From NCBI GenBank assembly GCA_018622495.1, contig CP076021.1, forward strand, positions 682,001 to 746,000: a stretch of DNA of 64,000 nt, given 5' to 3'. The DNA comes from Mycoplasmatota bacterium (GTDB lineage Bacteria; Bacillota_I; Bacilli_A; Acholeplasmatales; Acholeplasmataceae). A model generated the notes under the pieces. That model saw only the letters and a list, made by a program, of their open reading frames with translations. It ran no database searches and was not told where the DNA came from. The translations under genes and the position numbers were made by a program. Position 1 is the stretch's first letter, and every line of letters starts with the position of its first letter. Shown in pieces: positions 1 through 64,000 of the stretch.

Positions 1-2
1 TT

Positions 3-380
3 CAAGAACGAGGATGCATGGTTGTATTTTCATCACATCAACTTGATCATGTTGAATCATTTTGCGAGCAAATTATTATTTTAGAAAAAGGAAAAGCAGT
101 TATTGAAGGCAAAGTATCTGATATTAAAAAAGATTTTAAAAAACATAAAATTAGAATCGTTGGTGATGTTGATACGGCTTTGTTAAGTCAAATACCTGGT
201 GTATATGATGTTGTGAACAATGCTAATGAAATCATTGTTAGAATTGAAAACGAAGATGTAGCAGCAGAAGTCTTTGCTTATGTAAAAACATGCAATCATA
301 TTTCGAAATATGATGTTGAACAAGCGAGTCTATCAGAAATATTTGTAGAAAAGGTAGGTCGCAAAAATGAAGAAGTTTAG
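3..380 (+). CDS. ABC exporter ATP-binding protein, C-terminal part (NatA-like)
   Basis: This is the C-terminal part of an ABC ATPase whose start lies before the window. The frame is open from base 3. The visible segment holds the end of the nucleotide-binding domain: the switch histidine in SSHQLDHVE and the following 'ILEKGKAVIEG' strand. A roughly 70-residue accessory domain typical of NatA/YhaQ-type drug or sodium exporters follows. It overlaps the permease gene downstream by 14 bases, so the two are translationally coupled and probably form one exporter in the cytoplasmic membrane. The substrate cannot be told from the sequence. ATG at 18 is an internal methionine and not the real start. 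Confidence 0.85.
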   Translation, partial: QERGCMVVFSSHQLDHVESFCEQIIILEKGKAVIEGKVSDIKKDFKKHKIRIVGDVDTALLSQIPGVYDVVNNANEIIVRIENEDVAAEVFAYVKTCNHISKYDVEQASLSEIFVEKVGRKNEEV

Positions 381-1605
381 ATTTTTAATTAAATATGGAT
401 TAGGGAAACGCTTAAAGCGTAAAGCATTTATCATCTCTAATATCATTGTATTATTGTTAACAATAGTGATTGTTAATATTCCTCAAATAATAGATTTGTT
501 TTCAAGTGATGAAGTGATTGAAAATATTTATATTGAAGTGCAAAACGATACTGATGAACCTTTATTAGTTGATGAACTAGATGATTGGCTTAATCAAGGA
601 TTAGTTGAAGATTTATATATTATTTCTGAGATTAATGCATTTAACGAAGATGATTTTTGGTTGGATGATTCAGTTGATATGATCTTTGTATTTAGTGGTG
701 ATATTAATCACCCACAAGTTGATATGTATTCAAAATATCCTGACTCAAATGCGAATTATCAAAGTTCAATCTCATTATTTTTAATTGATTATCAAGTTGC
801 AGGATATCAATCACCGTTATATGTTGAAAATTTTGCGCCTGATTATGAAGACCCAGATCAAACTGCATTTGTTAATTCTATAAGTAGTTTATTAGTATTA
901 CCGATTTTTCTTTTAATTATTATGGCAACTCAATTTGTTGGTGTTGATATTATTGAAGAAAAATCATCAAAAGCGATTGAAACAATTATTGCAAGTGTCC
1001 CTGCTAAAATTCATTTCTTATCCAAGGTAACATCAGCGATACTTTTCGTGATTATACAATCGTCACTGGTCTTAGTTTATGGTACTATAGCAGCTTTAAT
1101 TTCTAGGTTATTTGTAAGTAGTAGTGGTGCTGATACTGATAGTTTATTGCAAGTATTAGGACAACTTCTTCCAAATTGGCCATTGATATTATTATTTACA
1201 ATACTTTTCACTTTTATTGGCGCAATTTTCTATTTAGTGATTGCAGCAATGTTTGCATCAATGGCAGTGACACAAGAAGATTATCAACAATTTCAAACAC
1301 CATTAATGATGACTTTACTCGTAGCTTATTATATTGCAATATTTGGTTCAGTTACTGGTGGTACAGGTTTCTTAGCAGTGATGAGTTTTATTCCAATATT
1401 TACGCCTATTGTGGCACCTATTGCATATGCAATCGGGGCAATATCACTTGTGGGTACAATTATAGCTGTCTTTGTTAGTATTGCAATCATGGTTTTAAGT
1501 TTATACTTAGTAGCACCTATATATAAAATTGCAATATTAAGTTATGAACAAACTAAATTTGGTAAACGAATTAAAGGGTATTTTAAAAAAGCATTTAAAA
1601 AATAA
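367..1605 (+). CDS. ABC-2 type exporter permease (NatB-like)
   Basis: A 412-residue membrane protein with one N-terminal transmembrane helix (about residues 20-42), a large acidic extracytoplasmic domain (about 45-165) and five or six helices in the C-terminal half. This is the NatB/YhaP architecture of ABC-2 permeases. The motif DIIEEKSSKAIETI at the start of the membrane half is typical of the family. It partners the ATPase ending at 380 and is followed by a rho-independent terminator. Its direction is inferred to be export, by family; the substrate is unknown. Confidence 0.85.
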   Translation: MKKFRFLIKYGLGKRLKRKAFIISNIIVLLLTIVIVNIPQIIDLFSSDEVIENIYIEVQNDTDEPLLVDELDDWLNQGLVEDLYIISEINAFNEDDFWLDDSVDMIFVFSGDINHPQVDMYSKYPDSNANYQSSISLFLIDYQVAGYQSPLYVENFAPDYEDPDQTAFVNSISSLLVLPIFLLIIMATQFVGVDIIEEKSSKAIETIIASVPAKIHFLSKVTSAILFVIIQSSLVLVYGTIAALISRLFVSSSGADTDSLLQVLGQLLPNWPLILLFTILFTFIGAIFYLVIAAMFASMAVTQEDYQQFQTPLMMTLLVAYYIAIFGSVTGGTGFLAVMSFIPIFTPIVAPIAYAIGAISLVGTIIAVFVSIAIMVLSLYLVAPIYKIAILSYEQTKFGKRIKGYFKKAFKK

Positions 1606-1607
1606 AC

Positions 1608-1633
1608 AAAAAGCCCTATTTGGGCTTTTTAGA
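1608..1633 (+). terminator. Rho-independent terminator after the first ABC pair
   Basis: AAAAAGCCC and GGGCTTTTT arms flank a short ATTT loop directly after the permease stop. The next ATG is only 17 bases further on, so the second exporter probably relies on partial readthrough or a promoter inside the first operon. Confidence 0.8.
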
Positions 1634-1650
1634 TTTGTGAGGGAAAAAAT

Positions 1651-2364
1651 ATGTTATATATACAAAATGTATCAAAGAGTTATAGTGGAAAGAAAAAAGC
1701 TTGTGATCAAGTTAATTTAAAGATTGAAGATGGTGATATTTATGGGTTTATTGGTCACAATGGAGCTGGCAAAACAACATTATTAAAATCTATTGCAGGG
1801 ATTATTAATTTTGATGAAGGAGATATATTAGTTAATGGTATATCTGTTAAATCAAACCCACTAGATGTTAAAAAACAAATTGCATATATTCCGGATAATC
1901 CAGATGTTTATGAATCACTTTCTGGTATGAACTATTTAAATTTTATTGCTGATGTTTTTGAAATTTCTACTGAAGATAGAAGTCAATCTATTGAAAAATA
2001 TGCTGATATGTTTTCTTTAAGAGATGTTTTAGGACAACCTATAAGTTCTTATTCTCATGGGATGAAACAAAAACTTGTCATTATTAGTGCACTTATCCAT
2101 AAACCTCGTATTTTATTATTGGATGAACCTTTTGTGGGTCTTGATCCACAAGCAAGTTTTTTATTAAAAGAAGAATTTAAAAAATTAACAAGAGAAGGGG
2201 CTTCAATATTCTTTTCTACGCATGTATTAGAAGTTGTTGAAAAACTTTGTAATAAAGTCGCTATTATTAAAAACGGTCAAATTCTTGAAAGTGGTTATAC
2301 TAAAGATATTATTTCTAAACAAACTCTAGAATCAGTATTTATGGAAATTGCGAGCGAAGCATAA
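1651..2364 (+). CDS. ABC transporter ATP-binding protein
   Basis: A complete 237-residue ABC ATPase. Visible motifs are Walker A GHNGAGKTT (about residues 35-43), signature SYSHGMKQK (about 133-141), Walker B ILLLDEP and the switch histidine in STHVLEVVE. It has the short length of ABC-2 exporter ATPases without an accessory domain. Its stop shares an A with the ATG of the next gene (TAATG), so it is coupled to the permease that follows. It probably energises export of a lipid, peptide or drug; the substrate is unknown. Confidence 0.92.
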   Translation: MLYIQNVSKSYSGKKKACDQVNLKIEDGDIYGFIGHNGAGKTTLLKSIAGIINFDEGDILVNGISVKSNPLDVKKQIAYIPDNPDVYESLSGMNYLNFIADVFEISTEDRSQSIEKYADMFSLRDVLGQPISSYSHGMKQKLVIISALIHKPRILLLDEPFVGLDPQASFLLKEEFKKLTREGASIFFSTHVLEVVEKLCNKVAIIKNGQILESGYTKDIISKQTLESVFMEIASEA

Positions 2365-3944
2365 TGTATTTTAAATTACTAAAAGTATATTTTAAAGATT
2401 ATACATTTGACCGAATGTTTCAAATCAATGGTAGTAAAACTAAAAAGATAGTATTAATTGGTGTGTTACTTTATGCACTTACAGCAATTCTGTTAAGTTT
2501 TGGTTATATGTTTTTTAGTCTTGCTGAAGGCTTATCTTTAATCAATGAACTTAAGTATTTATTAGGATATCTTGCGGTATTTTCTTTAATGTTACCTGTT
2601 GTTATGACATTATTTAGAGCAAGCGGTACGATATTTTTCTATAAAGATTATGATATAGTAGCACCATTACCTATTAAACAAAGAGAAATATTTATAGCGA
2701 AATTAACCATGATGATGTTGTGGATGTATGTCATGAGTTTTATATTGTTATTACCCTTATTATTTTCATATTTTTATTTTGCGGGTATAAGTATACTTAC
2801 ATTTTTCATAACGTTAATCACTTTAATCGTATTTCCTATAGTACCAGTCATCCTTATGAGTTTTATCTCATTAGGTATAGGCTTTCTTGCAACTAAATTT
2901 AAACTTGGTAAAATATTTCAAATTATCATGTTGTTTATCGTATTATTTGGAATTATGAGTGTACAATTTTTCTTAAATCAAGCAACTCAAAGTGCATTAT
3001 CTGGCCCTCTTGAATCAATTTTTAATATGAGTCAATATTACCCTCCATTAAAATGGTTTGTTGATGCAATATATGAAAATGATTTATTAAGCTTATTATA
3101 TCTTGTGAGTTCACATGTAATTTTATTTATGATCTTTATTTTTAGTGTAGAAAAATTATCAACACATCTTAATCAACGAGGTCTAAATAAACATGTTAGT
3201 AAAAAAATTAAGTCAAGTAAGATTGTTAAAACATCAGTGACACAAATGATGATAAAAAAAGAATTTAACAAATTCTTTAGTATTCCTATTTATGTATTAA
3301 ATGCAGGTTTTGGCTTAGCATTATTACTTATTGCAGCAGTTGGATCCCTATTTGTTGACTTAACAGATGTTTTTATCATCGTAGATGCCCTAGATTTAGA
3401 TATATACGTTATATTAGCACTTGTGATGGGATTTATTATATCTACAGCTTATACACCTGCAATTTCTCTATCTTTAGAAGGTAAGAATTTTTGGATTATC
3501 AAAAGTTTACCCATTAAAGCTGAACAAGTGATGAAGTCAAAAATATATTTCAATATAGTATTAAGTGCTCCTATTATTTTAATAAGCATCTTTATATTTA
3601 GCTTTTCTCTAGAATTAACTATGCTGCATACGCTATTATTAATGTTAATTTCAATATCATTAGTAGTATTGATTTCATTTGTAGATGCTATCATCAATCT
3701 ATATTTTCCTAAAATGGATTTTAAGAATGAAGTTGAAGTTGTTAAGCAAAGTTTAGGTGCATTTTTTGGACTTATTGTCGGCATGACTGTTGTTGCAACT
3801 AACGCAATTATCTACTATCTGCTAATTGATTATTTAAACTCTGAGTGGCTTACTCTACTCATAAGCATATTGAATTTTTTACTCATTATACCTTTTCATG
3901 ATATCATTAAGCGTAAATCGGAAACCATATTTCAAAAACTATAA
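2364..3944 (+). CDS. ABC transporter permease (ABC-2 family)
   Basis: A 526-residue integral membrane protein with about 12 predicted helices. It resembles the large ABC-2 permeases of Firmicutes (YhaP/SkfF-like 'putative ABC exporter'). The motif FFYKDYDIVAPLPI near residue 95 is typical: a cytoplasmic loop expected to contact the ATPase. It overlaps the stop of the ATPase gene. It should form an exporter with the 1651-2364 product. No substrate can be assigned. Confidence 0.85.
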   Translation: MYFKLLKVYFKDYTFDRMFQINGSKTKKIVLIGVLLYALTAILLSFGYMFFSLAEGLSLINELKYLLGYLAVFSLMLPVVMTLFRASGTIFFYKDYDIVAPLPIKQREIFIAKLTMMMLWMYVMSFILLLPLLFSYFYFAGISILTFFITLITLIVFPIVPVILMSFISLGIGFLATKFKLGKIFQIIMLFIVLFGIMSVQFFLNQATQSALSGPLESIFNMSQYYPPLKWFVDAIYENDLLSLLYLVSSHVILFMIFIFSVEKLSTHLNQRGLNKHVSKKIKSSKIVKTSVTQMMIKKEFNKFFSIPIYVLNAGFGLALLLIAAVGSLFVDLTDVFIIVDALDLDIYVILALVMGFIISTAYTPAISLSLEGKNFWIIKSLPIKAEQVMKSKIYFNIVLSAPIILISIFIFSFSLELTMLHTLLLMLISISLVVLISFVDAIINLYFPKMDFKNEVEVVKQSLGAFFGLIVGMTVVATNAIIYYLLIDYLNSEWLTLLISILNFLLIIPFHDIIKRKSETIFQKL

Positions 3945-3953
3945 AAAGAGGAA

Positions 3954-4538
3954 ATGATTTTGAACTTTAAACATCATACGTTATTCATTAAAATTTCATC
4001 AATTATATTTTTCTTGTTCACAGGTATTACGTTTTTAATGGCAGAAGGATATTTAAGTCCAGTATATTGGATATATCTCGGGATGTCTGGATATATGAGC
4101 TATTTTCTATTTTCAAAGATGAATCAAAAAAAACATCGACAATTCATTCTATTAATTGTTGCACATCAAATAGTTAATGCATTTTTAATTATTATTAGTT
4201 TTATAGAAACACCAATTGCATTTGATAATACAGAACAAATTATTTTTACAGTTACACTAAATTTAAGTTGGGTAGCACTTTATATTTATCATCTATCCCA
4301 TCAAGAACAAGAAGATATCAAAGATATATTCTATATTGTTACACTTGTATTGTTTATTTATAAAATATTTTCAAATTCAATAAGAATCATCGCATTAGTT
4401 AGAGGTTATTTAGACCAAGGATTATCTAGAGGTGGATCAGTATTACTTATTATGCTTACTGTGTTAACAACACTTAGTTACTTTGTTGTCTTATTTTTAT
4501 ATCGATATAGTTATCAAAATAAAAACAAACTTAATTAA
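3954..4538 (+). CDS. Hypothetical membrane protein
   Basis: A 194-residue protein with about six hydrophobic segments and a short lysine/asparagine-rich C-terminus. No family motif is recognised. It lies nine bases after the ABC permease with a GAGG ribosome-binding site and ends at a shared terminator, so it is probably the last gene of that transcription unit. It may be an accessory membrane subunit, but nothing in the sequence shows this directly. Confidence 0.7.
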   Translation: MILNFKHHTLFIKISSIIFFLFTGITFLMAEGYLSPVYWIYLGMSGYMSYFLFSKMNQKKHRQFILLIVAHQIVNAFLIIISFIETPIAFDNTEQIIFTVTLNLSWVALYIYHLSHQEQEDIKDIFYIVTLVLFIYKIFSNSIRIIALVRGYLDQGLSRGGSVLLIMLTVLTTLSYFVVLFLYRYSYQNKNKLN

Positions 4539-4556
4539 AAGTTTGTTTTATTTTTT
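4521..4556. terminator. Bidirectional terminator between the membrane protein and ptsI
   Basis: The arms AAAACAAACTT and AAGTTTGTTTT enclose a short loop, with A and T runs on either side. It can end transcription from the convergent genes on both strands and overlaps both stop regions. Confidence 0.75.
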
Positions 4557-6241
4557 ATATAGGTTTTAACTGATTCTTGATTATCTAATGATAGTGCATG
4601 TTGAGCTATTTCTTTTAATTGTTTTAAAGTATGTTTGCTGACGCATGATTTAATTTCTAAACTTGATGAGGGTGATATTGATAATTGATCAACACCTAAT
4701 CCTAACAAGATGATACTTGAACATGCATCACTTGCCATCTCACCACAAACACTGACAGTGACTTGATGTTTATGAGCAGCATCTACAGTCATTTTGATAA
4801 GTTTTAAAATAGCTGGATGAAGTGGTTTATATAGACTACTTAAGTTTTGATTTAGACGATCTATTGCGAAAGTATATTGAACCAAATCGTTTGTGCCAAT
4901 GGAGAAGAAGTCACAGACTTTAGCGAACTCATTCGCCATTAATGCAGAAGAAGGTGTTTCTATCATGATACCTAGTTGATAAGGTTTTACTTCAATTTTG
5001 TTTTTAATTAATGATTGTTCAATAAATTCTACAATACTTTTTGCTTTTAAAAATTCATCTATAGTTGAGATCATAGGAAACATAATTTTTAGATTTCCAT
5101 ACTTATTCGCTGTTAAGAGTGCTTTAATTTGTGTTTCGAAAATATCTTGATGAAGAAACGAGAATCTAATGCCTCTTTGTCCTAATGCAGGATTTTCTTC
5201 CTTAGGATGGTTAACATATGATAATGGCTTATCACCGCCAATATCTAATGTTCTAATAGTGACATCTTGATCTTTAAATGATTCTAAAATTTGATGATAT
5301 ACTTTATATTGTTCATCATAAGTAGGCATTTGTAAATGCTCTAAAAAAAGTAATTCAGTTCTAAATAAACCAACACCATCTAAAGCAAATGATTTAATAT
5401 ATTCAAGATCTCGATCAGAACTTAAGTTTGCGAGTAAAGGAAATGTTTGTTTATCTTTTGTTTGTAGAGGCATATGTTCATATATTTTAAGTGTTTCTTG
5501 ATGTGCTTGATATGATTGCATCACATCTTTATATGTATCTAATTGTTTTTTTGTAGGATTAATATATAGTTTTCCTTTGATGCCATCTAAAATAGCAAGA
5601 TCATCTTGATTAATATGTTTTAAAAGATCTTTAACACCAAAAACAGCTGGTATATTAAGAAGTTTAGCTATAATAGCACTATGCGAAGTATTACTTCCAA
5701 CCTCACTAACAAAACCTTTAATATATGTTGGGTTTAATTGTGTTGCTTGAGTAGGTGTAAGTTCCTTTGTTGCTAAAATAACAGGTTCATTAATTTTTGC
5801 TAAATCTATAATTTTAATATGAAGAACATTAGATATTAATCGATGCGTAACATCTTTTAAATCTACTGCACGAGCTTTTAGATATTCATCATCAATCTGA
5901 TTAAACATCGCTATATATTCTTCACTTACTAAAGTGATTGCATAAGCTAAATTATAAGATTTTTTAATAATGAGTTCTTTGACTTTTCCAACGACTTCGA
6001 TATCATTAGTCATTGCGATATGAGCATCAAATAAACTTAACATATCATCATTAAATTTTTTAGCATAAGTTGCTTTTAAAGTTTCTAATTGATTGATACT
6101 TTTTCTAATCGCATCTTCATATTTATTTAGTTCTTGATCAACATCTGTAATAAGAGCGTTAGAGATGTGAAGTGTAGCATCATCCATCTTTAAAATTTTA
6201 GCTGTTGCATATCCTGCACTTACCGGCATACCTTCTAACAT
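4535..6241 (-). CDS. ptsI: Phosphoenolpyruvate-protein phosphotransferase, enzyme I
   Basis: A complete enzyme I of 568 residues. It transfers phosphate from PEP to HPr in the cytoplasm, feeding the sugar phosphotransferase system. Domain order is normal: an N-terminal helical/phosphohistidine domain with the active His in GSNTSHSAI (His187), then the PEP-binding TIM barrel with TRTLDIGGDKPL, the EI signature around GVGLFRTELLFL, and the catalytic Cys in SVCGEMASD. It is single-gene here, with no ptsH beside it. It has its own promoter region on the minus strand and an AAGGAG site before the ATG. Confidence 0.97.
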   Translation of the reverse strand: MLEGMPVSAGYATAKILKMDDATLHISNALITDVDQELNKYEDAIRKSINQLETLKATYAKKFNDDMLSLFDAHIAMTNDIEVVGKVKELIIKKSYNLAYAITLVSEEYIAMFNQIDDEYLKARAVDLKDVTHRLISNVLHIKIIDLAKINEPVILATKELTPTQATQLNPTYIKGFVSEVGSNTSHSAIIAKLLNIPAVFGVKDLLKHINQDDLAILDGIKGKLYINPTKKQLDTYKDVMQSYQAHQETLKIYEHMPLQTKDKQTFPLLANLSSDRDLEYIKSFALDGVGLFRTELLFLEHLQMPTYDEQYKVYHQILESFKDQDVTIRTLDIGGDKPLSYVNHPKEENPALGQRGIRFSFLHQDIFETQIKALLTANKYGNLKIMFPMISTIDEFLKAKSIVEFIEQSLIKNKIEVKPYQLGIMIETPSSALMANEFAKVCDFFSIGTNDLVQYTFAIDRLNQNLSSLYKPLHPAILKLIKMTVDAAHKHQVTVSVCGEMASDACSSIILLGLGVDQLSISPSSSLEIKSCVSKHTLKQLKEIAQHALSLDNQESVKTYIKNKTNF

Positions 6242-6369
6242 GATATCACTCCTTCATAAGTGATTATATTTTACCATTTATTGAATAAAAACGGTTAAAA
6301 AAAATTTTTAGATAAAATTTATTTTTTTCTTAAATTGAGGACTTTAATAAAGATTTATATACGTAAATT

Positions 6370-6378
6370 TGTTATAAT
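6370..6378 (+). promoter_or_regulatory. Extended -10 promoter of the Mrp-like ATPase gene
   Basis: TGT followed by TATAAT forms an extended -10 element about 20 bases before the ATG at 6398. No convincing -35 hexamer is seen, as expected for an extended -10 promoter. AGAGGTG just before the start serves as ribosome-binding site. Confidence 0.6.
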
Positions 6379-6397
6379 ATATGAGAGGTGATACGAG

Positions 6398-7396
6398 ATG
6401 TTAACATATGAACAATTAAAAGAACGCTTAGGTCAAATTAAAGATCCAAGTTTAAAAAAATCTTTTAAAGAAGTAGGTGGGCTCAAAAAACTAGTAATTG
6501 GACCTACTGGTGTTGTTGAGTTAGAAATTAACTTAAAAGATAAGACTGCTAATGAACAAAAAATGAAAATTGAAATTATCAGGCTTGTTAAGATTGAAGC
6601 AGGGTTCCCAGGAATTAAAATAGAATTTTTTGAGTCTGAGTATATACCTGAAGGTGAAAAAGCGATTAAATATTTGGCAGTAGCTTCTGGTAAAGGTGGT
6701 GTTGGTAAATCAACAGTCACTGCAAATTTAGCAGCAGCACTTATACGTCAAGGTTTAAAAATAGGTATTGTAGATGCTGATATTTATGGCGCAAGTATAC
6801 CAAATGTTTTACAATTACCAATTAAACCATTATCTGCAACAAAAGATGAATTAATGATTCCATTACAAAAAGATGGTATTGAAGTTATTTCAACAGAAAT
6901 TTTTATGCCAGCTGAAAAGCCTTTAATGTGGCGTGGACCTATGTTAGGAAAAATGCTAGTACATTTCTTTAATGGTACAAAATGGCAAGACGATATTGAT
7001 TTAATCTTAATTGATTTACCTCCAGGAACTGGTGATGTTGCATTAGATGTTAATAAATATGTCCCAAAAAGTAAAATTATGGTTGTAACAACTCCTCATG
7101 TAAATGCAGCGAATGTTGCAGTTAAAGCGGGTATTGGTGCACAAAACTTAGGCCATGAGGTCATTGGTGTAGTTGAAAACATGAGTTATTATTTAAATAC
7201 ATGCAATGATACAAGAGAATATTTATTTGGCGAAGGTGGCGCAGCAAATGTTGCTAAAAAGCTTGGCGTTCCAATGATGATTCAAATTCCTTTAGGTCAA
7301 CCACTTGATAAGAGCTTTATTTTCAAGGGAAATGAACCTATCGGTAAAGTCTATGATGAGTTAGCATTACAGGTTATGAAAGATTTAGAACTTTAA
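6398..7396 (+). CDS. Mrp/ApbC/NBP35-type P-loop ATPase
   Basis: A 332-residue protein with an N-terminal DUF59-like (MIP18) domain (about 1-85) and a deviant Walker A motif SGKGGVGKST (residues 97-106), followed by DADIYGAS and the LPPGTGD motif. Family members are iron-sulfur cluster carriers that deliver clusters to apoproteins. Oddity: the usual CxxC before FGEGG is missing. Here the segment reads NTCNDTREYLFGEGG with a single cysteine, so classic cluster binding by a dimer CxxC is doubtful. It is monocistronic between a promoter and a strong bidirectional terminator. Confidence 0.92.
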   Translation: MLTYEQLKERLGQIKDPSLKKSFKEVGGLKKLVIGPTGVVELEINLKDKTANEQKMKIEIIRLVKIEAGFPGIKIEFFESEYIPEGEKAIKYLAVASGKGGVGKSTVTANLAAALIRQGLKIGIVDADIYGASIPNVLQLPIKPLSATKDELMIPLQKDGIEVISTEIFMPAEKPLMWRGPMLGKMLVHFFNGTKWQDDIDLILIDLPPGTGDVALDVNKYVPKSKIMVVTTPHVNAANVAVKAGIGAQNLGHEVIGVVENMSYYLNTCNDTREYLFGEGGAANVAKKLGVPMMIQIPLGQPLDKSFIFKGNEPIGKVYDELALQVMKDLEL

Positions 7397-7407
7397 TCAC
7401 AAAATAT

Positions 7408-7443
7408 AAACACCCAATAGTTTGTGCTATTGGGTGTTTTTTT
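7408..7443. terminator. Bidirectional terminator
   Basis: A perfect 13-base stem, AAACACCCAATAG with CTATTGGGTGTTT around a six-base loop, is followed by a T run. It separates the ATPase gene from the convergent glycine cleavage operon. Confidence 0.9.
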
Positions 7444-8887
7444 ATTTTATATCACTAAATTTTAAAATAGGTTGTCTTACAGCTTTAACTTCATCTAAAC
7501 GTCTAACTACAGTATGATGTGGTGCTGTTTTAACAAGTTCTGGTTGATTTACGGATTCATTTGCAACTTTTCTCATGACATCAATGAAACGATCGAGTGT
7601 TTCCTTTGATTCAACTTCAGTCGGTTCAATCATCATTGATTGATGGAAAATAAGTGGGAAGTAGATGGTTGGTGCGTGAAATCCATAATCTAATAATCTT
7701 TTAGCTATATCTAAGGTTTTTACACCAGTTGACTGATTAATCAATCCATCAAAGACGAATTCATGCATCGCATATTTTTTAATTGGTAGCGTAAATAAAT
7801 CTTTGAGTGAAGCTTGGATATAATTAGCATTTAAGACAGCAAATGAGCCAATATCTGATAAGTTTTCTCTACCTAAACTAAGTATATAGACATAAGCTCT
7901 TATATAGACGCTCGCATTACCATAAAATGATCCTAATCTACCTATACTATCTTTAGGATGATAAAAAGTATATTGTTCTTTATCAAATTTAACGTGTGGT
8001 GTTGGTAAAAAATTAGTTAAAAATTGTTTGACACCAACAGGTCCAGAACCTGGACCACCACCACCATGTGGTGTTGAAAATGTTTTATGTAAATTTAAAT
8101 GTGTAATATCAAAACCCATATCTCCAGGTTTTGCATGTCCTAATAATGCGTTTAAATTTGCACCATCATAATAGACAAGACCGCCAGTTTCATGAATTAA
8201 TTTTGATACTTCAACAATGTCTTTTTCAAAGACACCTGCAGTATTAGGATTTGTTAACATCAGACCTGCAATTTCATCATTTAAAACTTCTTTTAAAGCT
8301 TGCAGATTAATCGTACCATCATCATTAGATTTTATTTCTAAAACATCAAATCCACAAACCGTAGCACTTGCAGGATTTGTACCATGAGCACTATCAGGAA
8401 CAATGATAATATGACGTTTGCTATCTTTTCTTTTTTGATGATAAGCTTTAATAATCATTAAACCTGCAAGTTCACCATGTGCACCTGCAAAAGGATTTAA
8501 AGAATATGCATCCATACCAGTAATATGAGATAGCATTGTTTGTAAATGATCATATATTTTAAGTAGACCTTGCATTGATGAAGCAGGTTGTAATGGATGT
8601 ATATTTGCAAAACCTGATAAAGATGCAAGTTGATCGTTAATTTTTGGATTATATTTCATCGTACAAGAACCTAAAGGATAAAAGCCATTTTCTATCCCAA
8701 AATTCTTTTGACTCACATTTGTGTAATGTCTAACAACATCTAGTTCTGATACTTCAGGAAGCAAAGCAGGTTTTTCTCTTAGTAAGTGTTTTGGTATCAT
8801 AACATCTTTAAGCGTTGTTTGATCAACTGTATAACCCATACGATCTTTTTTTGAAAGATCAAAAATTAAATCATCATAAGCTTTCAT
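7442..8887 (-). CDS. gcvPB: Glycine dehydrogenase (decarboxylating) subunit 2
   Basis: A complete 481-residue C-terminal half of the P-protein of the glycine cleavage system, as found in organisms with a split P-protein. The PLP-binding lysine is Lys268 in NLHKTFSTPHGGGGPG. With GcvPA it decarboxylates glycine and passes the aminomethyl group to lipoyl-GcvH. It overlaps the end of gcvPA by 14 bases and is the last gene of gcvT-gcvH-gcvPA-gcvPB. Confidence 0.96.
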   Translation of the reverse strand: MKAYDDLIFDLSKKDRMGYTVDQTTLKDVMIPKHLLREKPALLPEVSELDVVRHYTNVSQKNFGIENGFYPLGSCTMKYNPKINDQLASLSGFANIHPLQPASSMQGLLKIYDHLQTMLSHITGMDAYSLNPFAGAHGELAGLMIIKAYHQKRKDSKRHIIIVPDSAHGTNPASATVCGFDVLEIKSNDDGTINLQALKEVLNDEIAGLMLTNPNTAGVFEKDIVEVSKLIHETGGLVYYDGANLNALLGHAKPGDMGFDITHLNLHKTFSTPHGGGGPGSGPVGVKQFLTNFLPTPHVKFDKEQYTFYHPKDSIGRLGSFYGNASVYIRAYVYILSLGRENLSDIGSFAVLNANYIQASLKDLFTLPIKKYAMHEFVFDGLINQSTGVKTLDIAKRLLDYGFHAPTIYFPLIFHQSMMIEPTEVESKETLDRFIDVMRKVANESVNQPELVKTAPHHTVVRRLDEVKAVRQPILKFSDIK

Positions 8888-10196
8888 AATATGACACCAC
8901 CTTTCTTACAAATAAATCAATATCTTCTACAGTTCTTTTATCTGAAACAGCAAAAAGAAGAAGATCATCATTAATTTTAAGTGGTCCTAAGATATTTTCT
9001 TTTGATAGATATTCTTCAAATGAAGTGATATCAAATTTAGGTTTTAATACAAATTCATTAAAAAATGGTTGATTAAAGACTTGATCAAATAAATTAGTTT
9101 TTAATAATTGCTCATGCAAATAATAAGTTTTTTTCATTGTTTCATTCGTATTATTTATAAAGCCTTGTTTGCCAAGTAAAGATAAATATATCGTTACTGA
9201 TAAAGCAAGAAGTGATTGATTTGAACAAATATTTGAATTTGCTTTAGCGCGTCTAATATGTTGCTCACGAGCTTGTAAAGTTAAAACGAAAGCAGGTTTA
9301 CCGTCAACATCATTTGTCATACCACAAATACGCCCAGGCATTTTTCTAACATATTTTGTACGTGTTGCTAAGTAACCAAGATAAGCACCACCAAAACTTA
9401 AAGGAATACCTAGTGCCTGTAATTCACCACAAGCAATGTCAGCATCATAGTCAACTGCGTTTTTAAATAATGAAAGTGAACTACCCTCTTGGTTGATAAT
9501 GAACATACCTTTATGTTCATGTACATGTTTTGCAACATCACTATAATCTTCAATGATGCCATAATAATTTGGTGTAGAAACTATAAGACCCATGCTATCT
9601 TCTAAATTATTTTTTACAAAGTCAAGATCAGTAATACCTTGTTTTTCTGGAACAAGCACAACTTCTATATTTCTATATTTTGCATAAGTTAAAACAACCT
9701 CAATTACTCGAGGGTTTAATGTTGAACTAATGAGCACTTTATGCTTTTTGGTTTGTGCATAAGCCATAAACATTGCTTCAGCAGTTGCAGTTGCACCATC
9801 ATACATAGATGCATTTGATACATCCATGCCTGTAAGTTCACAGATCATTGATTGATATTCAAATATATAATGAAGTGTACCTTGGGACACTTCTGGTTGA
9901 TAAGGTGTGTAAGAAGTTAAAAATTCTTGTCTATTGATTAAAGTCTTTACAACTGAGGGCACATAATTATCATAACTACCTGCACCTCTAAAGATTAGCA
10001 TTTCTTGATTTTTTGATGCTAATGCTTGCATATGTTTTTCTAATTTTAATTCTGACATTTGATTTGGTATTTGATAAGGTTGGTTGAATCGAAGTGATTC
10101 AGGTATTTGACTAAAGAGTTCATCAATAGAAGAAGCTTGAATAACTTCAAGCATTTCTTTAATGTTTTCTAAAGTATGGGGTAAATATTTATGCAT
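8874..10196 (-). CDS. gcvPA: Glycine dehydrogenase (decarboxylating) subunit 1
   Basis: The N-terminal half of the split P-protein, about 440 residues from ATG at 10196. I choose this ATG because it forms a TAATG overlap with the end of the restored gcvH frame and gives the family N-terminus MHKYLPHT followed by ENIKEML. A TTG at 10205 only extends the frame by three residues. The family pattern FRGAGSYDNYVP and the DGATATAEA segment are present. It works as a heterotetramer with GcvPB. Confidence 0.94.
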   Translation of the reverse strand: MHKYLPHTLENIKEMLEVIQASSIDELFSQIPESLRFNQPYQIPNQMSELKLEKHMQALASKNQEMLIFRGAGSYDNYVPSVVKTLINRQEFLTSYTPYQPEVSQGTLHYIFEYQSMICELTGMDVSNASMYDGATATAEAMFMAYAQTKKHKVLISSTLNPRVIEVVLTYAKYRNIEVVLVPEKQGITDLDFVKNNLEDSMGLIVSTPNYYGIIEDYSDVAKHVHEHKGMFIINQEGSSLSLFKNAVDYDADIACGELQALGIPLSFGGAYLGYLATRTKYVRKMPGRICGMTNDVDGKPAFVLTLQAREQHIRRAKANSNICSNQSLLALSVTIYLSLLGKQGFINNTNETMKKTYYLHEQLLKTNLFDQVFNQPFFNEFVLKPKFDITSFEEYLSKENILGPLKINDDLLLFAVSDKRTVEDIDLFVRKVVSYYESL

Positions 10197-10566
10197 TAGT
10201 GGCAAGAAGCTTCATATTGGTCATCCTTAAGGAGACTATCTAATGCCTTATCATCTAATACTTTAACTTTTAATAACCAATTGTCAAAAGGAGCTTCATT
10301 TAATAATTCTGGTGCGTCAACTAATTTTTCATTAATTTCAAGAATTTCAATTTTAACAGGTGCATATAAATCAGATCAGATTTAACAGATTCTACTGCTC
10401 CAAATATTTCTTCTTTATCAAAAACATCGCCTACACTTGGTAAATCAACAAAAACGATTGCCCCTAGAGATTCTTGAGCATAATCTGAAATACCAATTAA
10501 TGAAAAATCTTTTTCCACTTTAATCCATTCATGTGTTTCACTGTATAACAATCCCTTTTTAATCAT
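10196..10566 (-). pseudogene. gcvH: Glycine cleavage system H protein, single-base frameshift
   Basis: The first part encodes a normal H-protein start and the lipoylation site GAVESVKS, where the lysine carries the lipoyl arm. After this the frame shifts near 10375 (around TCTGATCTGAT). Adding one base there restores the typical sequence [18 protein letters not shown] and a normal end at 10196. The full restored length of about 123 residues fits the family. The gene sits 11 bases after gcvT and overlaps gcvPA. Because all other gcv genes are intact, a sequence error is as likely as a real mutation; if real, glycine cleavage would be lost. Confidence 0.88.
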
Positions 10567-10577
10567 GTTAAATCCTC

Positions 10578-11651
10578 CTATTTTACGTAATTTTTATTTA
10601 AAAATTTTCTATTTCTAACTTTTACTTTTATTCGTTTTTTTCTAATCTCTATGTCTAATGTTTGTCCAACGGATGCATATGCAACATCAACAATTGCTAA
10701 TGCGAGTGGTGTTGAGATTTCTGGTAGAAGATATCCAGTCGTAACATATCCTACTTCTTTATCTTCATCATATAATTTATATCCTTGGCGAGGTATATTT
10801 TTTTCAAGTAATTCAATACCAACAATTTTTTTATCTAAATTGGATTGATTAGCTAATAATGCATTTTTACCTATAAAATCTTTATCAGTTTTAATTGCAA
10901 ATTTTAAACCACTGATATAAGGATGTATATCACTGTTTATCTCATGTCCATAAAGTGGTAAATTTGCTTGGAAACGAAGTGTATCTCTAGCACCTAAACC
11001 ACAAGGTGCAGCTTTTAAATCTATAGATTTTTGCCAAACATCTTTAATATAATCATTATCTGTATATATTTCAAAGCCATCCTCTCCAGTATATCCTGTA
11101 CGAGAAATAATAATTTGATGGTTTTGATGATTTATAATTTTAAAATGCATAAATTTTAAATCATTAATGTTATCATCAAACATTTGAGCGACGATATCTT
11201 TTGCTAAAGGTCCTTGAATAGCGACTTGAGCATATTGATCACTTTCATTTTTAATGGTAATATCATAAGCATTTTTTTGTGAGATAATCCAACCAAAATC
11301 TTTTTTAGTATTTGAAGCATTAACCACAAGCATTATTTGATTTTCTTCAATCATATATACAAGTAAATCATCTAAGACTTGTCCTTGTTCATTTAATAGC
11401 AATGCATATGTGACTTTTTGTTTTTTAACAGGAATTATATTTGTGACTAACTGATTGACAAAAAGAAGTGCATCTTTTCCTGTAATGAAAATTTCCCCCA
11501 TGTGAGAAACATCAAAAATACCACAGGTATGCCTTACTGCTCGATGTTCAGTTGATAAATCGTTATAATATAGAGGCATATCATAACCTGCAAATGGTGT
11601 CATTTTCGCACCAAGTTTTATATGATTTTCATATAATGATGTCTGTTTCAT
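10578..11651 (-). CDS. gcvT: Aminomethyltransferase (glycine cleavage T protein)
   Basis: A complete 357-residue T protein. It releases ammonia from the aminomethyl-lipoyl arm of GcvH and moves the one-carbon unit to tetrahydrofolate. Visible family motifs are [16 protein letters not shown] near the start, [23 protein letters not shown] and GLGARDTLR. It is the first gene of the minus-strand gcv operon, with GAGGTGATCC before the ATG. I looked for a glycine riboswitch in its leader and found none; the leader is only about 25 bases long. Confidence 0.96.
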
Positions 11652-11675
11652 AGGATCACCTCAACTTTTACTCAT

Positions 11676-11704
11676 ATTATACAATACAATTTTAAAATTA
11701 AACA
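11676..11704 (-). promoter_or_regulatory. Promoter of the gcv operon
   Basis: Read on the minus strand, TATAAT at 11681-11676 is preceded by a weak -35 (TGTTTA at 11704-11699) with a 17-base spacer. It lies about 25 bases before the gcvT start and is back to back with the plus-strand promoter at 11709. Confidence 0.5.
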
Positions 11705-11708
11705 TAGT

Positions 11709-11738
11709 TTAACACAAAAATAATATCTCATGTATAAT
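11709..11738 (+). promoter_or_regulatory. Promoter facing the IS110 insertion
   Basis: TTAACA and TATAAT are separated by 18 bases. The predicted transcript would begin at or near GGGAGTGAC (11747). That is the left arm of a stem whose right arm lies beyond the IS110 element, so the promoter probably once drove the leader and the hydrolase gene at 13296. Confidence 0.55.
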
Positions 11739-11746
11739 AAAAATAA

Positions 11747-11763
11747 GGGAGTGACTAACTATT
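11747..11763 (+). ncRNA. Left part of a structured leader RNA, split by IS110
   Basis: GGGAGTGAC (11747-11755) is exactly complementary to GTCACTCCC at 13166-13174. The element between them carries the direct repeat ACTAACTATT at both ends. Removing it joins this arm to the rest of the leader. See the entry at 13138. Confidence 0.4.
11754..11763 (+). repeat. Direct repeat at the left edge of the IS110 element
   Basis: ACTAACTATT is repeated exactly at 13128-13137. It is the best marker for the element's boundaries. IS110 members lack true inverted repeats and leave a short shared core. Confidence 0.6.
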
Positions 11764-11797
11764 AAAAGTCAAGTTCTTTATTAGATATAACAGTAAA

Positions 11798-11834
11798 AAC
11801 CTCTTATAGCCTTTAATTTTAAGAGGTTATCTGG
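11798..11834 (-). ncRNA. Hairpin in the IS110 3' end, candidate guide-RNA or terminator stem
   Basis: AACCTCTTA and TAAGAGGTT pair over nine bases around an 18-base loop. Read with the transposase, the stem is followed by a T run (TTTTTA), so it could terminate the transposase message. With the adjacent AACTTA/TAAGTT hairpin (about 11847-11877) it could also be part of a guide RNA. The sequence does not decide between these roles. Confidence 0.4.
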
Positions 11835-11879
11835 TAAAATGATGAATTTTAACTTATCCGCCACAGATTAAGTTATAAA

Positions 11880-13040
11880 CTATTTTAGTTTTGAATCATT
11901 AAAATCTTCTTGATGAGTTTCTAAATGATGCATAATTCTAATGAGTTTTTTTGCTAAGTGAATAAGTGCGATACGATGATGTTTGCCTTCTAACCTTTTC
12001 TTGGTGTAGTAAGCATAGAATAACGGATTGTGTATCATGACACTCATAGCTATATTTATTAAAGTAGAGCGAAGATATTTACTGCCTCGTTTGACAAGTT
12101 TACCAGTTGAAGACATGGTGCCAGACTGTTTGATGGTTGAATCTAGACCCGCATATGATAACATTTCAGCTGGATTTGAAAAAAGTTTGATATCTCCATA
12201 TTCTGAAATGATGGTTGCTGCTGAAATGATGCCAATACCTTTAATGGTTTGAATCTTAGTTGGATACCTGTTCATTAAAGAAGTGATTTGTTTCTCGGTT
12301 TCTTTGATATCTTGATTGAGTTTTTCAACATAAGCAATCGAAGTTTTAAGTTTAAAGAGTTGATAATCTTGTGTGACACCAATCGTGTTTGAAGCTAAGG
12401 TTTTAAGTTTAACAAACTTAGGATAACTAAATTTACCCATAGATTTTTTTCTTAAAGCCTCATAGTGTTTATCTTTGAGCTTAGAGATACGTTTGGGTGA
12501 ATAAAAATGCTTTAAAATGTATAGAGATGTCTCTGAATAGCCCTGTTCCTTCATAAAGGGTTTATACTCAGGGAAGATGACATCTAAGACTTTGGTCATC
12601 ATATTGTAGTGTTTCGTCCTCATAGAAATAAGTTTAGAACGTAGTCTAGTGAGTGATTTTAAAGCACTTATATGATAAGATTGATGATGATAGGCTTTGT
12701 AGTCTACAGACCTCATATAAGTTGAAATCATTTGTGCATCTTTCTTATCCGTTTTTGTTTTTCTTAGTGATTGGGCTTCTCCAAACTTCTTCACGAGAAA
12801 AGGATTGATCTCCATGAATGAATATCCATGGAGGGTAAGAAATGACTTAAGATTTTCACCATAATGACCTGTGGCCTCTAAGCCTATGATCATTTACGCT
12901 TTACTTAAAGGGTTAAAATAACTTAACAATTCTTTAAACCCTGACTTGCTGTTCTCAAATGAGAACTGATGATTGATTGTTTTTGTGGCGATAAAACAAT
13001 CATGTTTGTACTTTGAAATATCAAAATCGATATAGTTCAT
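11880..13040 (-). pseudogene. IS110-family transposase with one internal stop
   Basis: The complete 386-codon frame starts at ATG 13040 (MNYIDFDISKYKHD, the first catalytic Asp) and carries a single TAA at 12896-12894, codon 49, directly after a GCG codon. It continues with IIGLEATGHYGEN, the second catalytic acid. The C-terminal transposase_20 domain is present (IKGIGIISAATIISEYGD, then SYAGLD, KRGSKYLR). The restored residue at the stop is plausibly Glu. Everything else is intact, so the element looks young. The same NCG-TAA context breaks eight other genes in the window. Confidence 0.9.
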
Positions 13041-13127
13041 AAGTACACCTCCAAAATGAATTTTTGCACCAGCGGTTTGTCCAGCGGATTCTTTATTTCG
13101 TAATCATGTAATAAACGTTAAACGTTA

Positions 13128-13137
13128 ACTAACTATT
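13128..13137 (+). repeat. Direct repeat at the right edge of the IS110 element
   Basis: This is the exact copy of ACTAACTATT at 11754-11763. Confidence 0.6.
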
Positions 13138-13213
13138 GCCGATTAAAATAAAGACCGTGGTAAGCGTCACTCCCAAACAGTCTAGCTGTAATTAGATGAA
13201 ACAAATCCACGGT
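13138..13213 (+). ncRNA. Right part of a pseudoknotted leader RNA, split by IS110
   Basis: ACCGTGG (13154-13160) is exactly complementary to CCACGGT (13207-13213). GTCACTCCC (13166-13174) is complementary to GGGAGTGAC at 11747-11755, on the other side of the IS110 element. In the ancestral leader ACCGTGG lies inside the loop of the first stem and its partner lies outside, which is an H-type pseudoknot. It sits between a promoter and a hydrolase gene, where a riboswitch or regulatory leader would be. I do not recognise a known RNA class. Confidence 0.4.
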
Positions 13214-13295
13214 GCAGTATTATTATATTAAACTAGAGAAAAGGAGTAAAGATTCAAAGTTGTTAAGATCTAATTTAATACACTTTAAATCTTAC

Positions 13296-14096
13296 ATGAC
13301 TAATATGTTAATAAATAATAATTTGTTTTATATTAAAACACATGAGGTAGAACAACCCAAAGCTACAGTCATTATCACGCATGGTATTGCTGAACATTCT
13401 GGACGCTATGGGGCATTAGTGGATGCACTAAATAAAGCATCTTTTCGTGTAGTAAGATACGATTTAAGAGGACACGGACAATCTGGTGGCGCAAGAGGAA
13501 AATTAAAAAGTTATAAACAAATGATAAATGATTTACATGAAATTGTTAAAATTGAAAAAAAATCTAATCCAATACCTGTTTATTTAATTGGACATAGTAT
13601 GGGTGGACTTATTGTTGATATGTATGGTGTCACTTATGATGATGTTGCAGGTATTGTTTCTTACGCAGCAGCAAGTTATTTTGTAAGTGATGTTAAACCA
13701 TTTAGAATCATTGGTTATAAATGGTTGGGATGGGTTCGCGTTAAAACTAATTTTGCTGACAATCGTTTATCAAGTATTCATGAAGTAGAAGAAAGATATC
13801 AAAATGATCCATTAAATTTAAAACATTTTTATGTATCACTGGTTGGAAATATGATGATTAGTGGTGTTAGATATTTAAATAAAAATCTAAATCGTTTTAA
13901 AACACCATTACTTATTTTACATGGTGGCAAAGATGTTATTGTACCGACTGCATATAGCCATAGATTTTATGACTTAGTGCACACTGGTGATAAATCAATT
14001 AAAATATATGATAAATCACTTCATGAAATATTAAATGATGTTGAACAAGAACAAGTGAGAAAAGATATTATCGCTTGGTTAAATGAAAGGTTATAA
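13296..14096 (+). CDS. Alpha/beta hydrolase, monoacylglycerol-lipase-like
   Basis: A serine hydrolase of the monoglyceride lipase/lysophospholipase family (Hydrolase_4). The nucleophile elbow is GHSMGG, the oxyanion motif is HGIAEHSGRY, and acid and His are expected in HGGKDVIVP and SLHEILND. It probably cleaves monoacylglycerols or lysolipids. The start is uncertain. The frame is open from GTG 13212, but that codon overlaps an RNA stem. ATG 13296 gives a normal-length protein (about 266 residues), while the only good AAAGGAG site is at 13239. TTG 13260 is an alternative. The IS110 element has separated the gene from its likely promoter. Confidence 0.85.
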   Translation: MTNMLINNNLFYIKTHEVEQPKATVIITHGIAEHSGRYGALVDALNKASFRVVRYDLRGHGQSGGARGKLKSYKQMINDLHEIVKIEKKSNPIPVYLIGHSMGGLIVDMYGVTYDDVAGIVSYAAASYFVSDVKPFRIIGYKWLGWVRVKTNFADNRLSSIHEVEERYQNDPLNLKHFYVSLVGNMMISGVRYLNKNLNRFKTPLLILHGGKDVIVPTAYSHRFYDLVHTGDKSIKIYDKSLHEILNDVEQEQVRKDIIAWLNERL

Positions 14097-14100
14097 ATTT

Positions 14101-14952
14101 ATGGATATACTTTTTATAGGAACAGGTGTTATGGGCGCACCTATGGCAAAACACTTAAGTCATGCTGGACATAAAGTATATGCTTATAATCGCACACATG
14201 CAAAAGCTAAAGCATTAGAACCAGATGTAATTGCTGTTGATTCAATTAAAGATTCACTACCGCTTGTTGATATTGTATTTACGATTGTTGGTTATCCAAG
14301 CGATGTTGAAGAAGTATATCAAGAAGTCATTAAATATGCTAAAAAAGATACTATTTTAGTTGATATGACAACTTCATCTCCAGCACTTGCTAAAAAACTT
14401 TATAAACAAGCATTAAGTAAAAACCTATTTATGTTAGATGCACCAGTAACAGGTGGAGACCTTGGTGCGATCAATCAAACACTATCTATTATGGTAGGTG
14501 GAGATAAAAAGATTTTTCAAAAGGTTAAACCTTTATTAGAAGTGATGGGAAAAACAATTACTTATATGGGTAATGAAGGTTCGGGTATGACAGCTAAACT
14601 GTGCAATCAAACTGTGATTGCTGGTAATATTTTAGGGATTGCTGAAGCACTTGTACTTGCTGAATCAAAAGGGTTAGATAAAGATGCAATGCTCAATGTG
14701 ATTGTTGGTGGTTCTGCATCTTCATGGCAAGCACAATTCAACGGTAGAAAAATGATCGATAAAGATTATGAACCTGGATTTTTTGTTAAACACTATTTAA
14801 AAGATTTAAAACTAGCAGTAGAAGAAAAAGGGGACTTACCTTTACATGTTTTAGAAACTGCAAAAAAAGCATATCAATTACTTTCAGATAAAGGATTTGA
14901 AGATCAAGGCACACAAAGTATTGTTGAGGCATATCTAAGGGAGTGGATTTAA
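14101..14952 (+). CDS. NAD(P)-dependent beta-hydroxyacid dehydrogenase (3-hydroxyisobutyrate dehydrogenase family)
   Basis: A 283-residue oxidoreductase with an N-terminal Rossmann motif FIGTGVMGAPMAKHL, the substrate-binding signature DAPVTGGDLGA, and the catalytic-lysine region EGSGMTAKLCNQ. The family includes 3-hydroxyisobutyrate, tartronate-semialdehyde and succinic-semialdehyde/glyoxylate reductases; the exact substrate is not clear. ATG 14101 matches the family start. The upstream in-frame ATG at 14083 lies inside the hydrolase gene. It is four bases from the hydrolase stop, so probably cotranscribed. Confidence 0.92.
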   Translation: MDILFIGTGVMGAPMAKHLSHAGHKVYAYNRTHAKAKALEPDVIAVDSIKDSLPLVDIVFTIVGYPSDVEEVYQEVIKYAKKDTILVDMTTSSPALAKKLYKQALSKNLFMLDAPVTGGDLGAINQTLSIMVGGDKKIFQKVKPLLEVMGKTITYMGNEGSGMTAKLCNQTVIAGNILGIAEALVLAESKGLDKDAMLNVIVGGSASSWQAQFNGRKMIDKDYEPGFFVKHYLKDLKLAVEEKGDLPLHVLETAKKAYQLLSDKGFEDQGTQSIVEAYLREWI

Positions 14953-15563
14953 TTGATCAACACATCTGAATTTTGGAAAAGAGAAGTTTTAGAAATAGAA
15001 GAAAGAAATGAAGAGAAAAAAGATATTGATATTGTATTTTATGGATCTTCAAGCATTAGAATGTGGTATACATTATCTGATGATTTTTCTGACTATAAAT
15101 TATTGAACCATGGGTTTGGGGGCAGTAAATTAAAAGATGCTATTTATTTTTATGATCGCTTGATTAAACCATATAACCCAAGATTGGTCGTATGTTATTC
15201 TGGGACAAATAATATTCAATCGATGAAAAACATATTCATCATGCCAGATATGTTTTTAAGCAATTTAAAAAATTATATAAAAAACATTTAGAAACAAGTG
15301 GATCACCTATGATTTATATTGCGATTACACCAACACCATCAAGAAAAGCATATATGAATCAAGTTTTTAAAGCAAATCAACTCATTAAAAATTATGCACT
15401 TAAAAATGATCAGTTATATGTCCTTGATGTTAGTCAAGAGTTTTTATTGGATGGAAGAACCAACGAGACATTATTTGTTGGTGATGGACTTCACTTGAAT
15501 AACAATGGTTATGAAATTTGGAGAAAATCAATAGCACCTTTAATCGATGATATATTAAAATGA
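14953..15563 (+). pseudogene. SGNH/GDSL-family esterase, single-base frameshift
   Basis: Two frames together encode a complete SGNH hydrolase of about 203 residues. The first has the nucleophile block FYGSSSIRMW, the Gly block NHGFGGSK and the Asn block CYSGTNNI. The second has the D-x-x-H block GDGLHLNNNGY. The shift is in the A6 run near 15264: one more A gives SNLKKLYKKHLETSGSP and joins both parts. The break is at a homopolymer, so a sequence error is likely. It starts with TTG right after the dehydrogenase stop. Confidence 0.85.
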
Positions 15564-15590
15564 TATAATTAAATTAACATAAGGAATAAT

Positions 15591-16853
15591 ATGGGTAATA
15601 CTAAAAAAATTAATCGACAAATTACAAAATTTGGGTTATATGGATTTTTTAAAAATCTAAGATTTTTTGACCCAATTTTACTTATATTTTTATATAGTTT
15701 TGGGCTTTACGCTTTTCAAATCGGTATTTTATATGCTATTCGAGAAATGATGATATATATATTTGAAATACCTTCTGGAGTGTTTGCTGATCAATATGGT
15801 AAAAAAACTGAACTTATTATTTGTTTTGTTTTTTATGTGCTTAGTTTTGTAGTTTTTGCTATAGGCACAAACTTTTATGTATTTGCTATCGCAATGATTT
15901 TATTTGGATTGGGAGAAGCTTTCAGAAGTGGTACTCATAAATCTATAATTATGCTTTTCTTAGATATGCATGATTTAAGCCATATAAAAAGCAAGATTTA
16001 TGGAAAAACTAGATCATATTCAATGATAGGGTCCATGGTTTCTTCGCTTTTTACGATTGTATTAGTGATGACTGTTTCTGATTTAAAGTTCTTATTTATA
16101 TTAGCGATTATTCCTTATTTAATTGATATAGGATTAGTACTTAGCTATCCAAAAGTTCTTAATGATAAAAAACAAATACATTTTAATTGGAAATATTTTA
16201 TTAAAGAAAATATAAATGCAATTAAGTATGTATTTAAAGATCATCAGATGAGAGATATTTTAATGAGTTCTTCCAGTTTTCAAGCTATGTTTAAAATTTT
16301 AAAAGACTTCATTCAACTCATTTTAGTTTCTATCCCAATAACGTATTTATTATTTAGTCAATACAATAGTGAACAACATGTCAAAATATATGCGGCTATC
16401 ATGTATGCTTTTATATTTTTAATTAGTGCCATAACTTCAAGAAATTCCTATTTATTGCTTAAACTTAGAAATGCAAAATCAATTGTAAAAGCGATGTGGC
16501 TAATGAGCGGTATTTCATCACTCATCATAGGTATTTTTGTTCAACAAATACTTATTGTGTTTATTGGATTTATACTATTATATATTTGTTTGAATATAAG
16601 AAAACCTCTAATGGTGGAAATTATAGGTGATTATGCAAATAAAGATAAAAGAGCAAGTGTTTTATCAGTAGATTCACAACTTACTTCATTGTTTATTGTT
16701 ATATTTGCCCCTATATTAGGATTTTTAAGTGACACATATTCACTATCATTTATGTTTATATTAGTTGGTATAATCATGATTATAACGTATATACTATTGA
16801 CGTTACGACATAATACAAATAAAAAAGTACTTCAATGGAATCCGTTACCTTAA
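15591..16853 (+). CDS. MFS transporter
   Basis: A 420-residue major facilitator with about 12 transmembrane helices and the loop 2-3 motif GVFADQYGKKTELI. It resembles macrolide/tetracycline-type drug exporters of Firmicutes, but the substrate cannot be told. The last residues (after about HNTNKKV) are encoded by the left arm of a terminator and by the IS3 end. The stop TAA is the first bases of the IS inverted repeat. The insertion has therefore changed the extreme C-terminus. Confidence 0.85.
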   Translation: MGNTKKINRQITKFGLYGFFKNLRFFDPILLIFLYSFGLYAFQIGILYAIREMMIYIFEIPSGVFADQYGKKTELIICFVFYVLSFVVFAIGTNFYVFAIAMILFGLGEAFRSGTHKSIIMLFLDMHDLSHIKSKIYGKTRSYSMIGSMVSSLFTIVLVMTVSDLKFLFILAIIPYLIDIGLVLSYPKVLNDKKQIHFNWKYFIKENINAIKYVFKDHQMRDILMSSSSFQAMFKILKDFIQLILVSIPITYLLFSQYNSEQHVKIYAAIMYAFIFLISAITSRNSYLLLKLRNAKSIVKAMWLMSGISSLIIGIFVQQILIVFIGFILLYICLNIRKPLMVEIIGDYANKDKRASVLSVDSQLTSLFIVIFAPILGFLSDTYSLSFMFILVGIIMIITYILLTLRHNTNKKVLQWNPLP

Positions 16854-16942
16854 AACGGACACGATAAAAAAAGAGACATATTAGAAATCAATCTAGTATG
16901 TCTTTTTTGATATACTAAAAACAGTATTAGAGGAGGAATTAG

Positions 16943-17275
16943 ATGAGAAAGAATGAGAAACATACAAGTTATAGTATCGAAGAAAAAAATCAAATCGTAT
17001 TATTATATCTAGATGATCATATAGGTATAGCAGATATTGTACGTCGCTATGATATTGGAAGCAAGTCACAAATATACAAATGGGTCAAACAATATCAAAC
17101 ATATGGGACAGTGATTGATCTTAGAGGGAAAGCAACCAAAGCTGATAACCCAAGAAAAGGAAGACCCAAAAAATATGAGGAAGATTTAGAATCATTAAGC
17201 AAGGAAGCGTTGATCGAAAAAGTGAGGTTATATGAAGATATAAAAAAATGCCTAGCCTACCTAAAGAAAGGTTAA
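16943..17275 (+). CDS. IS3-family transposase OrfA (HTH protein)
   Basis: A 110-residue OrfA with a helix-turn-helix (GIADIVRRYDIGSKSQIYKWV, in two adjoining parts around residues 30-50) and a C-terminal leucine-rich helix for oligomerisation. Near the end an A7 run (17242-17248) is a classic slippery site. A -1 shift there leads from EDIKK into the orfB frame at MPSLPKERL, the normal way IS3 elements make the OrfAB transposase. It has an AGAGGAGG site before the ATG. Confidence 0.9.
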   Translation: MRKNEKHTSYSIEEKNQIVLLYLDDHIGIADIVRRYDIGSKSQIYKWVKQYQTYGTVIDLRGKATKADNPRKGRPKKYEEDLESLSKEALIEKVRLYEDIKKCLAYLKKG

Positions 17276-18149
17276 CCAAAGCATACTATCAAATCATTGA
17301 AATGAAGAGAGAAAATATTCAGTTAAGCTCTTATGTAAGACATTAGGCTGTTCTAGAAGTGGATATTATGATTGGATAAAATTAGGTAGGCCAAAACATA
17401 AGGCGTTTAATGAAGTAATTAATCAAATGGTTAAAGAAATGTATGAAGCGAGATGATCGTAGAGGTATTAGATCTGTAAGAATGCATATAAAAGCGGCAT
17501 ACGGTATCATTTTAACCAATAAGACCGTACACCGCTATATGAGAATCAATGACTTTAAAGCCACTGTTCGTGTAAAACAAAGGTCATATCCAAAGGCTAG
17601 CAACCACAATATACCCAATGTTGTACAAAGAGATTTTACCACAAATAAACCTAATGAGAAATGGTCAATTGATATATCCTATATCTTTCGTAGAGATGGA
17701 CTTAGCTATCTATGTGCCATCAAAGATCTATACGATAAATCTATTATTGCTTGGCAGTTATCGACCATATTGATTTAAAACTCGTATTAGATACATTAGA
17801 TGAAGCATTTATGAAAATACCTTATGAACAAAGAATGACACTGATTATGCATTCTGATCAAGGGTGGCATTTTACGCATCATATTTATCAAGAAAAATTA
17901 TTATCTGAAGGTGTTACCCAATCTATATCAGCTAAAGGTAGCAGTGTAGATAACGCACCAATTGAATCATTTTTCGCAATTGTCAAAACAGAATGTATAT
18001 ACAGAGAAAAACATTTATATAAATCAAATGTATATGCTGTTATTGAAAATTATATGTGTTATTATAACAACGAGCGTTTACAAGAAAAAATAAAAGAGCT
18101 CGCTCCTATTGAATATAGGAATCAAGCTCTTCAGTCTCTTTTTTATTAG
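17248..18149 (+). pseudogene. IS3-family transposase OrfB (rve integrase), three frameshifts
   Basis: The frame begins at ATG 17248 in the -1 frame relative to OrfA. It shows KTLGCSRSGYYDW, then the DDE core: SIDISYIF (first Asp), HSDQGWHFTH (second Asp) and SSVDNAPIESFFAIVKTE (Glu). Frame changes occur near 17323, 17447 and 17767, each fixable by a small indel. The broken copy could be real decay or sequence error. Confidence 0.85.
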
Positions 18150-18186
18150 TGTCCGTTTTTAAGGAACTAATTCATGAAGTACTTTT

Positions 18187-18852
18187 TTATATATGAAATC
18201 TGCTTTTAAATGCCTCTTTATTTTCTTTAGATGGAATGATGATTAACCCCAGTAAAGTAACAATTGCATAAGAGAGACATGCAATACTTGGCCAATTAAT
18301 GGTTGTTATATTTAAGATAAGAAACAGTCCAGGAAGTAAACCAACAAGACTCATAAATAAAAGATTTCCTGAGACATCAAGCCATATGCGATGATTAAAA
18401 AGAATGACACTTGATAAAATCGCTATTTGAGTCATAATGACAATAGGTAGTACATAATCTAATGCCCAATGATAGTCGTTTAAAGTAAGACCTATGAGAA
18501 ATAAACCTGAAATAGTTAGTAGTAGAAGTTTGGTTAGTTTTGAACTCCATACAGAATGACTAAAAAACATTAAAGCGAAAAGTATTGAATATAAATTTGC
18601 TGAAGCTACTGTATAAGACCAAGACAATGGTAACCCACTGTAATAATCAATACCAAATGAGATCAAAATGCTGCCGATATTTAATAAGACGAAAAAGCGG
18701 AGCCATGGATTTGATCTTTTTTTCTTTTTTACAGCTGTAAATTTATAAGTTGGTTCAGTTGGTGTTTCATCTATGAGATCACCGTGACAAAACATACAAT
18801 GTTCTATGGGTGTATCATAATGAATATCACAAGTTTTACAATATTTCATCAT
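18187..18852 (-). CDS. Zinc-ribbon membrane protein (DUF6320-like)
   Basis: A 221-residue protein from ATG 18852, chosen for the GGAGG site and the immediate zinc ribbon CKTCDIHYD...CMFCHG. A basic linker and about six transmembrane helices follow. Proteins of this build are found next to condensation-type 'alcohol acetyltransferase' genes, and here it overlaps the end of such a gene by 17 bases. A joint role in making or anchoring an acylated surface product is inferred from this pairing. Function is unknown. Confidence 0.75.
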   Translation of the reverse strand: MMKYCKTCDIHYDTPIEHCMFCHGDLIDETPTEPTYKFTAVKKKKRSNPWLRFFVLLNIGSILISFGIDYYSGLPLSWSYTVASANLYSILFALMFFSHSVWSSKLTKLLLLTISGLFLIGLTLNDYHWALDYVLPIVIMTQIAILSSVILFNHRIWLDVSGNLLFMSLVGLLPGLFLILNITTINWPSIACLSYAIVTLLGLIIIPSKENKEAFKSRFHI

Positions 18853-20117
18853 AAACCTCCATATAATTTGTGTCAATGACCACATCCATACCAGCTTTTG
18901 CAAGTGTTGAAATAAAATGATTGATAATACTTAAATCTTTTTTAGGTGTCGTAAAGATAATATTTGTATGATCATTGATAGAAGAAACAGTTAACGCTAG
19001 ACCTGTGCTTGAATTCATAAAATCCATATCAATAACTTTATCTTTTAAGTCATCTGGTAAATCACAAATACCTAAATTAGATAATGCACAAGTATTTACT
19101 TGTTCACCTAAAATATTATAACCTATTTTAAATGCAAGATTTTTAAGCATTAGTGGTAATATTCTAATAAAAATATTTTTTTCAAATCCAACAAGCGCAC
19201 TGATGCGTTTATTTAATTGTTCTTTATCAAGCTGTTCATTAAAATCATTTTTTGTTATCTCTAACATATCTTCAAAAGTCCAATCTCTTTTTTCACTATC
19301 AAAACTACATTTAATGTATAAAGAGAAGTTTCTTAATGTTTTAGAATTGAAATATGGTCTAAGATTTACTGGAACAAATAATTTAATTGGTTTTTTATGT
19401 CCTGTAAAATCTATAGATTCAGCAAAAATACTATATGCGACTAGTGCTGTAATATATTGAGTCATGGTACATTGATAAGTTTCTTTAATATATTTAATAA
19501 ATGCTTTAGTGTCTATTTTGATCTTTACAGATAATAACCAATTATTATTAAATTCTTCACCTTTAATGTGATAAGATTTATTCTCTTTCAAAGCTAACTT
19601 ATTGTTTTTATCATAATTTGACACAAATGTATCTTCAGATTCTTTTTTAGAATAAGGTAATTCACCTAATATTTTATTTTGATGATCTAAATTGAATCCT
19701 CTTAGTTTGAAATATTTATAGACAATAGATTTTAAGAAATGCAAGCCACCTGTACCATCTGAAATAGCATGAAATGTCTCTAATGTAATTTTATTATCTA
19801 AATAATAAACTTTAAACAAAAAACCTCTGTTTTTGTATAATCTAAAATATTTACACAATCTTTACGGTTCTTGTTCAACATTAAAATAGCGCATATTTGC
19901 ACTTAAGTATTGCCAAAAAATACCATTTTTTATCATGTACAGAAAATGTCTCAAATCGAGGAAGCGTTTCATTAACTGCTTGTTCAAGTATAATCGGATC
20001 AACAATTTCATTTAAATAAAACGATAATCTGAAAATGTTGCTTCTAGAATCTTTTGAAACTGCAGGAAATATTTTACCTGCATTATCAATTACGTACCAG
20101 TATTTTTTCTTTCTCAT
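18836..20117 (-). pseudogene. Condensation/alcohol acetyltransferase-like protein, frameshift plus internal stop
   Basis: The N-terminal part starts at ATG 20117 (MRKKKYWYVIDNAG) and leaves frame in a T6 run near 19915; removing one T gives KKWYFWQYLSANMRYF. The frame then meets TAA at 19864-19862 after a CCG codon and continues to 18836. The main part has HAISDGTGG, the HxxxDG catalytic motif of the BAHD/condensation/WS-DGAT superfamily, and FVPVNLRPYF. The restored length of about 426 residues fits the family. The second lesion belongs to the NCG-stop set described in the findings. Its partner is the DUF6320-like gene. Confidence 0.82.
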
Positions 20118-20268
20118 ATATCATCATCCTTTAATATATACTTAGTACCCTATAATCATATTATACATGCTTTTGAGCGAGTATGAATGAATAAAATCAA
20201 TTTATATAGTAAATGATTATAATAATTAAGTAAGTATCTATTATAATAGTTATAAGTAGGTGAAAATA

Positions 20269-21018
20269 ATGAAAATAGTGAGTTGGAATGTAAATGGTCT
20301 TAGAGCAGCAATGAAAAAAGGATTTGCTGAATTTTTTAATGAAATGAATGCAGACATTTTTGCAATACAAGAAACTAAAATGCAAGAGGAACAAAAAACT
20401 TGGTCATTTGACGGATATGATGAATATTGGAATTGTGCAGATAAAAAAGGTTATTCAGGTACATTAATATATTCAAGAATTAAGCCGTTAAAGGTCATAT
20501 ATGGTATTGATGGGTTTGGGTATAATTATGAAGGTAGAGTAATCACTTTAGAGTTTGATAACTTTTATTTTGTGACATGCTATGTGCCGAATTCAAAAAG
20601 AGAATTATTAAGATTAGATGACCGTATGAATTTTGAGGATCAAATGAGAAAATATTTATTGGATTTAGATCAATTAAAACCGGTGATTTACACGGGAGAT
20701 TTAAATGTAGCCCATCAAGAAATAGATTTAAAAAATCCTAGCTCTAATCATAGAAATCCAGGGTTTACTGATGAGGAAAGAAATAAATTTTCGAAGTTAT
20801 TGGAAAGTGGGTTTGTAGATACATTTAGAGCGTTATATCCAAATAAAGTCCAATATACTTGGTGGAGTTATATGTTTCAATCACGTCAAAAAAATATCGG
20901 ATGGAGAATTGATTATTTTGTATTAAGCAAAAGATTAATGAATACACTAAAAGACAGTTATGTACATGATCAAACTCATGGTAGCGATCATTGTCCAATT
21001 AGTATAGATATATTTTAA
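20269..21018 (+). CDS. exoA: Exodeoxyribonuclease III (AP endonuclease)
   Basis: A complete 249-residue ExoIII-family enzyme acting on abasic sites and 3' ends in base-excision repair. Motifs are SWNVNGLRAA, the metal ligand Glu in AIQETKM, GYSGTLIYSR, YTGDLNVAHQEID, and the C-terminal catalytic GSDHCPI. The start is ATG 20269, preceded by AGGTG. It is monocistronic, divergent from the acyltransferase gene. No clear terminator follows; IS debris begins within 250 bases. Confidence 0.95.
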   Translation: MKIVSWNVNGLRAAMKKGFAEFFNEMNADIFAIQETKMQEEQKTWSFDGYDEYWNCADKKGYSGTLIYSRIKPLKVIYGIDGFGYNYEGRVITLEFDNFYFVTCYVPNSKRELLRLDDRMNFEDQMRKYLLDLDQLKPVIYTGDLNVAHQEIDLKNPSSNHRNPGFTDEERNKFSKLLESGFVDTFRALYPNKVQYTWWSYMFQSRQKNIGWRIDYFVLSKRLMNTLKDSYVHDQTHGSDHCPISIDIF

Positions 21019-21259
21019 TTACATAGTTTATGATGGATAAATAAATGTTAGAATGTAAGGTTTTTAAATTAAAAAACAAAATATTGAATCTAGACTATCG
21101 GCTTTGTTAAAAGGAAAAGCAAAAGAGGGATTGAATTTTGTAGAGACTCAAATAATTACTGATTATATGGGTAAGTTTTCCAGATATCTTAGTTAATTTA
21201 TCAAAAAAAGAATACCTTTTAGTGCGCATAACTGAGGAATCTCTTATGCACACTATGGG
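21019..21259. other. Intergenic stretch with degenerate sequence and a hairpin
   Basis: There is no complete gene here. A short open stretch (about 21085-21195, IESRLSALLKGKAKEG) looks like a gene remnant that I cannot place. A strong hairpin starts at 21208. The stretch leads into an IS3-type transposase remnant. Confidence 0.4.
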
Positions 21260-21267
21260 GTATTCTT
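21208..21267. repeat. Long symmetric hairpin
   Basis: The outer arms AAGAATACC / GGTATTCTT (9 bp) and the inner arms TAGTGCGCATAA / TTATGCACACTA (12 bp with one mismatch) are joined by 3/3 internal loops around a 12-base apical loop. No T run follows, so it is not a standard terminator. It lies at the edge of IS3 debris. Confidence 0.6.
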
Positions 21268-21870
21268 AGATTACCATTTGTAAAAGTATTAAGAATCATG
21301 AAAAAATATGGCGTACAGGCAAAATATATAAGTGATTTAAAGCCTAATTACATGAGAAAACGTAGTGAAGAAAAAGCGCAATTAGATCGTCTCAAATGCA
21401 ACTTTAATCAAAGAGGATGGGTATGAGACATTACTTATTTAACACTTAAAAGAAATGGAAAGAGAGCTTATTTAAGTACTATACTCGATTTAGAGACAAG
21501 AGATTGGGTAGCATATAAAATAGGTCATAGAAATGACAATGAATTAGTTATGGATACACTTAGAGAAGCTATAAAAATGAGTAAAGAAAAAGATCTGAAT
21601 GGACTGGTCCTCCACTCAGATCAAGGGTTTCAGTATCTTTCAACTGAATACAAAGTAATCTGTGAATCTAATGGGATTATCATTTCACACTCACGTAAAG
21701 GTAATCCACTAGATAACGCAGTAATAGAAAGTTTCCATTCTATTTTAAAGAAAGAAACTCTCTATAATAATGATATCACATCCCTTAAAGATTATGTACA
21801 ACTAGTTCATGAGTGGATGATTTATTATAATACGTATCGACCTAAATCACAAAAAAGTAGAATTGCTTTT
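21265..21870 (+). pseudogene. IS3-family transposase remnant (OrfB C-terminal region)
   Basis: The frame encodes the rve/DDE core of an IS150-like transposase: DITYLTLKRNGKRAYLSTILD with the first Asp (split here as DITYL and TILDLETRDWV), HSDQGFQYLS (second Asp) and NPLDNAVIESFHSILKKE (Glu). An in-frame TGA interrupts QRGWV-stop-DITYL near 21424, and the N-terminal half is missing. This stop does not follow an NCG codon. The frame runs on into noncoding bases up to 21972. Confidence 0.8.
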
Positions 21871-21892
21871 TTTAAGCATTCTACTTTTTGGG
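21852..21892. terminator. Hairpin at the end of the IS3 remnant
   Basis: AAAAAGTAGAAT and ATTCTACTTTTT flank an inner GCTTTTTTTAAGC, forming a long stem with A and T runs. ATTCTACTTTTT recurs at 21905, inside the end of the convergent MFS gene. It may be an IS end or a shared terminator. Confidence 0.5.
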
Positions 21893-21902
21893 GTTCAGTT
21901 CA

Positions 21903-23054
21903 TTATTCTACTTTTTTTATTTTTATAATAAAAAACATTGCTATAAAAGACATGAAAATAATTAATATATAGATTGATTGATAGGAAAAGTAATCAAGAA
22001 ATATACTCGTAATTCCACTACCTAAGAAAGCACCTAAACCATACGCTGTAAACATAAAACCATAAGTTTGTGAATATTTTTCTTTTCCGAATGTTTTTAA
22101 AGTTGCTGCAGGAGCAAGCGATAACCACCCACCTAGATTAATATAGAATATAATAAATGAAATGATAAATATGATTTTAACATTTAAGAAGAAGATGGTA
22201 AGTATGGATACTATAATGATTGATGTATAAGATAGTATAGAAGCGAGATTAAATGAATATCTATCATTGATATACCCAAATAACGGTCTACCTATAGCAT
22301 TAAATATTGAAAATACACCAAGCCAAATAGAAATTTCAAGAAGTGATATTTGAAATTGTTCCACACCAATGGTTGATGTTAATCCAATCATACTTAATCC
22401 TATAAAAGTTGCAATAAAAAACAAAATATAAATAAGATAAAATCTTTTATTTTTTAAAAAAGATTGGTCAACAATTATTTTTTGTAATGGTTTTTGATCA
22501 CGTGATACTAAAGGTATGATTAATAGCGTTAAACATATGAAATAAAAGATACCTAAATATAAAAAGGTCATTGATAACCCCATATGACTTAACATATATT
22601 CAACAATGGGTGCACTTATCATTGGAGAAATACCAAAACCCATTAATACTAAACCAGTAAGCAATCCTTTCTTATTGTAATCCATATAAGAAATAACACG
22701 TAGAGGTAGTGTATATAATATACCAATACCTATGCCGATAAGGACACCATAAGAAAAAGTAATAAGATAAATATCATTTGCAAAAGATGCTAATATAAAT
22801 CCAAAAGAGATAAAAAATATACCTGTAATTGACATATATAAACTGGAAAATCTATCATATAATATGCCACTAAAAGCCATTGATAGTGCATAAAATAACA
22901 AAACTATCATAAAAGGTAATCCAGAAAGCGTCTTATTAATTTGATAAACTGATTCAATCTCTAATCTAAATATAGAATAGCTATATACAATGCCTAAACA
23001 GATCATGAGTAATATACTTAAAGTGATAGTAAAATATAGATTTTGTTTTTTCAT
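21903..23054 (-). CDS. MFS transporter (oxalate/formate antiporter-like)
   Basis: A 12-helix major facilitator of 383 residues from ATG 23054, which has AGAGG at good spacing; the longer frame to 23087 lacks a site. The sequence (GILYDRFSSLYMSITG, LRVISYMDYNKKGLLTGLV, YINLGGWLSLAPAATLKTFG) resembles the OxlT/YhjX-like monocarboxylate antiporters. The substrate is uncertain. It stands alone, reading away from the amidase gene. Confidence 0.85.
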   Translation of the reverse strand: MKKQNLYFTITLSILLMICLGIVYSYSIFRLEIESVYQINKTLSGLPFMIVLLFYALSMAFSGILYDRFSSLYMSITGIFFISFGFILASFANDIYLITFSYGVLIGIGIGILYTLPLRVISYMDYNKKGLLTGLVLMGFGISPMISAPIVEYMLSHMGLSMTFLYLGIFYFICLTLLIIPLVSRDQKPLQKIIVDQSFLKNKRFYLIYILFFIATFIGLSMIGLTSTIGVEQFQISLLEISIWLGVFSIFNAIGRPLFGYINDRYSFNLASILSYTSIIIVSILTIFFLNVKIIFIISFIIFYINLGGWLSLAPAATLKTFGKEKYSQTYGFMFTAYGLGAFLGSGITSIFLDYFSYQSIYILIIFMSFIAMFFIIKIKKVE

Positions 23055-23130
23055 CTGAGACCTCTTATATAAATAATGTATTAACATTATTATGACATAA
23101 TATTATTTGAATATCAAAGTAAAGTGCATA

Positions 23131-23164
23131 TAAAAGAAAACCTATTTATTTAAATAGGTTTTTT
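23131..23164. terminator. Terminator at the 3' end of the amidase gene
   Basis: AAAACCTATTT and AAATAGGTTTT form an 11-base stem with a 4-base loop. T runs on the minus strand follow the amidase gene, whose last codons lie within the stem. Confidence 0.7.
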
Positions 23165-24546
23165 AATGGGTCAAATGTTTGATTAATAATGCTTTCAAGT
23201 TGATATCCTAATTCAATAAGATGACTTTCTTTGAAATGAGGAGCAAGTAGATATATCCCTTTTGGCATACCATTTTGTTGATAACCAACGGGTAGCGTTA
23301 ATGTTGGATAACCACATGAGGGGCCTAAGTGGGTATAATTGATAAAATATATGACATCAATATTGTTTTGTTTAAATATATTGTCTACTTGTAATATCGT
23401 TTGTTTTCTTTCGTCTAAAGCATCAAGATAATCTTTTTCATTTTTTAGTCCAGAAGTTTCATTTTCCACTTCAACTAAGATGCCTTGACCGTACTTAAGA
23501 TTTTCTCTAGGGTGTTTATGATTATATGAAATGATATCTTTTAAGGTGATGTTCAGATTTTCTTGTGTTAAATATCGATTGATATCATGCTTAAACTCAT
23601 ATTTCATAATATGATTAATTGATTTAAAAGAAGGCACTTTAATATCAACTAAATCATAATTTAGAGTTTTTAATAAAGTACTTACTTTTTTAAATATAAG
23701 TTTATCATCTTTTGAAATTTTAAATGGACTATCGTGTACAAGTCCTATGCGTTTAACATGATTTGTGTGTAAGTATGTTGTGTAATCAGTCTCACCTTGT
23801 AGGTGGGACATGGTAATTGGATCACTTGGATCTTGAGATACCATACTTGATAATAAAACGGCTAAATCTGAAATATGATTTGCCATAGGTCCTGCAGTAT
23901 CTAAGGTTGATGAAATAGGAATAATACCAGTTCTTGGTATAAGTCCAATCGTAGGCTTTATTGCTTTAATACCATTTCTCATCGAAGGTGACATAATAGA
24001 ACCACCAGTTTACGTACCGATAGCTACAGGTGATAAACGCAATGCAGTAGCAACTGCACTACCAGTTGAACTTCCACTAGGATCTTCATGAATGTCATAA
24101 GGGAATAAAACTTGGCCACCTAAACTTGAAAAACCATTTGATCTTGTAAAAGTTTTGTAACAAGCTAATTCTGTTAAATTAGTTTTTCCTAAAATGATAG
24201 CACCTTGTTCTCTAAGTGTTTTGACAAGTGCTGCATCTTTTAAAGCAATATGATCTTTAAGTATGTTAGTGCCAGCAGTAGTTGTTTGTTGATCTTTTGT
24301 GTTAATGTTATCTTTAATTAAAACAGGGATGCCGTGCATAAAAGAGCGTACGTGACCATTTTCTCGTTCTTTATCTAAAGTTTCAGCGATTGATAAAGCA
24401 TCAGGATTAATCATATAAACTGCATGATAGTTATTATCGATTGTTCTAATACGTTCAATAAAATATGAAGTTATTTCAAATGATGAAATCTCTTGGTTTT
24501 GCATCATTGTTTGAAGTTTAAATATGGGTGTATTATATAGTGACAT
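23146..24546 (-). CDS. Amidase (amidase-signature family) with one internal stop
   Basis: A complete 466-codon amidase frame with a single TAA at 24012-24010 (codon 179) after an ACG codon. The stop falls in the family's most conserved stretch, GT-E-TGGSI, so the lost residue is Glu. The catalytic Lys is in HGIPVLIKDNI and the Ser cluster in DPSGSSTGSAVA. It is a stand-alone amidase of the GatA-like superfamily; gatB/gatC are absent here, and it lacks features that would make it GatA. It hydrolyses an unknown amide. It would be inactive if the stop is real and not read through. AGGAGG precedes the start. Confidence 0.88.
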
Positions 24547-24579
24547 ATAAGCCTCCTGAAATTATGTATATTATATCAT

Positions 24580-24588
24580 AAAAAAAAG
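24580..24588 (+). repeat. Target-site duplication, left copy (IS1595-type)
   Basis: AAAAAAAAG is repeated exactly at 25768-25776, just outside the 27-base inverted repeats. An eight- or nine-base duplication fits the IS1595 family. Confidence 0.7.
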
Positions 24589-24690
24589 CTGACGTTTGGT
24601 GCATTTAGTTGATATAGAAATCTATCAACAGGACAATTGAGCCAGATATCAGCTTTTTTATTTTGAACATAATTTTTTTCAAATTAAAGG

Positions 24691-24696
24691 TATAAT
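24691..24696 (+). promoter_or_regulatory. -10 element of the IS1595 transposase
   Basis: TATAAT lies about seven bases before the structured leader starting at 24703. The best -35 candidates (TTGAAC at 24664, TTCAAA at 24678) have poor spacing, so only the -10 is supported. Confidence 0.4.
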
Positions 24697-24702
24697 ATAA
24701 AT

Positions 24703-24799
24703 GCCAAACAAAACTAATCAAGGAACCATAAAAGCGAGTATTTTACCCTGGTTTGTTTGGCGACTTTCCTTGATTGGGTGAAGTACTCGCTTTTGTGGT
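24703..24799 (+). ncRNA. Structured transposase leader with three ordered complementary segments
   Basis: Segment a (GCCAAACAAA, 24703), b (AATCAAGGAA, 24716) and c (ACCATAAAAGCGAGTA, 24725) are followed by their complements in the same order: a' TTTGTTTGGC (24752), b' TTCCTTGATT (24766) and c' TACTCGCTTTTGTGGT (24784). All three cannot nest, so the RNA must form a multiple pseudoknot or switch between alternatives. It ends four bases before the AGGGAG site of the transposase, so control of its translation is likely. Confidence 0.55.
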
Positions 24800-24812
24800 C
24801 TTAGGGAGTATT

Positions 24813-25751
24813 ATGCCAAAACACAAAATATGTACAAAATGTGGAACTGTGAATAGTTTAATCAAAAATGGGAGGGATATAAACAAGAAGCAAAGGTATA
24901 AATGTAAATCCTGTCTAAAGACATTCATTTTAGACGAATCAACAACCAGCCAACTACAAAACAGCGATTACACCTTCAGGAAATTTATTGGTTATATGAT
25001 TGACGATGTAACACTTGAAGTCATAGCTAGAAACATTGGGATTAATATAAAGACAGCGCTGTATTATCGATATTTGGTTTTCGAATCTTTACGCAACTAT
25101 CAAGATGAGATTATTCTTGATGGAACAGTACTGGTAGACGAGACATTCGTGAGGATAAATAATAAGAAATATAAACTAAGAAGAGCTGATGGTAAAGGGA
25201 TAAGAGGGATATCTTTTAATCACCTATGTGTAATTACTTTAATCAATCTGCAAGGTACCTGTATCGCTAAAGTATCTTCAAGAGGTATGGCAAAACCACA
25301 ACTGTTCATAGATTTATGTACAGAAAACATGGGAAAAATCGATTTATTAATTCACGATGGAAGTGGAACTCAAAAACAATTTTTAAGACAATTTAATGTA
25401 CCAAATATTGATGCACGTCGTGAAGGTGATGGAGTATATGATACGCTTTTAGTAGATTCATTACACAGTAACATTAAAAGATATCTATTTAAACATGCAG
25501 GTTATCGACTAAAGAACCTACAACACTATATGAATTTTTTTGTATATAGATATAATCATACACCAAAATCAAAAGTTAATAATCATCGGAAACTTATTCA
25601 AAGTAGAAATGATATGATGAATGATTTATTTAATAGAATTAAAAAGATAAACAAAAAGATCACTTATAGAAAGTTCCAAAGTGATCTAGGTATTACTGAT
25701 ATTCTTGAATCAGTCGATAAGAATTATTATTTCAATAAAGATATCAACTAA
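24813..25751 (+). CDS. IS1595-type transposase
   Basis: A 312-residue transposase from ATG 24813 (MPKHKICTKCGTVNSLIKNG), preferred over an upstream frame extension that lies within the leader RNA. The N-terminal zinc ribbon CTKCGTVN...CKSCLKTF is followed by an ISXO2-like catalytic domain with DETFVR, LIHDGSG and a late acidic residue. AGGGAG precedes the start. The gene is uninterrupted, unlike the other transposases in the window, so the element is probably active or recent. Confidence 0.92.
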   Translation: MPKHKICTKCGTVNSLIKNGRDINKKQRYKCKSCLKTFILDESTTSQLQNSDYTFRKFIGYMIDDVTLEVIARNIGINIKTALYYRYLVFESLRNYQDEIILDGTVLVDETFVRINNKKYKLRRADGKGIRGISFNHLCVITLINLQGTCIAKVSSRGMAKPQLFIDLCTENMGKIDLLIHDGSGTQKQFLRQFNVPNIDARREGDGVYDTLLVDSLHSNIKRYLFKHAGYRLKNLQHYMNFFVYRYNHTPKSKVNNHRKLIQSRNDMMNDLFNRIKKINKKITYRKFQSDLGITDILESVDKNYYFNKDIN

Positions 25752-25767
25752 ATGCACCAAACGTCAG

Positions 25768-25776
25768 AAAAAAAAG
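25768..25776 (+). repeat. Target-site duplication, right copy (IS1595-type)
   Basis: AAAAAAAAG is an exact copy of 24580-24588. The A run is the T tract (minus strand) of the gpmI terminator. Confidence 0.7.
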
Positions 25777-25800
25777 ACCTAACAATATGTTAAGTCTTTA
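25768..25800 (-). terminator. Terminator of gpmI
   Basis: On the minus strand AAGACTTAACA pairs with TGTTAGGTCTT (one mismatch) and runs into T8. The T tract is the insertion site of the IS1595-type element, which begins right after it. Confidence 0.75.
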
Positions 25801-25804
25801 TGTC

Positions 25805-27334
25805 TTATGAAATAATTAACGATTTTCCTGTCATTTCCTTAGGTTGCTTAACACCTAAAATATCAAGAAGTGTTGGTGCAACATCACATAATGCACCAGT
25901 GTTTACTTTAACATTAGGGTCTGTCACAATGACAGGCACTAAGTTTGTTGTATGTGCTGTATGAGGTTGTCCTGCTTCATTGACCATTTTTTCTGCGTTA
26001 CCATGATCTGCAATAATAATTGCGACACCACCAATTGATTCAATAGCTGCAACAACATCTTTTGTACATGTATCAACTGTTTCAACTGCAATTTTAGCTG
26101 CTTCGATAGAACCAGTATGACCCACCATATCAGGATTAGCAAAATTTAATATCATTGTATCAAATTTCCCTGATTTAATGGCTGCAACTGCTTTATCTCT
26201 AACTTCAAATGCACTCATTTCAGGTTGAAGATCATAAGTTGCAACTTTTGGTGATTGAACTAATATACGTTCAGCACCTTTAAATGATTTATCAATACCA
26301 CCATCAAAGAAGAATGTAACATGAGCATATTTTTCAGTTTCCGCAATTCTAAGTTGTGTTAATCCAGCATTTGCAATAACTTCACCATAAATGTTATCTA
26401 ATTTTTGTAATGGGAAAGCAATAGGTCCTTTGACAGTTGCATTATAATGCATCATTGAAACAAAGAATATATTTTTAACTGCTTTTGATGGATCAAATGA
26501 AGGTTTTCCTTCTGTGACATATGATTTTGGTCCTTCAACAGGATTAGAAAAAGCTGTAGCGATTCTAATCGCTCTATCTGGTCTAAAATTAGCAAATATA
26601 ATAGCATCATTATCTTTAATTAAACCTTTTTCATCAGCAACAAACGGCATAATAAATTCATCAGATACATTTTCATCATATGATGCTTGAATACCATCTA
26701 ATGGTGATGAGAAGTGATGACCAGAACCTAATGTCATGTTGTCATAAGCTAATTGTAGACGATCCCAGTTATTATCTCTATCCATTGCATAATAACGACC
26801 TGATACAGTAGCAACTCTTACGCCTTGATCTATTAAGTCTTTTAAGTAACCTTTTCCAGATGTTTGAGGTGTATCTCTACCATCCATAAATGCATGTAGC
26901 CATGGGTTTAACCCTTTTGATACTGCTAAATCGTTTAATGCTTTAATGTGTGTTGGATATGCATGAACACCACCGTCTGAGACTAAACCAAAGATGTGTA
27001 ATTGAGAGTTATTTTTCTTAACGTAATCTATGGCATCTAAGAAAGCTTGATTTTCAAATAAATCACCATCTTTAATAGATTTATTAATACGTGTAAGTGA
27101 TTGATAAACAACACGTCCTGCACCTAAATTTAAATGTCCAACTTCACTATTACCCATTTGGCCATCAGGAAGTCCCACATATTCCCCACTAGCTTGAAGT
27201 GTATTATTTGGATATTTTTTAAAAGCTTCATCAAGGAATGGTTTTTTAGCAAGTGACACAGAATTTGACTCACTTGCAGGTGCTAAACCATATCCATCCA
27301 TAATGATTAGCCCAGCAAATCTTTTTTTATTCAT
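25805..27334 (-). CDS. gpmI: 2,3-bisphosphoglycerate-independent phosphoglycerate mutase
   Basis: A complete 509-residue manganese-dependent mutase interconverting 3- and 2-phosphoglycerate in glycolysis. The phosphatase-like domain starts with LIIMDGYGL (metal Asp). The phosphorylated Ser is in GQMGNSEVGHLNLGAG (Ser63), with DGRDTPQTSG, FANFRPDRAIR and the C-terminal metal site IADHGNAEKM...HTAHTTN. It is monocistronic, with its own terminator. It contains an intact GCG-GAA pair in IAETEK, which shows that the NCG-Glu context is not always broken. Confidence 0.97.
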   Translation of the reverse strand: MNKKRFAGLIIMDGYGLAPASESNSVSLAKKPFLDEAFKKYPNNTLQASGEYVGLPDGQMGNSEVGHLNLGAGRVVYQSLTRINKSIKDGDLFENQAFLDAIDYVKKNNSQLHIFGLVSDGGVHAYPTHIKALNDLAVSKGLNPWLHAFMDGRDTPQTSGKGYLKDLIDQGVRVATVSGRYYAMDRDNNWDRLQLAYDNMTLGSGHHFSSPLDGIQASYDENVSDEFIMPFVADEKGLIKDNDAIIFANFRPDRAIRIATAFSNPVEGPKSYVTEGKPSFDPSKAVKNIFFVSMMHYNATVKGPIAFPLQKLDNIYGEVIANAGLTQLRIAETEKYAHVTFFFDGGIDKSFKGAERILVQSPKVATYDLQPEMSAFEVRDKAVAAIKSGKFDTMILNFANPDMVGHTGSIEAAKIAVETVDTCTKDVVAAIESIGGVAIIIADHGNAEKMVNEAGQPHTAHTTNLVPVIVTDPNVKVNTGALCDVAPTLLDILGVKQPKEMTGKSLIIS

Positions 27335-27436
27335 ATATTGATCGCTCCTTATCGTAGTTTACAAATCTATTATACTTGAAAATTGTTAACTATAAAGTTA
27401 AAGTACAAAAAAAACGTTTTCAAATTTAACAAAGTA

Positions 27437-27466
27437 TTGATTAAATAAAATAATGTGATAGAATAT
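27437..27466 (+). promoter_or_regulatory. Promoter of the FMN riboswitch-ribU unit
   Basis: TTGATT and TAGAAT with an 18-base spacer stand about 20 bases before the riboswitch. Confidence 0.5.
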
Positions 27467-27488
27467 AACTGAAAATAAATATAAAATA

Positions 27489-27604
27489 AATACTTCGGGG
27501 CAACGTGAAAATCGTGACCGGCGGTGATAGTCCGCGAGCCAATATGGCAGGAACTTGTGCAATTCAAGTACCGACAGTATAGTCTGGATGGAAGAAGTGA
27601 AATG
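27489..27604 (+). ncRNA. FMN riboswitch (RFN element)
   Basis: The conserved RFN core is easy to read: CTTCGGGGCAA, then GTGACCGGCGGTGATAGTCC, GCGAGCC, GGCAGG, CAAGTACCGACAGTATAGTC, and TGGATGGAAGAAG closing the P1 stem. It binds flavin mononucleotide and should turn off the riboflavin transporter gene 75 bases downstream when FMN is plentiful. Confidence 0.96.
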
Positions 27605-27625
27605 TCTTTTTTTGACGTTCTTTTG

Positions 27626-27652
27626 TCGCCGATGTTATTTGGTGATTTTTTT
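27626..27652 (+). terminator. Likely expression-platform terminator of the FMN riboswitch
   Basis: TCGCC and GGTGA close a small stem followed by seven T, between the aptamer and the ribU start. The stem is short, so control could also act on translation. Confidence 0.5.
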
Positions 27653-27678
27653 ATTTTATAAAAAGGAGCGTAGCAAAT

Positions 27679-28455
27679 ATGGAAAATTTGTTTCAATTTT
27701 TACAAGCAAATGATTTAATTGTTAGACTTGTACTAGCAGGTATTTTTATTCTAGGATTAGTGGCATTGGTTTATTATGCATATAAGATGGAAAATAAGAA
27801 AATGACAAATGCACAAAAGATCAAAAAAATGACATTGATTGCCATTTTATCTGCATTATCGGTTGGATTATACTTTTTCCCTAAGATAAGTATATCTGTA
27901 TTTCTTCCCTTTATGCCGGCATTTTTAGAACTTCATTTTTCTAATTTACCGATTTATGTAGGAGGATTCTTATTGGGGCCTATTTCTGGTTCGATCATTG
28001 TCGTGATTCGATTTATATCTAAATTACCAGCAAGTAGCACAATGGGTACAGGTGAACTATTAGATTTTATTATTGGATTATCAACTGTTTTAGTTTCTTC
28101 AATGATTTATGCAAAACATAAAACGAAACATTCAGCTAAAATTTCTTTATTATGGATTACGATTATATGGACTTTTGTTGCTGTATTAAGTAATTGGTTA
28201 TTTATTTTACCTTTATATATTGAACTATTTGGATTCAATGTGATATTTGGTATGTTATCAGTGATTCCAGGTATTACAACTTCAAATTACATGTTATTTT
28301 ACTTATTGATTGCCATTGTACCATTTAATATTATTTTATCAAGTATTGTCTCAACAATAACTTATTTTGTTTATAAACGTGTATCGCACATTTACCATGA
28401 TATTAGTTTTTCACATCATCCTAATGAATCTCAACAACACATTGAAAAGAAATAA
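27679..28455 (+). CDS. ribU: Riboflavin transporter, ECF S-component
   Basis: A 258-residue membrane protein. After an extra N-terminal helix and a charged stretch (about 1-50) it has the six-helix S-component fold with PKISISVFLPFMPAFLELHFSNLPIYVGGFLLGP split across helices 2-3; only this family carries the FLPxMPAFLxxxFxxLP pattern. The FMN riboswitch in front supports the riboflavin assignment. It needs the shared EcfA/EcfA'/EcfT energising module, which is not in this window. AAAAGGAG precedes the ATG. Confidence 0.93.
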   Translation: MENLFQFLQANDLIVRLVLAGIFILGLVALVYYAYKMENKKMTNAQKIKKMTLIAILSALSVGLYFFPKISISVFLPFMPAFLELHFSNLPIYVGGFLLGPISGSIIVVIRFISKLPASSTMGTGELLDFIIGLSTVLVSSMIYAKHKTKHSAKISLLWITIIWTFVAVLSNWLFILPLYIELFGFNVIFGMLSVIPGITTSNYMLFYLLIAIVPFNIILSSIVSTITYFVYKRVSHIYHDISFSHHPNESQQHIEKK

Positions 28456-28465
28456 TGTTTAGCGC

Positions 28466-28494
28466 TTTCATTTAGAGTTTATATTTTGTATAAT
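28466..28494 (+). promoter_or_regulatory. Promoter of the heliorhodopsin gene
   Basis: TTTCAT and TATAAT have a 17-base spacer. GGGAGG at 28509-28514 is the ribosome-binding site. The gene can thus be transcribed independently of ribU. Confidence 0.55.
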
Positions 28495-28519
28495 ATGTAT
28501 ATATATATGGGAGGAAATT

Positions 28520-29305
28520 ATGGAAAACGAACAAACAAAGAAATTAGTTAGATTTAATTTGATTATGGGAAGTCTTCACTTTATTCAAGGGTTAATTATG
28601 GTTTTTCTTGCAACATCAGTCATTCAGACTATTGCAGAATTTCAACCGGTCATTACTCAAAACTTTTTAAGTTTTAATACGACAACACAAAGTTTAGAAC
28701 TTGCATCAAAAGAATTGTTTACACTACCGTTTGGTATTTTAGTTGCTAGTTTCTTGTTTTTATCCGCTATTGCACATGGTATTATTGCAATCCCTAAAAA
28801 AACAAGAGAAATTTATGTAAGTGATTTACAAAAAGGCATCAATCGCTTTAGATGGTTTGAATATGCATTAAGTTCATCAGTGATGATCGTCTTAATTTCT
28901 ACATTATTTGGTATTTATGACATCGCATCATTATTGTTAATCTTTGGATTAAACTTTATTATGAATATTTTTGGTTTATATATGGAACTTATGAATCAAA
29001 ATAGCGATAAGATTAAATGGGGTTCATTTGTTTATGGATCAATTGCAGGTATTCTACCTTGGGTTGCTATATTACTTTATATGTTTGGTACTGGTAGCTT
29101 AGATATGATACCTTGGTTTGTATGGGCTATTGTCGGAACATACTTTGTTGCTTTTAATAGTTTCCCAGTGAATATGATTCTTCAATACAAAAAGGTTGGT
29201 AAATGGAAAGATTATCTATATGGTGAACGCGTATACATTATATTAAGTTTAGTAGCAAAAACTTTCTTAGCATGGCTTGTATTATTTGGAGCAATGCAAC
29301 CTTAA
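28520..29305 (+). CDS. Heliorhodopsin
   Basis: A 261-residue seven-helix protein. The last helix has the heliorhodopsin signature LYGERVYIILSLVAKTFLAW with the retinal-binding lysine at Lys247. Helix 3 carries RWFEYALSSS with the counterion Glu114. The FGLN and VNMILQYKKVGKW blocks also match the family. Heliorhodopsins have the N-terminus inside and act as light sensors or enzyme modulators rather than pumps. No retinal-synthesis gene (brp/blh, crtY) is in the window, so retinal would come from elsewhere. The neighbour is the FMN-controlled ribU; the gene has its own promoter and terminator. Confidence 0.95.
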   Translation: MENEQTKKLVRFNLIMGSLHFIQGLIMVFLATSVIQTIAEFQPVITQNFLSFNTTTQSLELASKELFTLPFGILVASFLFLSAIAHGIIAIPKKTREIYVSDLQKGINRFRWFEYALSSSVMIVLISTLFGIYDIASLLLIFGLNFIMNIFGLYMELMNQNSDKIKWGSFVYGSIAGILPWVAILLYMFGTGSLDMIPWFVWAIVGTYFVAFNSFPVNMILQYKKVGKWKDYLYGERVYIILSLVAKTFLAWLVLFGAMQP

Positions 29306-29339
29306 TATTGATGGGTTAATCATAATAAAAACAAATTCT

Positions 29340-29376
29340 AAAAGAACTTATATATTAATATAGGTTCTTTTTATTT
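29340..29376 (+). terminator. Terminator of the heliorhodopsin gene
   Basis: AAAGAACTTATAT and ATATAGGTTCTTT form a stem with one G-T pair, followed by a T run. Confidence 0.8.
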
Positions 29377-29460
29377 TGATTTTTAAACAACTTAACCATG
29401 ATAGTTAAATAAACAATCTATTTTTTGTGTTAAAGTAAACGTTTTTATTATTTGTTTTGC

Positions 29461-29489
29461 TTTAACTTTTAAATATATTCATGTATAAT
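29461..29489 (+). promoter_or_regulatory. Promoter of eno
   Basis: TTTAAC and TATAAT with a 17-base spacer. AAAGGAG precedes the ATG at 29540. Confidence 0.6.
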
Positions 29490-29491
29490 AG

Positions 29492-30835
<1,344 letters not shown>

Positions 30836-30843
30836 TACAATTT

Positions 30844-30872
30844 AAAACGCCTTGATAAAAGGCGTTTTTTTT
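30844..30872 (+). terminator. Terminator of eno
   Basis: AAAACGCC and GGCGTTTT arms with a T8 run follow the eno stop by eight bases. Confidence 0.88.
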
Positions 30873-30879
30873 GTTTTAC

Positions 30880-30908
30880 TTAACTTTATACATGAAAAGC
30901 GTTATAAT
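30880..30908 (+). promoter_or_regulatory. Promoter of the aldolase gene
   Basis: TTAACT and TATAAT with a 17-base spacer, about 33 bases before the ATG at 30942. Confidence 0.5.
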
Positions 30909-30941
30909 ATAGGTGAAAAACAAAGGAAAGAAGTGAAAATA

Positions 30942-31829
30942 ATGAACCAAGAACAAATGCTAAAAATGCGCGATGGACAAGGGTTTATTGCTGCACTAGA
31001 TCAAAGTGGGGGAAGTACACCAAAAACATTAAAAGCGTATGGTATCAATGATGATGCATATCAAAATGAAGAAGAAATGTATCAAATTATTCATCAAATG
31101 AGAACACGCGTAATCACAAGTAAAGCTTTTACAAGTGAAAAGATTTTAGGTGCTATTTTATTTGAAAATACAATGGATAGAAAAATTGAATCCAAACTTA
31201 CAGCTGATTATTTATGGGATGTTAAAAAAGTCATACCATTTTTGAAAATTGATAAAGGTTTAGCTGATTTACAAGATGGGGTTCAAATGATGAAACCTAT
31301 ATCAGGTTTAGATGGATTATTGGATAAAGCAGTAAAAAGAAATATATTTGGTACCAAAATGCGTTCTGTCATTAAAGAAGCAAACCCTGATGGCATTCAA
31401 AATATTGTTAATCAACAGTTTGAAATAGGCTTAAAAATAGCTCAAAAAGGATTAATGCCTATTATTGAACCAGAAGTTGATATACATGCTAAAGATAAAT
31501 ATGTATCTGAAAAATATTTGCGTCAATCTATTTTAGATGCTCTAATAAATTTACCAAAAGATGTAAAAGTGATGCTTAAATTGACATTACCGGATATTGC
31601 AAATTTTTATCAACCATTGATTGAAAATGAACATGTATTAAGAGTAGTTGCTTTATCAGGTGGTTATGAAAGAGAAATTGCAAACGAAAAACTTAAAGAA
31701 AACAATCAAATGATCGCAAGTTTTTCAAGAGCTTTATTACAGGATTTAAGAGATAATCAAAGCGAAAAAGTATTTAATAATAAATTAGAAAATGCAATTC
31801 ATTCAATTTACGAGGCATCATTAACCTAA
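30942..31829 (+). CDS. fda: Class I fructose-bisphosphate aldolase
   Basis: A 295-residue class I (Schiff-base) aldolase that splits fructose-1,6-bisphosphate. Family blocks are [44 protein letters not shown] and [10 protein letters not shown] with the Schiff-base lysine. ATG 30942 with GGAAAG upstream is chosen; the frame extends back to 30852, but that part lies in the promoter and eno terminator. Together with eno and gpmI this makes a small glycolytic neighbourhood, each gene with its own promoter. Confidence 0.94.
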
Positions 31830-31925
31830 TTAAATTATATGGAAAATTATGTAAAATAGATAAAATGTAATTATATTTTCATGAATTGATACACTCGTAT
31901 TGTATAATGATATGGGAGCATTTAT

Positions 31926-33068
31926 ATGAAAAAGAGACAAATTATACTTATATTAATAGGCATAATCTTTATATCGAACGCCTCATTAGTCTTTGGCTAT
32001 TGGGCGTCCGGTGTTTTAGGGAGCCAAGATATAGCTTCAGCTTATATAGAAATTGGTGATTGGAATACATCAGTTATTGAAGATGAAGAAGACCTTGTTG
32101 AGTTTTTATCGGGTGAAGGAGATCCAACTGGTGACTATGTTTTAACTGATGATATTGATTTAACTGACAATCCTGATAACGTATTTGAACCTATTGAAGA
32201 TTTTAGTGGTAATTTTGATGGTAATGGTAATACGATTACAGGTTTTGATATTATTGATGAAGAAACAGACTTTACGGGTATTTTTGTTACAAATACAGGA
32301 ACTATTTCTAATTTAGTGGTAGAAGATGTTAATATTAGTCAATATGATAATAATAATGCTAATAATCAAGATGAAGTAACCTATGTTGGTGTACTCATTG
32401 GTCAAAATGAAGGAACAGTTGAAAACGTTCAAGTGACCAGTTCTACAATTATTGCTGAAAATGATTCTTCTACAAGCTGGTTTAGTGATTCCTCTTTAGA
32501 TGTCTTTGCAGGTGGATTAGTAGGTTATAACGGTGTCAATGGTGTTATTAAAAATTCATATAGTCATGCAGATCTTTACATGGAAACTGATTTATATGCA
32601 GGATTTATTTCAACGACAACATCTAATACTTATGCAGGTGGATTAGTTGGTTATAATGAAGGAGAAATATCACAGAGTTACAATACTGGTATTGTATCAA
32701 GTGTAGTTAATGATACCTCAAGCAGTTGGGGTTCAAGTAATGCTAATAATTATGCTGGAGGAATTGTTGGATACAATACTTCAACAGGTAATGTCCATGA
32801 TGTGTTTGCAACCGGAAATATTACAATAGATAGTGATCATAGTGACTATGTAGGTTATGTTGTTGGTTATAATTTAGGTACTGTTAGTAATTTATTTAGA
32901 TTAAACACACAAACATATTCACCATCAAGTGCTACATTATTTAATAGTACAACAGCAACAACAATTTCAAATTTACAATCATCAACCTATTTGACTAATA
33001 ATCTCGGATTTGATTTTATTAATATATGGCAAGAAGTCACAAATGACTATCCAGTCATCCAAAACTAA
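31926..33068 (+). CDS. Secreted GLUG-repeat surface protein
   Basis: A 380-residue exported protein. The N-terminus (KKRQIILILIGIIF, then SNASLVFGYWASGVLGS) resembles SipW-type signal peptides. An acidic region and repeated GLUG-like units follow: GVLIGQNEGTVENV, AGGLVGYNGVNGVIKNSY, AGGLVGYNEGEISQSY and AGGIVGYNTSTGNVHDVF. Such repeats form beta-solenoid stalks in adhesins. There is no clear C-terminal anchor. It is monocistronic and ends at a strong terminator. It is probably extracellular; the partner is unknown. Confidence 0.8.
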   Translation: MKKRQIILILIGIIFISNASLVFGYWASGVLGSQDIASAYIEIGDWNTSVIEDEEDLVEFLSGEGDPTGDYVLTDDIDLTDNPDNVFEPIEDFSGNFDGNGNTITGFDIIDEETDFTGIFVTNTGTISNLVVEDVNISQYDNNNANNQDEVTYVGVLIGQNEGTVENVQVTSSTIIAENDSSTSWFSDSSLDVFAGGLVGYNGVNGVIKNSYSHADLYMETDLYAGFISTTTSNTYAGGLVGYNEGEISQSYNTGIVSSVVNDTSSSWGSSNANNYAGGIVGYNTSTGNVHDVFATGNITIDSDHSDYVGYVVGYNLGTVSNLFRLNTQTYSPSSATLFNSTTATTISNLQSSTYLTNNLGFDFINIWQEVTNDYPVIQN

Positions 33069-33072
33069 TGAT

Positions 33073-33099
33073 AAAGAAGTGGAAACACTTCTTTTTTTA
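33073..33099 (+). terminator. Terminator of the GLUG-repeat gene
   Basis: AAAGAAGTG and CACTTCTTT form a 9-base stem with a 4-base loop and a T run. Confidence 0.88.
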
Positions 33100-33138
33100 T
33101 ATTCATTTGTCGGAAAAAATGTTTATAAGTTTCAATGG

Positions 33139-33166
33139 TTGACAATTTCATTGTGTGTGATAGAAT
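33139..33166 (+). promoter_or_regulatory. Promoter of the acc-fab operon
   Basis: A consensus -35 TTGACA and a -10 TAGAAT are separated by 16 bases, about 100 bases before accB. It is the only strong promoter seen for the 9.3-kb operon. Confidence 0.75.
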
Positions 33167-33175
33167 AGTAATAGT

Positions 33176-33192
33176 ATTTTGAGATTCAAAAT
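33176..33192. promoter_or_regulatory. FabT-like operator of the acc-fab operon
   Basis: ATTTTGA-GAT-TCAAAAT is a perfect 7+7 palindrome around three bases, starting ten bases after the -10. It matches the TTTGA-N3-TCAAA core of FabT (MarR-family) sites that repress fatty-acid synthesis in streptococci and relatives. The position over the start of transcription fits repression. No fabT or fapR gene is in the window. Confidence 0.55.
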
Positions 33193-33265
33193 ATATGCTA
33201 TTCAAATAACCTTATATGAAAAATCAAAAAATCATGAATAAAAACTAACGAAAGAATATGATAAG

Positions 33266-33727
33266 ATGATAACAATTAAAGAAGTCCAAAAAATCATTAA
33301 AGATTTCGAAAAGTCGAATTTAACTGAGCTAGAACTAACGTATGAAGAAGTCCAAATTAAACTTTCAAAAAACACACATGACAGTCATCAAAAAATAGAA
33401 CAAATCACTTTAAACACTAAAGAAAATGAAGAAAACACCAATCCTGACATTAACGAAAAAAAAACAACAACAGATACTGATATAAAAATTAAATCACCAT
33501 TAGTCGGTACATTTTATCGCGCTGAATCACCTACAGAAAAACCATTTGTTGAAATTGGTCAATATGTCAAAGAAGGTGATGTTTTGTGTATTATTGAAGC
33601 TATGAAAATTATGAATGAAATTACAGCAAGCACATCTCGTAAAATAAAAAGTATTTTATTAAACGATAAAGATGTTGTTTCATTCGATCAAGTTTTAATG
33701 ACTATAGGTCAAGAAGATGAAGCGTAA
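33266..33727 (+). CDS. accB: Acetyl-CoA carboxylase biotin carboxyl carrier protein
   Basis: A 153-residue BCCP. The N-terminal segment (about 1-75) is charged and flexible. The biotinyl domain follows, with the biotin lysine Lys114 in EAMKIMNEI. It shuttles carboxylate between AccC and AccAD to make malonyl-CoA. It is the first gene of the acc-fab operon. It ends in GCG-TAA inside the start of accC (ATG 33717), so here the NCG-TAA context is a genuine stop: the same bases encode AccC residues 2-4. Confidence 0.95.
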   Translation: MITIKEVQKIIKDFEKSNLTELELTYEEVQIKLSKNTHDSHQKIEQITLNTKENEENTNPDINEKKTTTDTDIKIKSPLVGTFYRAESPTEKPFVEIGQYVKEGDVLCIIEAMKIMNEITASTSRKIKSILLNDKDVVSFDQVLMTIGQEDEA

Positions 33728-35075
33728 AATACTTATAGCGAATCGCGGTGAAATAGCAGTTAGAATTATAAGAGCAGCACGTGAATTATCAATTAAAACA
33801 GTTGCAATATATTCAACTGCAGATGCAAACAGTTTACATGTTAAACTTGCAGATGAATCTGTTTGTATTGGTCCACATGCAAGTAGTGAGAGTTATTTAA
33901 AAATGACACGTATCTTATCCGCTGCAATAGCCACTGGGTGTACTGCAATCCATCCAGGATATGGATTTCTCTCAGAAAATGCAGCTTTCGTTGAAATGGT
34001 TGAAAGTTGTGGATTAATATTTATTGGACCAGATTCGAAAACAATCAGACAAATCGGCGATAAATCATCAGCTAAAACAATTGCTAAAAGTGTACATGTA
34101 CCTGTTATTGAAGGTAGTGATGGACTTGTAGAAAATTTGGAAGATGGTTTGAAAATATCTAAAAAAATTGGATATCCAGTCATGATAAAAGCTTCAAGTG
34201 GTGGTGGAGGACGAGGTATTAGTATTGTCTATAACCCCAAAGAATTTAAAGAAGCTTTTTTTAGAACGGGTATGGAAGCAAAATCAAATTTTGGTGATGA
34301 TGCTCTATATATCGAAAAATATATAGAAGAACCTAGACATATAGAAATTCAGGTGATGTGTGATCATCAAGGACATTGTGTTCATCTATATGAACGTGAT
34401 TGCTCAATGCAAAGAAGAAATCAAAAAATGATTGAAGAATCTCCTAGTCCGTTTATAAGTGATATGTTAAGAAGAAAAATGGGACAAACAGCAGTTAAGC
34501 TTGTTAAAGCTATTCAATATAAAAATGCTGGTACGATAGAATTTTTAGTTGATAAAGAACAAAATTACTATTTCATTGAAATGAATACGAGAATTCAAGT
34601 AGAACATCCTATTACAGAAATGGTTACAGGTATTGATTTAGTTAAAGAACAAATTAAAGTTGCTTATGGTCTACCACTAAGTTTTGACCAACGAAAAATC
34701 CGCATTAAAGGACATTCAATTGAATGCAGGATAAATGCTGAAGATCCACTTAATCAATTTAGACCAACACCTGGACTTATTAAAAATATGATTGTGCCAG
34801 GTGGTTTTGGTATACGTTTAGACACACATATATATCCTTTATATGAGGTGCCACCTTTTTATGATTCATTACTTGCAAAATTAATTGTTTATGCACCAAC
34901 AAGAAAAGAAGCGATTAAAAAAATGAGAATGGCACTTGAACAATTTGTTATTGAAGGTATCAAAACAAATATTGAATTTCAATATTTGATCATGCATCAT
35001 ACTGATTATATAAAAGGTCACTATGATACAGGATTTATTTCGAAATTTCTAAAACTTGTGGAGGAAAATAAATAA
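33717..35075 (+). CDS. accC: Acetyl-CoA carboxylase biotin carboxylase subunit
   Basis: A complete 452-residue biotin carboxylase. It uses ATP and bicarbonate to carboxylate the biotin on AccB. The N-terminus is MKRKILIANRGEIAVRIIRA. The ATP-grasp domain shows KASSGGGGRGI, the catalytic ERDCSMQRRNQK, EFLVD and MNTRIQVEHPITEMVTGID. It overlaps accB by 11 bases and shares an A with the accD start. Confidence 0.98.
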   Translation: MKRKILIANRGEIAVRIIRAARELSIKTVAIYSTADANSLHVKLADESVCIGPHASSESYLKMTRILSAAIATGCTAIHPGYGFLSENAAFVEMVESCGLIFIGPDSKTIRQIGDKSSAKTIAKSVHVPVIEGSDGLVENLEDGLKISKKIGYPVMIKASSGGGGRGISIVYNPKEFKEAFFRTGMEAKSNFGDDALYIEKYIEEPRHIEIQVMCDHQGHCVHLYERDCSMQRRNQKMIEESPSPFISDMLRRKMGQTAVKLVKAIQYKNAGTIEFLVDKEQNYYFIEMNTRIQVEHPITEMVTGIDLVKEQIKVAYGLPLSFDQRKIRIKGHSIECRINAEDPLNQFRPTPGLIKNMIVPGGFGIRLDTHIYPLYEVPPFYDSLLAKLIVYAPTRKEAIKKMRMALEQFVIEGIKTNIEFQYLIMHHTDYIKGHYDTGFISKFLKLVEENK

Positions 35076-35950
35076 TGCATAATTTCCTAGATGAGAGAAA
35101 AAAGAAAATTGAAACATTTAATAAAGATATTAGAAAAAAAGAAACTATTAAAGAAACGCATGAAATACCTGATGGATTATTTATTAAATGCCAAAGTTGT
35201 CAAGAAACTATTTATAGAAAAGTATTAGTTGAACAAATGATGGTATGTCCTCATTGCAATTATCATTTTATGATTTCTGCAAGACACCGCATGCATTTAA
35301 CAGTTGATCCAGGTTCTTTTCATGAACTATATATTGATGTCAAATCGACCAATGCACTTAACATGCAAGGTTACGATGAAAAATTAGATAAAAGTAGAAA
35401 ACATACTGGTGAAGATTCTGCATTCTTATGTGGAAGAGCAACCATTGATGACATTAAGGTTAATATAGGCATTTTAGATCCTCAATTTATGATGGGATCT
35501 ATGGGGAGTGCAGTTGGCGAAAAAGTAACAAGACTTGTCGAAGATGCTATAGATGAACATAGACCATTAATTATATTTTCAGCATCGGGTGGTGCAAGAA
35601 TGCAAGAAGGCATACTTTCATTAATGCAGATGGCAAAAACAAGTGCAGCATTAAAATTACTAGATTTAAAAGGTATCTTATTTATTAGTGTTTTAACTTA
35701 TCCAACAACCGGTGGTGTTGCAGCTAGTTTTGCTTCACTAGGCGATATAATGATTGCTGAAGAAAAAGCGATGATTGGATTTGCTGGGGCTAGAGTTATT
35801 AAACAAACGATAGGACAAGATTTGCCAAAAGGTTTTCAAACTGATCAGTTTCAACTTGATCACGGACAAATTGATTTAATTGTACATCGCAAAGATATGA
35901 AAAAAATGCTTTCTAAGATCTTAGCTTTTCATGAGGAGAATAACCTATGA
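35075..35950 (+). CDS. accD: Acetyl-CoA carboxylase carboxyltransferase beta subunit
   Basis: A 291-residue beta subunit with the N-terminal four-cysteine zinc finger ([11 protein letters not shown]...CPHCNYHF, about residues 33-56) and the crotonase-like carboxyltransferase core ([25 protein letters not shown]). With AccA it moves the carboxyl group from biotin to acetyl-CoA. The start overlaps the accC stop (TAATG) and the end overlaps accA by four bases. Confidence 0.97.
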
Positions 35951-36753
35951 AAAGTGCATGGGATAAAGTTCAATTAGCAAGACATCAAAAACGCATCACT
36001 TCAAATAAACTTATTCAATTGTTATTTGATGATTTTATAGAGTTAAAAGGTGATAGATATTATGGGAATGACGAAGCTATCATTGGAGGCATTGCTAAAT
36101 TTAATGGTATTAATGTTACCGTGATTGCTGAAGAAAAGGGAAGATTAACAGCAGATAAAATCAAACATAACTTTGGTATGCCACATCCTGAGGGTTATAG
36201 AAAAGCACTTAGATTAATGAAACAAGCGTAAAAATTTAATCGTCCCATTATTACAATTATTGATACACCAGGTGCATACCCGGGTATTGAAGCTGAAGAA
36301 CGTGGACAAGCAAGAGCAATTGCCAATAATCTTTTTGAAGCTTCACAAATAAAAGTACCAATTATGGTTATTGTATTAAGTGAAGGTGGTTCTGGTGGTG
36401 CACTTGCTATTGGCGTAGGAGATTATATCATGATGTATGAAAATGCTATTTATTCAATATTATCACCTGAAGGATTTGCATCAATCTTATATAAGGATGC
36501 AACTAAAGCATCTTTAGCAGCAAGTGATATGAAACTTACAGCAAAAGATTTACATGATTTAAAGATAGTTGATTATGTCATTAAGGAAAAAGAAGGATTG
36601 CATATAAATCCAAAAGATGGACTTGATCAATTAAAGTCTCAATTATTAAGACAACTTATTAAATTTAGCGAACTAACTAAACTTAAACTTATAGAAAAAA
36701 GATATCAAAAATATAGGAAAATCGGTATTTTTGAAGCAAAGGAGTATAGATGA
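35947..36753 (+). CDS. accA: Acetyl-CoA carboxylase carboxyltransferase alpha subunit with one internal stop
   Basis: The 268-codon frame is complete apart from TAA at 36229-36231 (codon 95) after a GCG codon. The context is LMKQA[22 protein letters not shown]. In other AccA proteins the residue here is Glu (E. coli MAERF). The crotonase fold and [14 protein letters not shown] oxyanion region follow intact. The second part alone could only start at about 36364 and would miss the active-site loop. Since all other operon genes are present and this subunit is required for malonyl-CoA, the stop is either a sequence error or read through. Confidence 0.93.
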
Positions 36754-37676
36754 TGCATTTAACACAAATTAAAATTATTTCTACAGGAAAATATGTTCCG
36801 AAGAAAATACTCACAAATGGAGACTTAGAAAAAATGGTGGAAACATCAAATGAATGGATTGTCTCTAGAACAGGCATCAAAGAACGAAGAATTGCTGAAA
36901 AAGAGTCAGCTACAGATATGGCATATTTTGCTGCATTAGATGCACTTGGTCAAAGCAAACTAAATAAAAACGACATAGATTTGATTATAGTCGCATCCAT
37001 TACTGGTGAACAAATGACACCATCAGTTGCTAATCATGTTCAAAAAATGTTAAATATTAAACATTGTATGAGTTTTGATGTTAATGCAGCATGTACAGGT
37101 TACGTTTATGCTTTAGAAGTCGCAGCTTCATTAATTCAATCAGGAAGTTACAAACATGCGTTAGTCATTGGTTCAGAAAAATTATCTAATGTTTTAGATT
37201 ATACCGATAGAAATACATGTATCTTATTTGGAGATGGTGCAGGTGCAACCATTATTCAAAAAAGTGAAAATCATCAAGCATATTTTTACAATCAATCTAA
37301 AGGTGATGAAACCGATGCATTAACAGTAAAAAAATATATTAAAATGGATGGTCGAAAAGTATTTTTATTTGCAGTAGACGTTATGAAAAAGAGTATTGTA
37401 AAAATATTAGACGATGCGCAATTAACGATTGATGATATTGATGTGATTATTCCACATCAAGCAAATTTAAGAATCATTCAATCAGTTGCTAAATCACTTC
37501 AAATAGATTTAGATAAATTTGAAATTAACTTACAAAATTATGGTAATACTTCAGCAGCAAGTATCCCAATTGCCTTAGATGAATATGCTAAAAAAAATAA
37601 ACAAGCGAAAAATGTTTTACTTGTTGGTTTCGGTGGTGGATTTACTTGGGGATCAGCTATACTTCAAATAAACTAA
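36750..37676 (+). CDS. fabH: Beta-ketoacyl-ACP synthase III
   Basis: A complete 308-residue KAS III that starts fatty-acid chains by condensing acyl-CoA with malonyl-ACP. The catalytic triad is present: Cys115 in VNAACTGYVYALEVA, His in IPHQANLRI and Asn in NYGNTSAASIP. SRTGIKERR near the start is the CoA-binding family motif. It overlaps the accA stop (ATGATG; either methionine may be used). Confidence 0.97.
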   Translation: MMHLTQIKIISTGKYVPKKILTNGDLEKMVETSNEWIVSRTGIKERRIAEKESATDMAYFAALDALGQSKLNKNDIDLIIVASITGEQMTPSVANHVQKMLNIKHCMSFDVNAACTGYVYALEVAASLIQSGSYKHALVIGSEKLSNVLDYTDRNTCILFGDGAGATIIQKSENHQAYFYNQSKGDETDALTVKKYIKMDGRKVFLFAVDVMKKSIVKILDDAQLTIDDIDVIIPHQANLRIIQSVAKSLQIDLDKFEINLQNYGNTSAASIPIALDEYAKKNKQAKNVLLVGFGGGFTWGSAILQIN

Positions 37677-37685
37677 GGAGAATTT

Positions 37686-38618
37686 ATGAAAAATATAACA
37701 GAGTTATTAAAAACAAAATATCCAGTGATTCAAGGTGGTATGGCTAATATTGCAACTGCTCAATTAGCATCAGCAGTATCAAATGCAGGCGGATTAGGTC
37801 TTATAGGTGCTGGTGGATACGATGAAAACTGGGTAAGAGATGAAATTAGAAAAATGAAAAAATTAACTGATAAACCCTTTGGTGTTAATATTATGCTTAT
37901 GAGTCCACATGCGCCGAAAATCGCTCAAATGGTAATTGAAGAAGGAGTTAAAGTTGTCACAACTGGTGCTGGTAGTCCAGGTATATATATGGATCAATGG
38001 AAAGCCAATGATATGGTTGTGATTCCAGTTGTACCTTCGGTTGCACTCGCTAAAAGAATGCAACGTATGGGCGCTGATGCAGTTGTAGTAGAAGGTACAG
38101 AAGCAGGCGGACATATTGGAGAAATAACATCTATGGCGCTTATTCCTCAAGTTGCTGATGCTGTTAATATTCCTGTTATTGGTGCTGGAGGTATTGCTGA
38201 TAAGCGAGGCGTTTTAGCTGCATTTGCTCTTGGCGCTAAAGGTATACAAATTGGAACTGTCTTATTAGCTACTAAAGAGTGTCCGATTCATCTCAATTAT
38301 AAAGAACGTATTGTAAGAGCTAAAGATATAGATAGCATTGTGACTGGTAGAAATACAAAAGCGCCAGTAAGAGTATTAAAAAATCAAATGGCAGTTAAAT
38401 ACATTGAAATGACGAAACAAGGATATGATTTACTTGCTTTAGAAAAATTAACATTAGGTTCACTTAGAAAAGCTGTTTTTGATGGAGATATGGAAAATGG
38501 TTCTATTATGGCAGGGCAAATTGCTGGTTTAGTTAAAGAAATAAAAACTGTTAAGGATGTTTTATCAAGCTTGTTTGATGATGTTAATGCATATAAAGAA
38601 CAATTGGAAGTGATGTAA
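37686..38618 (+). CDS. fabK: Enoyl-ACP reductase II (flavoprotein)
   Basis: A 310-residue FMN-dependent enoyl-ACP reductase of the FabK/nitronate monooxygenase fold. It has PVIQGGMANIATAQLASAVSNAGGLGLIG at the start (shown here as the family's FMN entrance in two halves), TTGAGSPG, VVEGTEAGGHIGE and VIGAGGIADKRG. It catalyses the last reduction of each elongation cycle. No fabI or fabL is in the operon, so FabK is probably the sole enoyl reductase. AGGAG precedes the ATG. Confidence 0.93.
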   Translation: MKNITELLKTKYPVIQGGMANIATAQLASAVSNAGGLGLIGAGGYDENWVRDEIRKMKKLTDKPFGVNIMLMSPHAPKIAQMVIEEGVKVVTTGAGSPGIYMDQWKANDMVVIPVVPSVALAKRMQRMGADAVVVEGTEAGGHIGEITSMALIPQVADAVNIPVIGAGGIADKRGVLAAFALGAKGIQIGTVLLATKECPIHLNYKERIVRAKDIDSIVTGRNTKAPVRVLKNQMAVKYIEMTKQGYDLLALEKLTLGSLRKAVFDGDMENGSIMAGQIAGLVKEIKTVKDVLSSLFDDVNAYKEQLEVM

Positions 38619-39556
38619 TGCATAAATTAGCAATTTGTTTTTCTGGACAAGGTAGTCAATATGAAGGTATGGCTCTAGATTTTTTAGAAAATGATATGTC
38701 ATCAAAAACATTTATTCAACATATTGATCAGTTGTTAAATGAATCATATATACAAAAATTTAATCGCAGAGAATCCATGGAAGATACGAGTGATGTGCAA
38801 CCAATGATTGTGCTTAAGTCCTTATTAGGATTAAATAAATTAGATATTAAATCTTATCAAGTAGATGCATATTTTGGATTTAGTCTAGGAGAGTTTAGTG
38901 CATATGCAGCAGCGGGTGTATTTCAAACGAATGATTTAATACACATTGTTAAAATGAGAGGTTATCATATGCAAGTTTCTAGCATTGAACATCCGGGTTC
39001 AATGGCTGCAATCATAGGACTGGATAAAGAAAAGGTATTAAATGTAATTACGCCTTATCAAAAACAAGGCGTTATCGAAATAGCAAATGAAAATGGCTAT
39101 AAACAATATGTTATTTCTGGAGAGACGAAATTAATCAAAAAAGCTATATTAGACTTAAAAGAAAGTGGTGCTAGACGTGCAATTTTGCTTAATGTGAGTG
39201 GAGCATTTCATACAAGCATGATGCATGATGCAAGTCTTGCGTTTAAAAAAAGCATATCAGCTTTTAAAAGAAAGAGACCTCATACACCTATACTTATGAA
39301 TAAAAATGCATCTTGGTTAAAAGATGATATAGAAGATCATTTAATTAATCAGATGGTTTCACCTGTAAAGTTTGTTGAAATGATACAAAGATTAAAAAAA
39401 GATGGATATACACATATACTTGAAATTGGTCCAGGTAAAGTATTAACAGGACTTATTAAAAAAATTGATTCAGATATAGAAGTTATGAGTTTTGATAAAT
39501 ATGACTCATATGAAAACGTGAAAGGATGGCTTGAAAATAATGGATTTAAAAAATAG
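38618..39556 (+). CDS. fabD: Malonyl-CoA:ACP transacylase
   Basis: A 312-residue transacylase loading malonate onto ACP. It has CFSGQGSQYEGM at the start, the nucleophile Ser89 in GFSLGEFSAYAA and the catalytic His in SGAFHTSMM. Oddity: the usual GHSLG is GFSLG; the His in this elbow is not catalytic but is normally conserved. It shares an A with the fabK stop and overlaps fabG by 17 bases. Confidence 0.94.
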   Translation: MHKLAICFSGQGSQYEGMALDFLENDMSSKTFIQHIDQLLNESYIQKFNRRESMEDTSDVQPMIVLKSLLGLNKLDIKSYQVDAYFGFSLGEFSAYAAAGVFQTNDLIHIVKMRGYHMQVSSIEHPGSMAAIIGLDKEKVLNVITPYQKQGVIEIANENGYKQYVISGETKLIKKAILDLKESGARRAILLNVSGAFHTSMMHDASLAFKKSISAFKRKRPHTPILMNKNASWLKDDIEDHLINQMVSPVKFVEMIQRLKKDGYTHILEIGPGKVLTGLIKKIDSDIEVMSFDKYDSYENVKGWLENNGFKK

Positions 39557-40283
39557 AGTAGCTATAGTGACAGGAGGAGCATCAGGTATCGGCCGTTTTA
39601 TATCATTAGAGTTAGCAAAACAAGGATGCCAAATTGTTGTCAATTATCACCGCAGTATAGATAAAGCTAATTCACTGATTAAAGAAATAGAAGATATGGG
39701 TATTAAAGCTATTGCGGTTCAAGCAAATATAGGATTATTTGATGAAGCGAAAAAATTAGTAGATGCTGCAAAAGATACATTTGGACAAATCGATATTTTA
39801 GTTAATAATGCAGGTATTACATCTGATCAATTAATGCTTCGTATGAAAGAAGAACAATTTGATCAAGTAATTCATACCAACTTAAAAGGTGTTTGGAATA
39901 TGTGTAAACATAGTGCAAGACATATTTTAAAATCTTCACATGGAAGAATCATTAATATTTCTAGTGTTTCAGGTGTTGCTGGTAATGCTGGACAATCAAA
40001 TTATAGTGCATCTAAAGCTGGAGTGATTGGTTTAACTAAAACACTTGCTAAAGAGTTTGCTTCTCGCATGGTCACAGTTAATGCAATTGCACCTGGTTTT
40101 ATTGAAACAAATATGACTGATCAATTAGATGAACAAACTAAACGTTCAATTTTAGAACTAACAGCACTTAAAAGATTTGGACAACCTGAAGAAGTAGCAT
40201 ATGTTGTGCATTTTTTGGCATCAGATAAAGCAGCATACATCACAGGTCAAACACTTGTGGTAGATGGGGGTATGGTGATATAA
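39540..40283 (+). CDS. fabG: 3-oxoacyl-ACP reductase
   Basis: A 247-residue short-chain dehydrogenase with NADPH-binding TGGASGIG, NNAG, catalytic Ser in ISSVSGVAG and the YSASK pair. The C-terminus (SDKAAYITGQTLVVDGGM) is standard FabG. ATG 39540 gives the family start MDLKNRVAIVTGG. Its first codons lie in the end of fabD, so translation is coupled. Confidence 0.96.
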   Translation: MDLKNRVAIVTGGASGIGRFISLELAKQGCQIVVNYHRSIDKANSLIKEIEDMGIKAIAVQANIGLFDEAKKLVDAAKDTFGQIDILVNNAGITSDQLMLRMKEEQFDQVIHTNLKGVWNMCKHSARHILKSSHGRIINISSVSGVAGNAGQSNYSASKAGVIGLTKTLAKEFASRMVTVNAIAPGFIETNMTDQLDEQTKRSILELTALKRFGQPEEVAYVVHFLASDKAAYITGQTLVVDGGMVI

Positions 40284-41525
40284 ATGGAAAAAAGAAGAGT
40301 CGTTGTTACAGGTATGGGACTAGTAAGTCCTTTAGGTAATGATGTAGAGACATCATTTAAACATATGATAGAAGGTAAGAATGGTATTGATTTTATTACA
40401 CTTTTTGACACTACAAATTGGAAAGTTAAAATAGCTGGTGAAGTTAAAAATCTTAACTTTGAAGACTTTATGGAAAAAAGAGAAATAAGAAGATCTGATC
40501 GTGTAACTAATCTTGCACTTGTCGCTGCAAAAGAAGCTTATGAACAATCAGGATTAAAAGAAATTGAAGATCCTTTTAGATTTGCAACTTATATTGGAAG
40601 TGGGATTGGTGGTTTAACAACAATATACCAAGAAACTAAAACATCTGTTGAAAGAGGACAACATAGAATTTCACCATTTTTTATTCCAAATTCAATCATT
40701 AATATGGTAGGTGCTAAAGTTGGTATTAAATATCAAGCAAAAGGTGGGAATCTTCCATCAGTTACTGCTTGTTCAGCAGCTACTAACTCTATTGGTGAAG
40801 CTTTTAGAGCGATTCGTGATGGTTATATTGATATTGCAATAACAGGTGGTTCAGAAGCACCTGTTAATGATTTAGGATTGGGTGGCTTTTCAAGTTTAAA
40901 AGCACTTGATTTTTCAAACGATCCAAATATCGCATCACGACCATTTGATAAAACTAGAAGTGGTTTTGTGATTGCTGAGGGTGCGGGTATCTTAATTTTA
41001 GAAACATATGAGCATGCAAAGAAAAGAAAAGCAAATATACTTGCAGAAATTGTAGGATATGCAACCACTTCAGATGCATTTCATATGACAGCACCAGATG
41101 CGTAAGCTGCAGGGATAACTGCATGTATTGATCTTGCATTAAAAGATGCACAAATGGATTATCATCAAATGGGATATGTTAATGCGCATGGAACATCAAC
41201 AATATTAAATGATAAGTTAGAAACATTAGGATTAAAAAAAGCATTTAAAGATCATGCTAAAGATTTACTTATTAGTTCAACAAAATCGATGACAGGTCAT
41301 GCTTTAGGTGCTGCAGGTGCTATAGAATCAATTGCGGTGATCAAAGCATTGCAAACGTCTCTTATTCCACCAACAATTCATTACAAAGAATTTGATGAAG
41401 ATTGTGATTTGAATTATGTTCCAAATACATTTGTTAAAAAAGATATAACTTATGGAATGAATATAAATATTGGATTTGGTGGACAAAATGCTGCCGTAAT
41501 ATTTAAAAAAGGAGAAGACATGTGA
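40284..41525 (+). CDS. fabF: Beta-ketoacyl-ACP synthase II with one internal stop
   Basis: A 413-codon frame interrupted only by TAA at 41103-41105 (codon 274) after GCG, in HMTAPDA-stop-AAGITACI. The catalytic Cys163 (TACSAAT) lies before it. Both catalytic His (NAHGTST and GHALGAAGA) lie after it, so a truncated product would be dead. The residue at this place fits Glu but is less conserved than in accA. FabF is the only elongating ketoacyl synthase in the operon. It follows fabG directly, and its TGA stop overlaps the GTG of fabZ. Confidence 0.93.
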
Positions 41526-41950
41526 AATTAAATAAAGAAGAAATAAAAAAAATTATTCCACATAGAGATCCGTTTTTACTGGTAGATGAAATTATAGAAT
41601 TGAAATCAATGGATTATGCAATTGGTATTAAGCAACTCACTGGAAAAGAATATTATTTTGAAGGTCATTTTCCAGGAAAACCAGTGATGCCAGGTGTCAT
41701 TATTTTAGAATCCATTGCACAAGTAGGTGCGGTCATTATATTATCAGCTGAAAAATTTGCTGGTAAGATAGCATATTTTACAGGTGTTAAAAATGCTAAA
41801 TTTAGAAAAAGTGTTGTACCAGGTGATCGTTTAGAACTAAAATGTACAATGACTAAAGTTAAGGGTGTATTTGGTTTTGGTCGAGCTGAAGCTTTTGTTG
41901 GAAATGATTTAGTATGTGAAGCTGATATATCATTTGCTATTGGTGCATAA
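41522..41950 (+). CDS. fabZ: 3-hydroxyacyl-ACP dehydratase
   Basis: A 142-residue hot-dog-fold dehydratase starting at GTG 41522. It has IIPHRDPFLLVDEI, then the catalytic His in GHFPGKPVMPGVI and the Glu in ILESIAQ. It makes enoyl-ACP for FabK. It overlaps fabF by four bases and birA by one. Confidence 0.96.
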   Translation: MKLNKEEIKKIIPHRDPFLLVDEIIELKSMDYAIGIKQLTGKEYYFEGHFPGKPVMPGVIILESIAQVGAVIILSAEKFAGKIAYFTGVKNAKFRKSVVPGDRLELKCTMTKVKGVFGFGRAEAFVGNDLVCEADISFAIGA

Positions 41951-42465
41951 TGGCATATAAACACATACATTTTAAATCAATTGAATCTACTAATGATTAC
42001 GCAAAAGATCATTTTAAAGAACTTTCAAATTTTACATTTATAACAAGTGATTATCAAAGTAGTGGTAGAGGTCAATTTGATCATCAATGGATTTCTGAAA
42101 AAAACAAAAATATATTATTAAGTTTAATATTAAAAGAACAAGAAAATATAGATATGAAAACACTTCAAATGAATGTATTGGAAATATTGATTGAATTTTT
42201 CAAGTCATATGATATCAACGTTAGATTTAAAGCACCTAATGATTTATATGTAAAAGATAAAAAAATTTGTGGATTGCTTATTGAAACGTCTTTTACGGGT
42301 CATCAATGTCAATATATTGTGATTGGCATGGGGATTAATATTAATCAAACTACATTTAAAGATTTTGAAGCAACCTCATTAAAAACGATTAATAAAGTAG
42401 ATTATAATCTCAAAGAGATTAGAAATAAACTGATGACAGATTTAAATCAATTGAATAAAATATAA
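41950..42465 (+). CDS. birA: Biotin-[acetyl-CoA-carboxylase] ligase, no DNA-binding domain
   Basis: A 171-residue class I biotin protein ligase. It begins directly with the catalytic core (HFKSIESTNDYAKDH), then YQSSGRGQFDHQW, the biotinyl-AMP site KAPNDLYVKDKKICGLLIE and GIGININQT. It lacks the N-terminal helix-turn-helix of bifunctional BirA, so it cannot repress biotin genes. As last gene of the operon it modifies Lys114 of AccB, linking enzyme and substrate in one transcript. Confidence 0.93.
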   Translation: MAYKHIHFKSIESTNDYAKDHFKELSNFTFITSDYQSSGRGQFDHQWISEKNKNILLSLILKEQENIDMKTLQMNVLEILIEFFKSYDINVRFKAPNDLYVKDKKICGLLIETSFTGHQCQYIVIGMGININQTTFKDFEATSLKTINKVDYNLKEIRNKLMTDLNQLNKI

Positions 42466-42466
42466 G

Positions 42467-42497
42467 AAATACATGTAAATATTGCATGTATTTTTAT
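42467..42497 (+). terminator. Terminator of the acc-fab-birA operon
   Basis: AAATACATG and CATGTATTT arms around a nine-base loop, followed by a T-rich tract right after birA. Confidence 0.8.
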
Positions 42498-42563
42498 TTA
42501 TTTGTTCATATGTTCATCTTTTAATCAATATGTAATATGGTATAATAAAAATGAGGTAATTTT

Positions 42564-44585
42564 ATGAAAAATATATATTTATTGTTCTATGAACAACAAA
42601 CAAGAAAACTGCATAAAGACTTAACTGGCGAGGTAGATTTAACACAATATCCATATATTGTTTATGAAGAACCTTTTTATAAATTAAAATCGTTTATATT
42701 AATCGGTCGATTAGATCGAAAAGCAAGTTTTGGTTTTTTAAGACAAGAAGTCGAAGATGTGTATATCGATAAAGATGGTTTAATTGATGCGATGCACGAT
42801 GATATTGTTTTATTAGATATTTCTAAAAATGCAAAAATCGTTCAAATTGTTGAACGAGCATTAAAAACTATAGTTGCAACCATTAAGAAAAGAAAAAATG
42901 GGATTAAATACTTTACAGATGTTTATTTAGATAAAAGATTAGATGTTGAACCATATGATCATTTAGTTCAAGGGCATGTTGTGATGCTTGAAGTATTACA
43001 TATTACTAAACAAAAAATATTTGCAAAAGTAGATCATATTATTGGTCATGTTAATGACCCTGATATTGAAACTTTAAAAATAGTAAGTTCTTATAATTGG
43101 CCAACTGAATTTGATAGTGAGTTATTAGATTCTATTGATGATATAAAAATTAATATGGAACAAGAAAGAAAAGAACGCTTAGATTTTACAAAACACTTAA
43201 CAGTGACTATTGATGGTCTAGATGCTAAAGATTTAGATGATGCTATTAGTTTAACTGTTAAAGACAATATATATTACTTAGGTGTTCATATTGCTGATGT
43301 TAGCCATTATGTAAGACAAAATAGTAAATTAGACAAAATGGCATATGCAAGAGCAACTTCAGTCTACTTAGCAGATAGAGTGATTCCTATGTTGCCACAT
43401 GTTTTATCAAATGATTGGTGTTCATTAAATCCAGATGAGGAAAAATTAACATTATCATGTTTAATGAAACTTGATGAAAACGGTCATATCATTGATCATG
43501 AAATTCATAAATCAATTATTATTAGTGATAGAAGAATGAATTATGATGAAGTTAATCAATTTATTAACGAAGACAAACCTTTAGGCAATAAAGAGATAGA
43601 AGATATGATTATACATATGAATGAATTATCTCAAAAGCTTAAAGTTTTAAGACGTAAACGTGGAGAAATAGAATTTGAATCAAGAGAATTAGGGTTCAAG
43701 GTTGATGAAGATGGACGTGTCACTGATATATATGAACGCATAACACAAGATGCTGAGCAATTAATTGAATCATTTATGTTAGCTGCAAATGAAACAGTCG
43801 CAGAACATATGTATCATGTAGAATTACCTACTTTATATCGTATTCATGAAAAACCAGATGTAGGTAAACTACAAATGGCGCTACAATCGATTTCTAAATT
43901 AGGTTTTAAATTTGATCATAAAAATATTAGTGATCCACATACATTACAAAAAATCACTAAACAAACAGCAGAAACTAGAATTGGACCGATTGTTCATATG
44001 CTATTGTTAAGATCAATGCAAAAAGCAAAATATTCACATCAATTAGATATTCATTTTGGATTGGGTGCTAAATATTATACACATTTCACATCACCAATTA
44101 GAAGATATCCAGATCTTATGTTACATAGACTTATTCACTTATTTGTTTTAAACGAATCTAAGCAATATCAAAAAGATTTAGGTTTTTATGAACAAATGAT
44201 GGATACAGTCGCAAATCATACATCTGATCAAGAAAGAAAAGCTATTCAACTTGAAAGAGATGTAGCGAAGCTTAAGAGTTGTGAATATATGCAAAATCAA
44301 ATCGATGAAGAATTCCCTGCGACAATAACACAAATGATGCCATCAGGTATGTTTGTGACGCTTGATAAAGGTATAGAAGGATTTGTACCATTAAGACTTT
44401 TAAATGATTACTATCATTATAATGAAAATTATTTAATGTTTGTTGGCCGAAAAGGACAACGCTATAAATTAGGTGATATGATAAAAGTTAGATTAGTCTC
44501 AGTCGATATGATTGAAAGAAAAATGGATTTTGATATAGTAGAAAAACAAAAGAAGGTAAAGCATGAAAATCATCGCACAAAATAA
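42564..44585 (+). CDS. rnr: Ribonuclease R
   Basis: A 673-residue RNB-family 3'-5' exoribonuclease. Cold-shock/OB domains occupy about 1-200. The RNB catalytic domain contains TIDGLDAKDLDDAISL with the metal-binding aspartates and YTHFTSPIRRYPDLMLHRL. An S1 domain lies at the end (SGMFVTLDKGIEGFVPL). It degrades structured RNA and works with SmpB/tmRNA in ribosome rescue. It overlaps smpB by 23 bases, the usual rnr-smpB pair. Confidence 0.96.
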   Translation: MKNIYLLFYEQQTRKLHKDLTGEVDLTQYPYIVYEEPFYKLKSFILIGRLDRKASFGFLRQEVEDVYIDKDGLIDAMHDDIVLLDISKNAKIVQIVERALKTIVATIKKRKNGIKYFTDVYLDKRLDVEPYDHLVQGHVVMLEVLHITKQKIFAKVDHIIGHVNDPDIETLKIVSSYNWPTEFDSELLDSIDDIKINMEQERKERLDFTKHLTVTIDGLDAKDLDDAISLTVKDNIYYLGVHIADVSHYVRQNSKLDKMAYARATSVYLADRVIPMLPHVLSNDWCSLNPDEEKLTLSCLMKLDENGHIIDHEIHKSIIISDRRMNYDEVNQFINEDKPLGNKEIEDMIIHMNELSQKLKVLRRKRGEIEFESRELGFKVDEDGRVTDIYERITQDAEQLIESFMLAANETVAEHMYHVELPTLYRIHEKPDVGKLQMALQSISKLGFKFDHKNISDPHTLQKITKQTAETRIGPIVHMLLLRSMQKAKYSHQLDIHFGLGAKYYTHFTSPIRRYPDLMLHRLIHLFVLNESKQYQKDLGFYEQMMDTVANHTSDQERKAIQLERDVAKLKSCEYMQNQIDEEFPATITQMMPSGMFVTLDKGIEGFVPLRLLNDYYHYNENYLMFVGRKGQRYKLGDMIKVRLVSVDMIERKMDFDIVEKQKKVKHENHRTK

Positions 44586-45006
44586 AAAAGCGTATCATGA
44601 CTATTTTATTGAAGAAACATTTGAAGCAGGTATTCAATTAAAAGGTAGCGAGATAAAATCAATACGCTTAGGAAAAGTGAATCTTAGTGATACGCATGTG
44701 ACTTTTAAAGATAATGAAGCCTTTGTTTTAAACATGCATATTGCAAAATATGATTATTCAAGTTTATTTAATCATGAAGAAACTAGAACAAGAAAATTAT
44801 TATTACATAAAAATCAAATATTAAAACTCTATAGTCAAACAAAAATTAAAGGTTTATCTGTCATCCCTTTGAAACTATATTTAAAAGATGGATTATGTAA
44901 AATGGAAATTGGCTTAGCAAAAGGGAAAAAAGATTATGATAAGCGACACACTTTAAAAGAAAAAGATATGAAGAAAAGAATGGAAAAATCATTGAAAGTA
45001 AGGTGA
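44563..45006 (+). CDS. smpB: SsrA-binding protein
   Basis: A 147-residue SmpB that binds tmRNA for trans-translation. Typical blocks are AYHDYFIEETFEAGIQLKGSEIKSIR (split as AYHDYFIEE and GIQLKGSEIKSIR), HIAKYDYSS, RTRKLLLHKNQI and the basic C-terminal tail. No ssrA gene was seen nearby. Confidence 0.96.
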   Translation: MKIIAQNKKAYHDYFIEETFEAGIQLKGSEIKSIRLGKVNLSDTHVTFKDNEAFVLNMHIAKYDYSSLFNHEETRTRKLLLHKNQILKLYSQTKIKGLSVIPLKLYLKDGLCKMEIGLAKGKKDYDKRHTLKEKDMKKRMEKSLKVR

Positions 45007-45010
45007 ACTA

Positions 45011-45898
45011 ATGGATTATAAAATTGGTTTAGCTCTTGGCGGGGGCGGTGCTAGAGGTAGTTTTCAAATCGGAGTTTTTAAAGTTTTATTAGAACTAGAT
45101 ATTATGAAAAATGTTAAGTTTGTTTCAGGAACATCTATTGGATCGATTAATGCTTTAATGGTCATGAATCATAAATCGTTTGATGAAATGATTGAAGTTT
45201 GGAAAAAATTTGATAATTCTGGTATTTATGGTGATGGTCCTGATCGTTTTAAAATGGATAAAAAAGGTATTTTTTCAATTAAAGATTTATATAAAATCAT
45301 TAAGGAAGATTTCTCTATCAAAGATATTAAAAATAGTGAAGTAAAAGGATTTGCTACTGCTGTAAAAATTCCACACGCATCAATGGCAGATCAAATGAAT
45401 TTATTGAAGATGGAAAAGACTGTCTTTCATTTAAATGACATGGACGATCCAACAAAAGGTGCTTTAGCAAGTGCTTCAATGCCTGTGTTGTTTGGTTCAT
45501 CAGATGTTAAAGATGAGCATTATATTGATGGAGGTGTAAAAGATAATTTACCGATACAACCATTAATTGAAGAAGGCTGTGAGATTATTATATCTGTACC
45601 TCTTCAAGGTTCACTTCATCCTAAAAAATATAGAAACAATGATGTGTTACTTGTCAATATAGAACCTCATCTTTTATTTAATCCTTTACTCATTGATGTC
45701 ATTAACTTTGATCCTAAACTTATTGAGCATCGTATTGAGTATGGAGATATGCTTGCAAATTTTATATTTGATAAATTGCACGATCAAAAAATATTTGATC
45801 GAAATACAAAAAAATGGATGAAACCAGAAGGTTTTAAATATATAAGAATCTCTAGAGATGAAGAATTTAAATTAAAATTTTTAACGAAAGGTAATTAA
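45011..45898 (+). CDS. Patatin-like phospholipase
   Basis: A 295-residue patatin-domain hydrolase with the oxyanion hole LALGGGGARGSFQIG (about residues 7-21), nucleophile Ser in SGTSIGSINAL and catalytic Asp in YIDGGVKDNLPI. Members are lipid acyl hydrolases. It has no signal peptide and so probably acts inside the cell. It shares a base with the following PAP2 gene, suggesting joint lipid turnover. Confidence 0.93.
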   Translation: MDYKIGLALGGGGARGSFQIGVFKVLLELDIMKNVKFVSGTSIGSINALMVMNHKSFDEMIEVWKKFDNSGIYGDGPDRFKMDKKGIFSIKDLYKIIKEDFSIKDIKNSEVKGFATAVKIPHASMADQMNLLKMEKTVFHLNDMDDPTKGALASASMPVLFGSSDVKDEHYIDGGVKDNLPIQPLIEEGCEIIISVPLQGSLHPKKYRNNDVLLVNIEPHLLFNPLLIDVINFDPKLIEHRIEYGDMLANFIFDKLHDQKIFDRNTKKWMKPEGFKYIRISRDEEFKLKFLTKGN

Positions 45899-46761
45899 TG
45901 ATGGACTTATCGATTATTGAATTTTTAAGAGAAATAAGTAATCCAGTTATTGATTGGATATTTTATATAATCACTCAAGTAGGTGGATTATACTTTTTTA
46001 TTGGTATAACTGCATTACTCTATTGGAGTATCAATAAAAAATATGCGCATAAATTTGTTTTAACATTTCTTATGTTAAGTCTTGTTAATCTAAGTTTAAA
46101 ATCAATTTTTAAGAGACCTCGTCCATACACATTAGCATCGATAGAATCACCTTTAGGCTATGAAACAGCAGGATATTCATTTCCAAGTGGACATGCTTCA
46201 AATGCTGCATTATTAGGATATGCTTCATTAGATGCATCAAAGAAACATCGATTAAAATGGTTAAAATATGTTGCTATAGCTATTATGATACTTATTCCTT
46301 TATCTAGAATGATACTCGCTCAACATTATTTATCAGATGTTGTGGTTGGATTTGCTATAAGTTATATAGGTGCAATATATTTATATCGTATTATTGATCG
46401 TCTAAATAATAAAGAAGAATATATCACACTTATATTAATGCCTATCATTATAATAGCAATGATTATCTTAAACAATGAAGATTTATATGTTGGTGCAGGT
46501 GCATTTAGTGGATTTGCTCTAGGATATTATATTGAAAAACATTATATTAAATATCAAGTAAAAACAAGTCTTAAGATACAAATATTAAAAGTTTTAATTG
46601 GTCTTATAGGTGTTGTAGTCATAAAAGAGGGGTTAAAGTTTATTTTCCCCGAAACGTATTTTTTTGACTTCTTCAGATACTTACTAATAGGAGGATGGGT
46701 TGCAGGAATTGCACCTTTAATATTTAAATATGTCTTTAAACATCAAGAAAGTTCAATTTGA
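45898..46761 (+). CDS. PAP2-family membrane phosphatase
   Basis: A 287-residue membrane protein with about eight helices and the three phosphatase motifs in order: KSIFKRPRPYTL, FPSGHASNAA and SRMILAQHYLSDVVVG. It probably dephosphorylates phosphatidate, phosphatidylglycerol phosphate or another lipid phosphate at the membrane. It overlaps the patatin gene at the start and the GNAT gene at the end, so all three are cotranscribed. Confidence 0.92.
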   Translation: MMDLSIIEFLREISNPVIDWIFYIITQVGGLYFFIGITALLYWSINKKYAHKFVLTFLMLSLVNLSLKSIFKRPRPYTLASIESPLGYETAGYSFPSGHASNAALLGYASLDASKKHRLKWLKYVAIAIMILIPLSRMILAQHYLSDVVVGFAISYIGAIYLYRIIDRLNNKEEYITLILMPIIIIAMIILNNEDLYVGAGAFSGFALGYYIEKHYIKYQVKTSLKIQILKVLIGLIGVVVIKEGLKFIFPETYFFDFFRYLLIGGWVAGIAPLIFKYVFKHQESSI

Positions 46762-47179
46762 ACATTTAACAAGTGAAGCATTATATGGAATTTTAAATTT
46801 AAGATTAGAAGTATTTTTAGTTGAACAAAAGATATTTTATGTAGACACAGATTTTGTTGATCAAAAATGTATGCATTACTATATAGAAGATAAAGGTAGA
46901 GTGGTGAGCTATCTGCGTTTAATTCCACCTGGTGTTAAATGCAGTGAATATAGTATTGGGCGAGTTGTTACTGATCACGCTTATCGAAATAAAGGATTAT
47001 CCTCAAGACTTATTAATGAAGCTTTAAAAGATGTGATAGGAAATCCAGTGAGAATTCATGGACAAGCATATCTTCAAGATTTTTATGAACATTTAGGTTT
47101 TGTTACTGAAGGAGAACCTTTTATAGAAGAAGAAATATTGCATTATGATATGTTGCATAAAAATCAAGACAATAAATAA
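46730..47179 (+). CDS. GNAT-family N-acetyltransferase (ElaA-like)
   Basis: A 149-residue acetyltransferase with the ElaA pattern LRLEVFLVEQKIFYVDTDFVDQ (read as two adjacent blocks near residues 27-48) and the acetyl-CoA loop SIGRVVTDHAYRNKGLSSRLI. The substrate is unknown. It starts 32 bases inside the PAP2 gene; a later start would remove the conserved N-terminus. Confidence 0.85.
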   Translation: MSLNIKKVQFEHLTSEALYGILNLRLEVFLVEQKIFYVDTDFVDQKCMHYYIEDKGRVVSYLRLIPPGVKCSEYSIGRVVTDHAYRNKGLSSRLINEALKDVIGNPVRIHGQAYLQDFYEHLGFVTEGEPFIEEEILHYDMLHKNQDNK

Positions 47180-47202
47180 GACATATCTTGTATTAAAAAA
47201 AA

Positions 47203-47230
47203 TTTCATGGTAATATTAAAACGCTATGAT
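47203..47230 (+). promoter_or_regulatory. Promoter of the alaS leader
   Basis: TTTCAT and TATGAT with a 16-base spacer stand about 25 bases before the T-box stem I. Confidence 0.4.
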
Positions 47231-47254
47231 AAGAATAAGTAATATATTTTTTAT

Positions 47255-47424
47255 TTAAGAGACTTCGTGGTTGGTGAAAACGAAGATAAAAAATTTATGA
47301 AAGCTACTCTTGGAGCAAAAAGTAAGTCGGCTTTAACGACATTTGAGGGCTAGGAAACATTCTAGAACTAAGGTGGTACCGCGATATTATTCGTCCTTAG
47401 ATATTTTCTAAGGGCGTTTTTTAT
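47255..47424 (+). ncRNA. T-box leader, alanine-specific
   Basis: The conserved T-box AAGGTGGTACCGCG is at 47370-47383. Stem I begins around 47258 (AGACTTCGTGGTTGG). A GCT triplet at 47303-47305, following GAAA, is a fitting Ala specifier for the alaS gene downstream. The terminator CGTCCTTAG/CTAAGGGCG with T6 is at 47391-47422; the T-box can pair to form the antiterminator. Uncharged tRNA-Ala should increase alaS transcription. Confidence 0.93.
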
Positions 47425-47447
47425 TTTAAAAAAAGGAGACAATCAAT

Positions 47448-50024
47448 ATGAAATATATGACAACTCAAGATATTAGAGAAACATGGTTAAAGTTTTTTGA
47501 ATCTAAAGGACATAAAATTGAAGAATCAGCATCACTTATTCCTCAAAATGATCCAACATTATTATGGATAAATGCTGGTGTTGCACCACTTAAGAAATAT
47601 TTTGATGGTAGTGAAAAACCTGCAAGTCCTAGACTAGCTAATGTTCAAAAATGTATTCGTACAAATGATATAGAAAATGTAGGAAAAACAGCAAGACACC
47701 ATACATTTTTTGAGATGTTAGGTAATTTTTCTATTGGAGATTATTTTAAAGAAGATGCTATTAAATGGGGATTTGAACTATTAACTGATGAAAAATGGTT
47801 TGGATTACCAAAAGAAAAACTTTATATGACTTATTATCCGTAAGATTTAGATGCTAAAAACCTATGGTTAGCTCAAGGTGTTAAAGAAAGTCATCTTATT
47901 CCATTAGATGGAAATTTTTGGGAAATTGGGACTGGACCATGTGGGCCAGACACTGAGATATTTTTTGATAGAGGTCCATCTTATGATGAACGCGGTATTG
48001 AACTTTTACAAAAAGATATTGATAATGAAAGATATATAGAAATTTGGAATATTGTTTTTTCACAATTTAATTCGAAAGCTAATCTTGAACGAGCAATGTA
48101 TCCTGAACTTCCTCATAAAAACATTGATACAGGTGCAGGTTTAGAAAGGTTTGCATGTGTGCTACAAGGTGTTGATACAAATTTTGAAACTGATACATTT
48201 TTACCAATTATTAAACATGTTGAAAAACTAACAGGTCAAACCTATGAAGGCCAAATGGCTTTTAAAGTGATTGCTGATCACGTAAAAGCACTTGTATTTT
48301 CAATTAGTGATGGTGCGATGCTATCAAATGAAGGTAGAGGTTATGTACTAAGAAGATTACTTAGACGTGCTGTTAAATATGGACGTTTTTTAGGTATGGA
48401 TAAACCTTTTATCTATATGTTAGTTGATGATGTTATTGAAGTTATGGGTGTCTTTTATCACCAACTACATGAAACAAAAGATATTGTTAAAAAAATCATC
48501 TTAAAAGAAGAAGAGAAATTTCTAGAAACTATATCTGAAGGTGAAAAACACTTAATAGATGCAGTAGAAAAAGAAGGTTCAGTGATTTCTGGACAAACTG
48601 CATTTAAATTATATGACACATATGGATTTCCAATAGAACTTACTTTAGAATATGCTGATGAACAACATGTGACTGTAGATGTTAAAGCATTTGAAAAAGC
48701 ATTGGAAGCACAAAAAGAAAGATCAAGAAATGCACGAAGTAAACATAAAGGTATGCAAGCTCAAGACGAAGCATTTCTTAATTTCGATATGCCATCTGCT
48801 TTTGTAGGTTATGAATTATTACAAGTGGAAACTAAAGTCATTAAAGTTTTTGAGCAAGGTATTGTATTAGAAGAAACACCATTTTATGCAACCTCTGGTG
48901 GTCAAGAAGCTGATCAAGGAACAATAAATGGACTTAAAGTAACTGACGTTTCAAAATTACCTCATGGACAATTTTTACATCAAGTTGAAGGTGAATTTGA
49001 AGAAGGAGATGAAGTACTTGCTATTGTTGATGCAAAATCTAGATTAGAAATTGTAAGAAATCATAGTGCAGCGCATTTATTTCACCAAGCAATTAAAGAT
49101 ATTTTAGGTAAACATGCAAATCAACAGGGACAGCTTGTATCAAATAAAAGTTGGCGATTTGATTTTAATCACTTTGAAACTGAAGATGATGCTAAAATTT
49201 TAGAAATAGAAAATCTAGTAAAACATTACATCATTGAAAAACCATTAGATGTAGTGATTAAAGAAATGCCAATCGATGAAGCAAAAAAAATAGGTGCAAT
49301 GGCTTTGTTTGGCGAAAAATATGGTGATATCGTCCGTGTTGTAAATATGGGTTGGTCAATAGAATTATGTGGTGGTACACATGTGAAAAATACAAAAGAT
49401 ATCATTGATTTTGCAATTTGTTCCTATGAATCAATTGGATCAGGTATTTATCGTATGGAAGGTATTACAGGGTCTAATTTAGAAGCGAAGATAGCACCTT
49501 ATATTCAAAACTATAAAGAAGAAGTTGTTCAATTAAAAGAAAAATCAAACCGATTGGATGCTTCATTTATCCTACCTGATGAACCTAAACTAAAAGGTAG
49601 TTATCAAGATATAATTAATTATCGTCAATATGTCTTAAATTTAAAAGAACTTATAAAAGAACACGAAAAAAATATCGAAAAAGCAAAACAGCAAGACGCT
49701 ATTTCAAACATTGATGATTTAATTAATGATAAGTTAACTAATCAAGTGATCGTTACACGTGGATTAGAATCAAAAGTATTAAAACAAATGATTGATATTA
49801 TTGTTGATAAAACAAAAGCAGACACAATATTTTTAATTAATTTAACAGATGAAAAAGCAACGTTTATTTGTAAGAGTAATAACAATAAAGCGAATGATTT
49901 AATAAAACTTGCAGCTTCTATTTCTCATGGATCGGGTGGAGGTAGACCACATATGGCACAAGGTGGTACTTCTCATTTGGATCAAATAGATGAAGTGATT
50001 AAACAAGTGAGTGAAAAATTATGA
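47448..50024 (+). CDS. alaS: Alanyl-tRNA synthetase with one internal stop
   Basis: An 858-codon frame, full length for AlaRS, with a single TAA at 47841-47843 (codon 132) after CCG in MTYYP[12 protein letters not shown]. The residue is probably Glu. The N-terminal aminoacylation core ([20 protein letters not shown], split at residues 27-46, and [18 protein letters not shown]) lies before the stop. The rest of the core ([11 protein letters not shown]-like [11 protein letters not shown]), the editing domain with [10 protein letters not shown] and CGGTHV, and the C-Ala domain ([13 protein letters not shown]) follow. The gene is essential, so a true uninterpreted stop is very unlikely. Confidence 0.95.
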
Positions 50025-50440
50025 AAACTTATTTAGGTATTGATTTAGGCAGTAAAACAATAGGGCTATCAATATCTTCATCAGGTATTATTGCTGAAAG
50101 TTATGACACATTATATTTTTCAAGTAATAAATACGATGAAGCAGTTGAAAAAATCATAAATGTGGTAAAATTAGAACATATCAATGTGATTGTATTAGGT
50201 TATCCTAAGCACATGAATAATGATATTGGTATTCGTGGGAAGATTAGCGAGGATGTAAAACTTAAAATTGAAGAAAAATTTGATGGTGAAGTTGTTTTAT
50301 GGGATGAACGTCTTTCAACAAAGTCAGCATTAAACGCAATGATCTTAGGTAATCAATCAAGAAAAAAACAAAAGAAGAAAAAAGATGAAATGGCAGCCGT
50401 TGTCATTTTACAAAACTATTTAGATTATAAAGGAGCTTAA
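50021..50440 (+). CDS. ruvX: YqgF/RuvX-family RNase H-fold protein
   Basis: A 139-residue YqgF-domain protein with the RNase H-like start YLGIDLGSKTIGLSIS and the WDERLSTKSA block. It is a putative pre-16S rRNA nuclease / Holliday-junction resolvase homologue. It overlaps alaS by four bases; the alaS-ruvX-DUF1292 order is standard in Firmicutes. Confidence 0.93.
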   Translation: MKTYLGIDLGSKTIGLSISSSGIIAESYDTLYFSSNKYDEAVEKIINVVKLEHINVIVLGYPKHMNNDIGIRGKISEDVKLKIEEKFDGEVVLWDERLSTKSALNAMILGNQSRKKQKKKKDEMAAVVILQNYLDYKGA

Positions 50441-50441
50441 T

Positions 50442-50708
50442 ATGTTAGAAGAAGATAAGAAATTAACGCTTGTTGGTGACAATGGGGAAGAAACTGTTTG
50501 TGAAATATTATTTACGCATCATGCTAATGGAAAAAAATATGTTGTTTTTGAAATGCTAGATTCTGAAGAAATTACTGCAGCTGTGTATGCACCACAAGAA
50601 AATGATGAATCAGAAGGTACTTTTTTAGATATTGAAACAGATGCAGAATGGGATATGCTAGAAAAATTACTTGATCAATATTTTGAAGACTTAGAAGAAA
50701 AAGCATAA
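50442..50708 (+). CDS. DUF1292-family protein (YrzB-like)
   Basis: An 88-residue acidic protein. The pattern LVGDNGEETVCEILFTH and the C-terminal WDMLEKLLDQYFE match the short DUF1292 proteins found after ruvX in Firmicutes. Function unknown. Confidence 0.88.
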   Translation: MLEEDKKLTLVGDNGEETVCEILFTHHANGKKYVVFEMLDSEEITAAVYAPQENDESEGTFLDIETDAEWDMLEKLLDQYFEDLEEKA

Positions 50709-50713
50709 ACAAT

Positions 50714-50740
50714 AAGAAGCAATTTATTGCTTCTTTTTAT
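50714..50740 (+). terminator. Terminator after the alaS-ruvX-DUF1292 operon
   Basis: AAGAAGCAA and TTGCTTCTT arms with a T run. Confidence 0.85.
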
Positions 50741-50819
50741 TTGGACTTGCTAAAACGAATCATTAAGCATAAAATTAAAAATGAAATAAAACACTAAAAC
50801 TATATGAAAAGGAGTAAAA

Positions 50820-51173
50820 ATGAAAGTTGCCGTTGTAATAGAAAAAGAAAAGATTTCTCAACATTTTGGGAAATCAAATTGTATTGGTATTTATGAAATT
50901 GATGAATCTATAGTACTGGTTAAAAAAATTGAAGATTTTGGTCACGAACATGGTGGTATTCCATCACGCATATTAAAAGAACAAGTAGATGTTGTTATTT
51001 GTGGCAATTTAGGTGAGCAAGCTAAACAAAAAATGATGAATGAAGGCATAAACGTTATATCAGGTGCACATGGATTAGTTGATGACATCTTATTGAAATT
51101 TAAAAATAATGAACTTGTATCTACAATTGACACATGTCAAGATGGCAATCATGAACATCACGAGCATGAATGA
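50820..51173 (+). CDS. NifX/NifB-type dinitrogenase cofactor-like protein
   Basis: A 117-residue protein of the MTH1175/NifX fold (KVAVVIEKEKISQHFGKSN; ILKEQVDVVICGNLGEQA). The tail is rich in His and Glu (DGNHEHHEHE) and may bind metal. There is no nitrogenase here; such stand-alone members often neighbour DUF134 regulators, as in this window. The role is unknown, possibly metal or Fe-S handling. AAAAGGAG precedes the ATG. Confidence 0.85.
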   Translation: MKVAVVIEKEKISQHFGKSNCIGIYEIDESIVLVKKIEDFGHEHGGIPSRILKEQVDVVICGNLGEQAKQKMMNEGINVISGAHGLVDDILLKFKNNELVSTIDTCQDGNHEHHEHE

Positions 51174-51183
51174 AATGAATTGA

Positions 51184-51208
51184 AGAGCTTAAATAAGCTC
51201 TTTTTTTA
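51184..51208 (+). terminator. Terminator after the NifX-like gene
   Basis: GAGCTTA and TAAGCTC arms with T7. Confidence 0.82.
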
Positions 51209-51225
51209 TGTATTTTTAAAAAAAC

Positions 51226-51254
51226 TTGACTATTTGATTTTTAAAGTTTACAAT
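51226..51254 (+). promoter_or_regulatory. Promoter of the DUF134-flavoprotein unit
   Basis: TTGACT and TACAAT with a 17-base spacer, followed within ten bases by a perfect palindrome. Confidence 0.7.
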
Positions 51255-51264
51255 AATATAAAAA

Positions 51265-51276
51265 GGGCATATGCCC
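51265..51276. promoter_or_regulatory. Palindromic operator candidate
   Basis: GGGCATATGCCC is a perfect 12-base palindrome, GC-rich against the AT background, placed just after the predicted transcription start. It is a likely binding site, perhaps for the DUF134 protein encoded 17 bases further on. Confidence 0.5.
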
Positions 51277-51292
51277 AATACGAGATGATAAA

Positions 51293-51643
51293 ATGCCTAG
51301 ACCTAAAGTAAAAGGTAGAGTTTGTAAGCTACCGTGAATCAATATTTTCGGACCTCTTATATCTGATCCGAATAAACGTGAAGAAATATTATTAAGTATA
51401 GAAGAATATGAAAGTATGCGTATTATTGATCTTATGCATATTAGTCAAAAAGACTGTGCTAAAGAAATGGGTATTGCACGGACCACTTTACAACGCATTT
51501 ATTATAGAGCTAAAGAAAAAATAGCAGATGCTATTGTAAATGGTAAATTAATAAAAATTGAGGGTGGAAATTTCAAACTTTGCCAAAAAGACATTCAATG
51601 CTTTGAATGTGAACATTGTATATATAACAAAAAAAGTGAATAG
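51293..51643 (+). CDS. DUF134-family helix-turn-helix protein with one internal stop
   Basis: A 116-codon frame with TGA at 51335-51337 (codon 15) after CCG: MPRPKVKGRVCKLP-stop-INIFGP. The start is typical of DUF134 and shows that the upstream bases belong to the gene. After the stop come ELLSIEEYESMRIIDL-like sequence, a sigma-70-region-4-type HTH (SQKDCAKEMGIARTTLQRIYYRAKEKI) in two halves, and a C-terminal CxxCxxC-like FECEHC. The family are predicted transcription regulators. It is the only member of the NCG-stop set that uses TGA. Confidence 0.85.
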
Positions 51644-51663
51644 TTTTATTTAAGGATAATTAA

Positions 51664-51682
51664 CATGATCAAAAAGATCATG
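51664..51682. promoter_or_regulatory. Inverted repeat before the flavoprotein gene
   Basis: CATGATC and GATCATG (7+7, spacer AAAAA) lie just before the GGGAG ribosome-binding site of the next gene. It could be an operator or a small hairpin affecting translation. Confidence 0.4.
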
Positions 51683-51695
51683 AAGGGAGATATTC

Positions 51696-53051
51696 ATGAA
51701 TAAAGAAAAAGTAGATGTATTAGTTATTGGCGGTAGCGCAGCAGGTTTAGTGGCAGCAATGACTGCAAAATCGAATTACAGTGATAAGCGAGTTGTTGTT
51801 GTAAGAAAAGAAGAAAAAGTGATGATACCTTGTGGCATTCCATATATATTTGGAAGTCTTGAATCATCAGATCAAAACATCTTACCTGATGGGGGATTAT
51901 TAAAGTTAGGTGTTGAGATTGTTGTAGATACTATTGAAAGTATCGATCCTGTAAACAAGGTTTGTCAATCAGCAGCGGGTTTAGTATTGAACTATGATAA
52001 ATTAATTATAACAACCGGTTCAATGCCATCTAAGCCTCAATGGCTTAAAGGCGCAGATTTAGAAAATGTATTTACAATCCCTAAAAATAAGGTGTATTTA
52101 GACCAATTAGTTGAAAAACTAGAAGGTTTAAAAAACATTATTGTTGTAGGTGCAGGTTTTATTGGTGTTGAATTATCTGATGAATTAAAAAAACACGGAT
52201 TTAATGTGAAACTTGTAGAAAAACAACCACATATTTTGGAATTAGCATTCGATGAAGATATTGCTCTTGAAGCTGAGAGTGTATTGGTAGAACACGGTGT
52301 TGAATTGATCAGTGGTAAAGGTATTAAAGAAATTGTAGGCAATAAAAAAGTTGATAGTATTATTTTAGAAGACGGTACAAAAATTGATGCGGATGCAGTT
52401 ATCTTATCTATGGGATATAGACCTAATACTGAATTAGCAAAAAATGCTGGTATTAAAATTAATGAAAAAGGTTTTATTGCAGTTGATGAATATTTGAGAA
52501 CAAACATTGAAAATGTTTATGCTGCAGGTGATTGTGCTGAAAAAAGAGATTTTGCAACAGGAAAAATTTCAACTATTATGTTAGCTTCAACAGCTTGTGC
52601 GTAAGCAAGAGTTGCAGCACTTAATCTATATAAAATATCAACAGTACGTAAATTTACTGGTACAATAGGTATTTACTCAACGAGTATTGGCGCATCAGCG
52701 TTTGGTGTTGCAGGTTTAACTGAATCTGCTGCTAAAAATGAAAATTTCAATTTTGTAGTAGGTAAATTCCAAGGTATTGATAGACATCCTGGAAAACTCA
52801 ATCATGCACATAAACAAATTGTTAAACTTGTTGTTGCTAAAGAATGTGGTAGAGTTATCGGAGGTTCAGTAGTTGGTGGTGTAAGTGCAGGTGAATTAAC
52901 CAATGTATTAGGATTTATAATTCAAGCTGGTTTAACTGTTAATGATTTACTAGTATCACAAATTGGAACACAACCAATGTTAACTGCGTCTCCAGCTGGA
53001 TATCCTTTAATTAAAGCAGCAGAAGTAGCGAGTAAAGCTTTAAAAAATTAA
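51696..53051 (+). CDS. CoA-disulfide reductase/NADH oxidase-type flavoprotein with one internal stop
   Basis: A 451-codon flavin- and NAD-dependent disulfide reductase. It has FAD motif VIGGSAAGLVAA, redox-active Cys46 in MIPCGIPYIFGSLES (as in CoA-disulfide reductases), NAD motif IIVVGAGFIGVELSDEL and the second FAD motif VYAAGDCAE. TAA at 52602-52604 (codon 303) follows GCG in LASTACA-stop-ARVAALNL. The remaining dimerisation domain (GTIGIYSTSIGASAFGVAG, then LTASPAGYPLIKAAEVA) is intact to 53051. The stop position is plausibly Glu. It probably protects against oxygen or recycles thiols. Confidence 0.9.
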
Positions 53052-53075
53052 ATTTTTTATAAATAAAATATATAT

Positions 53076-53117
53076 AAGACTTAATGTTAAAAATTCATTT
53101 GATATTAAGTCTTTTTT
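53076..53117 (+). terminator. Terminator after the flavoprotein gene
   Basis: AAGACTTAAT and ATTAAGTCTT form a perfect 10-base stem with an 18-base loop and a T run. Confidence 0.8.
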
Positions 53118-53174
53118 CTTATATATTATTCACATATATGATAAAATATGTAATGGAAATTAAGGTGATAAAAG

Positions 53175-53741
53175 GTGTTAAATACATTAAAAAGTTATGC
53201 TGTTGAGCATAAAGTTCCAATCATATGTGATCAGGGATTAGAATTTTTATTAAATACAATTAAAGAAAACCATGTGAAATCAGTTTTAGAAATAGGAACT
53301 GCGATAGGCTATAGTGCATTACAAATGGAAAGTTTAGGATGTTATGTAGATACATTTGAAAGAAATAAAGATATGATTAATCTCGCGAAAAAGAATTTCA
53401 AATTATATGACGAAAATCATCGCATTAGATTAATTGAATCAGATGCATTAACATATCAAAGTGATCTTAAAACTTACGATTTAATTTTTATTGATGCTGC
53501 AAAAGCACAATATCAAAAGTTTTTTGATATATATGAAAAATATTTAAACCCTGGTGGGGTAATTGTTTGTGATAATTTAGCTTTTCACCATTTAGATATA
53601 AATAAAGTTAATAGGAATACACGCCAATTACTTAAAAAATTAGAAATGTTTATTACATATTTAAAAAACCATGACCAATATGATACGAAATTTTATGATT
53701 TAGGTGATGGGATGAGCATTTCAAGAAAGAAGATTATATGA
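53175..53741 (+). CDS. trmR: tRNA 5-hydroxyuridine methyltransferase (YrrM/TrmR-like)
   Basis: A 188-residue class I SAM methyltransferase of the O-methyltransferase 3 family, starting at GTG 53175 or a nearby codon. It has the SAM motif VLEIGTAIGYSALQM, then LIFIDAAKAQYQKFF and GGVIVCDNL. In B. subtilis the homologue methylates 5-hydroxyuridine at tRNA position 34 to mo5U. It is followed by both U32 hydroxylation proteins, which supports this role. It ends with TGA, overlapping the next gene by four bases. Confidence 0.88.
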   Translation: MLNTLKSYAVEHKVPIICDQGLEFLLNTIKENHVKSVLEIGTAIGYSALQMESLGCYVDTFERNKDMINLAKKNFKLYDENHRIRLIESDALTYQSDLKTYDLIFIDAAKAQYQKFFDIYEKYLNPGGVIVCDNLAFHHLDINKVNRNTRQLLKKLEMFITYLKNHDQYDTKFYDLGDGMSISRKKII

Positions 53742-54616
53742 AAATACTATCTACAATATATAATGTGGCCAATATAGAGTTATTAAAAGATGCTGATGGT
53801 TTTTTAATAGGAAATGATGCATATGGCACGCGTTTAACACATAGTTTTGCAATTGAAGAAATTAAAGAGGCCATTCAAAAAGCTAATCAATTAAATAAAG
53901 AATTATTTTTAGTCGCAAATCAAATGTTTGATGATGATATGATATCTTCATTTAAAGAATGGATTAAAAATTTTAATCTAGATCAAGTAACGGGGATTAT
54001 AGTTGCTGATGTAGGCAGTTATTATGCATTAAAAAAAGAAGGTTTAGCACATAAATTGATTTATAATCCTGAAACATTGATGACAAATTACTATGATTTT
54101 AATTTCTTGGTATCCACAGGAGTTTTTGGTGTATTTATTGCTAAAGAAATTACATTAGATGATATTAAGATTATTGCTCATAAAAAACAAAGTAAACTCT
54201 TTATGGTTGGACATGGACATTTAAATATGTTTTATTCTAAACGACAATTAATTGATAATTATATGCACTTTATTGATGAAGAAAATAATTTGCATAATAA
54301 GCAATCATTAAAAATTATTGAAGAGAAAAGAAGTGATTCACCATATCCTATTTTAGAAGATAAAGGTGGCACACATGTGTTCAGACATGAAGTTTTTGAT
54401 TCACTTGATTATTTAAATGACTTGGAACCATATGTTGATTATTTAGTTATTGATTCTATTTTTAAAAATGATCAATACGCAAAAGAAATAATTAGTATGT
54501 ATAAAGGTCTACCAGGTGCATCAAAAGAAGAAATACAAAAAGCATATAACGAAACATGGGATCATGGATTTTTCTTTAAAAAAACAATCTACAAGCAAGG
54601 AGTGTCTAAAAAATGA
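53738..54616 (+). CDS. trhP1: U32-family tRNA uridine hydroxylation protein (YrrN/TrhP1-like)
   Basis: A 292-residue peptidase-U32 family protein. In B. subtilis YrrN (TrhP1) and YrrO (TrhP2) form a prephenate-dependent system for 5-hydroxyuridine at tRNA wobble position 34. The short length, without the C-terminal extension, fits the P1 partner. It overlaps trmR and trhP2 by four bases each, so the three are one translationally coupled unit. Confidence 0.85.
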   Translation: MKILSTIYNVANIELLKDADGFLIGNDAYGTRLTHSFAIEEIKEAIQKANQLNKELFLVANQMFDDDMISSFKEWIKNFNLDQVTGIIVADVGSYYALKKEGLAHKLIYNPETLMTNYYDFNFLVSTGVFGVFIAKEITLDDIKIIAHKKQSKLFMVGHGHLNMFYSKRQLIDNYMHFIDEENNLHNKQSLKIIEEKRSDSPYPILEDKGGTHVFRHEVFDSLDYLNDLEPYVDYLVIDSIFKNDQYAKEIISMYKGLPGASKEEIQKAYNETWDHGFFFKKTIYKQGVSKK

Positions 54617-55800
54617 TAGAATTATTAGCCCCTGCAGGTGACTTAGATAAATTAAAGATTGCACTTATTTATGGAGCGGATGCTGTATTTATAGGTGGTG
54701 AAAACTTTTCTCTTAGAGCAAGAGCTTCTAATTTTACTATTGATAATATTAAAGAAGCAACAGCTTTTGCACATGAAAGAGGAAAAAAGATATATATTAC
54801 GACAAATATTATTCCACATAACGAAGATTTAGAAGGTGTGATTGAATATTTGCAAGATTTAGAAAGTGCAAATGTTGATGCAATTATTTCCGCTTCACCT
54901 TTTATTATTGATATGGCATTAGAACATACTCATTTGGAAGTGCATTTATCTACCCAACAATCTGCATATAACTACGAAGCAGTGAATTATTGGTATGACA
55001 AAGGTGTTAAACGAGTAGTGCTTGCAAGAGAATTAGATAAAACGCAAATTGGAAAACTAACAAAACATGCAAAAGCAGATATTGAAGTCTTTATTCATGG
55101 TGGTATGTGTATGTCATTTAGTGGACGTTGCTCATTATCTGATAATATGACAGATCGCGATGCGAATCGCGGTGGTTGTGCACATTCATGTCGATGGAAT
55201 TATGAGTTAATTGATGATGGACAATTAGTGAATGAAGAAACTTTTTCAATGTCATCTAAAGATTTAGAAGCGATTTACCAAGTTCCATATTTAATAGATC
55301 ATGGTGTTTCATCACTTAAAATAGAAGGCAGAATGAAAAGTATTCACTATATTGCAACTGTAGTTTCTACATATCGTGCACTTATTGATGAATATATTAA
55401 AATGGGTGATATTAAAGATTATAAAGCTTATGAAATAGAAATGACTAAAGCTGAAAATAGATTATCGTCAGTAGGATACTTAGAAGGATTACCTGGTGTA
55501 GAACAACAACTTTATGGTATGCGAAGTGAAAAACCTTCACAATTATTTATTGGCTTATGTATGAGCTATGATAAAAATACACAAACAGCTACCATTGAAC
55601 AAAGAAATTATTTTAAATTAGGTGATGAAATTGAAGTGCATAATCCAGATGGTCATCATTTTACATTTAAACTTGAATCTATGATGGATGAAGATGGTGA
55701 ATTACTTGAAGTCGCAAGACATCCTAAACAAATAATTCAAATTAAAGTTGATCAAGAGATTAAACCATTTGCGATGATAAGAAGAACTGTTGGAAATTAA
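54613..55800 (+). CDS. trhP2: U32-family tRNA uridine hydroxylation protein (YrrO/TrhP2-like)
   Basis: A 395-residue U32 protein with the family start LLAPAGDLDKLKIALIYGADAVFIGG, the signature IEVFIHGGMCMSFSGRCSLS, the Cys-rich NRGGCAHSCRWNY (cluster ligands), and LKIEGRMKS. It has a C-terminal beta domain (about 310-395). It pairs with TrhP1, and TrmR then methylates the product. It ends the operon at a terminator. Confidence 0.92.
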   Translation: MIELLAPAGDLDKLKIALIYGADAVFIGGENFSLRARASNFTIDNIKEATAFAHERGKKIYITTNIIPHNEDLEGVIEYLQDLESANVDAIISASPFIIDMALEHTHLEVHLSTQQSAYNYEAVNYWYDKGVKRVVLARELDKTQIGKLTKHAKADIEVFIHGGMCMSFSGRCSLSDNMTDRDANRGGCAHSCRWNYELIDDGQLVNEETFSMSSKDLEAIYQVPYLIDHGVSSLKIEGRMKSIHYIATVVSTYRALIDEYIKMGDIKDYKAYEIEMTKAENRLSSVGYLEGLPGVEQQLYGMRSEKPSQLFIGLCMSYDKNTQTATIEQRNYFKLGDEIEVHNPDGHHFTFKLESMMDEDGELLEVARHPKQIIQIKVDQEIKPFAMIRRTVGN

Positions 55801-55826
55801 AAGACCTAATCATTTAGGTCTTTTTC
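55799..55826 (+). terminator. Terminator of the trmR-trhP1-trhP2 operon
   Basis: AAGACCTAA and TTAGGTCTT arms with a T5 run, directly after the trhP2 stop. Confidence 0.85.
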
Positions 55827-55965
55827 ATTTATTATATGAATAAAGTGATGTACATATGACTATACCGCTTTATGAAAGTACCAATTTAATTAATATGATA
55901 TAATAAAATGTATTAAGTGACATAAAATAATATCATATAATCTTAAATATGAAGAGGCGCACATC

Positions 55966-56853
55966 ATGAATACTGCAAAACTTAATGAAATTAAAATAAA
56001 TTTTAATAAAGAACAGAAATCAAGAAGATTAACAATGGCCATTGTTTGGTCAATTGTTTTTCTTATGTTTGCGGGATTATTAGTATATTTTTTATTTTCA
56101 ACAGTCATTGAAGATTTAGAATCTGATGGACCGAAATTTCTTTTTCTTATTTTACCTATAGTGTTTATGGCTGTTTCTGGCATTGGATTTTTTGTAAGTT
56201 TTAATTTTGTCAGTGAAAAGCCATTTATTAAATATGTTTTTAAAGAAGTTATTGAAGAAATGAATAGTGAAGATAGTACTTTTTATACTTTTGATTCATA
56301 TATTAAAAATTCAAAAGAACGTATAAATTTAATTCATCAAAGTAGATTATTTCCTAGTGCATCAGTTTTTACTAATTATGAAATATCAGGCTATACTAAA
56401 GAACAAAACAAATTTAAGTTATATGATTTGAGATTAGTGTCTAGTAACGGGCAAAGCACTTCCGTACATTTTGATGGTCAATTTTTTGAAATGGATACTT
56501 TATTACAAAAAAATATGCAAATAAGAACTCAGGGAAAACCTTTTGTTAAAGGATTTAAATATGAAAAAACTCAACAAGTAAACCGTTTTTCTATGTTTAA
56601 AATTATTGGAGATCAAAATACAAATCACGATGATCAATTTTTAGAATTTATGCAAAATGAATTTAATGATGAAAACATCAAACAAGTATTTTTAAGTGTC
56701 ATTAATAACAAAATATATTTAGCGATTTCATATAAAAAACATCAAGGAAGAAAACAAAAAACATTAAACTTAGAAAGTATAAAGCGCATTGAATCATTCT
56801 TTAGAAATCAATTTGCTTTAATTAATAAACTAGAAGAAACTATTGAAATATAA
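55966..56853 (+). CDS. Hypothetical membrane protein (DUF3137-like)
   Basis: A 295-residue protein with two transmembrane helices (about 28-48 and 62-84) followed by a cytoplasmic-type soluble domain. The segment LYDLRLVSSNGQSTSVHFDGQFFEMD resembles DUF3137 (Galanin-type) proteins, seen as two blocks near residues 155-180. Function unknown. It has its own upstream region and is 14 bases from the CotH-like gene, so probably cotranscribed. Confidence 0.7.
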   Translation: MNTAKLNEIKINFNKEQKSRRLTMAIVWSIVFLMFAGLLVYFLFSTVIEDLESDGPKFLFLILPIVFMAVSGIGFFVSFNFVSEKPFIKYVFKEVIEEMNSEDSTFYTFDSYIKNSKERINLIHQSRLFPSASVFTNYEISGYTKEQNKFKLYDLRLVSSNGQSTSVHFDGQFFEMDTLLQKNMQIRTQGKPFVKGFKYEKTQQVNRFSMFKIIGDQNTNHDDQFLEFMQNEFNDENIKQVFLSVINNKIYLAISYKKHQGRKQKTLNLESIKRIESFFRNQFALINKLEETIEI

Positions 56854-56867
56854 AGGGAGAAATTTGG

Positions 56868-58286
56868 ATGGTAAAAAAAATATTAATGGTATGTCTATTG
56901 ACATTTTTTTCGATTGCACTGATAAGCTGTGATGAATTTAATGATATTTTAGAACAGCCTTCAACTGAAGAGCCAAGTGAATATGTGAAAGAAATTAGTA
57001 CATTTGATCGATTATTTGATGATATTAAGTATAGAAAAATCACAATTTCTGTTGAACAAGATGAATGGCTTAAATTAGATGAAGCTCTTAGAGAACATGA
57101 AATGAATTTTGGGAATATTAAAACCGATGAATATATACTTGCAGATATGATATATGAAGATGAAGATGGCGAAGTACAAATTGATCATATTGGTCTTAGA
57201 ACTAGAGGCAACCTTTCAGTAACTTATCTATTGGATGACAATGGAGATATTAATATGAATAATTTTAAGATCAATTTTAGAGAAGACTTTGATGGGCTAT
57301 ACCCTGAAAATGATGGTCGTCGTGGATTTGATTTAAAAGAACTAGACATGAAATGGAATCGTAATTATGATGAAACGTATTTAACTGAAAGCTATGCGCT
57401 TAATATGATGAATCATTTTGATGTTTATGCTGCTGAAACGACACATTTTATATTAAGTTTTGTCATTGATGGAGAAGAAACAGTGATGGGTTTATATACA
57501 GGTTTTGAACCTATTGATGATGAGTTTTTTGAAACAAGATTATCAAAAAGTGAGCAAGATGGTGACTTATATAAAAGTTTATGGCAACAAAACGGACCTG
57601 CAACACTAGAAACTATTTATGATAGTAGAGCAATAGGCATTAGAGATGTCTCAAGTAATTACTTACCTTCATATGCACTAAAAACGAATAAAGATACAGC
57701 TGACATTTCAGATTTCACTGATTTCATTGATCATATTAATACTTTAGAAGGCGATGCCTTTGAAGCTTATATAGAAACTCATTTTGATGTCACTTCATTT
57801 TTAAGATTGCTTGCAGTTAATGTTTTTATTGGTAATCCAGATGATTATAGAGCAATGGGTAATAATTATTATATGTATCAATATGCACACAATGATATGT
57901 GGACGATGATTCCATATGATTTTGATCATGGATTGGGTCAAGGTTGGTGGGAACAAAATGTTTATCCTAATTATACGATTGGTGTTGATGTATACACGTG
58001 GTTTAATTTAAATAATGCAATTACAGATCAAACATATACACATCCTTTATCAGATAAGATATTAGCGAATGAAACATATAAAGATATCTATACAACATAT
58101 TTAAATGATATCTTGGAAGATGAATATTTTACGGAAACTTATTTTATGGAAGAATTTAATGCATTAAAAGAAGCATTTGAAAATACATTTGATGATGCAT
58201 TAGATCACCAAGAATTTGGATTAAGAAATGTGATTTCATATATCAATGAAAAAAGAGCAGATGTTGATCAACAAATCAATGGGTAG
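56868..58286 (+). CDS. CotH-family lipoprotein (CotH kinase-like)
   Basis: A 472-residue lipoprotein. The signal peptide ends in a lipobox, SIALISCDE (Cys about residue 21). The CotH domain shows VEQDEWLKLDEAL, IGLRTRGNLS, FKINFREDFDG, FDLKELDMKWN and the kinase-like block NVFIGNPDDYRAMGNNYYMY with MIPYDFDHGLG. CotH of Bacillus phosphorylates spore-coat proteins. Here it should lie on the outer face of the membrane and could modify surface proteins, but its target is unknown. Confidence 0.9.
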   Translation: MVKKILMVCLLTFFSIALISCDEFNDILEQPSTEEPSEYVKEISTFDRLFDDIKYRKITISVEQDEWLKLDEALREHEMNFGNIKTDEYILADMIYEDEDGEVQIDHIGLRTRGNLSVTYLLDDNGDINMNNFKINFREDFDGLYPENDGRRGFDLKELDMKWNRNYDETYLTESYALNMMNHFDVYAAETTHFILSFVIDGEETVMGLYTGFEPIDDEFFETRLSKSEQDGDLYKSLWQQNGPATLETIYDSRAIGIRDVSSNYLPSYALKTNKDTADISDFTDFIDHINTLEGDAFEAYIETHFDVTSFLRLLAVNVFIGNPDDYRAMGNNYYMYQYAHNDMWTMIPYDFDHGLGQGWWEQNVYPNYTIGVDVYTWFNLNNAITDQTYTHPLSDKILANETYKDIYTTYLNDILEDEYFTETYFMEEFNALKEAFENTFDDALDHQEFGLRNVISYINEKRADVDQQING

Positions 58287-58288
58287 AT

Positions 58289-58942
58289 ATGATGCAAATA
58301 TATGAAAAAAATGGAAAACAAATTAAATATAAAATCATAGTTAAACATAATAAAAATACATATTTTAGAATAAAAGAAGATTATGTCCTGATTACAACCT
58401 CTAAGTATATGAAACATATGATACCGAAGTATCTTGATGCACAATTTGATAAATTGTTATTAAAGTTAAATGCAATTAAAACTGAAGATGATAGTATCAT
58501 AAAGTTAAATAATAAAGTATATAAAATATATTTTTCTACGGGAGAATTTACTTATACTAAACTTGGAGATGAAATACATATTACCGGTAGTGACATTGCG
58601 TCAGCTAAAAAAAGACTATATTTAATAACATTAAAAAAAATGGTTGAAGAGATTCATCCAAAAGTACTTAAAGTTATTAAAAACAACAATTTAGAAGCAC
58701 TACCTATTAAGTATAAATTTCTTAAATCGAAGTTTGGATCATATCATAGAAAACATGATGAAATCACACTAAACACATTTCTTGCAACACTTGATTCAAT
58801 TTACTTAGAATATGTTTTACTACATGAATATGCACATAAACTCGTATTTAATCATTCTAAAGATTTTTATGATATACTAGATACTTGGATGGTGGGGCAT
58901 AAAAACATACAAAAAGCCTTAAAAAAAATGGTAATTAGATAA
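58289..58942 (+). CDS. YgjP-like metallopeptidase domain protein (DUF45)
   Basis: A 217-residue protein with the zinc motif LHEYAHKLVFNHSKDFYDIL (HExxH plus a downstream His) near the C-terminus. This matches the YgjP/WLM/SprT-like metallohydrolases. It starts two bases after the CotH-like gene. It is probably an intracellular metal-dependent peptidase; the substrate is unknown. Confidence 0.85.
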   Translation: MMQIYEKNGKQIKYKIIVKHNKNTYFRIKEDYVLITTSKYMKHMIPKYLDAQFDKLLLKLNAIKTEDDSIIKLNNKVYKIYFSTGEFTYTKLGDEIHITGSDIASAKKRLYLITLKKMVEEIHPKVLKVIKNNNLEALPIKYKFLKSKFGSYHRKHDEITLNTFLATLDSIYLEYVLLHEYAHKLVFNHSKDFYDILDTWMVGHKNIQKALKKMVIR

Positions 58943-58950
58943 AAAATATT

Positions 58951-58956
58951 GTATAA
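58951..58956 (+). promoter_or_regulatory. -10 element of the greA unit
   Basis: TATAAT lies about 30 bases before greA. The -35 is not clear. AAGGAGG at 58970-58976 is a strong ribosome-binding site. Confidence 0.45.
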
Positions 58957-58984
58957 TATATAAGAACTTAAGGAGGTACTTTCC

Positions 58985-59455
58985 ATGGCGAAACAAACAT
59001 TCCAGTTAACACAAGAAGGTATTAATAAAATAAAAGAAGAATTAGCATATTTAAAAGATGTAAAACGTCCAGAAAACTTAGAAGCATTGAAAGAAGCACG
59101 TGCACAAGGTGACTTATCAGAAAATGCTGATTATGATTCTGCTAGAAATGAACAAGCGCGTATTGAAGCAAGAATTGCTGAAATCGATACAATCTTAAAA
59201 AATGTTAAAGTTATTAGAACAACAAACGAAGATATTGTCAATATCGGTAAAGTTGTGACAGTTGAATTCTTAGCAACTAAAAAGAAAAACACGTTTAGTT
59301 TAGTGGGTAGTATAGAAGCTGATCCAATGGAACAAAAAATATCAGTCGAATCACCACTTGGTAAAGCAATGTTAAATAAAGTAGAAGGCGATACAGTAGA
59401 AGTTAAAACTGAAACTGGCAATCTATTTAAAATAAAAATTTTGGAAATTAAGTAA
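58985..59455 (+). CDS. greA: Transcription elongation factor GreA
   Basis: A 156-residue GreA that rescues backtracked RNA polymerase. The N-terminal coiled coil contains the catalytic acidic tip GDLSENADYDSARNEQ, followed by the C-terminal FKBP-like domain (SPLGKAMLNKVEGDTV). It shares its stop bases with the start of yqeG. Confidence 0.97.
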   Translation: MAKQTFQLTQEGINKIKEELAYLKDVKRPENLEALKEARAQGDLSENADYDSARNEQARIEARIAEIDTILKNVKVIRTTNEDIVNIGKVVTVEFLATKKKNTFSLVGSIEADPMEQKISVESPLGKAMLNKVEGDTVEVKTETGNLFKIKILEIK

Positions 59456-59991
59456 TGGCATTTTATAAAAAATTTATTCCTGTATCATACTATCCAAATA
59501 TTTTTGATATTGATTATCAAACACTAACAAAACAAGGCGTTAAGTCCTTGTTTTTTGACTTAGATAATACAATTATTGCTTATGATGAACAAAAAATGAG
59601 TGAAAAAACTTTTGCTTTTTTAAAAGAACTTCAAAAAGATTTTAAAATTATTATTGTATCTAATAGTCAAAAATCAAGAGTTAAACTTGCAGCTGATCAA
59701 TATCCATATGTTCATTTTGCTAAAAAACCATTATTATTTGGATTAAAAAAAGCAGTACGCATGGCTGGCTTTGAAAAAGATGAAGTTGTTTTAATCGGTG
59801 ATCAAGTAATGACAGATGTCTTTGGAGCTAACAGGTTAAAAATTAAATCTATTTTAATTAAACCTATAAAAAAATCAAGTGACAAGTGGATTACATCATT
59901 GAATAGATTTTTTGCAAAATGTATTTTAAAAGGCGTTAAAAAAAGATATCCTAAAGCATATAAGGAGTTAATTGAACCTTATGAAAATTGA
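59455..59991 (+). CDS. yqeG: YqeG-family HAD phosphatase
   Basis: A 178-residue HAD-superfamily phosphatase (class IIIA). The nucleophile motif is FFDLDNTIIAYD, motif II is IIVSNS, and motif IV is IGDQVMTDVFGANR. It is a standard partner of YqeH in Firmicutes; the substrate is unclear. It overlaps greA by one base and yqeH by 11. Confidence 0.94.
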   Translation: MAFYKKFIPVSYYPNIFDIDYQTLTKQGVKSLFFDLDNTIIAYDEQKMSEKTFAFLKELQKDFKIIIVSNSQKSRVKLAADQYPYVHFAKKPLLFGLKKAVRMAGFEKDEVVLIGDQVMTDVFGANRLKIKSILIKPIKKSSDKWITSLNRFFAKCILKGVKKRYPKAYKELIEPYEN

Positions 59992-61003
59992 AACATGTAA
60001 GGGGTGCGGTGCACCGTTACAAACAAATGATCAAAATAAAAGAGGTTATGCATTAAGTTTAGAACATGACTATTGTCAATCATGCTATAAACTTTATCAT
60101 TATGGTGAAGCAAATGAACATTTCCATCCTGAAGATTTACCAAAACTAAACGCACATGGTGTCGCTGTGATGGTAAGTTCTGTGATGGCTTTTGATATGC
60201 TTTTTGAATATCCTGTTTACAGATATGAGCCACAAATGACTTTTATTTATGTGATTAATCAAATGGATTTATTGCCTGAAAGCACAAATATGGATAAATT
60301 ATTTGAACATATCATGTCAAAAGCAAGAGCAATGCGCATTCCTTTTAAAGATATAATATTTATGACGGCGCATAATCCTTATGACATTGAAAACTTAAAA
60401 GACTATTTAATGTCATTTAATAAAAAGAATATTTATTTAATAGGTGTTCAAAATGCAGGTAAAACAACACTTTTTAAAGCCTTAACATTAGATGATAAAG
60501 CACTAGCTTTAAATAAAGCTGGATTAACACAAGAAGCTATTGATGCTAATCTTGATGAAAATCATGTGTTATGGGACATGCCAGGACTATATCAAGAAGG
60601 GTATTTGCATCAGTTTTTACCATATACAAAGTATAAAAAACTTTTACCTCAAGAAACGATGAATCCGCGCATATTTCAACTTAGAGAAAAACAAACGGTA
60701 TTTATTGAAGGGCTTATCGCAATTACCGCTTTAGAACCGATGAACATCGTAATTTATGGGTCAAAACATATTACATATCATAAAACCAATCAACAAAAGA
60801 TAGATGATTTATTACTTAAAAAAGAAACGATGTTTAATACTTATGTTGATCACTATGAAAAGAAAATATATAAATTAGGAAAAGGTAAACAACAGTTGAC
60901 ATGTGCTGATTTTACTTTCATTCACTTTACGGATATCTCAAAAGTTGAAGTGACTTATCCAAAAGGTATGCACATGACAGTAACGAAAGCATTGTTTGAA
61001 TAA
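59981..61003 (+). CDS. yqeH: Ribosome biogenesis GTPase YqeH
   Basis: A 340-residue circularly permuted GTPase needed for 30S assembly. The N-terminal zinc finger is CKGCGAPLQ...CQSCYKLYHY. The G motifs come in permuted order: NQMDLL (G4) before GVQNAGKTT (G1) and WDMPGL (G3). ATG 59981 gives the family start; a TTG at 59972 is closer to AAGGAG but adds only three residues. Confidence 0.94.
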   Translation: MKIETCKGCGAPLQTNDQNKRGYALSLEHDYCQSCYKLYHYGEANEHFHPEDLPKLNAHGVAVMVSSVMAFDMLFEYPVYRYEPQMTFIYVINQMDLLPESTNMDKLFEHIMSKARAMRIPFKDIIFMTAHNPYDIENLKDYLMSFNKKNIYLIGVQNAGKTTLFKALTLDDKALALNKAGLTQEAIDANLDENHVLWDMPGLYQEGYLHQFLPYTKYKKLLPQETMNPRIFQLREKQTVFIEGLIAITALEPMNIVIYGSKHITYHKTNQQKIDDLLLKKETMFNTYVDHYEKKIYKLGKGKQQLTCADFTFIHFTDISKVEVTYPKGMHMTVTKALFE

Positions 61004-61578
61004 TGGAAGCACTCATTCAAAAAGCTATGAAGCAAGTCAATCAAAAGTTAAGCCAACATGAAAAGCGATTAAAACATGTCTATGGTGTTGCTCAAACTGC
61101 AGTAAGTCTTGCAAATTTTTATGACGTTGATAGCAATAAAATGATGTTAGCAGGCCTATATCACGACTTCTCAAAATATGATGATATTAATGTTGAATTA
61201 TTATCAGATAATGAAAAAGAAATTGTTAAAGATTATCCAGTGATGTTTCACGCATATCAAGCAGCTTATTTGATCACTAGAAATTTAGATATAAGTGATT
61301 TAGATATAATTAACCCAATTAAATGTCATGTTTGGGGAAAACCAAATATGAGTATTTATGAAAAAATATTATTTGTAAGTGATTATTGTGAACCCAATAG
61401 ATCATTTTTAGATATTAAAGAAATTTTCGAACTTGCTAAAAACGATTTAAATGCAGCAGTTTTAAAATGTATGACTATAAGTATTAAAGATTTAGAAACG
61501 CGTGGTATATTACCAAGCAAGTATCAATTAGAAGCATATGATTACTATAAGGAGGTAAGTTTGTGGAAAAAAAATTAG
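61003..61578 (+). CDS. yqeK: YqeK-family HD-domain phosphohydrolase
   Basis: A 191-residue HD-domain protein with HEKRLKHVYGVAQTAV, the metal motif AGLYHDFSKYDD and the C-terminal VSDYCEPNR. YqeK homologues hydrolyse diadenosine tetraphosphate to ADP. It shares a base with yqeH (TAATG) and overlaps rsfS by 16 bases. A nadD gene, which often precedes yqeK, is not present here. Confidence 0.93.
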   Translation: MEALIQKAMKQVNQKLSQHEKRLKHVYGVAQTAVSLANFYDVDSNKMMLAGLYHDFSKYDDINVELLSDNEKEIVKDYPVMFHAYQAAYLITRNLDISDLDIINPIKCHVWGKPNMSIYEKILFVSDYCEPNRSFLDIKEIFELAKNDLNAAVLKCMTISIKDLETRGILPSKYQLEAYDYYKEVSLWKKN

Positions 61579-61880
61579 AAATAATAATAAATACATTAGA
61601 AGATTTAAAAGTTCAAGAATTAAAGGTGTTTGATTTTGAGGAATCGTCACCATTTTACTCATATTTTGTGATTGCTACTGTCAATGAAAGACAGGGTAAT
61701 GCAGCTGTGAATCATTTAAAACAAAGTTTATCAACAGATGGCATAAAGCACATTGAAGGTAAAGGTGGTTCTTGGGTTTTAATAGATTGTGGTGAAATTA
61801 TTATTCATTTATTTACGTAAGAATTAAGAAAATATTACGGATTTGATCAACGTCTTATGGATGTGAAATTAGTTTCATGA
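61563..61880 (+). CDS. rsfS: Ribosomal silencing factor RsfS with one internal stop
   Basis: A 105-codon RsfS frame. It binds L14 and blocks subunit joining in starvation. It starts at GTG 61563 with an AAGGAGG site. It has the core FYSYFVIATVNERQGNAA and GSWVLIDCGEIIIHLFT, then TAA at 61818-61820 (codon 86) after ACG. The expected C-terminus ELRKYYGFDQRLMDV continues in frame to TGA 61880. Glu is plausible at the stop. Without the tail the product would lack the last conserved helix. Confidence 0.9.
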
Positions 61881-62557
61881 GTTTTGCTAAACTATATGAT
61901 CAATTAATGGAAGATATTGATTATGAAGAGATATATGCCTTTATAAAGCCATATATCGAAAAATATAATACGGTTATTGATGCAGGTTGTGGCTCTGGAT
62001 ACTTAACGACTTTACTTGCTAAAGACTTTGAAGTTATTGGATTAGACAATGATGAAGATATGTTAGTTTTAGCGAAACATAGATTAGCTAAAAATCATGT
62101 TGATGCTCAATTATATCTTCATGACTTAAATGAAGAAATCACACTTAAGACAGATGTAATCGTTGCATGTTTTGATGTGTTAAATTATTTTTGTGATATA
62201 ACATCTGTAATGCATCATTTTTATGAAGCATTAAACGATCACGGAGTTCTCGTTTTTGATATATATAAAGAAGAAATACTAGATATATATGATCAATATC
62301 ATGAGATTGAAGAAAAACCATTGCCATATGCATGGTCAATTAATGTTAATCATAATGAAATTTTGCATCAAATCAAAGTTGAAGATACATCATATGACAT
62401 TAAACAATATGTACACTCAACGCAAAGCTTTAAAAAAGTATTAGAATCATTAGGTTGTAAAGTTGACATTATAGATGGTCCAGATGAAAGAAAACACTAT
62501 ATTATTGCAACTAAATTAAAAGGGTCTTTAAAAAATTGTATGGTAAAGACTAAATAG
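61877..62557 (+). CDS. SAM-dependent methyltransferase (RsfS-associated)
   Basis: A 226-residue class I methyltransferase with SAM motif VIDAGCGSGYLTTLLA, then ACFDVLNYF and the downstream FDIYKEEIL. It belongs to the family found right after rsfS in Firmicutes. ATGA overlap with rsfS. The last 12 residues (from about KGSLKNCMVKTK) are encoded by the end of the ISL3 element, so the native C-terminus has been replaced by a short tail. Confidence 0.9.
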   Translation: MSFAKLYDQLMEDIDYEEIYAFIKPYIEKYNTVIDAGCGSGYLTTLLAKDFEVIGLDNDEDMLVLAKHRLAKNHVDAQLYLHDLNEEITLKTDVIVACFDVLNYFCDITSVMHHFYEALNDHGVLVFDIYKEEILDIYDQYHEIEEKPLPYAWSINVNHNEILHQIKVEDTSYDIKQYVHSTQSFKKVLESLGCKVDIIDGPDERKHYIIATKLKGSLKNCMVKTK

Positions 62558-62606
62558 ACCTTTCCAAAATTGTATGGTCAATGTGACCTATAAAAAATTG
62601 TATGGT
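62532..62606 (+). repeat. Three direct copies of a 13-base motif in the ISL3 end
   Basis: AAAATTGTATGGT occurs at 62532, 62566 and 62594, spaced 34 and 28 bases. The first copy is part of the terminal repeat. The others may be extra transposase-binding sites or traces of earlier ends. Confidence 0.7.
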
Positions 62607-62609
62607 AAG

Positions 62610-62638
62610 TTAAAGGCACTCGCGGGAGTGCCTTTTTT
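62610..62638. terminator. Terminator-like stem inside the ISL3 end
   Basis: AAGGCACTC and GAGTGCCTT enclose GCGG, with T7 on the plus strand. It would end transcription entering from the yqeG-rsfS operon and protect the element. Confidence 0.8.
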
Positions 62639-62654
62639 TGCCATAACTCTTATT

Positions 62655-63950
62655 TTATTTGTTTTTTATAGGTATATCTTTATTAATTGCATACATAATC
62701 TTGTTTCTCAATCGATTATAAGATTTAATACCATTAGATGTTTTGATCACAGTCTTTATTTTATTATTGACAGATTCAATAGGACCATTGGATATTCGTC
62801 TTTTATCATAAACTAAAAAAGAATTTTTAATCTCATCTCTCCAGTTATTTAACGTTCTTCCAAATGATCTCATCCCTGCTAACTTATGATTTCTAAATAG
62901 ATCTATGAGTTGGTTAAGCTCATCATCACACGTATCATAAGAGGCTGTTAGATTAAATGATCTATACCTTTCTTTTAAAAGATATGCATCTTTTAAATCA
63001 TCATTAGTAGATAACAAATAATGAAGAATATCCGATTTATGCCAATATGCATGTAGTTTTTGTATACGTATTTTCCCATCATAGATATCTTCATAGTTCT
63101 TGAGAAAGAAGTAATGAAATTTCTTTAACATGTAATAATACATATCATCATGAACTGGTGCACTTTTGTGTTGCTTGTATTTATTCATTGTATCAATTCT
63201 TATACGTTTGATGATTTCATTTAATGTCCTAATTAAATGAAATGAATCAACAGCTATTTTCGCTTGAGGTATACATAATTTGATGACATCTCTATAAGTT
63301 TGCCACATGTCCATCACGACGACTTCTACGCTTGATAACTCAGTTTTAGGGATTCTAGCGAAGTAATCAATTAAATAACGTTTATGTCTTGTTGGTAATA
63401 CATCAATGATTTTTCTATGCATGAAATCATATAAGATACATGCATATTTGTACTTGTGTGCTCTTGATATAAATACTTCATCGATATTGATCACTTTGGG
63501 TAGCTTTCGACGCTTCGCTTCTACATAACGATCAAATATATTGATCACTGTTTGGATACTAACATAATAGTGATGCGCAGCAGATGTAAATGTATGATTA
63601 TAATCTTTTAAATAGTTTAAAATAGACATCTTTGTATACAAACTTACATTTTCATTTGAGTCTCGATAGTGGATTGGACTCGCTAAAGGTTTTCTTACAA
63701 AGCTTACATTGATATCTTCTCATATGCCATCTAATCACGCTTTTTTCATGTGTAGATATTGAATGTATGATTTTTTTATATTTATATTCTAAAAATCTTA
63801 TATGAGCTGATCCATGATAGGGCATAATATTTGTTGTTTATAAAACTTTAATTCGATAATCAATACATTTCTTTCAAGCCTTGTTTCTAATAATTCAATC
63901 TTGCTTTTAAATTGTTCTAAGTGTAAAATATTTATGGTATCATAAGACAT
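62655..63950 (-). pseudogene. ISL3-family transposase, two frameshifts in the N-terminal part
   Basis: The frame begins at ATG 63950 (MSYDTINILHLEQF) after a GGAGG site. It shifts near 63826 around LCP-YHGSAH (the first zinc-ribbon knuckle) and again near 63658 after NPLS. It then runs intact from 63641 to 62655. The second half has the ISL3 DDE domain: INIDEVFISRAHKYKYAC (first Asp), VVMDMWQTYRDVIK (second Asp) and the C-terminal SNGPIESVNNKIKTV (Glu). YQCKLCKKTF is the second zinc knuckle. Both breaks are small indels. Confidence 0.88.
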
Positions 63951-64000
63951 GAAGTCCTCCTATTCTATAGTTATGGCTAATAACTCTATTATAAATGAGG
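63951..64000 (-). other. Upstream region of the ISL3 transposase
   Basis: On the minus strand this short stretch holds TTATAATAGAG (a -10-like TATAAT) and the GGAGG site. The second end of the element is not reached. Confidence 0.4.

Follow-up and report, generated by a model that had tools for sequence, protein, structure and literature searches.

The heliorhodopsin (HeR) of Trichococcus flocculiformis, TfHeR, binds a class II photolyase, whose repair activity is thereby increased about threefold and extended to green light (PMC9769723). Functional rhodopsins have been found in a bacterium that lacks known retinal genes (PMC7734400), and there is a precedent for retinal possibly being obtained from neighbouring organisms (PMC9296517). 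Peloplasma aerotolerans M4Ah is a member of the Acholeplasmataceae that has no cell wall (PMC11122141). Much about the function of HeRs has yet to be settled. A simple system for this is provided by wall-less bacteria that have one membrane and genomes of 1-2 Mb and of which several, such as Peloplasma aerotolerans, grow in pure culture: they combine HeR and a class II photolyase with the lack of any known retinal enzyme.

In this study, we analysed a stretch of 64,000 nucleotides (the window) from an Acholeplasmataceae genome that consists of a single contig of 1,598,325 bases. We show that the window encodes an intact, genuine heliorhodopsin, a predicted light sensor, and that its gene interrupts a conserved housekeeping block, as a result of either insertion or relocation. 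By analogy with TfHeR we propose, with about even confidence, that the protein binds retinal and, when lit, would act as photosensory partner of the class II photolyase in DNA repair and photoprotection. The kind of protein is already known; its owner, a wall-less lineage, is a setting for which we found no earlier report. A literature search of incomplete coverage retrieved no paper in which heliorhodopsin and Acholeplasma are both named, and within the same scope the HeR papers checked for the terms Tenericutes and Mollicutes contained neither.

The heliorhodopsin and its wall-less owner

The first-pass annotation, made from the window alone, had called the gene a heliorhodopsin with Lys247 as retinal lysine and Glu114 as counterion. 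Profile and structure matches bear out this identity. The PF18761 Heliorhodopsin profile is covered end to end (317 bits, E 8.2e-95; cut-off 26.7), the NCBIfam HeR equivalog NF038020 is matched with 292.7 bits (cut-off 100), and the six distinct PDB sequences matching the protein are heliorhodopsins without exception, the best being 6is6 (TaHeR, E 2.3e-57). In the alignment, the counterion glutamate and the Schiff-base lysine of TaHeR correspond to Glu114 and Lys247, so that both residues had been assigned correctly. The retinal lysine is kept in 97/97 other HeR sequences aligned, and Glu114, Lys247, Ser243, His20 and His86 are invariant among the 14 Acholeplasmatales HeRs aligned. Lysine and arginine residues number 16 on the N-terminal side versus 1 on the opposite side (helix limits were set by hand from the alignment); this positive-inside count fits a predicted inverted topology with a cytoplasmic N terminus.

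Light-driven transport of protons has been reported for one viral heliorhodopsin (PMC9448325), and the window HeR might likewise be a proton transporter or channel. However, the known transporter is viral and prokaryotic HeRs are described in the literature as regulators or sensors. The window protein itself carries the HeR pattern, with Glu114 in TM3 and SxxxK (Ser243, Lys247) in TM7. We consider a transport function hardly credible; the protein probably acts without ion pumping.

The owner had been described as wall-less and Acholeplasma-like. The PBP transpeptidase domain PF00905 is absent from the window genome and from every genome of the same family searched, the same search detecting it in 10 of 14 control genomes and in four further members of the order. 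One of the relatives in the family (G016) shares a contig with Peloplasma aerotolerans M4Ah, with HeR identical across the last 230 residues compared. Given the missing PF00905 and a wall-less relative in the same family, the description is well supported.

No retinal synthesis gene had been seen in the window, and for BCD and RPE65 this holds genome-wide. Neither BCD/Blh nor, with positive controls, an RPE65-type cleavage enzyme or a squalene/phytoene synthase (SQS_PSY, the carotenoid synthase) was found in the window genome. The sensitivity of the BCD search is illustrated by matches in 11 of 199 genomes taken from G089's phylum (E 1e-46 to 1e-74). Since not one of 51 HeR genomes, with Peloplasma entering twice, reached the BCD cut-off, known retinal synthesis is missing across the sampled HeR genomes and its lack here is no odd local loss. 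Retinal would probably be scavenged from the surroundings, or made via an unknown route, and then be bound by HeR. The absence of retinal genes makes the origin of retinal directly testable in culture.

The missing BCD, RPE65 and SQS_PSY would also suit a relic, that is, an opsin left empty for want of retinal and encoded by a gene on its way out. Broken HeR copies, with stop codons or a frameshift, are indeed present in three genomes of the order (L012/L031 in G050, L018/L037 in G027, L019/L038 in G034), so HeR is repeatedly being lost in the order while photolyase is retained. Against a relic, the reading frame in the window is complete and all key residues are present. HeR genomes generally do without retinal enzymes, yet dN/dS of HeR is 0.02-0.06 in close pairs of the order (the window species is without a close pair), which indicates strong purifying selection and thus a gene kept for function in the order. 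Together with the precedent of rhodopsins that work although their bacterial owner has no known gene for retinal (PMC7734400), this makes a relic improbable.

Insertion site between ribU and eno

HeR follows ribU, which is preceded by an FMN riboswitch (Table 1), as the first-pass annotation had stated; the two genes lie on the same strand, 64 bp apart. The annotation had gone on to suggest a link between light sensing and flavin supply. HeR would then be the second gene of an FMN-riboswitch ribU-HeR unit, in which low flavin raises both uptake and light sensing. That photolyase uses FAD agrees with such a unit, as do the short gap and the signals around the gene. No terminator was found between ribU and HeR, the only terminator-like site of the scan lying upstream of ribU, and 28440-28519 contains no stable fold. 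The promoter that HeR had been said to own stands as a TATAAT box but lacks a -35 match, and the promoter scan listed no site between ribU and HeR; it is weak at best. Behind HeR, the fold of 29306-29400 is strong (z-score -5.8). Because the 64 bp hold no terminator, the HeR promoter is weak and a hairpin follows HeR, read-through from ribU is possible, and so is co-transcription of both genes in the window genome.

Comparison of gene order does not support the flavin link. The ribU-HeR arrangement occurs in the window genome only; gpmI-FMN riboswitch-ribU-eno is kept with HeR not inside it in five relatives (G001, G011, G013, G034, G040). ribU adjoins HeR at none of about 100 other HeR loci (the 80 closest public loci and those of other Acholeplasmatales), and a close ribU homologue is absent from most HeR-bearing relatives. 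As the block is conserved without HeR and ribU stands beside no other HeR, their adjacency is an effect of the insertion site: ribU is a local neighbour of HeR and no conserved partner. A flavin-controlled unit is thus improbable in our judgement, and the FMN riboswitch would be incidental to HeR, at most contributing read-through expression. The slot between ribU and eno is empty in G011 and G034; in G001, G013 and G040 it is occupied by a short ORF (L180:4573-5055, L182:7503-7982, L183:6918-7373) with a membrane-like product of about 150-160 aa. The L180 ORF, the single one of the three tested, has no Pfam or NCBIfam match.

Table 1. Coordinates of features in the window
Feature	Position	Strand	Remarks
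gpmI (phosphoglycerate mutase), left end of conserved block	25805..27334	-	order gpmI-ribU-eno in five relatives
FMN riboswitch aptamer upstream of ribU	27487..27603	+	RF00050, 102.1 bits
Terminator-like hairpin, riboswitch expression platform	27625..27646	+	z-score -4.7
ribU, ECF transporter substrate-binding component (ECF_trnsprt)	27679..28455	+	PF12822, E 1.4e-21
TATAAT, possible HeR -10 box	28489..28494	+	read directly; no good -35
HeR ribosome-binding site GGAGG	28510-28514	+	
Heliorhodopsin (HeR) gene	28520..29305	+	261 aa, complete, ATG start; PF18761, NF038020, PDB 6is6
Glu114 codon GAA, counterion position in RWFEYALSSS	28859..28861	+	aligned to TaHeR
Lys247 codon AAA, retinal Schiff-base lysine in SLVAKTF	29258..29260	+	aligned to TaHeR
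A+T-rich 14-bp hairpin then U-rich tail, probable HeR transcript end	29340..29371	+	
eno (enolase), right end of conserved block	29540..30835	+	order gpmI-ribU-eno in five relatives
T-box leader	47217-47401	+	119 bits

As to the origin of the gene, its product shares 67-77% identity with the 80 closest HeRs in public genomes, which include those of Halolactibacillus, Trichococcus, Proteiniclasticum, Anaerolineaceae and other Acholeplasmataceae. The window HeR falls outside the photolyase-linked Acholeplasmataceae group in 3/3 HeR trees. Two of the three pair it with the HeR of a Bacilli MAG, L084 (support 97/96 and 98/94), which is directly followed by photolyase and has the short ICL2 'NSDK' in common with the window HeR. 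AU tests do not reject placement of the window HeR inside the Acholeplasmataceae (p 0.15-0.22), which leaves lateral acquisition unproven. Base composition gives no clear sign of foreign origin, with a G+C of 0.304 versus a mean of 0.296 for the ORFs of the window, and a GC3 of 0.222 versus 0.171 (SD 0.036), about 1.4 SD high. Lateral gain and relocation would each explain the position of HeR.

Elsewhere in the window, an amidase gene is split into two adjacent frames, 23146-24546 (-) and 24774-25751 (+), both matching PF01425; it lies beside an IS1595-like transposase and is probably a pseudogene. The product of the ORF at 31926-33068 (+) has two GLUG motifs (PF07581) and may be a protein of the surface of the wall-less cell.

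Recurrent neighbours of HeR in the order

HeR is present in 19 of the 61 genomes of the order searched (window genome included; three copies are broken). A photolyase (PF00875) occurs in 19/19 genomes with HeR versus 5/42 without (Fisher p 1e-11, kinship ignored). With the same disregard of kinship, the figures are 15/19 versus 2/42 for PF14249 (Fisher p 6e-9) and 10/19 versus 5/42 for SQS_PSY (Fisher p 1e-3). In the genera g1, g8, g10 and g11, HeR and photolyase are either co-present or co-absent, some of the absences being in incomplete genomes. The ribU-HeR arrangement is not conserved in the order; photolyase, PF14249 and carotenoid genes of the CrtN/CrtM type recur beside HeR instead. Photolyase is the commonest near neighbour: in 13 Acholeplasmatales a class II photolyase gene is either immediately divergent from HeR (7 genomes) or a few genes off (6 genomes). 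G009 and G032 have a second photolyase and a DPRP gene near HeR as well. The small genomes G022 and G032 also carry a second, divergent HeR (L039:2376-3158, L040:6119-6901), followed by two proteins of about 340 and 264 aa with no family match above cut-off.

In ten Acholeplasmataceae genomes HeR is followed, after 43-71 bp, by a tocopherol-cyclase-like gene (PF14249; L021:10044-11015, L028:7890-8855, L035:9580-10548 and others). Where HeR sits elsewhere, PF14249 also adjoins CrtN/CrtM or photolyase, and it is likewise present in genomes without a carotenoid synthase. HeR may be part of a light-protection module of the Acholeplasmataceae, together with class II photolyase, the tocopherol-cyclase-like protein and, in part of the genomes, carotenoid genes, in wall-less cells without a known retinal route; we put this forward as a tentative and rather doubtful reading. 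If true, this would make the tocopherol-cyclase-like protein a novel type of partner for heliorhodopsin. In a literature search of incomplete coverage, no publication naming heliorhodopsin together with tocopherol was found.

The window genome has a class II photolyase gene (L152:9195-10565; phr2, E 2e-136), which groups within the Acholeplasmataceae photolyases (quick tree, 93% SH-aLRT), and also a second gene of photolyase/cryptochrome type. PF14249 is absent from this genome. For HeR, we propose that the lit protein would serve as a photosensory regulator via its positively charged cytoplasmic face. It would probably bind and tune the class II CPD photolyase of the cell, as TfHeR does, and light-driven DNA repair together with photoprotection would most likely be the downstream process. 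This proposal builds on identity, key residues, charge topology, the absence of known retinal enzymes, the photolyase association and the insertion site, all of which are computed. Against it stand the replacement of R162 of TfHeR and the lack of linkage, since HeR and photolyase do not form one operon in the window genome and are about 242 kb apart. HeR would owe its place between ribU and eno, apart from the photolyase gene, to insertion or relocation.

Alternatively, HeR might regulate another protein or be a general light sensor (in signalling, transport or nitrogen metabolism), the photolyase link reflecting shared light exposure. Glutamine synthetase (PMC9529153) and an ABC transporter (PMC11109279) are published HeR partners. 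Among the 80 closest HeR loci of wider genome collections, photolyase was present at 20 within the stretch fetched (<=6 kb on each side), most of these loci being without it. However, photolyase is found in every HeR genome of the order and is the most frequent gene near HeR, and we regard another partner as rather unlikely. The co-occurrence of HeR and photolyase, for which kinship was ignored, may be a mere marker of lit habitats; taken at face value, it supports within this order the role of photolyase helper that was proposed from Trichococcus.

Comparison with described systems

Three described systems can be set beside the window HeR. TaHeR, from a Thermoplasmatales archaeon (PDB 6is6), aligns over its full length, with counterion and retinal lysine in register; unlike the bacterial HeRs discussed here it is of archaeal source, and it is far more distant from the window HeR. 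The cluster of Peloplasma aerotolerans M4Ah and other Acholeplasmataceae comes from the same wall-less family, with an HeR about 70% identical to that of the window and a class II photolyase in common. There, however, HeR lies between photolyase and the PF14249 gene, whereas the window HeR lies between ribU and eno.

TfHeR/TfPHR of Trichococcus flocculiformis is the system from which the proposed function is taken. TfHeR is about 71% identical to the window HeR, its residues E97 and K227 are conserved, and a class II photolyase is present in both genomes. In contrast, HeR and photolyase share one operon in Trichococcus, and R162, needed for binding in TfHeR, is replaced by S in the shortened loop of the window HeR. 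As a marker of photolyase binding R162 was rejected, being not diagnostic: it varies among photolyase-linked HeRs too.
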